Source: Candidatus Binatia bacterium
Lineage (GTDB): Bacteria; Vulcanimicrobiota; Vulcanimicrobiia; Vulcanimicrobiales; Vulcanimicrobiaceae
DNA: 64,000 nt
Direction of reading: 5' to 3'
Assembly: GCA_035544215.1 (NCBI GenBank)
Contig: DATKHY010000007.1
Coordinates: forward strand, 1,550,001 to 1,614,000
Numbering within the stretch: position 1 is the first letter of the stretch; each line of letters begins with the position of its first letter. Positions 1-64,000 of this stretch are shown here, one piece after another. The translations under genes were made by a program, and so were the position numbers. The notes under the pieces were generated by a model. It ran no database searches and had not been told where the DNA came from. It saw only the letters and a list, made by a program, of their open reading frames with translations.

Positions 1-1283
1 TGCTCACGGGGCGCTGCGCCGATCTGTACGGGCGGTTTCGTTTCTTCGTCGCCGGGTTGATCGTGTTTGCGCTCGGCTCGTTGCTCGGTGGCCTGGCGCG
101 CAGCGGCGAGATGCTGATCGCCATGCGCGCCGTGCAAGGGCTGGGCGCCGCGCTGGCCAACCCGGCGGCGTTGGCGATCGCGCTTTCGCTGTTTCCGGCG
201 GGACCGCAGCGCTCGCGTGCGATCGCGACGTGGGGAATGGTCGGCACGATGGGTGTCGCGGCGGGCATGCTCTTCGGCGGCGTTCTCGTGCAGTATCTGG
301 GATGGCGTTCGGTGCTGTTCGTCAACGTGCCGATCGCGGCGCTGGTCCTCGCACTCGCACCGATCTATCTGACACGCGATCGGGGTGACGCGACGCATCC
401 GAAGCTCGACGTGCTCGGCGCGCTTCTGCTCACGACAGGGCTCGTGACGTTCGTCTACACCGTCGAGTCGATCCCGGTCGAGGGCCTCGGGTCGTGGCAC
501 GCGCTTGCCGGCATTGCGGCGACCGTGGTGTCGCTGGCGCTGTTCGTCTTGGTCGAACGCCGCGTTGCCGAGCCGATCCTGCCGCGGCGCGTTTTACGGT
601 ATCCGGATCTCCTCTCCGGCGCGTCGGTCGTGATGCTCCAGCCGATGTCGTACGCCGGCATCTTGGTGTTCGCATCGGTCTACGTGCAGCGCGTCTCCGG
701 TTACGCTCCGCTATGGGCGGGGCTGGCCTTCCTGCCGTCGACCGTCATCGTCGCACTCGTGGCCGCGCCGCTGACCATGCCGATCGCGCGCGCGCTCGGC
801 GTGCGCACGATGGGCATCGTGATGGGCGGTTTGATGACCGCCGGAGAGGCGATCCTGCTCTTCATGCAGCCGAACTCGCCGTATTGGGCGATCCTTCTTC
901 CGGCCACGTGCATCGCCGGCTTCAGCGGCATGCTCGCCTATCAGACGGGAATGATCGCGGGGCTCGCGCACGTCGACGACGTCGACGAGGGCAGCGCCTC
1001 GGCCGCGATGAGCTTCGCGCTGCAGCTCGGCATCGGCTTGGGCGTGGCGTTCGGCGCCGCGGTTGAGGAGGCGAGAACGGCGGCCTTGCTCCACGCCGGT
1101 GCGTCACCAATCGTTGCGCTCGCCGGCGGCCTCCACGGCGCGTTCTGGTTTTCCGTGATCGCGGGGGTGGCGACCGCGGCGGCCGTCGTCGCCGGGTACC
1201 GTCACGCGGCAGCGGCAGAGATTCCGCAGCGGCATTACCTTCCGTTCGGGAAACTGCATCATCCCATCTCGGTGAAGGCGTGA
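1..1283 (+). CDS. MFS drug exporter, DHA2-like (5' end outside window)
   Basis: Major facilitator protein, probably a proton-coupled multidrug exporter of the DHA2 (14-helix, EmrB/QacA) type in the inner membrane. The frame is open to the left edge, and the first visible residues, LTGRCADLYGRFRF, match the motif A loop between helices 2 and 3, so roughly the first two helices are missing. A TTG at 57 is internal to the family fold and is not the true start. About eleven hydrophobic segments follow. The C-terminus ends in a short charged tail. The stop overlaps the start of the sirtuin gene (GTGA), so the two are probably cotranscribed. Substrate cannot be told from sequence. Confidence 0.85.
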   Translation, partial: LTGRCADLYGRFRFFVAGLIVFALGSLLGGLARSGEMLIAMRAVQGLGAALANPAALAIALSLFPAGPQRSRAIATWGMVGTMGVAAGMLFGGVLVQYLGWRSVLFVNVPIAALVLALAPIYLTRDRGDATHPKLDVLGALLLTTGLVTFVYTVESIPVEGLGSWHALAGIAATVVSLALFVLVERRVAEPILPRRVLRYPDLLSGASVVMLQPMSYAGILVFASVYVQRVSGYAPLWAGLAFLPSTVIVALVAAPLTMPIARALGVRTMGIVMGGLMTAGEAILLFMQPNSPYWAILLPATCIAGFSGMLAYQTGMIAGLAHVDDVDEGSASAAMSFALQLGIGLGVAFGAAVEEARTAALLHAGASPIVALAGGLHGAFWFSVIAGVATAAAVVAGYRHAAAAEIPQRHYLPFGKLHHPISVKA

Positions 1284-2011
1284 CGGAGACGCAGTTGGAC
1301 CAGCTCGTCGCGGCGTTGCGCGGCGCGTCGTCGGTCTTCGTACTCACCGGATCGGGCATCTCGGCCGAGAGCGGCCTGCCGACGTTTCGCGGGGTCGGCG
1401 GGCTCTGGCGCACGCACCGGGTCGAAGAGCTCGCGTCGCCGGAGGGGTTTGCGCGCGATCCACAGCTGGTGTGGACCTGGTACAACGAGCGCAAATCCGC
1501 GCACGGACGCGCGCAACCCAACGCCGGCCACGTCGCGCTGGCGCGGCTCGAGGACAGCGTTGCGGACTTCACGCTGTCTACGCAGAACGTCGACTCGCTG
1601 CACTTGCGCGCCGGGTCGCGCAACGTGCTCGAGCTGCACGGTAACCTGCGCGAGGCGCGCTGCGCGCGCTGCGACGCGCGCCGGCCGCTGCCCGACGATG
1701 GTTTACCGCGCAGCCAGATCCAGCACGAGTGCGGCGGGCTCTTTCGGCCCGACATCGTGTGGTTTGGCGAGCCGCTGCCGGAGGCGGCGTGGCGAGCGTC
1801 CGAACGCGCGGCCGCGCGGGCCGGCGTCATCCTCGTGGTCGGCACCAGCGCGGTCGTCTATCCGGCCGCGGCGCTGGCGACGCATTACAACCGTCGTGCC
1901 TTCGTCGCCGAGATCAACCCCGAAGCGACGGCGATCAGCGACCACGTAAACTGCACGTTGCGCGGCACGGCGGCGGAGGTGCTCCCGAGAATCCTGGTTG
2001 GATTGGTTTAA
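1280..2011 (+). CDS. cobB: Sir2-family NAD-dependent deacylase, class III (CobB-like)
   Basis: Removes acyl groups from protein lysines using NAD. Visible motifs: GSGISAESGLPTFRG (NAD binding, residues 24-38), TQNVDSLH, catalytic His120 in ELHGN, and the class III signature Tyr68-x-x-Arg71 (WTWYNER), which in known class III sirtuins selects succinyl/malonyl groups. The zinc site is unusual: Cys128 and Cys131 form the first pair, but the second pair reads QHEC, leaving only Cys151, with His149 a possible substitute. Length 243 aa is normal. GTG start overlaps the MFS stop. The TAA stop overlaps the stop of the convergent permease in TTAA. Confidence 0.9.
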   Translation: MTETQLDQLVAALRGASSVFVLTGSGISAESGLPTFRGVGGLWRTHRVEELASPEGFARDPQLVWTWYNERKSAHGRAQPNAGHVALARLEDSVADFTLSTQNVDSLHLRAGSRNVLELHGNLREARCARCDARRPLPDDGLPRSQIQHECGGLFRPDIVWFGEPLPEAAWRASERAAARAGVILVVGTSAVVYPAAALATHYNRRAFVAEINPEATAISDHVNCTLRGTAAEVLPRILVGLV

Positions 2012-3354
2012 GTGGTGACCTCCCGAGTTACGGAACGCCGTCGCACGAAGAACCAGTAGACCGGCAGACCCGAGATCAGTATCGCGAGGCCGATCGTAGT
2101 CTCGGGCGAGGTGATCATGACGTCGACGACGACGCCCCACGCGACGGCAAGAAACATGAGGGTCGTTACGGGGTGGCCCGGCATTCGAATGCTGGGTGCG
2201 GGAGCCGCGGGATCGCGAGCGTCGCGATTCCGAAAGACGATGAGCGCAATGGCTGCTAGTCCGAAGAAGATGTAGTCGATGCACGTCACGTAGTTCAATA
2301 TCCGCTCGTAGGGAAGGAACGAAATAATTAGCGCGATCATGCCCTGGGAGACGATCGCTATGACCGGCGCGTGCGTTCGCCGGTTCACCCATGCTAACTG
2401 CTTGAAGAACGTGCCGTCAGCGGCCATTTGAAAGTAGACGCGAGGCGACGTTAGAATTTGGTTGCTCAAGAACCCAAGGGTCGACAGCGCGATAACGATC
2501 GCCATTACCCGCAGACCGATCGGGCCGAATGCGAGCCGCGCAATCTCCGAGGCTGGAGTGCTCGTGGCGGCGAGCGCATCGACCCCGAGCGTGCGCAGGC
2601 AGACCGCGTTTACGGCGAGATACAGCACGATGACGACGACGACGCCGGCGATGATGCCGCGCGGCAGGGTCACCTGCGGTTCCTTGAGCTCCGCCGTCAT
2701 GAAACTCGACGTTTGCCAGCCGCTGTAGGCGAACAGCACCGGAACGAGAGCGAGACCGATGGCCGCGAACGCTCCACCGGCGAAGGCGCCGGATTGACTT
2801 GAAACGGGCGCGGCGTGCGGCGCAACCAGGCCGACGACGACGAATCCGGCGACTGCGGCGATCTTGAGGATCATGAAGAGATTCTGCGTCGTCGCCCCGG
2901 TTCGCACTCCCAGTGCGTTGATCACCGTAAAGAACACGATCGCGATCCCCGCCACGAGGCCGCTCGAGAGCTGCCATCCGGTGAGCGGAGCGAAGTACTT
3001 TGCAAACGTGACGGCCGCGGCCGCCGCGCCGCCGCTCTGTGAGACGAGCAGCAGCGTCCATCCGTACATGAAGGCCAGTGAGGGATGGAAGGCATCCTTC
3101 ATGTAGGCGTAGACTCCGCCGTCGTGTGGCCGTCGGGCGGCGAGTTCGGCGAAAACGCCCGCGCCGAACAGCACCACCAAACCGCCGAGCACCCAGACCA
3201 GCATCACGAGCGGCGCGCTGTGCACGTGACGCGCGACGACCGATGGGTTCATGAAGATGCCCGAGCCGACGATCCCGCCCATCACGATTAGGGCGGCGTC
3301 GCGGCCACCGAGGCGGCGCAGAAGTTTAGGCGAACCTTGCGGGTATGTTTGCAC
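2008..3354 (-). CDS. APC-family amino acid permease
   Basis: Predicted 12-helix amino-acid/polyamine/organocation transporter of 448 aa. The N-terminus carries the family hallmark MGGIVGSGIFMNP in helix 1, followed by GGLVVLFGAGVFAELAARRP in helix 2. It resembles L-amino-acid (LAT-like) transporters, but the substrate cannot be assigned. The start is GTG at 3354 with AGGAAG about ten bases upstream. The first bases overlap the 5' end of the divergent secreted-protein gene, so the two promoters must lie in each other's coding region or the true starts are slightly internal. Confidence 0.87.
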   Translation of the reverse strand: MQTYPQGSPKLLRRLGGRDAALIVMGGIVGSGIFMNPSVVARHVHSAPLVMLVWVLGGLVVLFGAGVFAELAARRPHDGGVYAYMKDAFHPSLAFMYGWTLLLVSQSGGAAAAAVTFAKYFAPLTGWQLSSGLVAGIAIVFFTVINALGVRTGATTQNLFMILKIAAVAGFVVVGLVAPHAAPVSSQSGAFAGGAFAAIGLALVPVLFAYSGWQTSSFMTAELKEPQVTLPRGIIAGVVVVIVLYLAVNAVCLRTLGVDALAATSTPASEIARLAFGPIGLRVMAIVIALSTLGFLSNQILTSPRVYFQMAADGTFFKQLAWVNRRTHAPVIAIVSQGMIALIISFLPYERILNYVTCIDYIFFGLAAIALIVFRNRDARDPAAPAPSIRMPGHPVTTLMFLAVAWGVVVDVMITSPETTIGLAILISGLPVYWFFVRRRSVTREVTT

Positions 3355-3359
3355 TAGCG

Positions 3360-3863
3360 ATGTTCTTCCTCACGACTCTCGCTTCTACCGTGGCGCAAGC
3401 GCCGCCCCCGGCACCTCCGGTCGTCGCCGCTCAGCCGCCGCTCGAGGATGGCGCGTGCCTCGACTCGGCGCGGGCCGTCCCGCAGGTGCTCCAGCCGCCC
3501 GTGTCCCGCGCGATGCAGATCGTGCGCATCGACCAGGTCGTCTCGACCGCGACGATGATGCCCGGCGCGATCATCGGCTTCCTCTACACAACGCAGAACG
3601 GTACGACCTGGCTCGGCGAGCGCAGCACCGAGTATACGTCGCCTGCGACGGCGACGGCGATCAATACGGTGTTGGCCGCCACGCACGTTGCGACGAAGAA
3701 CATCACGAGCTTTCCGCCGCAGAGCCGCTACGGCGTAGCCACGAAATACGCGCAGTTCTTCCCGGTCCGGATTCCGCCCGACGCGTTCGGGCCGCTGCGC
3801 ATCTCGCTGGCGCCTTGCGTCATATGGCCGCCCGGGCGAGCGCTGCCCGATCCGAGCTTATGA
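3360..3863 (+). CDS. secreted hypothetical protein
   Basis: No family recognised. The N-terminus MFFLTTLASTVAQA looks like a short signal peptide with cleavage after AQA, followed by a proline-rich stretch (PPPAPPVVAAQPP). The mature part is about 150 residues with two cysteines, one near the start and one near the C-terminus, which could form a disulfide in the periplasm. An alternative ATG at 3345 adds five residues and overlaps the divergent permease. The gene stands alone before a repeat-bearing spacer. Confidence 0.6.
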   Translation: MFFLTTLASTVAQAPPPAPPVVAAQPPLEDGACLDSARAVPQVLQPPVSRAMQIVRIDQVVSTATMMPGAIIGFLYTTQNGTTWLGERSTEYTSPATATAINTVLAATHVATKNITSFPPQSRYGVATKYAQFFPVRIPPDAFGPLRISLAPCVIWPPGRALPDPSL

Positions 3864-3886
3864 CCGCTCGGACCCTTTGCGGCGTA

Positions 3887-3932
3887 GCCTGTCCTGAGCG
3901 ACACTGAGCTTGTCGAAGTGGAGTCGAAGGGC
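3887..3932. repeat. extragenic CTGAG...GTCGAAG-type repeat
   Basis: Spacer sequence containing TGTCCTGAGCG, CTGAGCTTGTCGAAG and GGAGTCGAAGGGC. It matches in style a family of short intergenic repeats common in many GC-rich bacteria. A degenerate relative lies at 60243-60290. The rest of the 102-bp spacer holds only the hsp20 promoter region. Confidence 0.5.
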
Positions 3933-3954
3933 ATCCGAGCGCCGGGATAGCGTG

Positions 3955-3960
3955 TTATAA
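3955..3960 (+). promoter_or_regulatory. candidate -10 (TTATAA) for hsp20
   Basis: TTATAA ends five bases before the hsp20 ATG at 3966 and no Shine-Dalgarno is present, so initiation at or beside the A of ATG (leaderless mRNA) is likely. No convincing -35. Confidence 0.35.
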
Positions 3961-3965
3961 GCCCG

Positions 3966-4355
3966 ATGGAATTCGTCGTTCGCGCCCGCTTGGGGACGTT
4001 TGCCCCCAACGCCGACGTCTTCGTCGACGAGGATAAGTGCAGCGTCATCGTCGTTGTCGAGGTCGCCGGGGCGGACGCCGAGTCTCTGAGCGTTTACTTC
4101 GACGAGAGCTGTCTCGTGATCTCCGGACGCCGCCTGCAGGCGGCGCACTGGCGGCGCGGGTCGTTTGCCCAGAAGGAAATCGCGCGCGGCGATTTCGTTA
4201 AGCGAATTCCACTGCCGGTCGCGATCGAATACGACCGCGTCACGGCCAGCTACGACGACGGCCTGCTCGTCGTCGTCGCGCCGATCGCAGTGACGGCGTA
4301 CATGCCGACCTCGCGCACGGAGCTGCATCTTGTCGTCAAGAGGACTCATTCATAG
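3966..4355 (+). CDS. Hsp20-family small heat shock protein
   Basis: ATP-independent holdase chaperone of 129 aa. It consists almost entirely of an alpha-crystallin domain: the beta-rich stretch VIVVVEVAGADAESLSV, then LVISGRR, a basic loop, the FAQKEIARGDFVKRIPLP strand, and VTASYDDGLLVVVAPIA, which matches the typical A-x-x-x-n-G-v-L core (here SYDDGLLVV). The usual C-terminal I-x-I/V anchoring motif is not obvious (last residues HLVVKRTHS). It ends four bases before the Lon ATG, so chaperone and protease form one proteostasis operon. Confidence 0.85.
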   Translation: MEFVVRARLGTFAPNADVFVDEDKCSVIVVVEVAGADAESLSVYFDESCLVISGRRLQAAHWRRGSFAQKEIARGDFVKRIPLPVAIEYDRVTASYDDGLLVVVAPIAVTAYMPTSRTELHLVVKRTHS

Positions 4356-4359
4356 TTAT

Positions 4360-6858
4360 ATGGCCGAAACGCGCCCGGCTGAAAAGGCTACGGCCGAACA
4401 GCCGAACCAAAACGTCGTCACCGCGAACCTGATCGGCATTCTGCCGCTGCAGGAGGCCGTGCTCTTCCCGCACACGGTCATTCCGCTCGCGGTCGTCAAG
4501 AAGCCGGGCATCGCGTTGGTCGAGGAGGCGCTGCGCGAGGGCAAGCCGATCGGCTTGACCGTGCTGAAGGATCGCGAGATCGAAGACCCTGGACCCGACG
4601 ACGTACATCGCGTCGGAACGATCGGCGTGATCCAAAAGATGCTCAAGGTTCCAGACGGGACGTTGCGCTGCATCGTCGCCGGCCAGCAGGTCTTCAGGAT
4701 CGAGCAGTTCACGCAGGTGTCGCCGTATATGGTGGCGGCGTACACCGAACTCCCCGATACGACGGTCGAGAACGAAGAGCTCGTAGCGATGCAGCGCAAC
4801 CTCGCGGGTCTCTTCCAGAAGCTGCTGTCGTATTTGCCGCAGGCGCCTCGCGAGATGGAGATGGAGGTGGCGAACATCACCGATCCGGTGGTGCTCACGT
4901 ACTTCGTCGCGTCGACGATGCGGCTCGACACCGCCGACCGCCAGGCGCTGCTCGAGGAGCGCGACACCGCGAAGCGCATGCGCAAGTTGACGCTCCTGCT
5001 CACCAAGGAGTTGGAAGTCGTCGAGCTCGGTCACAAGATTCAGAGCGACATCCAGCGCGAGATGGAAAAGAATCAGCGCGAGTTCTACCTGCGCCAGCAG
5101 CTGCGCGCGATCCAGGAAGAGCTCGGCGAGGTTGATCCGCAGCAGGCCGAGACCAACGAGCTGCGCTCGAAAATCGACGCCGCGGCGATGCCGCCCGACG
5201 TGAAGAAGGCCGCCGACCGCGAGCTCGACCGGCTCTCGAAGGTGCCGCAGGCGAGCCCGGAATACAGCGTGATCCGCACGTATCTCGACTGGCTCGTCAC
5301 GCTGCCGTGGAACGTCGAAACGGCCGACCACATCGACATCAAGGCGGCGCGCACGATCCTCGACGAGGACCACTACGATCTCGACAAGATCAAGGACCGA
5401 ATCATCGAGTATCTCGCGGTCGGAAAGCTCAAGAAAAAACTGACCGGGCCGATCCTGTGCTTCGTCGGTCCGCCTGGCGTGGGCAAAACGTCGCTGGGCC
5501 AATCTATCGCGCGCGCGATGGGGCGTAAGTTCGTGCGCCTCTCGGTGGGTGGCGTTCACGACGAGGCCGAGATCCGCGGTCATCGCCGCACGTACATCGG
5601 CGCGATGCCGGGCACGATCGTGCGCGCGATTCGCGACTCCGGCACGCGCAATCCCGTGATGATGATCGACGAGATCGACAAGGTGGGTGCGGACTTCCGC
5701 GGCGACCCGCAGTCGGCGCTGCTCGAGGTGCTCGATCCGGAGCAGAACAACAACTTCCGCGACCACTATCTCGACTTGCCGTTCGATCTGTCGGCGGTGC
5801 TCTTCATCTGCACGGCCAACAACCTCGATACGATCTCGCCGCCGCTGCGCGACCGCATGGAGATCATCACGCTTTCGGGATACACCGAGCTCGAGAAGCT
5901 CCAAATCGCTAAGCGCTATCTCGTTAGGAAGCAGCGCCAGAACAACGGCCTGCGCGACACGCAGGCGCAGATCAGCGACGCTGCGATCCGTGCGATCATC
6001 AACGACTACACGCGAGAGGCGGGGGTCCGCAATCTCGAGCGCGAGATCGGTTCGGTCTTCCGCAAGATCGCGCGGAAGATCGCCGAGAGCCCGCGCTACA
6101 AAGCGCGCGTGAAGCCCGAAAATCTCGTCGAGTATCTCAGCAAACCGCGCTTCTTCAACGAGGTGCGCAAACGCGTCGCGTCCGTCGGCGTCGCCACGGG
6201 CATGGCATGGACGCCGGTCGGCGGCGACATCCTCTTTATCGAAACTCAGGCGATGCCCGGGACCGGCAAGCTGGTGCTAACGGGCCAGCTCGGCGACGTG
6301 ATGAAGGAGAGCGCGCAGGCCGCCGTCTCGTTCCTGCGTTCGCGGTCGGGCGAGCTCGGGCTGCCCGAGGACTACTTCGCGAAGCACGACATTCACATCC
6401 ACGTACCTGCCGGCGCGACGCCGAAGGATGGTCCGTCGGCCGGCATCGCGCTCGCGACGTCGATCGCCTCGATGCTGACCGGCATCAAGGTCGATCCGAA
6501 TCTTGCGATGACGGGTGAGATCACGCTGACGGGGCAAGTGCTCCCGATCGGCGGATTGAAAGAAAAAGTGTTGGGCGCCAAGCGCGCGGGGATCACGAAG
6601 ATCCTTCTGCCGCGCCGCAACGAGATGGATCTCGACGACATTCCGAAGGAAGTGCGCGACAGCATGACGTTCGTGCCGGTCGACGAGCTTTCCGAGGTGC
6701 TGCATCACGCGCTGGGCAAGCGCCTCATCTCGCCGGTTCCGCTGGGTGCCGACGGCAAGACCAACAACGTCGTTCCGCTGCGCGCCCGATCGGGGCACAC
6801 GAAGCGCCGCAACGGCGTCGTGAAGCGCAGCGGCGTCCGCAAACCGATCAAACGCTAG
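4360..6858 (+). CDS. lon: ATP-dependent protease Lon
   Basis: Soluble hexameric AAA+ protease degrading misfolded and regulatory proteins. Order: N-terminal substrate-binding domain (about 25-230), coiled coil ([23 protein letters not shown] region), AAA+ module with Walker A GPPGVGKT at 370-377 and Walker [10 protein letters not shown], then the protease domain with catalytic Ser693 in PKDGPSAG and Lys736 in GGLKEK, exactly 43 residues apart as in E. coli. A basic tail ends the protein. ATG at 4360 is chosen. A TTG at 4330 with GGAG seven bases upstream would add ten residues and overlap hsp20, and cannot be excluded. The gene is convergent with selD, with a 5-bp gap and no visible terminator. 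Confidence 0.97.
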
Positions 6859-6863
6859 CGACG

Positions 6864-7898
6864 TTAGCCCACAAAAATTCCGGTGCCCTCGCGCACTTCG
6901 CCGACAACGGCCGCGAGGGCGCCGTATTTTTGTAGGTCGCGCGAAAGCGGTTGGACGCGATCCGGCCCGACGCTGATCAAGAGGCCGCCCGACGTCTGTG
7001 CGTCGGAGAGACCGAGACGCACGCTCTCGGGTATCGATGGAGCAAAATCCGTAAACACCGCATGCGTTTCGGCGTTGCGGCGCGTGCCGCCCGGCACCGT
7101 CCCCGTCTCAATCAGATCGAGCACGCCGGACATAAACGGCACGGCGGTGGCGTTAAGGGCGAGCATCACGTTCGACGCGCGCGCCATGTTGTCGGCGTGG
7201 CCGAGCAGACCGAAGCCGGTCACGTCCGTCGCCGCAAGCGCGCCCGCAGCCAACATCGCCTCGGACGCGCGGTCGTTGAGCGTCGTCATCCAATCCACGG
7301 CTTCGCGTAGATCGTGGTCCGTAATCGCACCACGCTTGAGCGCCGTCGTTAGGATGCCCGTGCCGAGCGGCTTGGTCAACACGAGCACGTCGCCCGGCAG
7401 CGCGCCGGCGTTGGTCACGACGCGTTTCGGATCGACGACACCAGTAACCGCCATGCCGTATTTCGGTTCAGCGTCCTTGATGGTGTGGCCGCCGAGGATA
7501 GCGACGCCGGCGTTGCGCGCTACCGCCGCGCCTCCGTCGAGGATCCGCGCCAAGATCGCGAGATCGAGATCCTCCGGAAACGCGACGATGTTGAGCGCGG
7601 TCAGCGGGCGGCCGCCCATAGCGTAGACGTCGGAGAGTGCGTTGGTCGCGGCGATGCGACCGAAGTCGTACGGATCGTCGACGATCGGCGTGAAGAAGTC
7701 GACGGTCTGCACGAGCGCGAGATCCCCGCGCACGAGATACACGCCCGCGTCGTCACTGCCGCCGTAACCGATGAGGACGCGCTCGTTCGTCGCGGGCGAC
7801 ACGCGCTCCATCACATGACGCAGCTCCGCCGCGCCGAGCTTGGCCGCGCAGCCCGCGCACGAGGACAGCTCGGTAAGGCGGATGCTTGCGACGTCCAT
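6864..7898 (-). CDS. selD: selenide, water dikinase
   Basis: Makes selenophosphate from selenide and ATP for selenocysteine and selenouridine synthesis. The N-terminal loop SSCAGCAAK places Cys17 and Lys20 exactly at the E. coli catalytic positions. Cys17 is a normal cysteine codon, not UGA. The AIR synthase-like fold is evident (GGSDDAGVY, GGHTIKDAEPKYG, TDVTGFGLLGH). Length 344 aa is normal. The ATG at 7898 has no Shine-Dalgarno and lies only 15 bp from the divergent aminotransferase ATG. No other selenium gene is in the window, so which selenium use it serves is unknown. Confidence 0.95.
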   Translation of the reverse strand: MDVASIRLTELSSCAGCAAKLGAAELRHVMERVSPATNERVLIGYGGSDDAGVYLVRGDLALVQTVDFFTPIVDDPYDFGRIAATNALSDVYAMGGRPLTALNIVAFPEDLDLAILARILDGGAAVARNAGVAILGGHTIKDAEPKYGMAVTGVVDPKRVVTNAGALPGDVLVLTKPLGTGILTTALKRGAITDHDLREAVDWMTTLNDRASEAMLAAGALAATDVTGFGLLGHADNMARASNVMLALNATAVPFMSGVLDLIETGTVPGGTRRNAETHAVFTDFAPSIPESVRLGLSDAQTSGGLLISVGPDRVQPLSRDLQKYGALAAVVGEVREGTGIFVG

Positions 7899-7913
7899 CG
7901 AAAGCAATATTTG
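7899..7913. promoter_or_regulatory. 15-bp divergent spacer with symmetric AATATT core
   Basis: The only non-coding DNA between selD (minus) and the aminotransferase (plus). It is AT-rich, centred on the palindrome AATATT (7907-7912), and has no Shine-Dalgarno for either gene. Its size and symmetry fit a shared bidirectional -10 giving two leaderless transcripts, but this is inference. Confidence 0.4.
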
Positions 7914-9080
7914 ATGCCGCGGCAACTGCTGTTCCTTCCGGGGCCCGTCATGCTCGCTCAGCCGGTCGTCGAAGCCCTGGCCTGTCCGCTGATCGACCAT
8001 CGCGGCCCCGAGTTCGCAGCGCTGCTCGGTCGCATCACGGGCGCCCTGCAGCCAATCTTCGGCACACAAGGGGACGTCGTGTTGCTCGGCAGCTCGGGCA
8101 CCGGCGCTCTCGAGACCGCCGTCGCTAACGTCTTTACTCCGGGCGACCGCGTCCTCTCGTGTGCCGTCGGTGTCTTCGGCAAGCGCTTCGCGGCGATCGC
8201 GGAGCGTTACGGCTGCTCGGTCGAGCCGCTCGACACCGCCGTGGGCTCGGCGCTCGATCCGCGCGCGCTCGAGGCGCGCCTTTCGGCCGACACGAAGCGT
8301 GAGTTCGCGGGCGTCTTGATCACGCACAACGAGACGTCCACCGGCGTCGCGTCCGACATGGCCGCGCTCGCGCCGATCCTGCAGGCTCACGGCGCGTTGA
8401 CGCTGGTCGATTCGATCAGCGGACTCGGTGCGTCGGAGCTGCGCATGGACGAGTGGGGCTACGATGTCGTGGTCGCGGCGTCGCAGAAGGCCTTCGCGGC
8501 GCCCCCGGGCGTCGCGATGGTGGCCGCCAGCGAGCGCGCCTGGAAGCGCATGGAACACACAAAATCAGCGCGGTTTTATTTCGACTTGCGGCACGCGCGC
8601 GAAGCGGCGCGGCACGGTCAGATGCCGTGGACGCCTCCGATTTCGATCCTCTACGCGCTCGACGTCGCGCTCCAGCGCTATCACGCGGAGGGAATGGAAG
8701 CTTCGTGGACGCGCTTCGCGCGTTATGCCGCAGCGATTCGCGCCGCGCTCGAACGCCTCGGCTTCACGCTCGTGTCGACGCCGGACGCCCACTCGCCGAC
8801 CGTCGTAGCGGCCTACCCGCCGGCCGGCGTTGACATCGCGGCGCTGCTGAAGCGGCTGCGTGAAAAACATCGCGTCGTGCTCTCCGGCGGCCAGGGCGAG
8901 CTGGCCGGAAAGATCCTGCGATTCGGCACGATGGGCGACGTGCGCGACGTCGACCTGCTCGGCGCGATCGGCGCGATCGAGCTCACGCTGCTGGATCTCG
9001 GCCACGACGTGACGCCCGGAGCGGCGACCGGCGCAGCGATCGAAGCGCTCGCGGGGCGCTTTATAAGTGGTGTCGCCTAA
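7914..9080 (+). CDS. class V PLP-dependent aminotransferase (alanine/serine-glyoxylate type)
   Basis: Fold type I, class V aminotransferase of 388 aa. The N-terminal LLFLPGPVMLAQPVVEAL matches the L-x-x-PGP start of alanine-glyoxylate/serine-pyruvate enzymes. The PLP lysine is Lys192 in AASQKAF, with upstream LVDSISGLGA supplying the cofactor aspartate. It could run in serine-glyoxylate exchange, fitting the glyoxylate-shunt genes elsewhere in the window, or in phosphonate metabolism; the substrate is undetermined. ATG at 7914 is fixed by the conserved N-terminus. Its 3' end overlaps the convergent cvpA gene by 20 bp. Confidence 0.82.
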   Translation: MPRQLLFLPGPVMLAQPVVEALACPLIDHRGPEFAALLGRITGALQPIFGTQGDVVLLGSSGTGALETAVANVFTPGDRVLSCAVGVFGKRFAAIAERYGCSVEPLDTAVGSALDPRALEARLSADTKREFAGVLITHNETSTGVASDMAALAPILQAHGALTLVDSISGLGASELRMDEWGYDVVVAASQKAFAAPPGVAMVAASERAWKRMEHTKSARFYFDLRHAREAARHGQMPWTPPISILYALDVALQRYHAEGMEASWTRFARYAAAIRAALERLGFTLVSTPDAHSPTVVAAYPPAGVDIAALLKRLREKHRVVLSGGQGELAGKILRFGTMGDVRDVDLLGAIGAIELTLLDLGHDVTPGAATGAAIEALAGRFISGVA

Positions 9081-9603
9081 AGTACGGTTCGACGAACGGG
9101 CGCGCGAACCACGGGATCGTCGATAGAATCGCGTCGTCGATCGGCGCGTCATACGTCACCAAGTATGGCGCCAGGCGCGAGTCGTGCAGGCTCGCACGAA
9201 TGTCGGGCGAGAGCGGAAAAAAGAGCGACACGAAGAGCACGAGCCACAATAGGATCGCGCCCTTGGCGAAGCCGACGAACGCTCCGCCCAACGCGTTCCC
9301 GATCCCGAGTACCGGCAGCTTCGCGATGGCACCGAGCAGGCGCGCCACGATCAGCAGGGCCACATAGGTCAAGAGTCCGGTGCCGAACATGCCGATGACG
9401 TGCGCCGATCCGGGTCCGACCTTCGCGATGGCCTCGATTTGCGAATCCAGAAAGCCGTTGTAGAACCACGGCGCGACCAAAGCCGCGGTAACCGCGACCG
9501 CGCCGCCCAGCTCCGAGACGAATCCGCGCGTATATCCCTTGTACGTTGCGATACCGAGCACGATGATCATCACCGCGTCGGGCCAGGCAGCGCCGGCGGT
9601 CAC
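9061..9603 (-). CDS. CvpA-family membrane protein
   Basis: Four-helix inner-membrane protein of about 180 aa. The start WPDAVMIIVLGIATYKGYTRG matches the CvpA N-terminus (DxxII...GyrrGf). The family is linked to colicin V production and envelope homeostasis, and in many bacteria it follows pheT as here. The GTG at 9603 overlaps the pheT stop in GTGA and supplies the residues expected before the first helix, so it is preferred over the internal ATG. The gene ends the pheS-pheT transcription unit and overlaps the convergent aminotransferase. Confidence 0.85.
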   Translation of the reverse strand: MTAGAAWPDAVMIIVLGIATYKGYTRGFVSELGGAVAVTAALVAPWFYNGFLDSQIEAIAKVGPGSAHVIGMFGTGLLTYVALLIVARLLGAIAKLPVLGIGNALGGAFVGFAKGAILLWLVLFVSLFFPLSPDIRASLHDSRLAPYLVTYDAPIDDAILSTIPWFARPFVEPYFRRHHL

Positions 9604-11930
9604 GTTCGAATCGTCGCCCCCAACCGCTCGCCGAGAGCGACGAGGACAGCGGCGACCGCCGCATCGGCCTCCTCGTCGGTGATCGTCGCGTCGAAGCGCT
9701 GCAGCGTGACGCGCAGGGCGAGGCTCTTGTGCCCGTCCGCGACCTGCGGTCCGCGGTATTCGTCGAACGCATGGACGCCGGTGCTCAGCGGACCGGCCGC
9801 GGCGGCGACGGCCAGTTCGACCTCGTGCGCGCTCACGTCGTCGCGCACCACCAGCGCGATGTCGCGATACGTCGAGGGGAACCTGGACGGCACACGATAG
9901 TGCGGCACGGCGTACGCAGGCAGCGCCGCGACGTCGATGAGGCAGACGTACGCGTTGCCGGATAGGCCGAACGCTCGGCTTAAGCGCGGGTCGATGCACC
10001 CGAGCTCGCCCACCTCGCGGCCCTCGATCGTCAGCGCCGCGCGCTTGCCGGGATGGAACTCGACGCCGCCGCCCGGCGACGCGTCGACGGTTAGGCCCGT
10101 GATCTTTCGAACTAGCGCCTCGCAGTCGCCGCGCAGCCGCAGGAACGGTTCGTCGCGCCAGGGCCGCGCAGAATCGGCGTTTGCCGTAAAGCCGAATCCG
10201 AGCGCGGTCCGCTCGGCAACGCCGTCGCCGTCCGCGCGGAACACGTCGCCGATCTCGAAGATTCGAACCGCTTCGTAGGCGGCGAAGTACTCGAGCATCC
10301 CCGGAACCAGCGAGCCACGGAGAAAGCGTTGCTCTTCCGACAGCGGGTTGCGAACCTCGACCGAAGCGTCGCCGTACGCGGAGCCGCGCAGCGAGTGCGT
10401 GATGATCTCGCGATAGCCCAGCGCCTCGAGCGCGTGCGCCAGGCGACGCTCGCGATCGAACACCGCACTCGAGATCGCGTGCGGTGGCACCGACGGCTCG
10501 ACGGCCTCGATCCGGTCGTATCCCTCGATGCGCGCGGTTTCTTCGATTAGGTCGGCAGCGATCGTGAGGTCGCGGCGCCACGGCGGCGCCGTCACCGCGA
10601 GCGCGCCCGTCCCGGCCGGCTCCACGGCGCAGCCGAGCGCCTCGAGATGCTGGGCGACGCGTTCGCGAGGTATCGCGAGGCCCAATAGCCGCTCCACGTC
10701 GCGCAGCGGCAGGCGAATCGGCGCCGGCGTCATCAGCTCGGCTCCGAAGGCGTGAGGGGCATAGGCAGTCGCGCCGAGCTCGCTCAACAGCTGCGCAGCC
10801 CGCGCCGCGCCGAAGTCGGTCAGCGCCGGCGCCAGCGATTTCTCGTGACGAGCCGACGCCTCGGTGCGTAGGCCGAGCGCTCCGCTCATCCGGCGGACCC
10901 GCGGGCCGCTGAAGTTGGCGGCCTCGACGACGATCGAGTTCGTCGCCGTTGTTACCTCGCTGGATGCGCTCCCCATCAGACCCGCGAGGCCGAGCGGCGC
11001 GGTGTCGTCGGCGATCACGAGCGACGCCGGCGAGAGCGCGCGCGCGACGCCGTCGAGCGTCACGATCTTCTCGCCGTCGCGAGCGCTGCGGACCGTGAGC
11101 GTGCCGCCGTGGATGTGCGCGGCGTCGTAAAAGTGCAGCGGCTGCCCGGTCTCCAGCATCACGTAGTTCGAGACGTCCACCACGTTGTTGATCGGACGCT
11201 GGCCCGCCAGGGCAAGCCGGATGCGCATCCAGGCCGGCGCCGGCCGGACCTGCACGCCGTCGAAACGCTGCGCGACGAACCGGTGGCAATCCGTGGACTG
11301 CAGGACCACGCGCGGCGCCTCGCCCGGCGGCTCCGTTGCGTCGTACGAATCGAGTAGGGGCGGCAGCCGTAGCTCGACGCCGTAGGATGCGGCGAGCTCG
11401 CGCGCCAGCCCGACGATCGACAATGCGTCGGGCCGGTTCGCCGTGATCTCGACGTCCAGCACGTCGTGCCTGAGTCCAAAGAGCTCGACGGCGTCGACGC
11501 CGAGCGGAGTCCCCTGGCCAAGCTGCAGGATCCCGTCCTCGAACCACTCCGCGGGCAGCGCCAGCTCGCCGGCCGAGATCATCATTCCGTGCGAGACGAC
11601 GCCGCGCATCGTGCGCCGCTCGATCCTCAGCGTTGGGAGCTGAGCGCCGACGGTCGCCACGGCGATGACTTGGCCCGCGGCAACGTTGCTGGCCGCAGTG
11701 GCGATCGTCAGCGGCTCGGCAGCGCCGACGTCGACGCGCGCGACCTGCAGCCGATCGGCGTTGGGATGCTTCTCGAGCTCCGCGATGCGCCCGGTCACGA
11801 CCCCGCTGATCTCGGGGCGCCTCTCGACGTCGGCGACGGGAAAGCCGAGCATCGCTAAGCGGTGGGCGACGGCTTCGGCATCGGCCGGAATCGCGGCGTA
11901 TTCCCGCAGCCAGCTTATCGGTACGCGCAC
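9600..11930 (-). CDS. pheT: phenylalanine-tRNA ligase beta subunit
   Basis: Beta chain of the alpha2beta2 enzyme that charges tRNA-Phe. 776 aa in the usual order: N-terminal ISWLREYAAIP, tRNA-binding EMAP/OB domain (about 40-150, HPNADRLQVARVDVG), B3/B4 editing domain, B5 domain, catalytic-like core and C-terminal ferredoxin-like anticodon-binding domain (YRVPSRFPSTYRDIALVV). GTG start at 11930. It lies 13 bases downstream of pheS and overlaps cvpA by 4 bp, so it is cotranscribed with both and controlled by the pheS leader. Confidence 0.97.
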   Translation of the reverse strand: MRVPISWLREYAAIPADAEAVAHRLAMLGFPVADVERRPEISGVVTGRIAELEKHPNADRLQVARVDVGAAEPLTIATAASNVAAGQVIAVATVGAQLPTLRIERRTMRGVVSHGMMISAGELALPAEWFEDGILQLGQGTPLGVDAVELFGLRHDVLDVEITANRPDALSIVGLARELAASYGVELRLPPLLDSYDATEPPGEAPRVVLQSTDCHRFVAQRFDGVQVRPAPAWMRIRLALAGQRPINNVVDVSNYVMLETGQPLHFYDAAHIHGGTLTVRSARDGEKIVTLDGVARALSPASLVIADDTAPLGLAGLMGSASSEVTTATNSIVVEAANFSGPRVRRMSGALGLRTEASARHEKSLAPALTDFGAARAAQLLSELGATAYAPHAFGAELMTPAPIRLPLRDVERLLGLAIPRERVAQHLEALGCAVEPAGTGALAVTAPPWRRDLTIAADLIEETARIEGYDRIEAVEPSVPPHAISSAVFDRERRLAHALEALGYREIITHSLRGSAYGDASVEVRNPLSEEQRFLRGSLVPGMLEYFAAYEAVRIFEIGDVFRADGDGVAERTALGFGFTANADSARPWRDEPFLRLRGDCEALVRKITGLTVDASPGGGVEFHPGKRAALTIEGREVGELGCIDPRLSRAFGLSGNAYVCLIDVAALPAYAVPHYRVPSRFPSTYRDIALVVRDDVSAHEVELAVAAAAGPLSTGVHAFDEYRGPQVADGHKSLALRVTLQRFDATITDEEADAAVAAVLVALGERLGATIRT

Positions 11931-11943
11931 GCGTCGTGTCCGG

Positions 11944-12984
11944 TCAACTCAGTTGCGCGAGAAAATCGGGGTCGCTGTTGATGAAGCGGCGGATGTCGTC
12001 GACGCCGTAGCGCGGCAGGCCGAGCCGCTCGACGCCGAAGCCGAAGGCCCAACCGGAGTACACGTTGGGATCGTAACCGACCTCGCGCAGGACATTAGGA
12101 TGCACCATTCCGGATCCGCCCAGCTCGATCCACCCCGAGCCGCCGCAGAGGTTGCACCGCGGGCCCGAGGCATCGCCGTGGCACTTCGGGCAAGTCGTGT
12201 CCACCTCGGCGCTCGGCTCGGTGAACGGAAAGTACGACGGGCGAAAGCGAACGCGTTGCTCCGGGCCGAACAGCTCGCGGCACAATCCGGTCAGCATGCC
12301 CTTCAGATGTCCGAAATGGATGTCGTCGGCGACGAGCAATCCTTCGACCTGATGGAACTGAAAGAGATGCCGCGCGTCGACAGCGTCGCGGCGAAAGCAC
12401 TTTCCCGGCGCCACGATCGCGATCGGTGGGCGATGCTGCTGCATCGTGCGAATCTGCATCGGCGAAGTGTGCGGCCGCAGCAGCACGCCGTCGGTCAACC
12501 AGAACGAGTCGAAGCTCTCGCGTGCGGGATGGTCGCTCGGGATGTTCAGGGCGTCGAAGTTGTAATAATCCGGCTCCGCCTCGGGGCCGACGACGACCGC
12601 GAAGCCGTGCCGCATGAAGTAGTCGCAGCTTTCCTCGATAATCCGCCGCACCGGATGGATCGATCCGACCTGCGACGCGATCGCAGGGAACGTTGGGTCG
12701 ATCGCGGCGGCGAGCTCCGCGCCGACGGCGCTCGACTCCAAGTCCGCCTGCGCCGCCTGCAAGCGGCCTTCCATCATGGCGACGGCGTCGTTGATCGCCT
12801 TGCCCGCGCCAGGCCGCTCTGCCGGTGGAAGCGTGCCGATCGTGCGGCGCACTTTCGTTACCTCGCCGCTTCTGCCGAGGTAGGCGACGCGCACGTTTTC
12901 CAGCGCCTGCGTGGTGCCGACAGCCTTCGCATCGGCCGCGAAGCGCTGGAGCAAATCCGCCAATAGTTGCGTCAAATCGGTCAT
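11944..12984 (-). CDS. pheS: phenylalanine-tRNA ligase alpha subunit
   Basis: Catalytic subunit for Phe-tRNA synthesis, 346 aa. An N-terminal coiled coil (about 1-85) is followed by the class II core: motif 1 around HPVRRIIEE, motif 2 FRRDAVDARHLFQFHQVEG, and motif 3 WAFGFGVERLGLPRYG. A CxxC...CxxC zinc-ribbon-like insert (CPKC, CNLC) precedes GSGMVHP, as in many bacterial PheS. The ATG at 12984 gives the standard N-terminus; the frame open farther upstream (to 13035) runs through a terminator hairpin and is not coding. No Shine-Dalgarno is visible. The region just before the ATG is the U-tract of an intrinsic terminator. Confidence 0.97.
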   Translation of the reverse strand: MTDLTQLLADLLQRFAADAKAVGTTQALENVRVAYLGRSGEVTKVRRTIGTLPPAERPGAGKAINDAVAMMEGRLQAAQADLESSAVGAELAAAIDPTFPAIASQVGSIHPVRRIIEESCDYFMRHGFAVVVGPEAEPDYYNFDALNIPSDHPARESFDSFWLTDGVLLRPHTSPMQIRTMQQHRPPIAIVAPGKCFRRDAVDARHLFQFHQVEGLLVADDIHFGHLKGMLTGLCRELFGPEQRVRFRPSYFPFTEPSAEVDTTCPKCHGDASGPRCNLCGGSGWIELGGSGMVHPNVLREVGYDPNVYSGWAFGFGVERLGLPRYGVDDIRRFINSDPDFLAQLS

Positions 12985-12990
12985 CGTGTC

Positions 12991-13028
12991 AAAAACAAAA
13001 CGCCCGGTACTTTCATTTCTACCGGGCG
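12991..13028 (-). terminator. intrinsic terminator/attenuator directly upstream of pheS
   Basis: On the minus strand a perfect 9-bp stem (CGCCCGGTA at 13028-13020 pairing with TACCGGGCG at 13009-13001), a 10-nt loop and the tract TTTTGTTTTT. The tract ends six bases before the pheS ATG, so any pheS transcript starting at the promoter near 13240 must read through it. This is the geometry of an attenuator. No T-box consensus is present. Confidence 0.8.
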
Positions 13029-13074
13029 CTTCCAAAATCGGTTTTTGTAGCTATCTCTGCGAACGACTCCCAAT

Positions 13075-13176
13075 CTAGGTTGTCGCGGGCGCCGCGTGCA
13101 GCCTTCGGTAGGCCAGGTAAGCGTCGATCGAACCCGTTTGGGCGAAAAGCCTCCAGAAGAGATAGGACGTTGCCAT
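13075..13176 (-). CDS. YqzL-like small protein / candidate pheST leader ORF
   Basis: 33 codons with a clear Shine-Dalgarno (GAAGGAG, about eleven bases before ATG). The core YLFWRLFAQTGSIDAYLAYR resembles the YqzL-like family of Firmicutes (W-k-x-F-x-x-TG-x-I-x-AYL-x-Y), of unknown function. It is rich in aromatic residues (2 Phe, 1 Trp, 3 Tyr). It sits between the promoter and the terminator of pheS, so it may also act as an attenuation leader peptide. Its UAG lies about 46 bases before the terminator stem. Whether the peptide, its translation, or both matter is unresolved. Confidence 0.65.
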   Translation of the reverse strand: MATSYLFWRLFAQTGSIDAYLAYRRLHAAPATT

Positions 13177-13236
13177 GCGTTTGCTGTCTCCTTCTGAGCC
13201 GTCGGCTCCGGGGCGGCCCTGTCGCGGAATGGGCTG

Positions 13237-13245
13237 AGTATACCA
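13237..13245 (-). promoter_or_regulatory. extended -10 promoter for the YqzL-like ORF-pheS-pheT-cvpA unit
   Basis: Minus-strand TGGTATACT: a TATACT hexamer at 13242-13237 preceded by TG one base away. No good -35 is seen, as is usual for extended -10 promoters. Predicted start near 13230, about 55 bases before the small ORF. Confidence 0.55.
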
Positions 13246-13253
13246 TGTGACTT

Positions 13254-14099
13254 TTAGCACCGGTAGTCTTGACTTTTTGGGTCCGCACCACTCTCTTGAC
13301 AAGACCGCAGAGCGCTCCCTTGATGCACGAACGCGCGCCCCGCTTCGTACAGCGCGATCGATCCCGCGACCGCCGCGCTCAGGCTCTCGCTGGGGCCCTG
13401 CATAGGGATGGCGAGCACTCGCTCGCAGAGGGTCGCCCAGCGTCCCAGCCCGTGCCGCTCGTTGCCCACGACGATCGCGACCGGGCGCTCAAGTTGCCTG
13501 CTCTCCAGGCAGGCGCCGTGGGCCGCGAGCCCGACGAGATTCACCCCCGCGGTGGCCGCCGCCGCGGACAGCGCCGGCGGATCCGCGACCGAGATTGGCT
13601 GGCGAAAGATCGCTCCCATCGAGCCGCGCACGACCTTCGGGTTGTATGGGTCGACGCCCAGGCTTCCGAACGCGACGCCGTCGCAGCCGAACGCATCCGC
13701 CGAGCGCAGCAGCGTTCCCGCGTTGCCAGGATCGCTGACGTCGGCGAGGACCAAGATCAGCGCCGCGCCGGCCAGTAGTTCTTCGACGGGACGGAGCCGC
13801 AGCGGGGCGACGGCCACCACGCCGCTCGGCGTCCTCACGTCCGAAATGTGCGGGGCACTGCGTTCGTCCACGAGGAAGACCGTGATCCCGCGGGACTCTA
13901 GCTCGCCGAGCCGGGGCGTCGCGTCGTACATGGTCTCAGTGCAATAGATCTCTTCGACCGGAAAGCGACTCGCGAGGGCCTCTTCCAACATCGTAAGGCC
14001 TTCGAACGCAAAGCGCCCCTGCGCGCGGCGCCCCTTGGGCGATTGAAGCGCCCGTACGCCTGCGAGCCGGTCGGCGTGAACTCCGAGACGTACGGCCAC
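13254..14099 (-). CDS. SpoU/TrmH-family RNA 2'-O-methyltransferase
   Basis: SAM-dependent ribose methyltransferase of the SPOUT class, 281 aa. N-terminal substrate-binding domain (ALQSPKGRRAQGRFAFEG, about 15-85), then the knotted catalytic domain: motif 1 with DPGNAGTLLRSADAFG, motif 2 IVVGNERHGL, motif 3 IPMQGPSESLSAAVAGSIALYEA. Motif 3 reads SLSA where family members usually have SLNV. The rRNA or tRNA target is not known. The GTG start is one base after the preceding small membrane gene. In many bacteria a gene of this family sits between rplT and pheS, as here. Confidence 0.88.
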   Translation of the reverse strand: MAVRLGVHADRLAGVRALQSPKGRRAQGRFAFEGLTMLEEALASRFPVEEIYCTETMYDATPRLGELESRGITVFLVDERSAPHISDVRTPSGVVAVAPLRLRPVEELLAGAALILVLADVSDPGNAGTLLRSADAFGCDGVAFGSLGVDPYNPKVVRGSMGAIFRQPISVADPPALSAAAATAGVNLVGLAAHGACLESRQLERPVAIVVGNERHGLGRWATLCERVLAIPMQGPSESLSAAVAGSIALYEAGRAFVHQGSALRSCQESGADPKSQDYRC

Positions 14100-14100
14100 G

Positions 14101-14304
14101 TTAACGCCCTCGAGCCGGCCTGGATGTCGCCATCCGGATGAAGATCATGACCAGTCCCGCAAAGATGGCCGCCAGTACCACGGCGATCCGGTCGTTGAAG
14201 TGATGCGGAACGAGCCATCGCAGCAGCACGTAGGCGATGGCGGCGAACACGAAGAGAAAGAAAGCAAGCCAGCCGAGTTCAGCGGCGATGGACGATTTCG
14301 CCAT
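14101..14304 (-). CDS. small two-helix membrane protein
   Basis: 67-residue protein with two strongly hydrophobic segments (about 10-30, WLAFFLFVFAAIAYVLL, and about 40-57, AVVLAAIFAGLVMIFI) joined by a basic turn and ending in a basic tail. No family recognised. It precedes the SpoU methyltransferase by one base, so it is probably translated from the same mRNA. The ATG at 14304 is 49 bp from the divergent NUDIX start. Confidence 0.6.
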   Translation of the reverse strand: MAKSSIAAELGWLAFFLFVFAAIAYVLLRWLVPHHFNDRIAVVLAAIFAGLVMIFIRMATSRPARGR

Positions 14305-14353
14305 TGGCGGTCCTTACGAGGCCCCATTCCGCCGTTCCGCCAAGGGCCTGCCG

Positions 14354-14908
14354 ATGGAAGAAGCGCCCCGCGTGATCGCCTCCCGCCGTTGCTTCGAGGG
14401 CCGCGTCTTCGCCGTGCGCGTCGACGAGGTGAGGTTCGAGGATGGGAGCGAGCACCGCGTTGACGTCGTCGAGCACGGCGCCTCCGTTGCGATCGTCGCC
14501 ACGCCCACCCCGGACACGATCGTTTTGGTACGCCAGTACCGGCACCCGGCGAACGCGGCGCCGTGGGAGATTCCCGCCGGATCGTCCGACGCCAACGAGA
14601 GCCCCACGGACGGCGCCAGGCGCGAGCTGCGCGAGGAAACCGGGTATCTCGCGGGCAGCATCCGGCCGATCGGCTCTGTCTGGACTACTCCCGGCTTCTG
14701 CTCTGAGGTCATGCACTTCTTTCACGCGGATCAGCTCACCGCCGGCGCGCCGGCAACGGATGAAGACGAACGAATCGAGGTGCGGACGTGCACGCGTGAG
14801 GCGGCATGGCGCCTGGTCGGTGAGGGGACCGTCGACGCAAAAACCCTGCTGGCCCTGCTTTGGCTGCAGGGCGGAGAAGGTGAATTTGGAAGTCACTTTG
14901 GTCGATAG
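14354..14908 (+). CDS. NUDIX hydrolase, ADP-ribose pyrophosphatase type
   Basis: Hydrolyses nucleoside-diphosphate compounds, most likely ADP-ribose (NudF-like). 184 aa. N-terminal beta domain, then VRQYRHPANAAPWEIPAG, which marks ADP-ribose pyrophosphatases, and a NUDIX box centred on ARRELREETGY (the upstream box glycine is replaced within SSDANESPTDGA). ATG at 14354 with AAGGG seven bases upstream is chosen. In-frame starts at 14237 and 14288 would overlap the divergent membrane-protein gene and add a low-complexity leader. Confidence 0.85.
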   Translation: MEEAPRVIASRRCFEGRVFAVRVDEVRFEDGSEHRVDVVEHGASVAIVATPTPDTIVLVRQYRHPANAAPWEIPAGSSDANESPTDGARRELREETGYLAGSIRPIGSVWTTPGFCSEVMHFFHADQLTAGAPATDEDERIEVRTCTREAAWRLVGEGTVDAKTLLALLWLQGGEGEFGSHFGR

Positions 14909-14980
14909 TTACTGTAAGAAAGACTTCCGCATCGTCGCCGTTGCTACCGACGCGGCTGGAGTCGATCTTGGAGGTAGGTG

Positions 14981-15256
14981 GTGGAAATACCGAGCGACAT
15001 TGACGCCGTACTGAAGCGATTGTTGGAGCGCAACCGTCTGGGCGCAGATGCGTCCGTGTTAGCGCCCGAGGACGAGGCCTACTTGAGCTCCCTGATCGAT
15101 GCGGTTCGCGGCGGCCGCCGAGCCGTCTTGATCGTCGAAGACGCCGAGGAGCGGCTGCGCTACATGTTCAGCAACGCGACGCGCGCCGAGGCCGTGACGA
15201 TGTTGGGCAAAGTCGTCGAAGCGACGGGACGGCGGTTGGCCGACGGAGACGACTAG
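14981..15256 (+). CDS. small hypothetical protein
   Basis: 91 residues, charged, probably all-helical and soluble, no signal peptide. No family recognised. A strong GGAGG lies six bases before the GTG at 14981, which decides that start over the GTG three bases earlier. The sequence shows two helical halves, an N-terminal IDAVLKRLLERNR segment and a C-terminal RAEAVTMLGKVVEATGRR segment. It follows the NUDIX gene by 72 bp. Its TAG stop overlaps the stop of the convergent serine-hydrolase-like gene in CTAG. Confidence 0.55.
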   Translation: MEIPSDIDAVLKRLLERNRLGADASVLAPEDEAYLSSLIDAVRGGRRAVLIVEDAEERLRYMFSNATRAEAVTMLGKVVEATGRRLADGDD

Positions 15257-16653
15257 GCGGTCAAACTGAGTCCGTCGATCTTGCCGTCGGCGGTCACTTC
15301 GAACTGGTAGTGAAACTGCGCATTGGGGTAGCGCACGAGGAACTCGTACAGCGTGTCGCCGTTCGTTTCGACGGTGCTCGATATCGGCGCGATCGATTGA
15401 ACCGGACCCAGGGACGCGAAGTCTTCACGCGCAACGAGTTCGTCGCTCAGGTAGGCACTGAAGGACGGGGTCAGTTCCGAGCGATCCAGGTGGCGGGTCG
15501 CGAGACGATCGAGCCACTCCTTAGCTCGCGTCACGATGGCGTTGTCCAGGTTCGTCGTCGCCGGCGGCACCAAGAGATCTAAGATGCGGGCCCCCAATTC
15601 TTCGGGGATCGTCACCGAGCGCCCGCGCAGTGAGTCGACGTTGGATAGCACGATCACGCCTACTTGTTGTTCGGGCAGTAGCGCGTTCATCGCGCGATAA
15701 CCCGAGATCTCACCGTTGGTCCAGACGAACTCCTTGCCCCCACGCCGATCGATGACCCATCCCATGCCGTACTTCGTCGGCCCGGCGCTCGCGGTTGGGC
15801 TGAACATCGTTCGAACCGAATCCACGCGCAGCAACACCGGCATCTCGATGTCCCACTTGGCGAGGTCGTAGATCGTGGAAACGAGGCCGGAGTCGCCGTC
15901 GAGCCACGCAGGGTCCCACGTCGGGGCGACCGCGAAGTCGCGCGCGCTGCGCGTGTAACCGGTGGCATGTGCGCCGATGCCGTTATCGCCGGCGAGGAAC
16001 GTGTGATTCATCACGAGCGGCAAGAAGATGTGCTGCTCGAGATAGTCGGAGAGCGGGACGCCGCTGACGCGCTGCACGATCAGGCCGGCGATGAGATAGT
16101 TGATCGGATTGTTCGCGTAGACGACACCTGGAGAAGCGGGTGGTTTGATCCCATCGACCATGGCGAGCAGGTCGTTGAGCTTGATCGTGCGCGTCAGATC
16201 AGACGCGACTTTCGGGATCGTCGTATAGCTTGGGAGGCCGGAGGTCTGCGTGAGGAGCTGCGCGATCGTGACGTCGTCGCCCAAATGGAACTCGGGGACG
16301 TACTTGCTCACTCGATCGTCGAGGCTTAATTTGCCGTCCTGGACAAGCAATAGGATCGAGGCGGCCGTAAACTCCATCGTGACGCCGCCCGCGTAAAACT
16401 CCGTGTCGGGCATCATCGCGGCGTGTGGTGCGATCGTCGCGAAGCCAAATCCGCGCGCGTAGACGAGCCGGCCGTCCTCGACGACGCCGATCGCGAGCCC
16501 GGGCGTCCGCCCCGCATGAATTTCATCTCTTGCCATGCGGTCGATCTGCGCGGCGACCGAGGGAGTCAAGGCGAGCCCGGGTTGCGAGCGGGCCGGCAGC
16601 GCTAACAACCCGACGAATAGAGCCGTCGCAAAGACGGAACCCCAACGTCTCAT
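15253..16653 (-). CDS. beta-lactamase/serine-hydrolase fold protein lacking SxxK (predicted inactive)
   Basis: Exported class C beta-lactamase-family protein of 466 aa. Signal peptide (ATALFVGLLALPARS), then the penicillin-binding fold (PGLAIGVVEDGRLVYARGFG; FTAASILLLVQDGKLSLDD; VSKYVPEF). The catalytic SxxK motif is replaced: where active relatives read SVTKxFTA this protein has GVTMEFTA (Gly90, Met93), while the YxN motif (YANN) remains. A binding or scaffolding role is more likely than hydrolysis. ATG at 16653 begins the signal peptide; it is 9 bases after a perfect TATAAT with no Shine-Dalgarno, suggesting a leaderless message. Confidence 0.8.
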   Translation of the reverse strand: MRRWGSVFATALFVGLLALPARSQPGLALTPSVAAQIDRMARDEIHAGRTPGLAIGVVEDGRLVYARGFGFATIAPHAAMMPDTEFYAGGVTMEFTAASILLLVQDGKLSLDDRVSKYVPEFHLGDDVTIAQLLTQTSGLPSYTTIPKVASDLTRTIKLNDLLAMVDGIKPPASPGVVYANNPINYLIAGLIVQRVSGVPLSDYLEQHIFLPLVMNHTFLAGDNGIGAHATGYTRSARDFAVAPTWDPAWLDGDSGLVSTIYDLAKWDIEMPVLLRVDSVRTMFSPTASAGPTKYGMGWVIDRRGGKEFVWTNGEISGYRAMNALLPEQQVGVIVLSNVDSLRGRSVTIPEELGARILDLLVPPATTNLDNAIVTRAKEWLDRLATRHLDRSELTPSFSAYLSDELVAREDFASLGPVQSIAPISSTVETNGDTLYEFLVRYPNAQFHYQFEVTADGKIDGLSLTA

Positions 16654-16662
16654 AACGCCACC

Positions 16663-16668
16663 ATTATA
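16663..16668 (-). promoter_or_regulatory. TATAAT -10 of the serine-hydrolase-like gene
   Basis: Perfect minus-strand TATAAT nine bases before the ATG at 16653; a weak GCGACA lies 18 bases upstream. Predicted transcription start is within three bases of the ATG. Confidence 0.6.
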
Positions 16669-16711
16669 TACTAGCGCGCGTCTGCCTGTCGCGGACGCGC
16701 GCACCTCGAGA

Positions 16712-17071
16712 CTATCGTTCCGCGGCTTGCCGCGCCAGGTTCAGCAGCATCCCGAACGCCTTTTCGTCCGAGATAGCCAGGTCCGCGAGGGCCTTGCGGT
16801 TCAGGCTGACGCCGGATTTCTTCAGGCCGTGCATGAAGACCGAATATGAAAGACCTTCGCGGCGCACGGCGGCGTTGATCCGGCTGATCCACAGCGAGCG
16901 GAAATCGCGCTTGCGCACGCGCCGGTCGCGGAACGAGTAGGCCAGCGACTTCAGTAGCGCCTCGTTAGCGACGCGATAGTTGCGGCGGCGCGACGCGCGG
17001 AAGCCCTTGACTAGCTTCATGACCTTGCGGCGGTGCTTGAGAGCGTTTACCCCGCGTTTGATGCGTGCCAT
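16712..17071 (-). CDS. rplT: 50S ribosomal protein L20
   Basis: 119-residue very basic protein starting MARIKRGVNALKHRRK, with the family's long N-terminal helix and the C-terminal globular part (RINAAVR, GVSLNRKALADLAI). It binds 23S rRNA early in large-subunit assembly. In E. coli and Bacillus L20 also represses its own operon through the mRNA leader. It follows rpmI by 12 bp in the infC-rpmI-rplT operon. Complete. Confidence 0.98.
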   Translation of the reverse strand: MARIKRGVNALKHRRKVMKLVKGFRASRRRNYRVANEALLKSLAYSFRDRRVRKRDFRSLWISRINAAVRREGLSYSVFMHGLKKSGVSLNRKALADLAISDEKAFGMLLNLARQAAER

Positions 17072-17083
17072 GTCGAGCCTCCG

Positions 17084-17290
17084 TTATACCAGATACGGGA
17101 TCGTCGGCGCGATGCGCTTCAGATCGCCCTTCGCGGTGGGCTGGTCCTTGCGAAACTTGCGCTTGCGCTTACGCGACTTCTTGCTGAGAATATGGCCGCA
17201 GCCGTCGAACTGGTGACGGTGCGTCACCTTGCCCGTCGCGCTGACCTTCACGCGCTTCGCGGTCCCCCGGTGAGTACGAATCTTAGGCAC
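17084..17290 (-). CDS. rpmI: 50S ribosomal protein L35
   Basis: 68-residue basic protein (PKIRTHRGTAKRVKVSATGK, then HQFDGCGHILSKKSRKRKRKFRKD) of the large subunit. GTG start at 17290 overlaps the infC stop by 8 bp, implying translational coupling. It has normal length and order between infC and rplT. Confidence 0.97.
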   Translation of the reverse strand: MPKIRTHRGTAKRVKVSATGKVTHRHQFDGCGHILSKKSRKRKRKFRKDQPTAKGDLKRIAPTIPYLV

Positions 17291-17903
17291 TGGTTCGCTC
17301 CTTCGCTGGTGTCTCGGTTGTCTCGGTTGTCTCGTGCACGATCGGTTTGGTCTCCCGTTCGCGCGGTGTCGAAAACTTCGGCGGACCCGTCGGCGTCATG
17401 CGGGGCGCCATGATCATGAACATGTTCTTGCCTTCGAGCCGCGGCTCACGCTCGACCGTTGCCAACGGCGCCAAGTCCTCGGCCATGCGGTCGAGCAACC
17501 GGCGCCCGAACGACGTGTACGTGATCTCGCGCCCGCGGAACATGATCGTCACCTTGATCTTGCTTCCGTCAAGCAGCAGCCGTTCGGCCATCCGTGCCTT
17601 GGTCTCGTAGTCATGCGTCTCGATCTTCGGCCGCAGCTTCACTTCTTTTAATTCGACGTGGCGCTGTTTCTTGCGAGCGTCCTTGTCCTTCTTCGATTGC
17701 TCGTATTTGAGCCGTCCATAGTCAGCGATCTTACATACGGGCGGCTGCGCGTTCGGCGAGATCTCGATCAGATCGAGCCCCGCGGTTCGCGCGCGCGCCA
17801 ACGCGTCTTCGGTTGGGAGTATCCCGAGTTGGTGTCCGTTTTCGTCGATCACCCGAACCGCACGAATGCGAATTTGATCGTTGACGCGTAGGGGTCGTGC
17901 TAT
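17283..17903 (-). CDS. infC: translation initiation factor IF-3 (probable AUA start)
   Basis: IF-3 binds the 30S subunit and rejects non-AUG starts and non-initiator tRNA. 206 aa: N-domain (RPLRVNDQIRIRAVRVID, GILPTEDAL), linker helix, C-domain (KEVKLRPKIETHDYETKARMAERLL, MFRGREITYTSFG), and a threonine/glutamate-rich extra tail. No ATG or GTG precedes the conserved start. A TTG at 17921 lies in a U-tract without Shine-Dalgarno, whereas GGAG sits eight bases before an ATA at 17903 that yields a standard N-terminus. Rare start codons on infC are known (AUU in E. coli) and serve autoregulation. Confidence 0.95.
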   Translation of the reverse strand: MARPLRVNDQIRIRAVRVIDENGHQLGILPTEDALARARTAGLDLIEISPNAQPPVCKIADYGRLKYEQSKKDKDARKKQRHVELKEVKLRPKIETHDYETKARMAERLLLDGSKIKVTIMFRGREITYTSFGRRLLDRMAEDLAPLATVEREPRLEGKNMFMIMAPRMTPTGPPKFSTPRERETKPIVHETTETTETPAKERTSA

Positions 17904-18036
17904 GAGCTCATCTCCAAACAAAAAAGGCGCTGCCGGAGCAACCCCACCACGGAACCGGCCGAGGGTTCCTTAAAGTGAAGACCGGATCGCCCGTGGGCAT
18001 CCGGTGAGCGGAACGACCCGCTGCTTCGGCCCGCCA
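17904..18036 (-). promoter_or_regulatory. structured 5' leader of infC-rpmI-rplT (candidate L20/attenuator leader)
   Basis: A leader of about 130 nt with two perfect hairpins: 17982-18004 (CCGGAT arms with an inner GCCC/GGGC) and 17951-17969 (GGAACC/GGTTCC). A TTTTTTGTTT tract at 17925-17916 then precedes the Shine-Dalgarno. The segment before the U-tract (CCGGCAGCGCC) can pair with GGCGATCCGG from the first hairpin, giving an alternative structure. Infers transcription attenuation, possibly by L20 as in Bacillus; not proven. Confidence 0.5.
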
Positions 18037-18067
18037 ACCATATCACGCGCGTCCGGGGGAGTGTCAA
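18037..18067 (-). promoter_or_regulatory. sigma70-like promoter of infC operon
   Basis: Perfect TTGACA at 18067-18062 (overlapping the rocD stop codon). AT-rich TGATATGGT lies downstream: TGATAT at 16-nt spacing, GATATG at 17, TATGGT at 19. Start expected near 18032. Confidence 0.55.
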
Positions 18068-19284
18068 GAGTGGGCGGCGAGCTCCCCGACCGCGTCGGCG
18101 AAGTGTTCCAGGAAGTAAGCGGTGGCCTCGTCGTCGATGACCAGCGGCGGCGCGACGCGTAGCACGTACTCGCGGCAGTCCTTGGCCGCGACGCCGCGCT
18201 CCAGCAAAGCGTCGGAGAGGCGCTTCGCAGGGACCGTCAGGGCGATGCCGACGAGCAGACCGCGGCCTCGGACCTCCGTTATCAAGGGTGAAGACAGCGC
18301 GCGTATCCCCCGCATCAGCCGCGCGCCGGCGTAGCGCGAGCGTGCCGGAAGATTTTCGGATACGACCACGTCGAGCGCCGCTTGCGCGACCGCCGAAGCG
18401 AGCGGGTTGCCTCCGAAAGTGCTGCCGTGACTGCCCGGCTCGAACAGCCGCATGAGACCGTCGTTCGCGAGGATTGCCGACACCGGGTAGAAGCCGCCCC
18501 CCAGCGCCTTGCCGACCACCAGCACGTCGGGTCGAACGGCGTCGTAATCGCACGCGAAGAGATCGCCGGTGCGGCCCAGCCCGGTCTGGATCTCGTCGGC
18601 GATGAACAGCACGTCGTGCTCGCGGCACAGCGCCCATGCGCGCTTGATATAACCCTCGGGCGGCACGTTCACGCCGCCTTCGCCCTGAATCGGTTCGATC
18701 AGTATCGCGCATGTGTTCGGCGTGATCGCTCGCTCGAGGGCGTCGGCGTCGCCGAACGGCACCGCGACGAATCCGGGAACGAACGGACCGAACCCGTAAC
18801 GATACTCCGCCGTCGTGCTCGCGCTGACCGCCGCGAGCGTCCGGCCGTGAAAGTTGTCGGAGAAGACGATGATCTCCGCGCGATCCTCGGGTACGCGCTT
18901 CACGTCGTACGCCCAGCGCCGCGCCAGTTTGATCGCCGTCTCGACAGCCTCGACGCCGGTGTTCATCGGGAGCGCCTTGTCGTATCCCGTCAGGCGCGTC
19001 AGCGTCTCGAGGAATCCGGGCAAACGATCGTTGCGCATCGCGCGCGACGTTAGCGTCACCTTCTGCGCCTGCTCGACGAGCGCCGCGTGGATCTGCGGGT
19101 GACAGTGCCCCTGGTTAAGTGCCGAGTACGCGCTCACGCAGTCGAGATAGCGCCTGCCGCCAACGTCCCACAACCAAACGCCCTGCGCGCGCTCGACGAC
19201 GAGATCGAGCGGAGCGTAGTTGTGAGCCCCATAGCGCTCTTCCGCGGCGATCAGTTCGCGCGCACGCTCTGAAAGGAGATACAC
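18064..19284 (-). CDS. rocD: ornithine aminotransferase
   Basis: PLP class III aminotransferase of 406 aa converting ornithine and 2-oxoglutarate to glutamate semialdehyde and glutamate, linking arginine and proline metabolism. Motifs: AEERYGAHNYAPLDLVVERA (typical of ornithine transaminases rather than acetylornithine enzymes), MNTGVEAVETAIKLARRW, LFIADEIQTGLGRTG, and the PLP lysine in VLVVGKALGGGFYP. GTG at 19284 is chosen because the conserved N-terminus follows at once; farther upstream the frame overlaps the divergent hydrolase. No Shine-Dalgarno at usual spacing. Close relatives such as 4-aminobutyrate transaminases are less likely. Confidence 0.85.
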   Translation of the reverse strand: MYLLSERARELIAAEERYGAHNYAPLDLVVERAQGVWLWDVGGRRYLDCVSAYSALNQGHCHPQIHAALVEQAQKVTLTSRAMRNDRLPGFLETLTRLTGYDKALPMNTGVEAVETAIKLARRWAYDVKRVPEDRAEIIVFSDNFHGRTLAAVSASTTAEYRYGFGPFVPGFVAVPFGDADALERAITPNTCAILIEPIQGEGGVNVPPEGYIKRAWALCREHDVLFIADEIQTGLGRTGDLFACDYDAVRPDVLVVGKALGGGFYPVSAILANDGLMRLFEPGSHGSTFGGNPLASAVAQAALDVVVSENLPARSRYAGARLMRGIRALSSPLITEVRGRGLLVGIALTVPAKRLSDALLERGVAAKDCREYVLRVAPPLVIDDEATAYFLEHFADAVGELAAHS

Positions 19285-19296
19285 GCTGAAGCTGTT

Positions 19297-19310
19297 AAGG
19301 ACTTTTCCTT
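19297..19310. promoter_or_regulatory. palindrome AAGGACTTTTCCTT between rocD and hydrolase
   Basis: 5-bp arms (AAGGA/TCCTT) around CTTT. On the plus strand the AAGGA is a Shine-Dalgarno seven bases before the hydrolase TTG. On the minus strand the same sequence lies 21 bases before the rocD GTG. May be an operator in the 24-bp divergent spacer. Confidence 0.3.
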
Positions 19311-20181
19311 GACTACCTGCTTTTCGCTGCTCGACCGTTTGGTGGCGCGGGATTATCCCGCTCTCGCCCCCAACGGACGCACGATCGCCCACGTCCACGG
19401 CGCGCGCACGCGCCGCGCTATTGTCCTGCTGCACGGGCTGAGTACGACGCCGGCGCAGTTCGAACGGGTGGCGCGCGAACTGTTCGCGCGGGGGCACAAT
19501 GTAGTCGTGCCGCGGCTGCCCCATCACGGTCACGCGAACCCGCTTTCGACCGCGCTGGCGCGCTTACGCGCCGAGGAGTTGTACGCAGCCGCCACCGAGT
19601 ACGTCGCGGTGGCTCAAGAGCTGGGAGAACGCGTGACGTTCGCGGGCTTTTCGCTCGGCGGTCTGTTGACGGCCTGGGTCGGGCAGCACTACGCGATCGA
19701 TCGGTGCGTTCCGATCTCGCCTTTTCTCGGTGTCGCGCTGATTCCGAACCGCTTCATGGGCGCGGTCGCAGAAGGGCTACTTCGCCTCCCGAACCGCTTT
19801 CATTGGTGGAATCCGATTCTGCGCGAGCGTGGGCCGGCAAACGGTTATCCGCGCTACTCGACCCACGCGATCGGTCACATGCATCGCATCGCTCGCGCGC
19901 TGTTCGAGGAGGCGCACACGGTCGGGCCGCTCGCCGGACACTTCACCATCGTTACCAACGCGGCCGAGATCGCCGTGAACAACTACGCGATCCGGCGCAT
20001 TTATAAGAGCTGGCGCCGCCAGCGTCCGGGTGCGGTCGAGCTCGTGCGCATTACCGGCCTGCCGCTCTCGCACGACATCGTGTCGCCGCTGCGCCCTTGG
20101 CGGCTCGCCGACCGCGTTTATCCGCACCTGCTCGAGGCGATCGACCCGCAGCGCGACCTGACGCTAAATGTAGCGCCGTAG
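19309..20181 (+). CDS. alpha/beta hydrolase (carboxylesterase/lipase-like)
   Basis: Soluble alpha/beta hydrolase, 290 aa. Oxyanion/early motif VLLHGLSTTPAQF, second loop PRLPHHGHANP, nucleophile elbow GFSLGG and a C-terminal His in LPLSHDIVSP. It resembles monoglyceride-lipase/carboxylesterase Est30-like proteins; the physiological ester is unknown. Start is TTG at 19309, supported by AAGGA seven bases upstream. The 3' end overlaps the convergent GT39 gene by 18 bp. Confidence 0.8.
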   Translation: MTTCFSLLDRLVARDYPALAPNGRTIAHVHGARTRRAIVLLHGLSTTPAQFERVARELFARGHNVVVPRLPHHGHANPLSTALARLRAEELYAAATEYVAVAQELGERVTFAGFSLGGLLTAWVGQHYAIDRCVPISPFLGVALIPNRFMGAVAEGLLRLPNRFHWWNPILRERGPANGYPRYSTHAIGHMHRIARALFEEAHTVGPLAGHFTIVTNAAEIAVNNYAIRRIYKSWRRQRPGAVELVRITGLPLSHDIVSPLRPWRLADRVYPHLLEAIDPQRDLTLNVAP

Positions 20182-21678
20182 CTTCGGCCAATACGCCGTA
20201 AGCGGCGTCGTGATTCCCTCGCAAACCGAGATGTCGAAGCCGTTCTCGAACGGCCTTCCCCACGGATTGCTGAAGCGTGCCGCGACGCGGCGGTCGCGAA
20301 ACAGGTGCTCGTCGCAGTCTCCGTGCACGTCGATGACGACGTTGCCGTCGAAGCCACGTGTTCCCCAGAGCCAGTACTGATTGTGGCCCGAGAGCGCCGG
20401 GGGCAGGCCGTACTGCGGCCCGAAGAAGTCGATGGCGGCCGCCTCGCCGTAGTTGCGCGCGAGAATCGCGGCCCGCGCGCGCTGCTCCGGCGGCAGCGAC
20501 GTATAGACGCGCGCGACGGCGGCGGCCAGCTGCGGCCACCCGTGCATGTCGCCCCAGTCGGGAGGCAGGCTTCCAATGTCCGTTCGCTCGGCCCGTGCCA
20601 GATTCACCTCGCGCGTGAACGCGCGCTGCGCGAAGCCGTCATAGGCCGCCATCGCGCGTTCGTGCAAAACCGGCATGAGCAACGGAACCAGCGCGATGCC
20701 GGCGGCGAGCGCGTAGACGGCGAGCAGGGTCCGCCAACCGACCGCGCGTCGCGTCCACGCCTCTATCGTCACGGCGCCCGCGGCGATCGGGATCGGATAG
20801 ATGTCGCCGGCGTAGTAGTGTTTGCCGTGCAGCGCGATCATCTGCGCGATGACGAGAAGATAGGCAACGCCGAGAAAGTGCGCTTCGCCACGACGCAGCA
20901 GCGCGACGAGTCCGACGATCCACACCGGCGCCAGCAGCGGATGGGTGATCAACGCCTGCGTCGCGACGTATTGCAACGGGGTCAGCGCCTCGTCCTTATA
21001 CTCGCCCGCGTGCAGCAACAGCGTCCACATTGGGTAGCCGTGCGCGGCCTGCCACGCAAAGTTCGGCGCCGCAAGGGCGGCGGCGACGAGCATTCCGCCG
21101 AGGAACCACGGCGTCAGAAGCGCGCGCCGCTGCGGCACGACAAGCAATCCCACCACGATTCCCACGGTGAGAAAGGCGATGCTGTACTTGCTCTCCAGCC
21201 CCACTCCCAATATGACGCCGACGGCCAGCCACCAGCGCGGATCGGCACCCTTGACGATGCGCAAGACGAGCAGCGCCATCAGCGGCCACAGCAACAAGCC
21301 GACGGTGTCCGTCGTGAGCTTCGTGCCGAAATCCATCAGCACGGGGGTCACGGCGGCGACGAGAGCCGCAAAGAATTCCGCGAAGACGCCTCCGCCCAGC
21401 TCGACGGCGAGCAAACACGTCGTATAGACCGAGGCGGCGGCGAAGAGCGCAGGAATCGCGCGAAGGAAGAAGAGCGAGTGTCCGAAGAGCTGCGACCCGG
21501 CCGCCAAGAGCGGCACGACCGGCGGCTGGTCGACGTATCCCCATGCCGGGTGGAAGCCGCAGATTATGAAGTAGAGCTCGTCGCGAAAGAACCCGTAGTG
21601 CGGGTTGCCCACGAGATGCACGAGCAGCGTCGCAAGCGCGGCGACCGGGGGAATGCTCGCGGAGAGCCTCGAGCGCAT
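20164..21678 (-). CDS. GT39-family membrane glycosyltransferase (PMT_2), copy 1
   Basis: Integral-membrane GT-C glycosyltransferase of 504 aa with about 11-12 helices. The first external loop holds the catalytic-type FRDELYF signature after GNPHYG, then GYVDQPPVVPLL, typical of dolichyl/polyprenyl-phosphate sugar transferases (PMT/ArnT-like). The C-terminal soluble part includes NYGEAAAIDFF and GLPPALSGHNQYWLWG. It transfers a lipid-linked sugar to protein or lipid on the outer face; donor and acceptor unknown. Strongly similar to the copy at 23742-25262, including that C-terminal block. Complete, ATG start. Confidence 0.85.
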   Translation of the reverse strand: MRSRLSASIPPVAALATLLVHLVGNPHYGFFRDELYFIICGFHPAWGYVDQPPVVPLLAAGSQLFGHSLFFLRAIPALFAAASVYTTCLLAVELGGGVFAEFFAALVAAVTPVLMDFGTKLTTDTVGLLLWPLMALLVLRIVKGADPRWWLAVGVILGVGLESKYSIAFLTVGIVVGLLVVPQRRALLTPWFLGGMLVAAALAAPNFAWQAAHGYPMWTLLLHAGEYKDEALTPLQYVATQALITHPLLAPVWIVGLVALLRRGEAHFLGVAYLLVIAQMIALHGKHYYAGDIYPIPIAAGAVTIEAWTRRAVGWRTLLAVYALAAGIALVPLLMPVLHERAMAAYDGFAQRAFTREVNLARAERTDIGSLPPDWGDMHGWPQLAAAVARVYTSLPPEQRARAAILARNYGEAAAIDFFGPQYGLPPALSGHNQYWLWGTRGFDGNVVIDVHGDCDEHLFRDRRVAARFSNPWGRPFENGFDISVCEGITTPLTAYWPKLRRYI

Positions 21679-21755
21679 AGCCTAACTCATAAGACATTCG
21701 GCCGCCGCTGGCAATCCCGGCGGATCATGTCACCCCGGTCCGAAGAATGGGGCAC

Positions 21756-22322
21756 ATGACCAAGCAACCGATGAAGCGCTGCAGCTGGGCCCGGTCGGAG
21801 CCGATGATCGCCTATCACGATACAGAGTGGGGCGTGCCGGTGCACGACGACCAAATGCTGTTCGAACTGCTCTGCCTGGAAGGTGCGCAGGCGGGGCTGA
21901 GCTGGGAAACTGTGTTGCGCAAACGCGATCGCTACCGCAGCCTCTTTAAGGACTTCGATCCCGCGGCCGTTGCGCGCTTCACGCCGGCGCGCATCGAGAA
22001 GATCCTCGGGGATCCGGGCATCATCCGCAACCGCGCAAAGGTCGAGTCAGTCGTTGCCAACGCTAAGGCGCTGCTGAAAGTGCGAAAAGAGTTCGGCTCG
22101 TTTGACACGTACATCTGGAGCTTCGTCGACGGCAAGCCCGCCGCCAAACGTCGGCGCTCGACCGCGCAGATCCCGTCGTCGAGCGCGCAATCCCAGGCGA
22201 TGAGCGGCGATCTACGCGCGCGCGGTTTCCGGTTCGTCGGCCCCACGATCTGCTATGCCTTCATGCAGGCCGTCGGGATGGTCAACGACCATCTCGTCAG
22301 CTGCTTCAGGTGTCGATCCTAA
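21756..22322 (+). CDS. tag: DNA-3-methyladenine glycosylase I
   Basis: Base-excision-repair enzyme removing 3-methyladenine from alkylated DNA. 188 aa. The zinc-snap residues of Tag are present: Cys in KRCSW, His in AYHDTEWG, and His/Cys in NDHLVSC. Also LEGAQAGLSWETVLRKR (catalytic-pocket Glu region), GIIRNRAKV and GFRFVGPTICYAFMQA. ATG at 21756 gives the standard start; an in-frame ATG at 21747 adds three residues. No Shine-Dalgarno is clear. Stands alone between two minus-strand genes. Confidence 0.95.
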   Translation: MTKQPMKRCSWARSEPMIAYHDTEWGVPVHDDQMLFELLCLEGAQAGLSWETVLRKRDRYRSLFKDFDPAAVARFTPARIEKILGDPGIIRNRAKVESVVANAKALLKVRKEFGSFDTYIWSFVDGKPAAKRRRSTAQIPSSSAQSQAMSGDLRARGFRFVGPTICYAFMQAVGMVNDHLVSCFRCRS

Positions 22323-22353
22323 TCGTCATGCACGGCTAAGCCCGCCTAAGACT

Positions 22354-22749
22354 TTACGGCTCTGGCGTCGGTTTTGGCGTTTCAGGATGCTCTTCGATCG
22401 GTTGCGGCAGTTGCTTCCCGTCGTTTCCATATCCACGGAGGAACCGCATTCCGAGCTTCCACGACGTCTCGTCCTTGAATGTCACGCGTTTCACGGTGAT
22501 GACTTCGCGCGACATGAGCCTCACGACGCGATCGGACCAGAGGGGGCCGTGCCAACAATGTTCGGCGATGTTAACCGGCGGCGTAAACGTGCCTTGGTCG
22601 ATACCGCCAAAATCGGCTTCGACGGTGCCCGAATAGCTCTCGACCACGAATGAAAAATCGACCGAGGTCGCCACTTTGGTCGAGACGTTTCGAAACGACA
22701 CGCACTGGTTGTAATAACGGCCCGTGTCTGAGTTATGCAGTCCTACCAA
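22354..22749 (-). CDS. hypothetical protein, possibly the downstream part of a nonsense-split gene
   Basis: 131 residues, no family I can name. A beta-rich core with the pattern VSFRNVSTKVATSVDFSFVV ... DQGTFTPPVNIAEHCW and a proline-rich acidic tail (PIEEHPETPKPTPEP). The only possible start in the standard set is a TTG at 22749 without Shine-Dalgarno. The frame is open further back to an in-frame TAG at 22773-22771, immediately beyond which lies the upstream ORF in the same frame. The N-terminus, where a signal peptide is expected for such a protein, is missing. AT-richer than its neighbours. Confidence 0.4.
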   Translation of the reverse strand: MVGLHNSDTGRYYNQCVSFRNVSTKVATSVDFSFVVESYSGTVEADFGGIDQGTFTPPVNIAEHCWHGPLWSDRVVRLMSREVITVKRVTFKDETSWKLGMRFLRGYGNDGKQLPQPIEEHPETPKPTPEP

Positions 22750-22770
22750 ATAAATGTGGATCGGCAGCGA

Positions 22771-23109
22771 CTAGTAATTTCGCACGATGTAACTCTGGAT
22801 CCGAAGCCGCTCGGGCGCGGGGGTGGCTGCGGCGGAAGCGGATGCGTATCGTGTCCAGACTTCGCCGGAGGGCCACGTGATTTTATCGCCGTTGTAACTC
22901 AGAGTGGCCGTCTGCGCCCAGCGTTCGGCAACCAGAGTCGAGGAGACGATGCGAGCGTAGGTGTCTCCGTACTTTGGGTCTTTTATAATTAGCCTCGGGC
23001 TATCGGTGATCGTAATCGGCTCCTGCGGGATTATGCTGGAGCCGGAGCGGCACCAGGTGCCTAGAAATCCGCTGTTCGCCAGCGCAGCGCTGTTGCTGGC
23101 GAATCTCAC
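22771..23109 (-). CDS. hypothetical protein, possibly the upstream part of a nonsense-split gene
   Basis: 112 residues. The recognisable feature is GFLGTWCRSGSSIIP near the start and WPSGEVWTRYASASAAATP later; function unknown. GTG at 23109 is chosen because AAGGA lies seven bases upstream; an ATG at 23130 adds seven residues. Its TAG stop is in frame with the following ORF, whose translation resumes directly after it. It is 40 bp downstream of the secreted protein gene on the same strand, so probably cotranscribed. Confidence 0.4.
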   Translation of the reverse strand: MRFASNSAALANSGFLGTWCRSGSSIIPQEPITITDSPRLIIKDPKYGDTYARIVSSTLVAERWAQTATLSYNGDKITWPSGEVWTRYASASAAATPAPERLRIQSYIVRNY

Positions 23110-23149
23110 ACTAGCATCCTTCCATATCATGTGCGGGCCGCTTTGCGAG

Positions 23150-23575
23150 TTAGGGCCTAGGCTTACACGGGAAGTCTTGGGTGGCGTTTCCCTCACTCTC
23201 CTGTGGAAATGGGGAACGACCCACGAAGGCGTAAACGAGTTTTTCGTACGCCGTCTGCCCACTGGGGCACGTCTGTCTGCCGGACACGATCAGCAGCGCA
23301 GGGTAGTTGTGAAAGTGCCCGGCAACGCAGCTTGGCTCACAATCGTTTACTACACCCGTACCCTTGCCGGCGGCGAATGACTCGCCCCATCCCGTCCATT
23401 GAATGTGCTCGATGCGAAAGTTCGCGTCGGCGCACGCGAGTGTCACACTCGTTGGCTTGACGACCGGGCGTCCTAAGCAATCTGGAAGAGCGACCGTCGA
23501 AGTTCGGGCTACCCCCGGCGTTGCACAAAATTCCAGGCCTACGATTATCAATGCGATCAGAGTTGCTAAACGCAT
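23150..23575 (-). CDS. secreted cysteine-containing hypothetical protein
   Basis: 141 residues with a signal peptide (MRLATLIALIIVGLEFCATPGVA). The mature domain carries VTLACADANFRIEHIQWTGW and NDCEPSCVAGHFHNYPA, a pattern I associate with short exported proteins of unknown role in actinobacteria and relatives. At least five cysteines could form disulfides. The ATG at 23575 follows GGAGG by one base, an unusually short spacing, so the true start may differ slightly. Base composition is lower in GC than flanking genes. Confidence 0.6.
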   Translation of the reverse strand: MRLATLIALIIVGLEFCATPGVARTSTVALPDCLGRPVVKPTSVTLACADANFRIEHIQWTGWGESFAAGKGTGVVNDCEPSCVAGHFHNYPALLIVSGRQTCPSGQTAYEKLVYAFVGRSPFPQESEGNATQDFPCKPRP

Positions 23576-23644
23576 ACCTCCTCCAAAATATGGACGGGCG
23601 TTTTGACCGGTTGGAAGGCCTAAACGCCTGCCGGCTTCCCTTTG

Positions 23645-23665
23645 GCACCCAAGTTAGCACCCAAG
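23645..23665. repeat. 9-bp direct repeat GCACCCAAG
   Basis: Two copies (23645-23653 and 23657-23665) separated by 3 bp in the 166-bp spacer after GT39 copy 2. I see nothing else in this spacer. Confidence 0.4.
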
Positions 23666-23741
23666 CCCTCGGAAGCCTGTTGGGCCCACGCCCCCGACCC
23701 GCCGGCCTCGAAGTCGCGGATCCCCAAAACCGCGAGCTGCT

Positions 23742-25262
23742 TTAAATATAATTCTTGAGGCGCGGCCAGAGCTGCGTGAGCGGCGTCCGGATCCCGGTGC
23801 AGAGCATGATCGGAATGTTCTGCTCGTACGAGATCACCCAAGGCGGATCGGAACGCGCCACGAGCAGCGCGTTGCGGAACAGGCCGGGAAAGCTGTCGCG
23901 CCCACAATCGCCGTTGACGTCGATTACGACGTCACCGCTGTAGCCGCGCGGGCCCCACAGCCAATAGTTGTTATGCCCGGAGAGCGCCGGCGGCAGCCCG
24001 TAGCGTTTACCGAAGAAGTCGATCGCGGCGGCCTCACCGTAGTTGCTTGCGACGATCGCGGCCTGGGCGCGTTCGCCCGCCGGGAGCGCGTGGTAGATGC
24101 GCGCGATCGTCGCAGTGAGCTCGGGCCAACCGTGCATGTCGGCCCAATCCTCGGGCAGGGCCGCGGTCCTAAAGCGCTCGGTCTGCATCGTCGAGCGCTT
24201 GACGTGCAGCACGCCGCCGACGAACGCCGTGTAACGGAGCATTGCCGGTTCCGAGAGCACGGGCAGGGAGAACGGCGTAAAGAAAAGGCCGGCCGCGACC
24301 GCCACGCCGACGAGCGCGCCCTGCAGCCAAACGCGGCGACGCGTTCCGACCTCGATGGCGACTCCGCCGGCGGCCATCAGAATCGGATACGCGTCGCCGG
24401 CGTAATAGTGCTTGGCGTGGAGGGCGATCATCAGGATCGTCAAGACGATGTATGCGTAGCCCAGAAAGCGCGCCGTGTGATTGCACAGCAGCCAAATGAG
24501 GCCGACGATCCAGATCGGCGACAGAAAGAGACTCGTGAGGAGCAGCTGCTGGACGAGATAGAGCCCGGGGCTCGCGACGAGGTTCTTGCCGTTTTGCCCG
24601 TTGCGCAGCAGCTCCCACATCGGGAACCCGTGCGCGGCCTGCCAGATGAAGTTCGGAAGCGCGATCGCGGCGGCCAGCGCGGCGCCGGCGACGAACCAGC
24701 GCGAACCCAGTACTCGGCGCTGCGGCGTCAGCGCGAGTCCGGCGGTCAGGGCGACGGCGAAGAACACGGCGCTGTACTTGCTCTCGAGGCTGACGCCGAC
24801 CGCGGCGCCCGCGGCCAGCCACAGACGCAGATCTCCGCCCTTGACGACGCGCAACACGTACAGCGCGGCGAGCGGCCAGAGCCACAAACCGACCATGTCC
24901 GGCCCGACCTTCATTCCGAAGCTCATCAGCACGTTGGCGAAGAGCGCCGCGAATGCTGCGAGGATCTGCGCGAACGCGCCCCCTCCGAGCTCGATGACCA
25001 ACAGGCACGTTACGTACACGCCGGCCGCGGCGAACAGCGCCGGTACGGCGCGCAACAGGAAGAGTGAGTGGCCGAAGAGTTGCGTGGCCGCCGCCAACAG
25101 CGGCGCGATCGGCGGCTGATCCACGTAACCGAATGCCGGGTGGAATCCGCAGACGATGAAGTAGAGCTCGTCGCGGAAGAAGCCGTAGTGCGGATTTCCC
25201 GCCAGATGAACCGCCAGCGTGACGAGTGCCGCGGCGATCGGAACGCGGTTACGTTGGGTCAA
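23742..25262 (-). CDS. GT39-family membrane glycosyltransferase (PMT_2), copy 2
   Basis: 506-residue paralogue of the gene at 20164-21678: the same N-terminal NPHYGFFRDELYFI and GYVDQPPIAPLLA loop, the same multi-helix body and the same C-terminal NYGEAAAIDFFGKRYGLPPALSGHN block. Predicted to transfer a polyprenyl-phosphate-linked sugar outside the membrane. The TTG start at 25262 overlaps the end of malate synthase by 14 bp, so it is probably read from the aceA-aceB transcript. Whether this reflects function or simply packing is unclear. Confidence 0.83.
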   Translation of the reverse strand: MTQRNRVPIAAALVTLAVHLAGNPHYGFFRDELYFIVCGFHPAFGYVDQPPIAPLLAAATQLFGHSLFLLRAVPALFAAAGVYVTCLLVIELGGGAFAQILAAFAALFANVLMSFGMKVGPDMVGLWLWPLAALYVLRVVKGGDLRLWLAAGAAVGVSLESKYSAVFFAVALTAGLALTPQRRVLGSRWFVAGAALAAAIALPNFIWQAAHGFPMWELLRNGQNGKNLVASPGLYLVQQLLLTSLFLSPIWIVGLIWLLCNHTARFLGYAYIVLTILMIALHAKHYYAGDAYPILMAAGGVAIEVGTRRRVWLQGALVGVAVAAGLFFTPFSLPVLSEPAMLRYTAFVGGVLHVKRSTMQTERFRTAALPEDWADMHGWPELTATIARIYHALPAGERAQAAIVASNYGEAAAIDFFGKRYGLPPALSGHNNYWLWGPRGYSGDVVIDVNGDCGRDSFPGLFRNALLVARSDPPWVISYEQNIPIMLCTGIRTPLTQLWPRLKNYI

Positions 25263-26754
25263 ACGCGCCCGTGAGGATCATGCTTTCCGAAATTTCGCGC
25301 GCGCGCCGGTAGCGGGCGAGCGCATCCGCGGGTGAGTCAGCGGGAAGCTCGGCCAGAATTCGTTCCAGCTCCTCGTCGAACGTCGTGGCGAGCGATGCAG
25401 GTGTGTATTCACCGGGATAGCGCAGGCGTTGCGCGATCATCAAGCGGTAGATTCGATCGGTCGCCAGATCCTCCATGTATCCGTCCAAGAGGCTCGCGCC
25501 GCGGCCCTCGAGCACGCCGTTGCGATAACGGATCACGGTGCGAACGGCCGCACGAGTTCCAGCGAGCGTCGTCGCGCCGACGCCGGCCGGCGACGGCCGC
25601 AGGTCGGGGTGCAGCGTCTCGAGCACCGGGCGTTTGTCGAGCTGGTTAGGATGCGGAAACTGCGCGACCGCGATCGCGTTTTGATCGGGATGGCCCGTCC
25701 ACGCGCCGTCCATCAGGCACGTCGCCTCGTTCTTCTTGTCGCGCTCCAGGACCGCCAACGCGCGCCCGTTGAGCTCGGGATCCTCGCGGCTCGGATAGAG
25801 CGCCGTCATCCCGCCGATCGCGAGCGCACCGTGCTTGTGCGTCAGCTCGGGCAGCAGCGTGCGGACGCGCTGAAAGAACGGGACGTCGATCGGGATCGTG
25901 TTGCGATCGGGCAGCAGCCATCCGGGATCGCCGAGGTTGTAGTGGATCAGGCTCGCCATGTAGTCCCAACGCCCCAGGTTCAGGCCCACGATGTAGTCGC
26001 GCAGGTTGAACAAGAACTCTTCGATCTCGTAGGCGATCGGATGCGCCTCGATCAGCGCCATCGCCTTGATCGAATCGGGCGCCCAGTGCTTCGCGGCGAT
26101 GAGCGCGTCGAACACGTCGCTCCACCAGGTCGCCTCCTCAGCCGACTCCGACTTGGGGATGTAGATACACAGCGGATGGCGCAGGCGCGCGTAGTCGAGC
26201 CGAAAGACGATCAGCGCGAGATCGAAGAGCGACGCGCTGGTGAGCTCGTGCTCGAGAACTCCGGCCTGGGAGAGATGCAGTCCGCGCACGCGGTTCCATA
26301 CGACGGTGCCGCTCGGCGCGATCCCGACCGTGCCGCCGCGCTTGGCATCCTCGTACGTCAGCTCGCCGTAGAGCGCGCCGACGATGTTGCGATGGCCGAG
26401 CATCAAGTGCTCCCACGTGTTGGCCATCGAATCTTCGAGATCGAGCATGACGCCCGGCGCGCCGGAGTTCAGCATCTTCACGCAGAGCTCCGCGTCGTCG
26501 GCCGGCCCCGTCATCTGGTTGCGCTGATCGGCGCACCACGCCGGGAGATCGACGGCCCACTCGGACAGCTGCGCCTCCGACGGCGGCGGATATACGGGCA
26601 GCGCGCCGGCGTGCGCGCGCTCGAGCCGCTCGCGGCGCGCGCGAACGAGCCGTTGCTGCTCGCGCGCGAAGCGCCGGTGCAGCGGCCAGTAGAGCTCGGC
26701 GAATCCCGGCGGCAGGTCGCGCTTGATCGCGAAACCCGCCGGAGCGACGTTCAC
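25249..26754 (-). CDS. aceB: malate synthase (class A-like)
   Basis: Condenses glyoxylate with acetyl-CoA to malate, second step of the glyoxylate shunt. 501 aa TIM-barrel enzyme: PGVMLDLEDSMANTWEH (catalytic-site acidic residues), YIPKSESAEEA, ALIEAHPIAYEIEEFLFNLRDYIVGLNLGRWDYMAS, and GGMTALYPSR. The canonical GLNCGRWDY reads GLNLGRWDY. The GTG start is one base after the aceA stop. The conserved Asp loop near LMDGAWTGHPDQ is present. Confidence 0.9.
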   Translation of the reverse strand: MNVAPAGFAIKRDLPPGFAELYWPLHRRFAREQQRLVRARRERLERAHAGALPVYPPPSEAQLSEWAVDLPAWCADQRNQMTGPADDAELCVKMLNSGAPGVMLDLEDSMANTWEHLMLGHRNIVGALYGELTYEDAKRGGTVGIAPSGTVVWNRVRGLHLSQAGVLEHELTSASLFDLALIVFRLDYARLRHPLCIYIPKSESAEEATWWSDVFDALIAAKHWAPDSIKAMALIEAHPIAYEIEEFLFNLRDYIVGLNLGRWDYMASLIHYNLGDPGWLLPDRNTIPIDVPFFQRVRTLLPELTHKHGALAIGGMTALYPSREDPELNGRALAVLERDKKNEATCLMDGAWTGHPDQNAIAVAQFPHPNQLDKRPVLETLHPDLRPSPAGVGATTLAGTRAAVRTVIRYRNGVLEGRGASLLDGYMEDLATDRIYRLMIAQRLRYPGEYTPASLATTFDEELERILAELPADSPADALARYRRAREISESMILTGAFDPT

Positions 26755-26755
26755 G

Positions 26756-28060
26756 CTATGCGGGCACGGTGGCGCGGTCGTCGTAGAACTGCTCGGCCTC
26801 GGTCGATCCGCGCAGCGCCGTCGTCGAGGCTCGGCCCTCGCTTACGACGCTCGCGACCTCGTCGAAGTAGCCGGTGCCGACCTCGCGCTGATGCCGCGTC
26901 GCGGTGTAGCCGTGCGGTTCGCTCGCGAACTCTTGCGCCTGAAACTCGGCGTAGGCGGTCATGCCGCGGGCCTCGAAGTCGCGCGCCAGCTCGAAGAAGG
27001 AATGGTTGAGCGCGTGGAAGCCCGCCAGCGTGACGAATTGAAATTTGTAACCCATCTCGCCTAGGCGCGCCTGGAACGAGGCGATCGATTCTGGATCGAG
27101 CTTCTTCTTCCAGTTGAACGACGGCGAGCAGTTATACGCCAAGAGCTTACCGGGATAGCGCGCATGGATCGCGTCGGCGAAGCGCCGCGCCTCATCGATA
27201 TTCGGCTCCGCGGTCTCCATCCACAAAAGGTCCGCGTACGGCGCGTACGCGAGCCCGCGCGCAATGCACGCCTCGATGCCGCACTTCGTTACGAAGAAAC
27301 CCTCGGGGGTGCGTTCGCCGGTGAGGAACTGCCGGTCGACGGGGTCGACGTCGCTCGTCACGAGCTTTGCCGCATTGGCGTCCGTGCGCGCGACGAGAAT
27401 CGCCGGCACGTCGCACACGTCGGCGGCCAGCCGTGCCGCGACGAGATGCCGTACCGCTTGCTGCGTCGGGATCAGCACCTTGCCGCCGAGATGTCCGCAC
27501 TTCTTTTCCGAGCTAAGCTGGTCTTCGAAGTGTACGCCGGCGGCGCCGGCGCGAATCATGGCCTTCATCAGCTCGAACACGTTGAGCGCTCCCCCGAAAC
27601 CGGCCTCGGCGTCGGCGACGATCGGAAGGTACCAATGAGCGCCGCCGCGCCCTTCGAGCGACTCGACCTGATCGAGCCGCGCGAGCGCGTTGTTGAGCCG
27701 TTCGACTAGGGCCGGCACGCTGTTGACGGGGTAGAGGCTCTGATCGGGATACATCTCGCCGGCCGCGTTGGCGTCGGCGGCTACCTGCCAGCCGCTGCAG
27801 TACAGCGCGCGCAGGCCGGCCCGCGCCGCCTGGACCGCCTGGCCTCCCGACAACGTTCCGAGCGCGGTAACCGGCTCATCGGTCTGAAGATCTCGCCACA
27901 GCCGCCGCGCGCCCATCGCGGCCAGCGTGTGCTCCACGACCACACTGCCCTGGAGCCGAAGAACGTCCTCGGCAGAGTAGCGGCGGGTTATGCCGTTCCA
28001 GCGGCTGCCGCTCTTCCAGAGTCGCCGCAGCGCCACGGCGCGTCCGTTCGCGTTCAACAT
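26756..28060 (-). CDS. aceA: isocitrate lyase
   Basis: Splits isocitrate into succinate and glyoxylate, allowing growth on C2 units or fatty acids. 434 aa with the catalytic [14 protein letters not shown] motif, [12 protein letters not shown], and [16 protein letters not shown]. The ATG at 28060 has a strong GGAGG six bases upstream, which decides it over an extended open frame reaching 28621. First gene of aceA-aceB-GT39, behind a promoter region with repeated TTGGAC sites. Confidence 0.97.
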
Positions 28061-28080
28061 CCCACTCCTCCCAAGCCGGA

Positions 28081-28140
28081 TTGGACTGCCCTGGATTGGC
28101 CGTTGGCTCATATTGGACCACACTCGGCAGACCGTTGGAC
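28081..28140. promoter_or_regulatory. array of TTGG(A/C)(C/T) sites in the aceA 5' region
   Basis: Plus-strand copies at 28081 (TTGGAC), 28096 (TTGGCC), 28103 (TTGGCT), 28113 (TTGGAC) and 28135 (TTGGAC) within 60 bp. They lie between the predicted start of transcription and the ATG, so they could be operators for a repressor of the glyoxylate shunt. Confidence 0.4.
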
Positions 28141-28150
28141 CGGTATACCC

Positions 28151-28180
28151 CATATAGCCGAACTCGAATCGCGCTGTCAA
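28151..28180 (-). promoter_or_regulatory. promoter of aceA-aceB (TTGACA, 18 bp, TATATG)
   Basis: Perfect -35 TTGACA at 28180-28175 and -10 TATATG at 28156-28151 on the minus strand, followed by the palindrome GGTATACC. The -35 overlaps the stop of the upstream DUF2723 gene. Confidence 0.55.
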
Positions 28181-29634
28181 GGTTCGACTTCGAATAACTC
28201 GTGATAATCGTCGAGTTTCACGAGATCGCGCGTTCCGGGAAGCGCGTTGACGTCGTGAGGATTGACGAGCACGAACACGCGGCGCTGCTTCGTCCAGGGC
28301 CGATAGCGCTCGGTGCGCAGCGCGTCGTCGGAGACGATGATGCGGCCGGGCAGCGATGCATCGACGTACGCGCCGTACGCGAGCGACGTCGCGTCGAGCC
28401 AGCCGGTGACGATCGCTGCGCCCGGTGGAACGTACGGGCGCACCGCGTCGATGACCCAGCGTCCGCCTTCGCGTGGAGGATGGTTGAAGTACGCGCGGTG
28501 CCGCTCGAACGCCATCCCGGCGCCGACCAGGAGAAATGCGACCAGCGACGTGTGTAGGATCGTATCTAGCGTTCGCCGCGACGGCGGCGTGAGCGCGCCG
28601 AGCAGCGGGACGCCGAGCCACGACGCCAGCAGCCGATAGCGCCCGACGTCACTCTCGTTGGGGTACACGACCGAGAAGATCAACGCCGTCGTCGCGGCCA
28701 TCGCAACCACCAGCGTCGTTCGCCAATCTCTGCGCCACGCGACGACGAAACCCACGAAGATCAGGATCGTCGCGATCGGGCCGTACTCCGTTAGCAGCCC
28801 CGTGACGAAGGCCCATAGAGCGTCCTTCACGTGAAGGGGGTTGAATGAGGCCAGCACGTAGGCCGGCGTCTGGGTCTCGCTGCCGGTCAGCTCGGCGGCG
28901 AGGCCGTGCAACGTGCGCGGATCGTTATAGTTCCAGAAGATTCCGCCGCCGGCGCCCACGAGCGACGCGGTGGGATCCAAGCCGTGCGCCACGACGTACG
29001 TCGAGCGCAGCGGGAGATAGGCGTACAGGAGTAGCCCGGCCAGGACGGCCGCGGCGGCGATTGCTGCGACCCGGCGCGGTGGGCGGCGCCGCGCGAGGAC
29101 AGCGCCAACGATAAAAGCCGGCACAATCCATAAGGCGTTTGGATGCGCCGCCATGCCGAGACCGGCGAGCGCGAACGCGGCGACGAACCAGCGATCCCGT
29201 CCACCCTGCATCCAGCGTACGAACGCGTAGATTGCCAGCGCGGCGCACGCGACCGCGAGATCCTGCGCCTCGGCACGCGAGGCGTGCGACCAGACGTTGC
29301 GCGTGAAGGCGAACCACAGCGTCGCCGCCATCGCGACGAGCCGGCTCGCGCCGAATTGCAGCGCGGCGCCGTACGCCGCGATGCATGCCACCGCGATCGC
29401 GACGCCGCTCATCACGTTCGTGCGCCACGCGATCGAACCGAACGCAAACGCGTGCGACCAGACATAGCCGAGCAACACGTAGAACGGGAATCCTGTGGGA
29501 TGCGAGATTCCCAGGACGTACGGAACGCCCTGCAGCTCTGCCGTGTCCCAGGAGGCCGGTTCGGGCGACGCACTCGCCGCGTAGACGATCGCCGGGATGA
29601 CGAACGTCGCGGCGGCGAACGCCGCCCGCCTCAC
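28177..29634 (-). CDS. DUF2723 (TMEM260-like) membrane glycosyltransferase
   Basis: 485-residue GT-C type membrane protein. The first loop [20 protein letters not shown] is the DUF2723 signature, followed by about eleven helices and a soluble C-terminal part. The eukaryotic relative TMEM260 O-mannosylates proteins, so a protein O-mannosyltransferase role is a reasonable inference, not shown. GTG start overlaps the tricorn stop (GTGA), tying it to the tricorn and GH125 genes. Confidence 0.85.
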
Positions 29635-32600
29635 GTAAGCGAAGGAAGAGGTAACGACGGGCGAGTCGAGAGGTCCGGGCGCAACTCCTCGTAGCCCTCG
29701 AGCGCGCGATCCATTAGCTCGAGCGCGAAGTCGAGCTGCGGGTCCTTATCGTCTCGATACTCGTGCGGCGCGATGTCGACGTCGTAGTCCGGCTCCGTTC
29801 CGTAATTCTCGACGCGCCATCCGACGTCGACGAACCAAAAGGAGAACTCCGGCTGCGTGGTGAGCGTGCCGTCGACGAGATGATGGTACGGGTCGATGCC
29901 GATCACGCCTCCCCACGTGCGCTTGCCGACGAGCGGTCCGAGCTTGTACAGCTTGAAGCAGTGGCTGAAGATGTCGCCGTCGGAACCGGCGAATTGGTTG
30001 GTGAGCGCGACGATCGGACCGCCGACGGACTCCGGCGGATACGGAATCGGCGATCCGTAGCGCGGCGTGTCGTAACCGACGCGCTTGCGCGTGAGCTTCT
30101 GGAGCAAGAGCGGCGAAACGTGGCCGCCGCGATTGTAGCGAACGTCTATGATGAGTCCCTTGCGGTCGAACTCGCTCAGATAGCCGCGATGGAACTCGGC
30201 GAATCCCCACGGTCCCATGTCCGGGATGTGCACGTACCCGATACGCTCGCCGGTACGCTCGTGGACGATTCGCCGATTCGCCTCGACCCAGGCGCGGTAG
30301 CGCAGCGCGGCCTCGTTTTCGAGCGCCTTGACCAAAACCGTGCGCTCCTCGTTCTTCTTGCCGCGCAGCGTCACCGAGATCTCACGGCCGGCGGCGTTCA
30401 CCAGCAGACGATCCGGCGTCGTGTCGCTCGATAGCCGCTTGCCGCCGATCGCCACGATGCAGTCGCCCTCATGCACGTCCGCCCCCGGCTCGGCGAGCGG
30501 CGAATCGCTATCGCGATTCCACGAATCGCCGCGGTAGATGCGCTCGATACAGTAGCCGTCGCGCGTTTCGTCCCAGTGCAGGTCGGCTCCGAGAAACCCG
30601 CGCTGATATTGGCGCGGCTCGCGATAGTCGCCTCCCCACTCGTACGCGTGCGACGTGCCGAGCTCGCCCTGCATCTCCCAGATGAGGTCCGACAGTTCGC
30701 CGCGCGTGCGTACGCGCGGCAGAATCGCGGCGTAGCGGTCGAAGACGCGATCCCAATCTATGTCGCTCATGTCCTCGACCCAAAACTGCTCCGGCTGCAG
30801 GCGCCACGCCTCACGATACATCTGGAACCATTCGTCGCGAGGCACGATCTCGACGCTGGCGCGATCGAGCTCGAGCCAGCCGCTGCGGCGCCCCGGCTCT
30901 GGCGGCGGCTTCTGCTCGTCACCCTCTTCGGGAAGCTCGCTCTGCGCATCGATCGCCCGCAGCCGGTCGTGCGACCGGTAGATCAACGTGCGGCCGTCGC
31001 GGCCGAGCTCGATCTCGTCGCATTCGGTCGCGATGGTCGCCAGGCGTTGCTGATCGATGTCGTAGGCGAGCAGCGTGCCGTGACCGTCGGTGTCGAGCTC
31101 CTCGCGGCGCGTGGGCTTGATTCCCTTGACCGCAAAGCGCGTGAAGAGGACGCGATCGCGCGTGGCGACGATGTCGTGGTAATCTCCCTCGTCGACGGGG
31201 AAGGCTAGCACGCGACCCGTGATGCCGTCGAAGTCGATCTCGACGTCGACCGGCTTCTCCGGTTTTCCGTTCGACCGGTCGCGCTCGCGTTCGCGCTCGC
31301 GCTCGTGGTCGTGGTGAATCGGCTTGGGTTTGGGCACGAACGGAGACGGGACGTCGCTGCGCAGCGTAGCAACGAACGGACGCCCGGCCTGCGGGAAGCT
31401 CAGGTCGAACTGCAGCGCGTCGTAGACCGGATTGAAGTCGCGCGTGGAAATGAAGTACAGGTATTTCCCGGCGGGATCCCACGCCGGCGACTCGTCCGTG
31501 CGCAGCGGCGCCGTGACGTCGTGAATCTTGCCGGAGCGGACCTTGACGATGCGGATGATGGAAGTCCCGTGTGCCGGCCACCAAACGTAGGCCACGAAGC
31601 GGCCGTCCGGCGAGAACGCGAGGTCCTCGATGCGGTGCGGCGGGCAGGTGTCGAGCCGGCGCACCTTTCCGTCCTCCACGTCGAGCGCACAGAGCTCGTG
31701 GCGGTGGTTTGCGAAGACGACTGTGTCGCCGGTTGGCGAGCATACCAGGTCGGTGACGCGGCCGATGTCGCCGCTCGTGATCAGACGCGGCTCGCTGGGC
31801 GTGTCGGCCTCGCAGATCGCGATCTGTTCGTAACCGTTGGCATCGGTAACGAACACCAAGTGCTTTCCGTCGTGGAACCACTGCGTCAGCCGCGCGCGGG
31901 CGCGCCCGTCGGTGCCGTGTCGAATCGCCGCGCCTTCGAAGAGCGGCATCGTGAACTGCTGCCCGCGTGCGACGAACGCGAGCCGCGTGCCGTCCGGGTG
32001 CGGGGCAAACGACTCGAGCGACTCCGCGGCGCTCTCGAAGCGCCGTGCCGCCTGCGGCGCCGCCGAATGCGTTGCGACCGCGATCCTTCGCGACGTGTCG
32101 CTCGCGATGTCGTACAGCCCGATCTCAGCGCCCGCGGAGTACACGATGCGCTTGCCGTCGGTCGAAGGAAACCGGACGTAATACTCGCTCTCGTGCGTGT
32201 GGCGCCGGATGTCGTCTCCGTCGAGACGGCACGAATAGAGGTTGCCGATGCCCTCGTGGTCGGCCAAGAAAAAGATTCGATCGCCGATCCACATCGGCCA
32301 GCATGTGTTTCCGTCGGGCAGCGGCAGCCGAGCGAACTCGCCGGAACCGGATGCGTCGACCCAAATCTCGCCGGCCGTACCGCCGCGATAGCGCTTCCAG
32401 CGCGCGGGATCGGTAGCGTTGCGCCCGATCGCGAGCCGGCCTCCCGGGCCGAACGAAAGTGCGCGAGCGTGACCGAGGTTTAGCTCGCGCGGCGCGCCGC
32501 CGTCTTTTGAGATTGCAAACGGCCGCGTCTCGCCCTCGTACCATGCCGTTGGATTGGCGACGAAATAGATCTCGCTGCCGTCGTCGCTCCAACCGGTCGC

Positions 32601-32870
32601 CCACGCGAGCGTCGCGCCGAGAAAGGTGAGGCGGCGCGGCTCGCCGCCGCGCGCCGGCATCACGTAGAGCTCGGGACTGCCCTCGTCCGTCGAGACGAAC
32701 GCGATCGATTCTCCGTCCGGCGAGAGTCGCGGAAAGGAGCATGTCCCAAAGCTCACCGTTAGCCGGACGCCGTCGCCGCCGGACGAGGAAACGCTCCAGA
32801 GATCGTCCTCGCAAACGTAGACGATGCGATCGTGCGCTATCGATGGATAGCGGTAGTAGCCCTGGTCCAT
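29631..32870 (-). CDS. tricorn protease (S41 family)
   Basis: Large cytosolic peptidase of 1079 aa that degrades peptides released by other proteases such as Lon. Beta-propellers (about 1-300 and 330-650), then C1, a PDZ domain (PGADVHEGDCIVAIGGK) and the C2 catalytic domain. The catalytic tetrad matches Thermoplasma tricorn closely: Ser740-His741 (GTSHAYEWGG), nucleophile Ser963 (FAGSDGDIFS), Glu1026 (YGTEPDYDVD). A linker in the second propeller contains an HDHERERERERDR run. ATG at 32870 starts the first propeller strand; the frame open upstream overlaps GH125. No signal peptide. Confidence 0.95.
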   Translation of the reverse strand: MDQGYYRYPSIAHDRIVYVCEDDLWSVSSSGGDGVRLTVSFGTCSFPRLSPDGESIAFVSTDEGSPELYVMPARGGEPRRLTFLGATLAWATGWSDDGSEIYFVANPTAWYEGETRPFAISKDGGAPRELNLGHARALSFGPGGRLAIGRNATDPARWKRYRGGTAGEIWVDASGSGEFARLPLPDGNTCWPMWIGDRIFFLADHEGIGNLYSCRLDGDDIRRHTHESEYYVRFPSTDGKRIVYSAGAEIGLYDIASDTSRRIAVATHSAAPQAARRFESAAESLESFAPHPDGTRLAFVARGQQFTMPLFEGAAIRHGTDGRARARLTQWFHDGKHLVFVTDANGYEQIAICEADTPSEPRLITSGDIGRVTDLVCSPTGDTVVFANHRHELCALDVEDGKVRRLDTCPPHRIEDLAFSPDGRFVAYVWWPAHGTSIIRIVKVRSGKIHDVTAPLRTDESPAWDPAGKYLYFISTRDFNPVYDALQFDLSFPQAGRPFVATLRSDVPSPFVPKPKPIHHDHERERERERDRSNGKPEKPVDVEIDFDGITGRVLAFPVDEGDYHDIVATRDRVLFTRFAVKGIKPTRREELDTDGHGTLLAYDIDQQRLATIATECDEIELGRDGRTLIYRSHDRLRAIDAQSELPEEGDEQKPPPEPGRRSGWLELDRASVEIVPRDEWFQMYREAWRLQPEQFWVEDMSDIDWDRVFDRYAAILPRVRTRGELSDLIWEMQGELGTSHAYEWGGDYREPRQYQRGFLGADLHWDETRDGYCIERIYRGDSWNRDSDSPLAEPGADVHEGDCIVAIGGKRLSSDTTPDRLLVNAAGREISVTLRGKKNEERTVLVKALENEAALRYRAWVEANRRIVHERTGERIGYVHIPDMGPWGFAEFHRGYLSEFDRKGLIIDVRYNRGGHVSPLLLQKLTRKRVGYDTPRYGSPIPYPPESVGGPIVALTNQFAGSDGDIFSHCFKLYKLGPLVGKRTWGGVIGIDPYHHLVDGTLTTQPEFSFWFVDVGWRVENYGTEPDYDVDIAPHEYRDDKDPQLDFALELMDRALEGYEELRPDLSTRPSLPLPSLT

Positions 32871-32907
32871 AGGCGGGGAAGCTTGGCGACCGGGGGTGCC
32901 GCTCCCC

Positions 32908-34323
32908 TTATTTGTGCGGTATCCCGCCGCCCGTCGCGTACAAAAGGCGACCGAGCGTTGCGTTGACCTCCGCGGCGTTTTCGAACTGCGTGAAAAGGGG
33001 GACGAGGCGCGGCGTGTTCGAGCGGCGCTGGAGCGGCATGATCGGGCCGTCCCACGCGAATTCGGTCGCGGGCTCGCCCGCCAGGCTCCGGAAGAAGAGC
33101 TCGGCGCCCAGCGCGTTGGCCCAACCGAACTCCGGACGCGTGTAGCGCCAGTAGCCGTCGGGATAGAAGCTCTCGTGGATGAGCCCGCTCTCGCCGTCGG
33201 TTTCCGCGAGCGTGGTGATTGCCGTCGCGACCTCGAGCGACGACGTCGCGGTGAGCGCGCGGCCGATGATTCCCAGCGGCCACACGTAGCCGTAGGGCGT
33301 GTGCGGGCTGCCCAGGCCTTGCGCGTAACGCCCGGAGAAAAACCACGGGTTGTCCATGCTAAGCGCAAAGGCGCGCGTCGACAAATACGTCAAGTCGAAC
33401 GACGAACACCAGTCGATATAGGGCAGCGTCGTGAGGTTTGGGATGTTCGCGTCGTCCATGAGGTTGTATTTTCCGTAGCCGTCAGTCTCGTAGGCGTACA
33501 TCCACGTGCTGCGGCCCGCGTCGTAAAAGCGCCCATACATCTGCACGCCGGCCTCCACGCGCTCCCCTAGCTCCTGGGCGTCGCGCGCGAGCGAGGCGTC
33601 ACCGTAACCGTCGTTCGCCAACTGCACGACGTCGCGTAGCGCGACGACCGCCATCGCGTTCTGGGGGACGTTGAACCGATACTGTACGGCGTCATCGGAG
33701 GGACGAAAGGCGCCCCAGATCATGCCGGTGTTAGGATTGTAGTAGTCGTCGCTGTACGTACGCTCGGGGTAGCGGTAGCGGCTGCAACTCCAGTGACGCT
33801 CCTCGCATCCGTACGTCGTCACGATCGTCCTCAGCGCGCGGTGCAGGTCTGGCGTGAACACGGTCCGATCGCCGGTCGAGCGCCAATACACCGATGCGAG
33901 AACGGTCGGCCACGCGAGCGAGTCGATCTCCCACTTGCGCTCCCACACGTGGTAGTCGGCGTCGAACGCGTTCGCGTAGGGGTTGGTGAGGATGTTGCGG
34001 GCGTTGCGCTCGATCACTCCTGCGAAGCGCTCGCGCAGAATCGGATAGGCGGGTTGAAAGCGGATGTACGGGATGGTCTGCGCCGACGAATCGCGCAGCC
34101 ACATCACCGGGATGTCGCCGGTCTGGACGTACGTCGTGGCATCGTCTTCTAGGAAGAAGTCGTGGAACAGCGTGTGAAAAAGCTGCTCCGTCTCGATCTG
34201 GCGCACGCGTTTGCCCGTGAGCGGTACGACGAGGGTTTGGCTTGCTGCCGGCGCCGGCAAAACGACCCCGATTGACACGGCGATCGCGCAGACGGCCGCG
34301 AGGCGTGCATTGGTCGACCGCAC
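32908..34323 (-). CDS. GH125 exo-alpha-1,6-mannosidase, exported
   Basis: Metal-independent alpha-mannosidase family (formerly DUF1237), 471 aa. Signal peptide (AAVCAIAVSIGVVLPAPAASQ), then the (alpha/alpha)6 barrel with GDIPVMWLRDSSAQTIPYIRF, the strongly conserved active-site stretch, VWERKWEIDSLAWP, and TYSDDYYNPNTGMIWGAFRPSDD. It would trim terminal alpha-1,6-mannose from glycans in the periplasm or outside. GTG start at 34323. Upstream of tricorn by 37 bp and probably cotranscribed. Confidence 0.92.
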   Translation of the reverse strand: MRSTNARLAAVCAIAVSIGVVLPAPAASQTLVVPLTGKRVRQIETEQLFHTLFHDFFLEDDATTYVQTGDIPVMWLRDSSAQTIPYIRFQPAYPILRERFAGVIERNARNILTNPYANAFDADYHVWERKWEIDSLAWPTVLASVYWRSTGDRTVFTPDLHRALRTIVTTYGCEERHWSCSRYRYPERTYSDDYYNPNTGMIWGAFRPSDDAVQYRFNVPQNAMAVVALRDVVQLANDGYGDASLARDAQELGERVEAGVQMYGRFYDAGRSTWMYAYETDGYGKYNLMDDANIPNLTTLPYIDWCSSFDLTYLSTRAFALSMDNPWFFSGRYAQGLGSPHTPYGYVWPLGIIGRALTATSSLEVATAITTLAETDGESGLIHESFYPDGYWRYTRPEFGWANALGAELFFRSLAGEPATEFAWDGPIMPLQRRSNTPRLVPLFTQFENAAEVNATLGRLLYATGGGIPHK

Positions 34324-34388
34324 TATGGGGATGTGCCCTTCGCTCTTAGAGAAGGTTCACCCTCATCGCGGGCCGCAACATACTTCAC

Positions 34389-35321
34389 TTGAAACGTCAA
34401 CCGAGCGACGCCGAACTGCTGCGCGACTTCGAGCTGGGTAAGCCGCGCGCGCTCGCGCGCGCCATCTCGCGCGCGGAGGCGGGGCGCGGCGGCGATCTCG
34501 TGCGCGCGCTCTATCCGGAGACGGGCCGCGCGATGACGATCGGACTCACGGGACCGCCCGGCGTTGGCAAATCGACGCTCGCCTCCGGCCTCGTGCGCAA
34601 GGCGCGCGCCCTGCATCGCAGCGTCGGCGTCGTGTCGGTCGATCCCAGCTCGCCGTTTTCGCACGGCGCGCTACTCGGCGATCGAATTCGGCTGACCGAG
34701 CATTTTACCGACGAGTCCGTCTTCATTCGATCGATGGCGAGCCGCGGACATCTCGGCGGTCTCGCCGGCGCGACGGCCGACGCCGTGCTCTTGATGGACG
34801 CGTACGGTTTCGACGTCGTGCTTATAGAGACGGTCGGCGTGGGACAGAGCGAGGTCGCGATCGCCGAGCTGGCGCAGACGACGCTCGTCGCGCTGCAGCC
34901 GGGCAGCGGCGATTCGATCCAGGTGCTCAAGGCCGGGATCATGGAGATCGCCGACGTTTTCGTCGTGAACAAGTCGGACCACCCGATGGCGGATCAGCTG
35001 CGCCGTGAGATTCGGTCGATGATGGAGATGCTGCACTGGCCGGGGTGGGTTCCGGAGCTCGTGACGACGCAGGCGCTTTCGGGCGACGGCATCGACGAGC
35101 TGTGGAGCGCGATCGAGCGGCACATCGCCTATCTTAACGAAACCGGCGAAATCACCGCGCGGCGGCGTGAGGCATTCATCCATCAGGTGCGGCAGCTCGC
35201 GTTGGGCCGGTTGGAGCGGCGTCTCGACCGGGCGTTGCGCGATGACTCTCACGATGACGTAGACCCATACGAAGCCGCCGATCGGATTCTCTCGGCCTTC
35301 GACTCGCCCGAGCGCGCCTAG
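34389..35321 (+). CDS. meaB: MeaB/ArgK-type G3E GTPase, mutase chaperone
   Basis: GTPase that loads and protects adenosylcobalamin on acyl-CoA mutases. 310 aa: Walker A GPPGVGKST, SVDPSSPFSHGALLGDRIRL (switch region), VLIETVGVGQSEV (Walker B-type), NKSD for guanine specificity, and a C-terminal dimerisation helix region. TTG start at 34389; no Shine-Dalgarno, and a CATACT -10-like hexamer lies very close. It directly precedes the mutase genes, so its partner is the mutase at 35370-37640. Confidence 0.93.
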   Translation: MKRQPSDAELLRDFELGKPRALARAISRAEAGRGGDLVRALYPETGRAMTIGLTGPPGVGKSTLASGLVRKARALHRSVGVVSVDPSSPFSHGALLGDRIRLTEHFTDESVFIRSMASRGHLGGLAGATADAVLLMDAYGFDVVLIETVGVGQSEVAIAELAQTTLVALQPGSGDSIQVLKAGIMEIADVFVVNKSDHPMADQLRREIRSMMEMLHWPGWVPELVTTQALSGDGIDELWSAIERHIAYLNETGEITARRREAFIHQVRQLALGRLERRLDRALRDDSHDDVDPYEAADRILSAFDSPERA

Positions 35322-35369
35322 CTTGCTTTTAGGGAGAAACCGCCCGACGCGTCGAAAGGCTCGGGCCCT

Positions 35370-37097
35370 ATGTCCTTGGATAACCTCAAGATGACGATCG
35401 AGCCATCGGGCGAGCGCGCAGCGCGAGACGGCGCGACGTTCGACCAGCAGCGCCACCGTTGGGAGCAGGCGTCGGCGAAGGGGCGGCCGCGGCGGGGGCC
35501 GGGTTCTGGCGCTACCGACCGGACGATCTCGGACGTTCCGCTGAAGAAACTCTACGAACCGCGCGACGTAGCCGACCTTGATCTGGCGCGCGACCTGGCC
35601 TGGCCCGGCGAATATCCCTACACGCGCGGGATCCATCCCAATGGTTATCGCGATCGGCTGTGGACGATGCGCCAGTTCGCGGGCTTCGGCACGGCCGCGC
35701 AGACGAACGAGCGGTATCACTTCCTGCTCGAGCACGGTCAGCACGGGCTCTCGGTCGCGTTCGACATGCCGACGCTGATGGGCTACGACTCCGACGCGCC
35801 GCAGTCGCGTGGCGAGGTGGGGAAGTGCGGCGTCGCGATCGACTCCCTCGCCGACATGGAGCTGCTCTTCGACGGCATCGACATGGGCGAGATCACGACC
35901 TCGATGACGATTAACGGGCCCGCGTGCATCGCGCTCGCCCAGTACATTGCTGCGGCCGAGAAGAAGGGCACCTCGCGCGCGAGGCTCGGCGGCACGATCC
36001 AGGCCGACATCCTCAAAGAGTACATCGCGCAGAAGGAGTGGATCTTTCCACCGCGGCCGCACATGCGGATCATCGTCGACATGATCGACTTCTGTACGCG
36101 CGAGATGCCGAAGTGGAACACGATCTCGATCTCCGGCTATCACATTCGAGAGGCCGGATCGACGGCGGCGCAGGAGCTGGCGTTCACGCTCGCCGACGGC
36201 TTCGCCTACGTTGAGGCGTGCACGGCCGCCGGCATGGACGTCGATTCGTTTGCCCCGCGGCTCTCGTTCTTCTTCAACTCGCACATCGACTTCTTCGAAG
36301 AGATCGCCAAGTTCCGCGCGGCGCGGAGGATCTATGCGCGCCACATGCGCGAGAAATACGGCGCCCGCAATCCGCGTTCGTGGCAACTCCGTTTCCACAC
36401 GCAGACGGCCGGCTGCAGTGCGACGGCTCAGCAGCCGGAAAATAACATCGTACGCGTGGCATACGAGGCGATGGCCGCGGTGCTCGGAGGCACGCAGTCG
36501 CTGCACACGAACTCGATGGACGAAGTCCTTGCGCTTCCGACCGAGAAATCGGTCGAGATCGCGCTGCGCACCCAGCAGGTCTTGGCCTACGAGACAAACG
36601 TGACCAACGTCGTGGACCCACTGGGCGGTTCGTACTTCATCGAGGCGCTGACCGATGAGATGGAACGGCAGGCCGAGTCGTACTTCGCTCAGATCGCCGA
36701 GTACGGCGGCGTGATCGAGGCGATCGAGTCCGGCTTCTTCCAGCGTGAGATCGCCGATGCGAGCTATCGCTATCAGCGCTCGATCGAGACGAAAGACCGG
36801 GTCATCGTGGGCGTCAATGCCTTCGTCAAAGAGGATCGGCGCGAGGGAATCGAGCTCCTGAAGATCACCGAGGAGATGGAGCGCGAGCAGGCCGGCGCGG
36901 TGCGCGAGGTGCGCGAACGCCGCGACGCCGCGCTCGTGCCGATCGCTCTGGAGCGCCTGCAGGCGGCCTGCGCGGATCCAAGCGACAACCTGATGCCGCA
37001 TCTGATCGATTGCGTCAACGCCTACTGCACCGAGGGAGAAATCGTCGACGCGATGGCCCAGGTGTACGGGCGCTACACCGAAGCGGCAGTGCTCTGA
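35370..37097 (+). CDS. icmA: adenosylcobalamin acyl-CoA mutase large subunit, isobutyryl-CoA mutase-like
   Basis: 575-residue TIM-barrel subunit of a B12-dependent carbon-skeleton mutase without its own cobalamin domain. The substrate pocket carries Phe103 (RQFAGFG) and Gln221 (EYIAQKEW), 118 residues apart. These are the residues described for isobutyryl-CoA mutase (Phe80/Gln198); methylmalonyl-CoA mutase has Tyr89/Arg207 at the same spacing. Other conserved parts: [57 protein letters not shown]. Predicted to interconvert isobutyryl- and butyryl-CoA; a related branched acyl-CoA is possible. Runs into the small subunit. Confidence 0.85.
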
Positions 37098-37258
37098 TGC
37101 CGCGGGGCGACCTTCGGCGGCGAACCAAACTCGAGGTTTATCGCGTGCGCCGTACGCTATCGGCGGTCAAGGAGAAGCTCGAGGAGGCGCTGCTGCTGAG
37201 CCGGCATAAAGACGAAGAACAAGATGAACGATCGGCCGCTTCGCGTCGTCATCGCTAA
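37097..37258 (+). CDS. possible small charged ORF between icmA and icmB
   Basis: 53 codons, ATG overlapping the icmA stop (TGATG). The product is very basic at first (PRGDLRRRTKLEVYRVRR) then a helix-like KEKLEEALLLSRHKDEE. It overlaps the icmB start by 35 bp in another frame. It could be a real coupled gene or chance; no family recognised. Confidence 0.25.
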   Translation: MPRGDLRRRTKLEVYRVRRTLSAVKEKLEEALLLSRHKDEEQDERSAASRRHR

Positions 37259-37640
37259 GGCCGGGCTCGACGGCCACGACCGCGGCGCCAAGGTCATCGC
37301 GAGGGCGTTGCGCGATGCCGGCATGGAGGTCGTGTACACGGGACTCTTTCAGACGCCGGAGCAGATCGTTCAGACGGCGATCCAGGAAGATGCCGACGGC
37401 ATCGGGCTCTCGATCCTGTCCGGCGCGCACATGACGCTGTTCCCGCTCGTGGTAGAGCAGCTCCGCGCGCAGGACGCCGGCGACATCGTCTTTTTCGGGG
37501 GCGGCACGATCCCCGCCGAGGACGCGCAGCGTCTGCGCGAGGTCGGCGTGCGCGAGATATTCACGCCCGGCGCGCCGCTGCAGGACATCATCGATTTCGT
37601 CCGGCGCGAGTGCGGCAAGCGTAGAGCCCTCGTCGGTTAG
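37224..37640 (+). CDS. icmB: cobalamin-binding small subunit of acyl-CoA mutase
   Basis: 138-residue Rossmann-like B12 domain: base-off/His-on motif GLDGHDRGAKVIA (DxHxxG), then SILSGAHMTLFP and FFGGGTIPAEDAQ (the conserved SxL and GG-pattern). Pairs with the large subunit encoded just upstream, as in the two-chain IcmA/IcmB enzyme of Streptomyces. ATG at 37224; Shine-Dalgarno weak. Normal length. Confidence 0.92.
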   Translation: MNDRPLRVVIAKAGLDGHDRGAKVIARALRDAGMEVVYTGLFQTPEQIVQTAIQEDADGIGLSILSGAHMTLFPLVVEQLRAQDAGDIVFFGGGTIPAEDAQRLREVGVREIFTPGAPLQDIIDFVRRECGKRRALVG

Positions 37641-37658
37641 GCACTAGGAGTTCTTAGA

Positions 37659-39101
37659 GTGCCGCGGGTTCGGACGCGCGTCGCGCCGTCGCCGACGGGC
37701 GATCCTCACGTAGGGACCGCATACGTCGCGCTCGTCAACTATTGCTTCGCGAAGAAGCACGGCGGCGAGTTCGTCCTGCGCATCGAGGACACCGATCAGG
37801 CGCGCAGCACGGCGGAGAGCGAGCGCACCATCCTGGAGACGCTGCGCTGGTGCGGACTCTCCTGGGATGAAGGCCCTGACGTCGGCGGCCCGCACGGGCC
37901 GTATCGTCAGAGCGAGCGCTCGAACATCTACCGCGAATACGCCGCGAAGCTGCTCGCGGAAGGACATGCTTTCAAGTGTTTTTGCACGCCCGGGCGCCTC
38001 GAGCAGATGCGCGTCGCGCAGCGGGCCGCCGGTCAGCCGTCGCGCTACGACGGCCTGTGCCTCACCAATTCGCCCGAGGAGATCGCCGCGCGCGAGGCGG
38101 CCGGCGAGCCCTACGTCGTGAGGCTGCGCGTCCCCGACGAGGGCGTCTGTGTCGTCGACGACCTGCGCCGCGGGCCGGTTGAGTTCGAGTACAAGAGCGT
38201 CGACATGCAAGTCCTCATGAAGTCCGACGGTCTGCCGACGTATCACCTGGCCAACGTCGTGGACGATCATCTCATGGAGATCACGCACGTCTTTCGCGGC
38301 GAAGAGTGGCTGTCGAGCGCGCCCAAGCACCTACTACTCTATTCGTATTTCGGATGGGAGCCGCCCAAGCTGCTGCATCTGCCGCTGCTGCGCAACCCGG
38401 ACAAGAGCAAACTGAGCAAACGCAAGAACCCGACCGGGATCCTGTTTTTCCGAGCGATGGGTTACCTGCCCGAAGCTCTCGTCAATTTCTTGGCCTTGTT
38501 GGCGAATGCGGTCCGCGAAGGCGAAGACGAGCTGATGGACCTCCCGGCGATCGTGCGGCGCTTCGAGATCGAGCACATCCCGACGGGCGGCCCGGTCTTC
38601 GACCTGGCTAAGCTCGGCTGGCTCAACGGCCGCTACATCCGCGAGCGCCTCGACCCGCAGACGTTCGTGCGCCGCGTCGAGGAGTGGGCGGTGTCGCCGG
38701 AGCGGCTGACGCGACTCGCGCAGCTCGTCGCGCCGCGGATCGAGCGCTTCAGCGATCTGGGGCCGTTGCTCGCCTTTCTCTTCTCCGGGCGCCTGGCGCT
38801 GCGGGCGGAGGATCTGCGTAGAGCCAAGCTCGACGATGTCGAGATGCGTAAGGCCTTCATTCTGGCGCTCTCCGAGCTCGATGCCCTGCCGGTGTGGGAC
38901 GCGCTCGGCATCGAGGCCGTCATCAACCGCGTCGCCGAGGCGCTCGGGAAGAAGACCCGCGACGTTGCGCGTCCGTTTTACGTCGCGATCACCGGCAGCC
39001 CGACGTCGATCCCGCTCTTCGACTCGATGGAGCTGCTCGGGCGCGATCTCGTGCGCGAGCGCTTGCGCGCCGCACTCGCGCTCCTAGGGGTTCCGCAATG
39101 A
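37659..39101 (+). CDS. gltX: glutamate-tRNA ligase
   Basis: Class I synthetase charging tRNA-Glu (possibly also tRNA-Gln, as no GatCAB or GlnRS is visible here). 480 aa: HIGH-type PSPTGDPHVGTA, FVLRIEDTDQARS, LRWCGLSWDEGP, FRGEEWLSSAPKHLLLY, KMSKS-type KLSKR, then the alpha-helical anticodon domain. The zinc-site region FKCFCTPGRLEQ keeps two cysteines. GTG at 37659 with AGGAG eight bases upstream. Overlaps glmU (ATGA). Confidence 0.96.
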   Translation: MPRVRTRVAPSPTGDPHVGTAYVALVNYCFAKKHGGEFVLRIEDTDQARSTAESERTILETLRWCGLSWDEGPDVGGPHGPYRQSERSNIYREYAAKLLAEGHAFKCFCTPGRLEQMRVAQRAAGQPSRYDGLCLTNSPEEIAAREAAGEPYVVRLRVPDEGVCVVDDLRRGPVEFEYKSVDMQVLMKSDGLPTYHLANVVDDHLMEITHVFRGEEWLSSAPKHLLLYSYFGWEPPKLLHLPLLRNPDKSKLSKRKNPTGILFFRAMGYLPEALVNFLALLANAVREGEDELMDLPAIVRRFEIEHIPTGGPVFDLAKLGWLNGRYIRERLDPQTFVRRVEEWAVSPERLTRLAQLVAPRIERFSDLGPLLAFLFSGRLALRAEDLRRAKLDDVEMRKAFILALSELDALPVWDALGIEAVINRVAEALGKKTRDVARPFYVAITGSPTSIPLFDSMELLGRDLVRERLRAALALLGVPQ

Positions 39102-40441
39102 TTCGCGCTATCGTCCTCGCCGCCGGCAAGGGAAAACGCATGAAGAGCCACCGCACGAAGGTGCTGCACGAAATTTGCGGGCGCCCGATGCTGTGGTACG
39201 TGCTCGAGGCACTGCGCGCCGGCGGAATCGGTGAGATCGTCGTCGTCGTCAACGGCGAGCTCGCGGCGCGGATCGACGAGTTCGGCGTCGCGGGCGTGCT
39301 GCAATCCGAACGGCTCGGCACCGGTCATGCGGTGCGCGTCGCGCTCGAGCGGCTCGAGCGACGCGGCGGCGCGCGCATCGTCGTGGCGTGCGGCGACATG
39401 CCGCTGGTTCCGCCCGAGCTCTTCGCTGCGATTGCCCGATCGCTGGATGGCGATGCGAATGCGGCGATGGCGCTGGTCACTGCGAAGATGCCGCTTCCGT
39501 CGTACTTCGGCCGCGTCGTCCGCCGGGCAAACGAAGTCGAGCGGATCGTCGAGGTGAGCGATGCGACGCCCACGGAGCTCGCGATCGACGAGATGAACGC
39601 GGGGGTCTATGCGTTCCGCGAGGACGAGCTGCGCGACGTCGTTACGCGGCTGGGTTCCGACAACGCGCAAGGAGAGTACTACCTCACCGACGCCGTGGCG
39701 TCGTTCGTCGGCGCGGGCAAGGTGGTGCGAGCCGTGCCGGCGCGCGATCATCTCGACGTGCTCGGCATCAACGATCGCACCGAACTTGCGCAGGCGCGCA
39801 AGGAGATGAACGCGCGGCTCTGCGCGCGCTACATGCGCGAGGGCGTAACGATCGTCGATCCGGACACGACGTATCTGGAACCGGAGCTCGAGATTGGGGC
39901 CGATTGCGTGATCTATCCGAACACGACGATTTCCCGGCTCTCTCGGCTGGGCCGCGACTGCGCGGTCGGACCCAACTGCCGTCTATCGAACGCGCGGCTC
40001 GGCGATCGCGTCACGGTAGGCGAGAGCGTCGTGACGGACGCCGGGATCGGCGACGGCGTCACGATCGGGCCATTCGCGCACCTCCGCGGCGAGGCGCTGC
40101 TTGCCGACGGCGTGCACGTGGGCAACTTCGTCGAGATCAAGAAGTCGAGCCTGGCGCGCGGCGTGAAGGTCGGCCACCTCTCGTACCTCGGCGATGCGAC
40201 GGTCGGCGAGGACACCAACATCGGCGCCGGTACGATCACGTGCAACTTCGATGGCGAACAGAAGAACGAAACCGTCGTGGGCCGCGACGCGCTGATTGGC
40301 TCGAACACGTCGCTCGTCGCGCCCGTGGAGGTCGGCGACGGCGCTCTGACCGGTGCCGGCTCCGTGGTGACCAAGGACGTTCCGGCCGGCGAGCGCGTCG
40401 CCGGAAATCCCGCCCGCCCGCTGCCAAAGAAGAATGCCTGA
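39098..40441 (+). CDS. glmU: bifunctional GlmU (UDP-GlcNAc pyrophosphorylase/GlcN-1-P acetyltransferase)
   Basis: Makes UDP-N-acetylglucosamine for peptidoglycan and envelope glycans. 447 aa. N-terminal nucleotidyltransferase LAAGKGKRMKSHRTKVLHEICGRPM, with LGTGHAV and CGDMPLV; linker helix; C-terminal left-handed beta-helix of hexapeptide repeats with NFVEIKKSSLARGVKVGHLSYLGD and AGTITCNFDGEQKNETV (acetyl-CoA/active-site His-Lys region). ATG overlaps the gltX stop, and its stop overlaps the next ATG (TGATG). Confidence 0.97.
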   Translation: MIRAIVLAAGKGKRMKSHRTKVLHEICGRPMLWYVLEALRAGGIGEIVVVVNGELAARIDEFGVAGVLQSERLGTGHAVRVALERLERRGGARIVVACGDMPLVPPELFAAIARSLDGDANAAMALVTAKMPLPSYFGRVVRRANEVERIVEVSDATPTELAIDEMNAGVYAFREDELRDVVTRLGSDNAQGEYYLTDAVASFVGAGKVVRAVPARDHLDVLGINDRTELAQARKEMNARLCARYMREGVTIVDPDTTYLEPELEIGADCVIYPNTTISRLSRLGRDCAVGPNCRLSNARLGDRVTVGESVVTDAGIGDGVTIGPFAHLRGEALLADGVHVGNFVEIKKSSLARGVKVGHLSYLGDATVGEDTNIGAGTITCNFDGEQKNETVVGRDALIGSNTSLVAPVEVGDGALTGAGSVVTKDVPAGERVAGNPARPLPKKNA

Positions 40442-41679
40442 TGCGCGTCGCGTGCGGGTTCGCAGTCGCGGCGACGCTCGTGCTTCTGTGGCTGGGCGCC
40501 GCGGTCGCGGCGGAGCGGCCGAACGGGCTGGACCGCCGCGTCGACGCGCTGACGCAGACGCAACTGATGTCGCAGCCCGCGCGGGCGCTCGTCGACCCGG
40601 CGCGTCAGGCGGCGGCCACTCGTCGCGTGCACTGGACGCTCGTCGGATGGGTGCTCACGTCGCTGTTCGAAGCGGCAGCGCTCTTCTATTTGTGGAGCTC
40701 CGGTAAGGCCGCCGCGCTGCGCGACGCGTTGCGGCGCCGGATACGCTCGGAATGGGGCGTGCGGTTTCTCTTCGGCGCGGCGCTCGCGCTCGTAGCACGC
40801 GTCGCCGCACTCCTCCCGGCGTTTTACCTGTATCGGGTCGACCGCATCTTGGAGCTCACGAGGGATCTCACGCGCATTTGGGCGCTCTTCTGGATCTATC
40901 ACACGCTGCTCGGAATGGTCGTCGCCGGGCTCATAGCGTCCGTCGTTCTCTGGCTCGCCGAGCGCACGCATCAGTGGTATGCGTACACGATTTTGGCCGT
41001 TCTCGCGGCGAGCGTTGGTTGGGCGTACGCGAGCCCCTACATCGAATCTCCCCGCGCGCTGCTTCCTCTGAATGGCAGCGCCGCCTCGCCGCTCCACGCG
41101 ATGCTCGCGAAGGCCGGGCTCCCGAACGCGCCGGTGTTCGTCAGCACCCATAACTTGGCTCTGGGCGCCGCCGCCGTGCTCGGCGCCGGCGCCTCGCGCC
41201 GCGTCGTCCTCAGCCCGGGTCTCGCGGCCGGCGCGACGGAGCCCGAGATCGAATATCGCGTCGCCTACGAGCTCGGCCGGCTCTCGCAAGGAGCGCCTCT
41301 CTCGATCGCGCTCATCGAGGGCGGCGTGATCATCGTATTCGCGGCGATCGCGATCGTGATTGCCGACCGCGTGCGGTTCCGCCGCGACGACGATCCGCTC
41401 TCGCGCCTGGCTATCGTCGGCGCGTTGTTCGCGCTCGTCTACCTTGCGGCGGTCCCGGTCCGTAACGCGGCGCTGCGTTCGTACGTCTTCGACGCGGACC
41501 GCTATGCCGTCGCGATGACGCGAGACTCGGCGGCGGTGCGATCGCTCGTGCGCGCGAGCGATCAGCGCATGGAAGAGGTCTGCCCCGAGTTCGCGGCGAC
41601 GATGTTCCTGTACACGACGCCGGGGGTCGGCGCGCGCGTGTCGGCGATCAACCGGGTTCCGGACGGATGTAACCGTTAA
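40441..41679 (+). CDS. Ste24/M48-like membrane protein with degenerate active site
   Basis: 412-residue inner-membrane protein: signal-anchor (AVAATLVLLWLGAAVAA), five to six more helices arranged like the CAAX-protease N-terminal membrane domain, then a domain matching M48 peptidases. The zinc motif HExxH is replaced by YELGR (Tyr276, Glu277, Arg280), and the downstream E-x-x-x-D region reads FDADRYAVAMT without the third-ligand glutamate. Predicted pseudoprotease. Cotranscribed with glmU. Overlaps convergent pth by 32 bp. Confidence 0.75.
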   Translation: MRVACGFAVAATLVLLWLGAAVAAERPNGLDRRVDALTQTQLMSQPARALVDPARQAAATRRVHWTLVGWVLTSLFEAAALFYLWSSGKAAALRDALRRRIRSEWGVRFLFGAALALVARVAALLPAFYLYRVDRILELTRDLTRIWALFWIYHTLLGMVVAGLIASVVLWLAERTHQWYAYTILAVLAASVGWAYASPYIESPRALLPLNGSAASPLHAMLAKAGLPNAPVFVSTHNLALGAAAVLGAGASRRVVLSPGLAAGATEPEIEYRVAYELGRLSQGAPLSIALIEGGVIIVFAAIAIVIADRVRFRRDDDPLSRLAIVGALFALVYLAAVPVRNAALRSYVFDADRYAVAMTRDSAAVRSLVRASDQRMEEVCPEFAATMFLYTTPGVGARVSAINRVPDGCNR

Positions 41680-42235
41680 CGAAGCGCATCGCCGCCTCGT
41701 CGTCGCCCCCGATCCAGAGTTCGACGCCGTCGGCGGCCGCGCCGACGATCTCGGGAATCGCGCGGCGCTCGGCCTCGTCGAACGGCCCGAGCACGTGATC
41801 GACGCTGTCGAACTCGGGGCGCCCGACGCCCACTCGGATGCGCGGAAAATCTTCGCCGATCGTCGCGATGACCGAGCGCAGGCCGTTGTGACCGCCGTGA
41901 CCGCCGCTGCGCCGCATGCGCAGCTTTCCGAACGGCAGGTCCATGTCGTCGCTGATCACCAGCACCCCTTGCGGGGGCACGCGATACCACGACGAGATCA
42001 GTCGAATCGGAGTTCCGGAGAGATTCATGTACGTCGTCGGCTTGACGAAGACGACGCCGCGACTTGAAGCGAGCGCCTGCATCGCGGCGTCCTTGCGTTT
42101 CCAGTTCGCGACGCCGTGACGCCGCGCCACCTCGTCGACGACCATGAAGCCGAGGTTGTGACGCGTTGCGGCGTACTCTTTTCCCGGATTCCCGAGACCG
42201 ACGACGAGCCTTCGGCTCGGGCTACTCTGTCTCAG
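41648..42235 (-). CDS. pth: peptidyl-tRNA hydrolase (non-canonical start, probably CTG)
   Basis: Recycles peptidyl-tRNA. From residue 10: RRLVVGLGNPGKEYAATRHN contains catalytic Asn (GLGNPG) and His (TRHN); later TYMNLSG, VISDDMDLPFGKLRMRRSGG and HNGLRSVI. These essential N-terminal residues lie upstream of the first ATG (42145). In the open frame above it there is no ATG, GTG or TTG; the only near-cognate NTG is CTG at 42235, giving 195 aa and a 14-bp overlap with rplY. Initiation is likely coupled to rplY termination. Confidence 0.85.
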   Translation of the reverse strand: MRQSSPSRRLVVGLGNPGKEYAATRHNLGFMVVDEVARRHGVANWKRKDAAMQALASSRGVVFVKPTTYMNLSGTPIRLISSWYRVPPQGVLVISDDMDLPFGKLRMRRSGGHGGHNGLRSVIATIGEDFPRIRVGVGRPEFDSVDHVLGPFDEAERRAIPEIVGAAADGVELWIGGDDEAAMRFVNGYIRPEPG

Positions 42236-42884
42236 GCGACGTGGGCTCGGCGCCGATGACCTCCGGCTCGGTAACCTCCTCGACCACGGCCGGGGCGGCC
42301 GCTTCTTCGAGCTCGCGCGCGGTGCGCGACGGCTCGATCGAGACGACGACGGTCTCGGGCGGCGTGAGCAGTTTGAATCCGGTCGGAAGCGGCACGTCGG
42401 CCGCGGTGACGTGCTCGTGCACGCCGAGCTCCGTCACGTCGACCTCGAGGTTCTCCGGGATGCGGTTCGCCGGGCCCTCGACCTCGAGCTCGTGAACGAC
42501 GACGTCCATGACGGCGCCGGCGTTCCGCACGCCGTCGGCGACACCGATCGTGACGATCGGGAGACGCGTGTCGATCGTCTCGTCGGCCGATACGCGCTGA
42601 AGGTCGGCATGAAGGATGTGGCGCGAAACCGGATGCAGCTGGATCTGGCGCACGAGCGCCGTCTGGCGCTTGCGTCCACCGTCGGTCAGCGTGATGATCG
42701 CATTGCGCCCGCCGTGATGCAGCAGCTCTTCGAACGCGTGCGCGTCGACGGCGATGTGTTCCGGCACGTTGCCGTGGCCGTATACGACCGCCGGGATCTT
42801 GCCTTGGGCGCGCAGTGCGTGCGCACCGGTCGTGCCCAGGCGCTCGCGCGGCTGAACCGAGAGTTGCAGGTCCTTGTTGGGCAT
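42222..42884 (-). CDS. rplY: 50S ribosomal protein L25 (general stress protein Ctc form)
   Basis: 220 aa, the long two-domain TL5/Ctc form: N-terminal 5S rRNA-binding domain (LSVQPRERLGTTGAHALRAQGKIPAVVYGHG) and a C-terminal beta domain, then an acidic alanine/glutamate-rich tail. ATG at 42884 preceded by AAAGG. Lies 11 bp after prs and overlaps pth; the order prs-rplY-pth is common in bacteria. Confidence 0.95.
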   Translation of the reverse strand: MPNKDLQLSVQPRERLGTTGAHALRAQGKIPAVVYGHGNVPEHIAVDAHAFEELLHHGGRNAIITLTDGGRKRQTALVRQIQLHPVSRHILHADLQRVSADETIDTRLPIVTIGVADGVRNAGAVMDVVVHELEVEGPANRIPENLEVDVTELGVHEHVTAADVPLPTGFKLLTPPETVVVSIEPSRTARELEEAAAPAVVEEVTEPEVIGAEPTSPETE

Positions 42885-42895
42885 TGCGACCTTTC

Positions 42896-43912
42896 TTAAA
42901 CCGCGGCGACCGCTTCCGGCGGCGCACCGAGAACGCCGTTGGCGGGCTCGTCGCCCGCGAACAGCTCGGAGACGGAGCGGTTCGTCGTGATGCGGCTGAT
43001 CGCGTCGGCGAACACTTGCGCGATCGACAGTTGTACGAATTTTGGATGATCGGCGGCGTTTTCGAACGGTATCGTGTTGGTGATGAGCACCTTCTCGATC
43101 TCGGACTGCTCCAAGACCTCGACCGCCTCGCCCGCGAAGATGCCGTGCGACGCCACGGTGAAGACCCGCGTCGCGCCGCGCGACTTGATCGCCCCCGCCG
43201 CCTTCGCCAGCGTGCCCCCCGTCGAGATCATGTCGTCCACGACCACCGCGACCTTCCCCGCCACTTCGCCGACGATGTCGGTCACCTCGGCGACGTCGGG
43301 CTCGGGGCGCCGCTTGAAGACGATCGCGAGCGAGCTGCCCAGACGCTTCGCGAAGAGCTCGGCTCGGTGCACCCCGCCGGCGTCCGGCGAGACGATGACG
43401 ATCTTGTCGTCGCAGAGGCCTTCCTTCTTGAGGTAGTTGCAGAGCACTGGCATCGCCATCAGGTTGTCGACGGGAATGTCGAAGAAGCCTTGAATCTGAG
43501 CGGCGTGCAGGTCCATCGTGACGATGCGCCGGGCGCCGGTGACCTTCAATAGGTTGGCGATCACCTTGGCCGAGATCGGCTCGCGCCCTTTGGTCTTCTT
43601 GTCCTGCTTCGCGTAGCCGTAGTAAGGAATCACCGCCGTGATGCGCGCAGCCGAGGCGCGGCGCAGCGCGTCGATCATCAGAAGGAGCTCCATCACGGCG
43701 TCGTTGACGCCCTTGCCGTTGGGCGCCTTGCAGATCGACTGCACGACGAACACTTCGGAGCCGCGGACGTTCTCACCGATCTCGATGCGCGTCTCCTCGT
43801 TGCGGAACTCCGAAACCAGTGCCTTGCCGACGTGCAGGCGCAGGCGCTTCGCGATCTCCTCGGCGAGCTGCGGATTGGAGTTTCCGGCGAAAAGAAGCGG
43901 TGGCTGGTTCAC
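42896..43912 (-). CDS. prs: ribose-phosphate pyrophosphokinase
   Basis: Makes PRPP from ribose-5-phosphate and ATP, feeding purines, pyrimidines, histidine and the tryptophan operon nearby. 338 aa class I enzyme: FRNEETRIEIGENVRG, flexible loop YYGYAKQDKKTKGREPISAK (the usual RQDRK reads KQDKK), DLHAAQIQGFF, IVSPDAGGVHRAE, and the PRPP loop VVVDDMISTGGTLAKAA. GTG start at 43912; no Shine-Dalgarno seen. Divergent from uvrB across 61 bp. Confidence 0.96.
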   Translation of the reverse strand: MNQPPLLFAGNSNPQLAEEIAKRLRLHVGKALVSEFRNEETRIEIGENVRGSEVFVVQSICKAPNGKGVNDAVMELLLMIDALRRASAARITAVIPYYGYAKQDKKTKGREPISAKVIANLLKVTGARRIVTMDLHAAQIQGFFDIPVDNLMAMPVLCNYLKKEGLCDDKIVIVSPDAGGVHRAELFAKRLGSSLAIVFKRRPEPDVAEVTDIVGEVAGKVAVVVDDMISTGGTLAKAAGAIKSRGATRVFTVASHGIFAGEAVEVLEQSEIEKVLITNTIPFENAADHPKFVQLSIAQVFADAISRITTNRSVSELFAGDEPANGVLGAPPEAVAAV

Positions 43913-43973
43913 GGCTGGAGGCTCGTTCGCTAACTGAATCGTTCGGCCCTCGGAGGCTGTTCTATGGAAGGCA

Positions 43974-46019
43974 GTGGCTGCGGAATTTACCTTAGCTTCC
44001 CCCTTCGCGCTAGCCGGGGATCAACCCAAGGCGACGGAGGCGTTGGCTCGCGGGGTCCAGAGTGGCGACCACGCTCAAACGTTGCTCGGGGTCACCGGAA
44101 GCGGCAAGACCATGGCGATGGCGCGGACGATCGAGCTGGTCCGCAAGCCGACGCTCGTCCTTTGCCACAACAAGACGCTCGCCGCTCAGCTCTGCGCCGA
44201 GTTTCGCGAGTTCTTCCCGGACAACGCTGTCGAATACTTCGTTTCGTACTTCGACTACTATCAGCCCGAGGCGTACGTGCCGTCGACCGACACGTACATC
44301 GAGAAGGACAGCTCGATCAACGACGAGATCGAGCGCCTAAGACATTCGGCGACGCAGTCGTTGCTGACGCGGCGCGACACCCTGATCGTGGCCTCCGTTT
44401 CGTGCATCTTCGGCCTGGGCTCTCCCTCCGACTACATGGAGATGTCGGCGCGCGTGCGCATCGGCGAGGAGATGGATCGCGATGCCCTGCTGCGCAAGCT
44501 CGTCGACATGCAATACCGGCGTAACGACCTCAACCTCGTGCGCGGTACGTTTCGCGTGCGCGGCGACACTCTGGAGTTCGTCGGCGTCGACGAGGAGCTG
44601 GTGCACCGGATCGAGTTCTTCGGGGACGAGATCGAGGCGATCAACGTCGTCAATCTGCTGACCGGCGAGTACCTCGAGAGCAAAGACGAGCTGTTGATTT
44701 TCCCGGCCAAGCACTTCATCACGCCGGAGGAAAAGCTGCGGCGCGCGATCGTCTCAATTGAGGCCGAGCTCGAGGAGCGGCTCGCGTACTTTCGCGGCCG
44801 CGGGAAGCTGCTGGAGGCGCAGCGCCTCGAGATGCGCACGCGCTACGACCTCGACATGCTGCGCGAGGTCGGCTATTGCAACGGCATCGAGAACTACTCG
44901 CGTCATCTTACCGGGCGCGAGCCCGGCTCGACGCCCTGGTGCCTGATTGATTTCTTCCCCAAGGATTGGCTGATCTTCGTTGACGAGTCGCACGTGACGC
45001 TGCCGCAGGTCCACGGCATGTACGCCGGGGACCGCTCTCGCAAGGAGGTCTTGGTCGAACACGGATTCCGTCTGCCGAGCGCGCTCGATAACCGGCCGCT
45101 GACCTACGACGAGTTCGACCGGCACATCCCGCAGGTGATCTACGTCTCGGCGACGCCCGGAAGCTACGAGACGGGCCGCAGCGCGCAGGTAGTCGAGATG
45201 ATCATCCGGCCTACCGGGCTGGTTGATCCCGAGGTCGAGGTGCGGCCGACGCGCAATCAGGTGGACGACCTGATGGAAGAGATCGCGATCCGGGCGGCGC
45301 GCCAGGAGCGCGTCCTCGTCACGACGCTGACGAAGAAAATGGCCGAGGACCTCACAGACTACTTGCTGGAGAACGGCCTCCGCGTGCGTTACCTGCACAG
45401 CGAGATCGACACGCTCGAGCGGGTCGCGATCTTGCGCGATCTACGTGCCGGCGTCTTCGACGTGCTGGTCGGGATCAATCTCCTGCGCGAGGGGCTCGAT
45501 CTGCCGGAGGTATCGCTCGTCGGCATCCTGGACGCCGACAAGGAAGGGTATTTGCGCAGCGGCACGTCGCTGATCCAGACGATCGGGCGCGCCTCACGCA
45601 ATGTGGACGGCAAGGTGATCATGTACGCCGACGCGGTGACGGAGTCGATGGCGCGGGCGATCGGCGAGACGCGCCGCCGGCGGGAGATGCAGGTGGAATA
45701 CAATCGCGAGCATGGCATCGAGCCGAAGTCGGTGCGCAAGGAGATCCACGACATCCTGAGCATGGTCGGTGCCACGGAGGAGAACACGGCGAAGCTGCGG
45801 CTCGAGAAGCTGCCGCGTGACGCCGCCGTCAAGATGGCTCGCGACCTGGAGCGCAAGATGCGCGACGCAGCAGTGAACCTCGAGTTCGAGAAGGCCGCGG
45901 CGCTGCGCGACGAGCTGATCGAGCTGCGCAGGCAGATCGGCGGCAACGAGTCCGTACTCTTCGGAGGCAAGGCGCCGAAGATCTTCGACAGGGCACTGGC
46001 AGAGCTCGTCGGTGGGTAA
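43974..46019 (+). CDS. uvrB: excinuclease ABC subunit B
   Basis: DNA damage-verifying helicase-like subunit of nucleotide excision repair. 681 aa: Walker A GVTGSGKT, beta-hairpin [42 protein letters not shown], helicase motifs VSATPG and QTIGRASRN, and the C-terminal UvrC-binding coiled coil ([26 protein letters not shown]). GTG at 43974 is the first start in frame. A stronger GGAGG lies seven bases before an out-of-frame ATG at 43964, so initiation context is odd. First gene of the long uvrB-to-trpA train. Confidence 0.97.
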
Positions 46020-46824
46020 CGCGGTCGGCGACGTCCTGACCCGTTCGATTTTGAACGTGCCGCAGCTCCTGGCCGAGCTGCTGATCGTCGCCGCCGTCGT
46101 CGCCTGCGCTGTCATACTGCACGCCTACCTGCAGCGCCGGTTCCGCAGCGAGCTGCTGCGGCGACACAACGACGTGGCCGGCTACCTCTTCTCCGCGGTC
46201 GGCATTCTCTACGCGGTCGTTCTCGGCTTCGTCGTCGTCGTCGTTTGGCAAAAATACGACGCGACCGTCTCTAACGTCGAGAGCGAGATCAATGCCGTCG
46301 GCGATTTGTACCACGTCGTGGACGGGTACTCGGAGCCCGCGCGTGCGCAGATTCGCGGCGATCTGAGAGCGTACGTCAACCTCGTGATCGGCACCGAGTG
46401 GCCGGCCATGGCGAAACGGCAGCCGATTCCGCAGGCGGGAGCGAATATACTCGACGATGTTTTCTACCGCGCGGACTCGTTCTCTCCGGCGAATTTCCGA
46501 CAGTTCGCGGCGCAGCAGGCCGCGCTGCAGGCGAGTCAACGGCTCGCCGATGCCCGACGCGTGCGATTGATCGAAGCCGTGCCCGCCGTTCCTTCGGTAC
46601 TCTGGTTCGCGTTGATCGCCGGCGCTCTAGCGATGATCTCGTTTTGCTACATTTTCGGCGTCGAAAGCAGGCCGGCCCAGCTCATGATGACCGCAGTGCT
46701 GGTCGGGCTAATCGGCATCCTCTTCGTCGTTATCGGCGCCTTCTCGACGCCGTTCGCCGGTTCGGTCCGAATCTCGCCCGACGGATGGCTCTATCTGCAA
46801 CAGCGTCTGCCGCACATCTCGTAG
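46012..46824 (+). CDS. DUF4239-family membrane protein
   Basis: 270 aa, four transmembrane helices: two at the N-terminus ([43 protein letters not shown]), a soluble middle, two at the C-terminus. The segment [28 protein letters not shown] matches DUF4239, bestrophin-like proteins of unknown function. GTG overlaps the uvrB stop by 8 bp. Confidence 0.8.
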
Positions 46825-46845
46825 CGCGGCATCGAAAGGTTTAAC

Positions 46846-47199
46846 ATGCTGATCGTCACGGTCGCCGCCTACTCGACCCCGTCGCCTGCTCCGGCTGCGA
46901 GTGCGGCCATGCTGAACCGCGCCAAGTCCGTGTTCGCGCAGCTGCAGTCAGGCAAGGTCGACCGTTCGCAGCTCACGCCGCAGATGAACGGCGCCAGCGA
47001 TGCGCAGTTAAAGTCGGTTCAGTCGTCGATTGCGCACGGAAGCCCGACGTCGTTCGAGCAGCAGCAGTCGTTTTCCCAAGGTGGCTACACGTACGCCGTC
47101 TATCTCGTTACGTTCGCCGACGGATCGAAGGTCAATTTCGTCTTTGCCCTCGATTCGCAGGGCAAAGTCGCCGGCATGCGGGTCACCGGCGCGCCCTAG
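46846..47199 (+). CDS. small exported hypothetical protein
   Basis: 117 aa. Short hydrophobic N-terminus (MLIVTVAAYS) that could be a signal peptide, Ala/Pro linker, then a compact domain (LNRAKSVFAQLQSGKVDRSQLTPQMN; YAVYLVTFADGSKVNFVFALDSQGKVAGMRV) like secreted DUF3887-type domains; assignment weak. AAAGG six bases before ATG. Within the uvrB-uvrA train. Confidence 0.6.
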   Translation: MLIVTVAAYSTPSPAPAASAAMLNRAKSVFAQLQSGKVDRSQLTPQMNGASDAQLKSVQSSIAHGSPTSFEQQQSFSQGGYTYAVYLVTFADGSKVNFVFALDSQGKVAGMRVTGAP

Positions 47200-47206
47200 C
47201 TTCGAA

Positions 47207-47944
47207 GTGCATTTGCGCCGCATCGACCTCGTCCTCTTTGACTTGGACGACACGCTGCACGACGACACCTACGCGTATACCAGCGCCGCGGAGGAGGTCG
47301 CTCGCGAGGTCGCGGCCGAGCACGGCATCGACGCCCTGGCGCTGAAGTCCGCGTACGTCGCGGAGTCCGAGGGCTTCTGGCACCGCCTCTCGCCGCTCGA
47401 CCTGAAGGTGAAGCTCGCCAACCTGCGCGCGAGCATGTGGCAAGCGGCGCTCGAGAGAGTTGGGGCCGGCGGCGATCCCGAGCTCGCGCTTCGCAGCGCG
47501 GAGCGGTACAACGACTACCGCAGAAAGTACTTTACGCTCTTTCCCGGCGCCGTCGAGCTGCTGCGTGCGTTGCGCGAGCGCGGCGTCAAGCTCGGCATCG
47601 TCACGAACGGCCTCTCGGAGACACATCGCGAAAAGATCGCACTCTTGCAGATCGGCGAATACTTCGATGCCATATTCCTCTCCGACGAGGTCGGCATGGT
47701 GAAGCCCGACCCGCTGCTCTTCGCGCACGCGTGCCGGACGCTGGGCGGAGCTCCGGCCCACGGCGCGATGGTCGGCGACCGCTACGACCGCGACGTCCGG
47801 GGCGCGATGGATGCCGGGCTTTATACGATCTGGCTCAACGTGCGTGATGAGGAGCTGCCGCCCGGCGCGACGCCTCCCGACGCGACCTGCAGCTCGATTG
47901 CGGAAGCCGCCCGCATACTTCTCGCGCCAGCCGGGGTCTCTTAA
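47207..47944 (+). CDS. HAD-family hydrolase (YjjG-like)
   Basis: 245-aa HAD phosphatase: motif [10 protein letters not shown] (here FDLDDTL), helical C1 cap, motif II IVTNG, motif III Lys in MVKPDP, motif [13 protein letters not shown]. Probably a nucleotidase or house-cleaning phosphatase. GTG at 47207 is 7 bp after the previous stop; TTG at 47213 is an alternative. Upstream of uvrA by 5 bp. Confidence 0.85.
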
Positions 47945-47949
47945 GAAAC

Positions 47950-54210
<6,261 letters not shown>

Positions 54211-54214
<4 letters not shown>

Positions 54215-54795
54215 CGGCGCCTGCTCGCCGCGTGCTGTTCGTGGACAACTTCGACAGCTTCGCCTACAACGTCGTGCACCTGCTCGCCGCGTGCGGGGCG
54301 GATCCCGACGTGCTCCTCAACGACGACCCGCGCGTCTGTCCCGATGTGCTCGAGAGCTACGATGCGCTCGTCGTGGGGCCGGGGCCCGGACGGCCGGAAC
54401 ACGCGCCGCAGATGCTTGCCGTGGTGAGCGCGGCGATCGAGCGCGGGGCGCCGGTGCTCGGCATCTGTCTCGGCCTCCAGGCGATCGGCGAGGCCCTCGG
54501 CGGCGCCGTCGTTCATGCGCCGCAGCTGATGCACGGCAAGACGTCGCGCATCGAGCACGACGGCACGGGCATCTTCGCCGGCGCGCCGTCGCCGCTGATC
54601 GCGACGCGCTACCACTCGCTCTGCCTCGACCCCGCGACGATTCCCGGCGAGCTGCGCGTCAACGCGCGCAGCGAGGATGGCGTCGTACAGGGCATCGCGC
54701 ACCGCGAGCGGCCGGTGTTCGGCGTGCAGTTCCATCCCGAGTCGGTGCTGAGCGAACACGGCGCCACGCTCGTCAAAAACTTTCTTTCGTTATAA
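54211..54795 (+). CDS. trpG: anthranilate synthase component II (glutamine amidotransferase)
   Basis: 194-aa class I amidotransferase: VDNFDSFAYNVVHLL, VVGPGPGRPE, catalytic Cys in GICLGLQAIGE, His-Glu in GVQFHPESVLSEHG. GTG start overlaps trpE (GTGA). Stop TAATG overlaps trpD. Confidence 0.96.
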
Positions 54796-55808
54796 TGGGG
54801 GAATTCGCACCGCTGCTCCGACGCGTCGTGGCGCGCGAGGATCTCTCCGAAGACGAGGCGGCCGCGTTCGTCGGCGAAATCATGGACGGCGGCTACACGC
54901 CGGTGCAGTCCGCGGCGCTGCTCGCCGCGCTCGCTTCCAAGGGTGAGACGCCGGCGGAGATCACGGGCGCGGCGCGCGCCATGCGCGAGCGCAGCCTGCA
55001 CGTCGAGCACGGCCTGCCCGTGGTCGTCGACGTCGTGGGTACCGGCGGCGATCACGCCGGCACGATCAACATCTCGACGATGGCGGCGCTGGTCGTCGCC
55101 GCCGCGGGGACGCCGGTCGCGAAGCACGGCAACCGCGCGGCGTCGAGCGCCTGCGGAAGCGCGGACCTGCTCGAGGCGGCGGGTTTCTCGATCGAGATTC
55201 CGCCCGAACGCGCCGCCGCGATGCTGCGCGAGTGCGGCTTCACGTTCATGTTCGCGCCGCGGTACCATCCGGCGATGCGCAACGCGGCGCCGGTGCGTCG
55301 CGAGCTCGGCGTCCGCACGATCTTCAACCTGCTCGGCCCGCTGACGAATCCAGCGCGCGCGACGCATCAGGTCGTCGGCGTCGCGCACGAGTCGCTGGTC
55401 GCAAACATCGGCCGGGCGCTCCGCGGGCTGGGCGTGCGCCGCGGCGCGGTCGTGCACGGACGCAGCGGCGTCGACGAGGTCGTCGGCGACGCGCCCACGC
55501 TCGTGTATTCGTTCGACGAGGAAGGTGAGCGCCTGTGGGAGCTCGATCCGTCGGCGTTCGGGGTGGCGGCGCCGCTGGCGACGCCGCTCGGCGGTTCCGT
55601 CGCCGCGTGCCGGGACGCGTTCGCGGAGATCCTCGGCGGCGCTCCCGGCTCCGCCTCGGACGTCGTGGCGCTCAACGCTGCGGTCGTGTTCTACGTTACC
55701 GGAGCGCACGCACAGTTGCGCGACGCGTTCGAACACGCGCGCAGCATCCTGCACGCAGGCGACGCGTGGCGCACGTTCGAGCGAGCGCGGGCGATGACGC
55801 ATGGCTGA
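54795..55808 (+). CDS. trpD: anthranilate phosphoribosyltransferase
   Basis: Joins anthranilate to PRPP. 337 aa: helical N-domain, VVDVVGTGGDHAGTINISTMAALVVAAAG (PRPP/pyrophosphate loop), KHGNRAASSACGSADLLEA, FAPRYHPAMRNAAPVRRELGVRTIFNLLGPLTNPA. Complete; overlaps trpG by one base and trpF by 8 bp. Confidence 0.97.
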   Translation: MGEFAPLLRRVVAREDLSEDEAAAFVGEIMDGGYTPVQSAALLAALASKGETPAEITGAARAMRERSLHVEHGLPVVVDVVGTGGDHAGTINISTMAALVVAAAGTPVAKHGNRAASSACGSADLLEAAGFSIEIPPERAAAMLRECGFTFMFAPRYHPAMRNAAPVRRELGVRTIFNLLGPLTNPARATHQVVGVAHESLVANIGRALRGLGVRRGAVVHGRSGVDEVVGDAPTLVYSFDEEGERLWELDPSAFGVAAPLATPLGGSVAACRDAFAEILGGAPGSASDVVALNAAVVFYVTGAHAQLRDAFEHARSILHAGDAWRTFERARAMTHG

Positions 55809-56421
55809 CGTGTGGACAAAGCTGTGCGGTTGCACGGCGTGGAACGACGTCGCCCTAGCGATCCACGCCGGCGCGGACGCGTTCGGAATGATCTTTGCGG
55901 AGTCGCCGCGGCGCATCGAATGGAGCGCGGCCGTCGAGATCGCGCGGCGCCTTCCGGCCGAGATCGCGCCGGTCGCGGTCTTCGTCGATCCGTCGCGAGA
56001 CGAGGTCGAGGCGGTGCGCGCGCTCTTCCCGCGGGCGCTGCTGCAGTTCTCCGGCGACGAAACGCCGGAATTCGTCGCGCGCTACGGGGATCGCGCGCTC
56101 AAGGCGCTGCACGTGGACGCATCCTGGGACGAGATCGCGCGCCGCGCGGCGCTTTTTCCGGATGCGACGCTGCTGTTCGATTCGCGCCGCGACGGCCTGG
56201 CCGGCGGCACGGGCACGCCGTTTGCCTGGGAAGGCGCCGCGCCGCTCGCCGCGCTGCGGCGCGTCGTCATCGCGGGCGGCCTGACCCCCGAGAACGTCGC
56301 GACGTGTTTGTCGAGCACGCACGCCTACGGCGTGGACGTGCGCAGCGGGGTCGAGACGGCGGGACGCAAGGATCCAGAAAAGATGCGCGCGTTCGTGCAA
56401 GCGTCGCGGGGTTCGCGATGA
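55801..56421 (+). CDS. trpF: phosphoribosylanthranilate isomerase
   Basis: 206-aa (beta/alpha)8 isomerase: catalytic Cys in [35 protein letters not shown], catalytic Asp in [24 protein letters not shown] and GVDVRSGVE. Follows trpD directly; the expected trpC is absent at this point. Confidence 0.95.
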
Positions 56422-57578
56422 AGCCGGACGCGCGGGGCTACTTCGGAAGGTTCGGCGGGCGCTTCGTCCCGGAGGTGCTGATCGCCGCGCTCGACGAGCT
56501 GGAGCGCGCCGCGGCGGCGGCGTTCGGAGATCCGGCCTTCTGGAACGAGTACCACGCGGTGCTGCGCGACTTCGTCGGCCGGCCGTCGCCGATCTACGAG
56601 TGCGAGCGCTACGCTTCGGACAGTTCGGCTGCGCCGCTCGTGCTCAAGCGCGAAGACACCAATCACACGGGCGCGCACAAGATCAACAACACGGTCGGCC
56701 AGGCCCTGCTGGCGCGGCGCATGGGCAAGCGCCGGCTGCTGGCGGAGACCGGCGCGGGGCAGCACGGCGTGGCGACTGCGACGGTCGGCGCGAAGTTTGG
56801 CTTGCCCGTCGACGTCTACATGGGCGCCCGCGACGTCGAGCGGCAGGCGCTCAACGTCCACGTGATGCGACTGCTCGGCGCGCAGGTGCACGCCGTCGGC
56901 AGCGGGACCCAGACGCTAAAAGACGCGACCAACGAGGCGTTTCGCGTCTGGGCGGAGCGCGTCGAAGACACGTTTTACGTGATCGGCAGCGTCGTCGGCG
57001 CACATCCGTATCCGTATCTCGTGCGCGAGCTGCAAAAGGTCATTGGCGTCGAGGCTCGCCGCCAAGTTCTCGAGCGCTACGGGCGGCTGCCGAGCGATGT
57101 GATCGCCTGCGTCGGGGGCGGCAGTAACGCGATCGGGATCTTCGCGGGGTTCCTCGACGATCCGGACGTGAAGCTGTGGGGTGTCGAGGCCGCCGGCGAG
57201 GGCCTCGCGAGCGGCAAGACGGCCGCGTCGCTGAGCGCCGGCAGCGTCGGCGTGCTGCACGGCTCGCGTTCGTATTTATTGCAGAGCGACGAGGGGCAGG
57301 TGCTGCCGACGCATTCGGTCGGCGCGGGCCTCGACTATCCGGGCGTCGGTCCGGAGCACGCGTTCCTGAAGGAGAGCGGTCGCGCGCGCTATGTCAGCGT
57401 CACCGACGCGCAGGCGGTCGACGCCTTCCACGAGTTCGCGCGCAGCGAGGGCATCGTTCCGGCGCTGGAGAGCGCGCACGCGCTCGCGTTCGCGTGCGTG
57501 CTCGCAACCGAGCGCGGAGGCGACGATCTGATTCTCGTCAACCTCAGCGGCCGCGGCGACAAAGACCTGGCGCGATGA
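56418..57578 (+). CDS. trpB: tryptophan synthase beta chain
   Basis: PLP enzyme joining indole and serine. 386 aa: [18 protein letters not shown] lysine Lys88 in [32 protein letters not shown] phosphate site, [10 protein letters not shown]-type end ([10 protein letters not shown]). ATGA junctions with trpF and trpA. TrpB1 type, pairing with TrpA. Confidence 0.97.
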
Positions 57579-58372
57579 GCTTATGTCTGCGGGACGGGTT
57601 CGAGCGCGCGAAGCGCGAGCGCCGCGTCGCGTTCGTCCCGTACCTCATGGCGGGCGATCCGGATCTCGCGACGACCCAGATCTTGATCGACGCGCTGAGC
57701 TCGGCCGGCGCCGACATCATCGAGCTCGGCGTGCCGTACAGCGACCCGCTCGCCGACGGACCCAGCATCGCTTCCGCCGGCGCGCGTGCTCTAGCCGCCG
57801 GAACGCGGCTCGCCGACGTACTGGCGCTCGCGGCGCGATGCTCCTCGCGTTGCGCGCCGCTACTGCTCTTCACGTATTTCAATCTCGTCGACCGATTCGG
57901 AGTCGCGCGCTTCGCGCGGGAGGCCGCCGCGGCCGGTACCGCCGGCGCCATCGTGCCCGACGTCGCCCTGGAGGAATCCGAAGAGCTGCGCGACGCGCTG
58001 CGCGCACAGTCGCTCGCGATGCCGTTGTTGGTCGCGCCCTCGACGCCGCGCGAGCGCGCGGCGCGCATCGCGGCAGCGTCGAGCGGGTTCGTCTACGTCG
58101 TCTCGCGGCTCGGCGTTACCGGAGCATCCGTCGCGCCGAAGCTCGATGCGCTCAAGGTGCAGCTCGGGATGCTGCGCGAGCTGACGCGCGAGCCGCTCGC
58201 GGTCGGTTTCGGCTTGCATCGCGCGACCGACGTGCGCGACGTCGCCCCGTTCGCCGACGGCGTGGTGGTGGGGAGCGCGCTCGTCGACGCGTACGCGGGA
58301 TCGCGCGGCGCAGAGGCCGCGCGGCGCGTCACGGAATTCGTTGCGCCGCTGATTGCGGCGGCGTCGGCGTAG
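57575..58372 (+). CDS. trpA: tryptophan synthase alpha chain
   Basis: Cleaves indole-3-glycerol phosphate. 265 aa barrel: [13 protein letters not shown], catalytic Glu in [38 protein letters not shown], catalytic-loop Asp in [34 protein letters not shown]. Last gene of the plus-strand train; its final 44 bp overlap the convergent nnr gene. Confidence 0.96.
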
Positions 58373-59858
58373 GGATCGCGTCCCCGAGCGCCGCGGCGAC
58401 ATCGCCGGCGATCACGCCGACGCGCCGCTGCTGCGCCGCGCGCCGCCCCGCCAAGCCGTGCCAATAGGCGGCGGCGCTGGCGGCGTCGACCGGCGCGAGC
58501 CCCTGCGCGAGCAGCGTCGCCACGATGCCGGTCAGCACGTCGCCGGTACCGGCAGTAGCCAGCGCGCTCGTTCCGGTCGGATTGATGTGCACGGTTAAGC
58601 CGTCGTAAATCAGCGTGTCGGACCCCTTCAGCAGCGTAGTGACGCCGGTGCGGTCGACGAATTCGCGAATGCGCTCGATGCGCGTGCCCGGCAGGATCGT
58701 GCCGCGCCCGGAGAGGCGCGCGAACTCGCCGGCGTGCGGCGTGATCACGCAGGGTTTGCCGCGCAGCAGATCGAGACGCTTGCTGAGATGGAAGAGGCCG
58801 CTCGCGTCGACGACGAGCGGCAGGCGGTTGGCCTCGATGAAGCGCGCGACGATCTCGCCTGTACGGTCGTCCAGGCCTAAGCCGGGACCGATGGCGACCG
58901 CGCTGTTGTGTTTCGAGATATCGAGCAGCTCTTCGACGACCGCCTCGGGCGGCGCGTCCTCGGAGAGCTCGACGACGACCTGCTCGACGAGATGTCCCCG
59001 CAGCACCGGCGCGAGCGAGCGCGGTGTCGCGACCGTCACGTAGCCCGCGCCGGAGCGCGCCGCGCCGAGCGCGCAGAGGATCGCCGCGCCGGGGAACTGT
59101 GCCGATCCCGCCACGATCAACGGCGCGCCGGCGGCGCGCTTGTCGGTATCGCTCGCGCGCTTCGGCAGCAGCTGCAGAAACGCGTCGTCGTCGAGCGCTG
59201 CGAACGTGCGCGGCTGGGCAGCCAGCACCGAGTCGTCGATGCCGATGCGCGCGCACCAGAGGTCGCCGACGTAGTCGCGCGCGGGCTCTAACAGCAAGCC
59301 CGGCTTGAGAGCGGCGAGCGTTACCGTAATGCTGGCGCGGACCGCGTCGTCGGTGACGGCGCCGGTCAGCGCGTCGGTTCCGCTCGGGATGTCGATGGCG
59401 AGCACAGGCATGCGCCGCCCGTCGAGTGCGCGCGCCAGAGGACGATACGGCTCGGGCAGCGGCAGGCGCGCGCCCGTCCCGAAGAGACCGTCGACACCGA
59501 TGGCGCCGGCCAGCAGCGCCTCGGCCTCGGCCTGGTCGGCCGGCAATCCGCGCACGCGCACGCCGGCCTTTTTCGCGCGCATCTCGGCCGCCACGCGCGC
59601 CTTGGAGCGCGGCCCCGCCGGATCGGCCACGATCGTGCAGTCGTTCTCGTACGTGAGCTCGGCCAGCGCCGAAAAGGCGTCGCCGCCGTTGTTGCCCGGG
59701 CCCGCGAAGGCGACGATCTTCGCGCCCTTGCCGGTCATTGAGCGCAGACGCTCCGCAATGCGCAGGCCCGCGTTATGCATAAGCGCCTCGTCGCCGACGT
59801 GCACGATGCCCTCGGCGTCCGCGGCGCGCATCTGCTCCGGCGTGAGGACGTAGATCAC
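58329..59858 (-). CDS. nnr: bifunctional NAD(P)H-hydrate epimerase/ADP-dependent dehydratase
   Basis: Repairs hydrated NAD(P)H. 509 aa: N-terminal epimerase (YjeF_N) with FAGPGNNGGDAFSAL and LAIDIPSGTDALTG; C-terminal ribokinase-like dehydratase with GSAQFPGAAILCALGAARSGAG, ITPHAGEFARL, LLKGSDTLI and GTGDVLTGI. GTG at 59858 overlaps the acpS stop (GTGA) and is preferred over upstream frame extension, which overlaps acpS. Confidence 0.95.
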   Translation of the reverse strand: MIYVLTPEQMRAADAEGIVHVGDEALMHNAGLRIAERLRSMTGKGAKIVAFAGPGNNGGDAFSALAELTYENDCTIVADPAGPRSKARVAAEMRAKKAGVRVRGLPADQAEAEALLAGAIGVDGLFGTGARLPLPEPYRPLARALDGRRMPVLAIDIPSGTDALTGAVTDDAVRASITVTLAALKPGLLLEPARDYVGDLWCARIGIDDSVLAAQPRTFAALDDDAFLQLLPKRASDTDKRAAGAPLIVAGSAQFPGAAILCALGAARSGAGYVTVATPRSLAPVLRGHLVEQVVVELSEDAPPEAVVEELLDISKHNSAVAIGPGLGLDDRTGEIVARFIEANRLPLVVDASGLFHLSKRLDLLRGKPCVITPHAGEFARLSGRGTILPGTRIERIREFVDRTGVTTLLKGSDTLIYDGLTVHINPTGTSALATAGTGDVLTGIVATLLAQGLAPVDAASAAAYWHGLAGRRAAQQRRVGVIAGDVAAALGDAIPTPTPPQSAAQRIP

Positions 59859-60217
59859 GATTCCAAGATAACCAGCGCGGCGGCGGTGGCCGACGTGTGC
59901 GTGATGCTGAGATGAATCGTTCGCACGCCGCGCGCAGCGATCAGGCGTGCGGCGGCCTCCCGCAGCTCGATCGTCGGCCGTCCACTGCGTTCGTGCGTGA
60001 CCCCGACCCAGCGCCACGGGATGGCGTGCCCGAACGCCTTGCGCGTGGCTTCTTTCGCCGCGAAGAACCCGGCCAGCCGCTCGTGCCAGTTGCGCTTGCG
60101 CATCGCGTAGCTCATCTCGTGTTCGGTATACACCTTGCGAGCGAACCATGCGAGCTCAGCTGCGCCGAAGCGATAGCGCGCGACGTCCGCCATGTCGATG
60201 CCGACTCCGACGATCAC
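59855..60217 (-). CDS. acpS: holo-[acyl-carrier-protein] synthase
   Basis: Transfers phosphopantetheine from CoA to ACP. 120 aa: metal Asp in GVGIDMADVARY, KVYTEHEMSY, metal Glu in RLAGFFAAKEATRKAFG, HLSITHTSATAAALVI. GTG at 60217 starts at the conserved core. A strong AGGAGG lies 18 bases upstream, nearer a four-codon ATG ORF (ATG GTG TTG CGG TGA) whose stop overlaps the acpS start region, so coupling is possible. Confidence 0.93.
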   Translation of the reverse strand: MIVGVGIDMADVARYRFGAAELAWFARKVYTEHEMSYAMRKRNWHERLAGFFAAKEATRKAFGHAIPWRWVGVTHERSGRPTIELREAAARLIAARGVRTIHLSITHTSATAAALVILES

Positions 60218-60242
60218 CGCAACACCATTCGACGACCTCCTT

Positions 60243-60290
60243 GTGTCATCCTGAGATGACGGGCGGAATCCCTTCGCGCGCAGTCGAAAC
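60243..60290. repeat. degenerate CTGAG...GTCGAA-type extragenic repeat
   Basis: GTCATCCTGAG at 60245-60255 and AGTCGAA at 60282-60288 in the acpS-archaemetzincin spacer; related in plan to the repeat at 3887-3932. Confidence 0.35.
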
Positions 60291-60302
60291 ACCACTTACC
60301 AG

Positions 60303-60842
60303 ATGGATAAGATACGCATCGTACCGATCAACTCTGTTGACGCTGCGTTCTTGGACCGTCTTGCGCCCTGTCTGGAGGAGCGCTTTCTCGCGGCCGCGAG
60401 CGTGGAGCCTGCGCTGACCGTGCCGCGCAGCTCGCTGAACGCGACGCGCGGACAGCTCTTCGTGGCGACGCTCACGTCGAAGGTGCAGCGCGCCCATCCG
60501 GAGTCCGATGCGGTGCTGCTGGCGATCACCGACTTCGATCTCTACAAGACGTCGCACCGGTTCGTCTTCGGCGACGCCGACGAAGCGCAGAACGTCACGG
60601 TCGTCTCGATCAATCGGCTGCGCTCGGAGTTCTACGGCGAGCCGGGCGACGCGAATCTGCTGTTCCAACGGACTCTCAAGGAGTCGATTCACGAGCTGGG
60701 CCACACCTTCGGACTCAAGCACTGCTACAACGCGCGCTGCGCGATGTATTATTCGAACTCGATATTCGAGACCGATAACAAGATGCCGCACTTTTGCGAC
60801 ATCTGCGACCGGCGCCTGCACCGGGCGCGCAACGAGCGTTAG
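60303..60842 (+). CDS. archaemetzincin-like zinc metalloprotease
   Basis: 179 aa. Diagnostic core: HELGHTFGLKHC (HExxHxxGxxHC), CAMYYSNS, then CDIC, the combination of metzincin zinc site plus four-cysteine second zinc site that defines archaemetzincins. Mostly archaeal family with scattered bacterial members; substrates unknown. No signal peptide, so cytosolic. ATG at 60303 without Shine-Dalgarno. Ends 9 bp from convergent birA. Confidence 0.9.
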   Translation: MDKIRIVPINSVDAAFLDRLAPCLEERFLAAASVEPALTVPRSSLNATRGQLFVATLTSKVQRAHPESDAVLLAITDFDLYKTSHRFVFGDADEAQNVTVVSINRLRSEFYGEPGDANLLFQRTLKESIHELGHTFGLKHCYNARCAMYYSNSIFETDNKMPHFCDICDRRLHRARNER

Positions 60843-60851
60843 CGCGCTCTT

Positions 60852-61662
60852 TTAGCGCAGCACGCGCGCGTCCGCGAGCGAGACGACCTCTCGCGAGCCG
60901 TCGTCGCGCCGGACGCGCAGGCCGCCGCCGCTCTCGATCCCTTCGGCGATCGCACCGAACGGCGACTCCGCCGCATCTGGGGCGATGCGATAGCGGCGCC
61001 CGGGCAGCTCCGCGGCGTCGTCCCAGGCGGCAATCACGCCCTCCGGCTCCTCGAGCTGCGGAAGCGCACGCTGATAGTCGACAAGGACGGCCTGCAGCAG
61101 GGCGCGGCGGTCGACTGCCGTGACGTCGTCGCAGAATGCCGGGGGCGGCTCGACGGCGATCTCGGCCTCGCGCCAGCGGTGCACGTTGATGCCCACGCCG
61201 CATGCGACGCGCGCCGTCTCGCCGGTGACGCTCGATTGGCACAGCACTCCGGCGATCTTGCGGTCGCCGAGCAAAACGTCGTTGGGCCACTGCAGTATCG
61301 TCGCGACGCCGCACTCGCGCAGCGCCGAACGAACCGACAGCGCCGCCCAAAACGGAACGATCCAAAGCTGCTCCGCGGCGATCGCGCGCGGCAGGATCGT
61401 GCTGAAGAGCAGAGCGCTGCCCGCGGCCGCCTGCCACGCGCGCCCCTTGCGGCCCGCGCCGCGGCTCTGATATTCCGCGACGATCGTAAGCCCCGCGCAG
61501 CCGGCGTTCGCGAGCAGCTGCGCGGCATCCGCGTTCGTGCTCTCGGTCTCTTCGACGTAGTGAATCGACGCAAATCCCGTCCCCGCCAGCGCCTTTTCGA
61601 CGTCGACGTACGGCCCTGCGGCACGCAGGGTAGCGGGGTGAAAGGGCGTATTGCGCGGGTCT

Positions 61663-61670
<8 letters not shown>
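60852..61670 (-). CDS. birA: biotin-[acetyl-CoA carboxylase] ligase (no HTH domain)
   Basis: Attaches biotin to carboxylase carrier protein. 272 aa. Catalytic domain: ETESTNADAAQLL, QSRGAGRKGRAWQ (biotinyl-AMP loop), LQWPNDVLLGDRKIAGVL, GVGINVH, C-terminal SH3-like domain. The DNA-binding HTH of E. coli BirA is absent, so it is a ligase only. ATG at 61670 is the only standard start before the core that fits; it shares the palindrome ATGGCCAT with ndk. An upstream frame to 61733 lies inside ndk. Confidence 0.93.
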
Positions 61671-63498
<1,828 letters not shown>

Positions 63499-63577
63499 CG
63501 AGAAATCGCGTCTTGACTCGGAACAACTTCGAACAATTGAGCACGAGCATGAAGAAGGATCACTGTAGTTAGGAAGC

Positions 63578-64000
63578 ATGATCCCCTTAACGGACGTATC
63601 GCGCCGCCCTACGAGTTTCCCTATCGTCACACTGTTGATCATCGGCGTCAACTTCGTAGTATTCACGCTAGAACTGATTAACGGTGACCCTTTCGTAGCC
63701 AGATGGTCGCTCGTCCCGGCAGATGTTTCTTCGGGTCATCACCTGATCACAATACTGACGGCGATGTTCATGCATGCCAGTTGGGCGCACATCTTAGGGA
63801 ATATGGTCTTCCTCTGGGCTTTCGGACCGGAAATTGAAGACTCGATGGGACCGTGGCGCTATTTGGTGTTCTACTTGTTGGGAGGCGTCGCGGCGATGGG
63901 TGCGCAGGTCGCATTCGATCCCCACTCCACCGTGCCCAATCTGGGTGCTAGCGGCGCGATCGCTGCCGTGATGGGGGCGTTCTTGGTCACATTCCCGCGC
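63578..64000 (+). CDS. rhomboid family intramembrane serine protease (3' end outside window)
   Basis: 141 codons to the right edge, open. Helix 1 (FPIVTLLIIGVNFVVFTLEL), then HASWAHILGNMVFLWAFG (conserved HxxxN on helix 2), GPWRYLVFYLLGGVAA, and the catalytic serine motif GASGAI. The catalytic His on helix 6 lies beyond the window. ATG at 63578 has AGGA upstream. Codon use is AT-richer than the eno side, and the gene follows a tRNA. Confidence 0.9.
   Translation, partial: MIPLTDVSRRPTSFPIVTLLIIGVNFVVFTLELINGDPFVARWSLVPADVSSGHHLITILTAMFMHASWAHILGNMVFLWAFGPEIEDSMGPWRYLVFYLLGGVAAMGAQVAFDPHSTVPNLGASGAIAAVMGAFLVTFPR

Follow-up and report, generated by a model that had tools for sequence, protein, structure and literature searches.

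A conserved yqzL gene and its predicted terminator precede pheST in Eremiobacterota: probably a terminator-gated operon with constitutive partial termination

Introduction

The locus described here raises the question of how the phenylalanine--tRNA ligase genes pheS and pheT are read when a short open reading frame (ORF) and a terminator-like hairpin stand directly before them. It lies on the minus strand of a 64,000-nucleotide stretch of DNA (hereafter the window) from a 3.23 Mb genome of the Eremiobacterota (Vulcanimicrobiota), a little-known phylum of soil bacteria. The arrangement recalls pheM-pheST of E. coli, in which a short ORF with Phe codons and then an intrinsic terminator likewise occur right before pheST, and in both cases the set is found downstream of rplT-linked genes. 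A terminator in the pheST leader is also shared with the T-box control of pheST in Firmicutes. An earlier note on this DNA proposed that pheST is controlled here through a leader ORF encoding a YqzL-type protein. The family (Pfam PF14006) includes YqzL of Bacillus subtilis, the gene of which lies in the era-yqzL-recO region; the Eremiobacterota gene differs in standing before pheST, with its own predicted promoter and terminator, and in encoding a shorter product (33 aa).

Organization of the locus

Read 5' to 3' along the minus strand, the order is a SpoU methylase gene, TGGTATACT, AAGGAG, yqzL, the hairpin, the T-tract, pheS and pheT, and the features have the following coordinates in the window:

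13254..14099, minus strand: upstream neighbour, SpoU-family rRNA 2'-O-methyltransferase (tsnR-like), from a profile match
13265..13273, minus strand: conserved GTCAAGACT element 5' of the promoter, from GTCAAG conservation
13237..13245, minus strand: predicted promoter of the yqzL(-pheST) transcript, an extended -10, from motif and conservation
13188..13193, minus strand: Shine-Dalgarno sequence AAGGAG of yqzL, kept in relatives as (A)AGGAG(A)
13075..13176, minus strand: yqzL, a 33-aa small protein of the YqzL family with a predicted two-helix hairpin, from Pfam, dN/dS and AlphaFold
12997..13032, minus strand: predicted intrinsic terminator hairpin, GAAGCGCCCGGTA-loop-TACCGGGCGTTTT, from folding and conservation
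12991..13000, minus strand: terminator T-tract TTTTGTTTTT, its 3' end 6 nt before the pheS ATG
11944..12984, minus strand: pheS, phenylalanine--tRNA ligase alpha, TIGR00468 above cut-off
9600..11930, minus strand: pheT, phenylalanine--tRNA ligase beta, from a profile match

The stop codon of the SpoU methylase gene is at 13256-13254, and TGGTATACT begins nine bases further on. The 33 codons of yqzL run from ATG at 13176 to TAG at 13077-13075 (MATSYLFWRLFAQTGSIDAYLAYRRLHAAPATT); the hairpin follows 42 nt after the stop, and six bases (GACACG) separate the T-tract from the pheS ATG at 12984. The extended -10, the 33-codon ORF with a good Shine-Dalgarno sequence and the 9-bp GC-rich stem whose T-tract stops six bases short of pheS had all been described in the earlier note, and each was recovered here at these positions. 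Specifically, the stem (CGCCCGGTA/TACCGGGCG) is perfect over 9 bp, can be extended to 13 pairs and encloses a loop of 10 nt.

The predicted promoter has an extended -10 and lacks a -35. The corresponding motif, TGnTA[TC]A[CAG]T, precedes yqzL in 82 of 97 relatives, and none of the 101 yqzL-pheS gaps contains it. The sequence GTCAAG was found no more than 130 nt upstream of the yqzL ORF in 92 of 101 relatives, and no second site with GTCAAG before such an extended -10 was found in the host genome. In the window GTCAAGA is repeated within 13265-13330 (minus strand), as TTGTCAAGAGAGT and, 27 nt on, as AAAGTCAAGACTACC, an arrangement conserved among genera; these repeats are a possible transcription-factor site. 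A generic sigma-70/terminator scanner run on the window listed neither the yqzL promoter nor the hairpin, the former because the extended -10 has no -35 and the latter because the 10-nt loop exceeds the scanner's limit of 8.

Conservation of yqzL before pheS

Of the 149 genomes surveyed in the phylum, 125 encode a YqzL-family protein, while the same search gave 0/151 genomes in Armatimonadota and 0/151 in Chloroflexota. Across the Eremiobacterota class to which the host belongs, yqzL was found 20-210 nt upstream of pheS in about 100 loci, and a same-strand yqzL lay directly 5' of pheS in virtually all genomes of the class for which sufficient upstream sequence is available; the handful of seeming exceptions go back to an ORF truncated by a contig end or an N gap, or overlooked by the search pattern. 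The analysis covered 101 distinct loci, the sequences of which are related so that counts are not independent, and the pheS start codons of relatives were inferred by alignment to the pheS of the window. Three deep-branching genomes carry a tandem pair of diverged yqzL ORFs before pheS (loci L192, L002 and L004 of genomes G006, G013 and G012, respectively). In one further locus (L201 of G007), minus-strand ORFs resembling HicA/HicB by eye are inserted between yqzL and pheS, with the pheS-proximal terminator kept and GCAGGGTTTTTTC on either side of the insert.

This class-wide retention could reflect a regulatory need. It may also be plain synteny, since the upstream tsnR appears to be retained in the class too. 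The position of yqzL one terminator before pheST provides a concrete, testable functional neighbourhood for YqzL. A search of a full-text literature library for YqzL found no dedicated or useful study and a single passing mention.

YqzL is under selection as a protein

The assignment of the ORF to the YqzL type, made earlier by inspection, was borne out by Pfam: the product scored 29.5 bits against PF14006 (cut-off 27), passing the curated threshold, and is the only copy in the host genome. The ORF is 32-33 aa long in 93 of 101 loci. Residues F7, W8, F11, T14, G15, S16, A19, Y20, L21 and Y23 are invariant or near-invariant across the 101 loci, and conservation spans FWKLFxxTGSIxAYLxYR, beyond the Phe codons alone. 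The dN/dS of the yqzL core was 0.119 compared with 0.225 for the start of pheS, and the synonymous divergence of the two was equal (0.54 and 0.55, respectively), which argues against any extra RNA constraint within the yqzL ORF. The yqzL ORF is under selection as a protein. An AlphaFold model of moderate confidence (mean pLDDT 76) gave a two-helix hairpin, which is consistent with a folded protein more than with a disposable leader peptide. Sequence and fold searches of the PDB with YqzL gave no meaningful match.

A conserved predicted terminator between yqzL and pheS

Under a fixed rule, no strong intrinsic terminator other than this hairpin was found on either strand of the 64-kb window. A sample of 400 kb from the host genome contained six, i.e. 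about one per 67 kb, counted by a similar rule with a slightly lower stem score cut-off and a slightly different T-tract test. A hairpin follows yqzL in nearly all of the approximately 100 relatives, with 67 distinct hairpins and compensatory changes in the stem (e.g. L029, L142 and L161), and at least five T within the 9 nt after the stem were present in 82 of 101. The GC-rich hairpin with a U-tract, conserved with compensatory changes, is as expected of an intrinsic terminator and is predicted to be one. The stem sequence itself was unusually constant (CGCC[CT]GG in 73/101 loci), and many relatives carry a purine-rich element between the yqzL stop codon and the hairpin. In one genome (G035, L163) the terminator has been lost while yqzL-pheS remains, and in some genera (e.g. 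g37, L147/L179) the hairpin is kept with a poor U-tract.

Leader-peptide attenuation is not supported

In classical attenuation, a shortage of charged tRNA-Phe would stall the ribosome at F7/F11, an antiterminator would form and pheST would be read. The order, a promoter followed by a short ORF in which aromatic codons cluster (FWxLF), a terminator and pheS, is that of E. coli pheM-pheST, the intrinsic terminator expected between leader ORF and structural gene is there and conserved, and the Phe positions are kept in 98/101 (F7) and 101/101 (F11) relatives. However, the 5' arm of the terminator lacks an upstream partner beyond chance. This was tested by folding the stretch of RNA between the stalled ribosome and the terminator hairpin, up to and including the loop, and scoring the upstream pairing of the 5' arm against dinucleotide shuffles, with E. 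coli pheM, trpL, hisL, thrL, leuL, ilvL and pheL as positive controls. All seven controls were detected, with z values from -1.7 to -4.2 (mean -2.9; -2.0 for pheM), whereas 98 Eremiobacterota leaders gave mean z values of +0.04, +0.06 and +0.09 for stalling at F7, F11 and Y23, respectively, and +0.25 for the whole leader, indicating no detectable antiterminator. When equilibrium structures were computed with the ribosome placed at various points, the terminator probability was ~1 in each position modelled. A segment of the yqzL ORF in the window, CTACCGaaGGC, can be paired by eye with the terminator arm into a helix resembling an antiterminator; it is not conserved, and the z value for the window was only -0.5.

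Conservation at the protein level also speaks against stalling as the role of the ORF, since it extends far past the Phe residues while synonymous sites are free. The 2-3 Phe codons of the ORF, together with Trp and Tyr codons, occur in similar numbers in yqzL copies away from pheST (2.4 Phe per peptide in linked and 2.1 in unlinked copies). E. coli pheM, in contrast, has a detectable antiterminator and encodes a 14-aa peptide, whereas the ORF here belongs to a conserved protein family that is also found apart from pheST. Unlike in Firmicutes, neither a T-box nor any other Rfam family was matched, with no T-box even at an E value of 10. Taken together, classical attenuation is highly improbable at this locus. 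The case illustrates a trap for annotation by eye, in that an ORF and a terminator ahead of an aminoacyl-tRNA synthetase gene can mimic an attenuator without its defining antiterminator.

The earlier note had itself seen no T-box and no obvious antiterminator, in agreement with the searches above, and had suggested aligning the region across relatives. The comparison brought out the conserved ORF in about 100 loci, and no alternative partner for the terminator arm beyond chance. The note's proposal is supported as regards a YqzL-type leader ORF and a conserved terminator between it and pheS, and is not supported as regards attenuation on an aromatic-rich leader peptide. A pheS promoter 3' of the hairpin, or loss of hairpin and ORF in close relatives, had been named as grounds for abandoning it; since the extended -10 is absent from the gaps and both hairpin and ORF persist, some terminator-gated link to pheST stands.

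How pheST may be read

The yqzL-pheST set is probably a terminator-gated operon with constitutive partial termination. In the explanation that we favour, with a probability of a little over one half, yqzL is a small-protein gene in its own right that ends in a terminator, and transcription reaches pheST mostly by read-through. The gene would be transcribed from its own conserved, strong extended -10 promoter, and the terminator would give a short mRNA of ~230 nt; as the terminator abuts pheS in the host's class, the constitutive partial terminator would set a high yqzL:pheST transcript ratio, with no leader-peptide-stalling switch. In the window the perfect stem lies just 12 nt from the pheS ATG, too close for a normal pheS promoter to fit in between; because of this short distance and of the lack of an extended -10 between yqzL and pheS, pheST is read through the terminator as far as the sequence tells, and is apparently made only when RNA polymerase passes it. 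Both the read-through and the expression levels of pheST are thus predictions from spacing and motifs. A precedent is the rpsU-dnaG-rpoD operon of E. coli, in which an intrinsic terminator after rpsU, inside the operon, sets gene ratios. In both cases a terminator follows a small, highly conserved gene, and the genes beyond it are reached by partial read-through; the genes differ, and here the read-through is deduced from spacing. Three observations count against constitutive partial termination. The class-wide retention of the arrangement could point to a regulatory need, unless it is plain synteny, the poor U-tracts in some genera are unexpected for a pure terminator, and pheS has no evident Shine-Dalgarno sequence, with the T-tract and GACACG alone between stem and ATG (12984-13000), so that its translation also requires an explanation.

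The retention of hairpins where the U-tract is poor would fit with regulated read-through, in which YqzL (also as a nascent chain), PheRS or another factor binds the hairpin or leader and alters termination, so that yqzL-pheST is autoregulated. This would also be in keeping with the conservation of the stem sequence besides its pairing, with the purine-rich element before the hairpin and with an ORF of fixed length, short enough to sit mostly within the ribosome tunnel. Yet no conserved element was found to covary with the hairpin, YqzL occurs far from pheST with a different terminator stem, and no resemblance of YqzL in structure or sequence to known RNA-binding proteins was detected, so that regulated read-through is considered unlikely, if with a real chance of being correct. 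Its more specific form, in which YqzL acts in trans or as a nascent chain to control read-through of its own terminator and so sets PheRS levels class-wide, is rather doubtful; if true, PheRS levels would be set by a conserved 33-aa protein instead of by codon stalling, a T-box or a riboswitch. Alternatively, the hairpin might end the yqzL transcript only, with pheST transcribed from a separate promoter, perhaps a leaderless one, that overlaps the hairpin, as hinted at by several genera in which the loop reads TATAAT, TATAGT or TAGAAT after CCCGG (TATAAT/TATAGT in e.g. L134, L132 and L129). This loop -10 is not conserved, however (the window reads TAGAAA), and it has no evident -35; together with the short stem-to-ATG distance and the gaps devoid of an extended -10, this makes a separate pheST promoter improbable overall, though one may exist in the species with such a loop.

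yqzL copies apart from pheST

In deep-branching genomes that have pheST at another place or of a different type, unlinked yqzL copies follow tsnR-, nth- or sucD-like genes (named by eye from translations). A terminator was found no more than 130 nt downstream in 8-9 of 15 such loci, compared with 3-12% of random windows, which favours a terminator that belongs to yqzL and speaks against attenuation. For example, genome G005 has the order tsnR-yqzL-terminator-cvpA, without pheST and with a differing terminator stem. In G001-G005 and G014, PheS belongs to another, longer type (open frame of ~515-570 aa) whose similarity is confined to the C-terminal half (36-38% identity), which suggests that in these deep lineages the synthetase was replaced while yqzL stayed.
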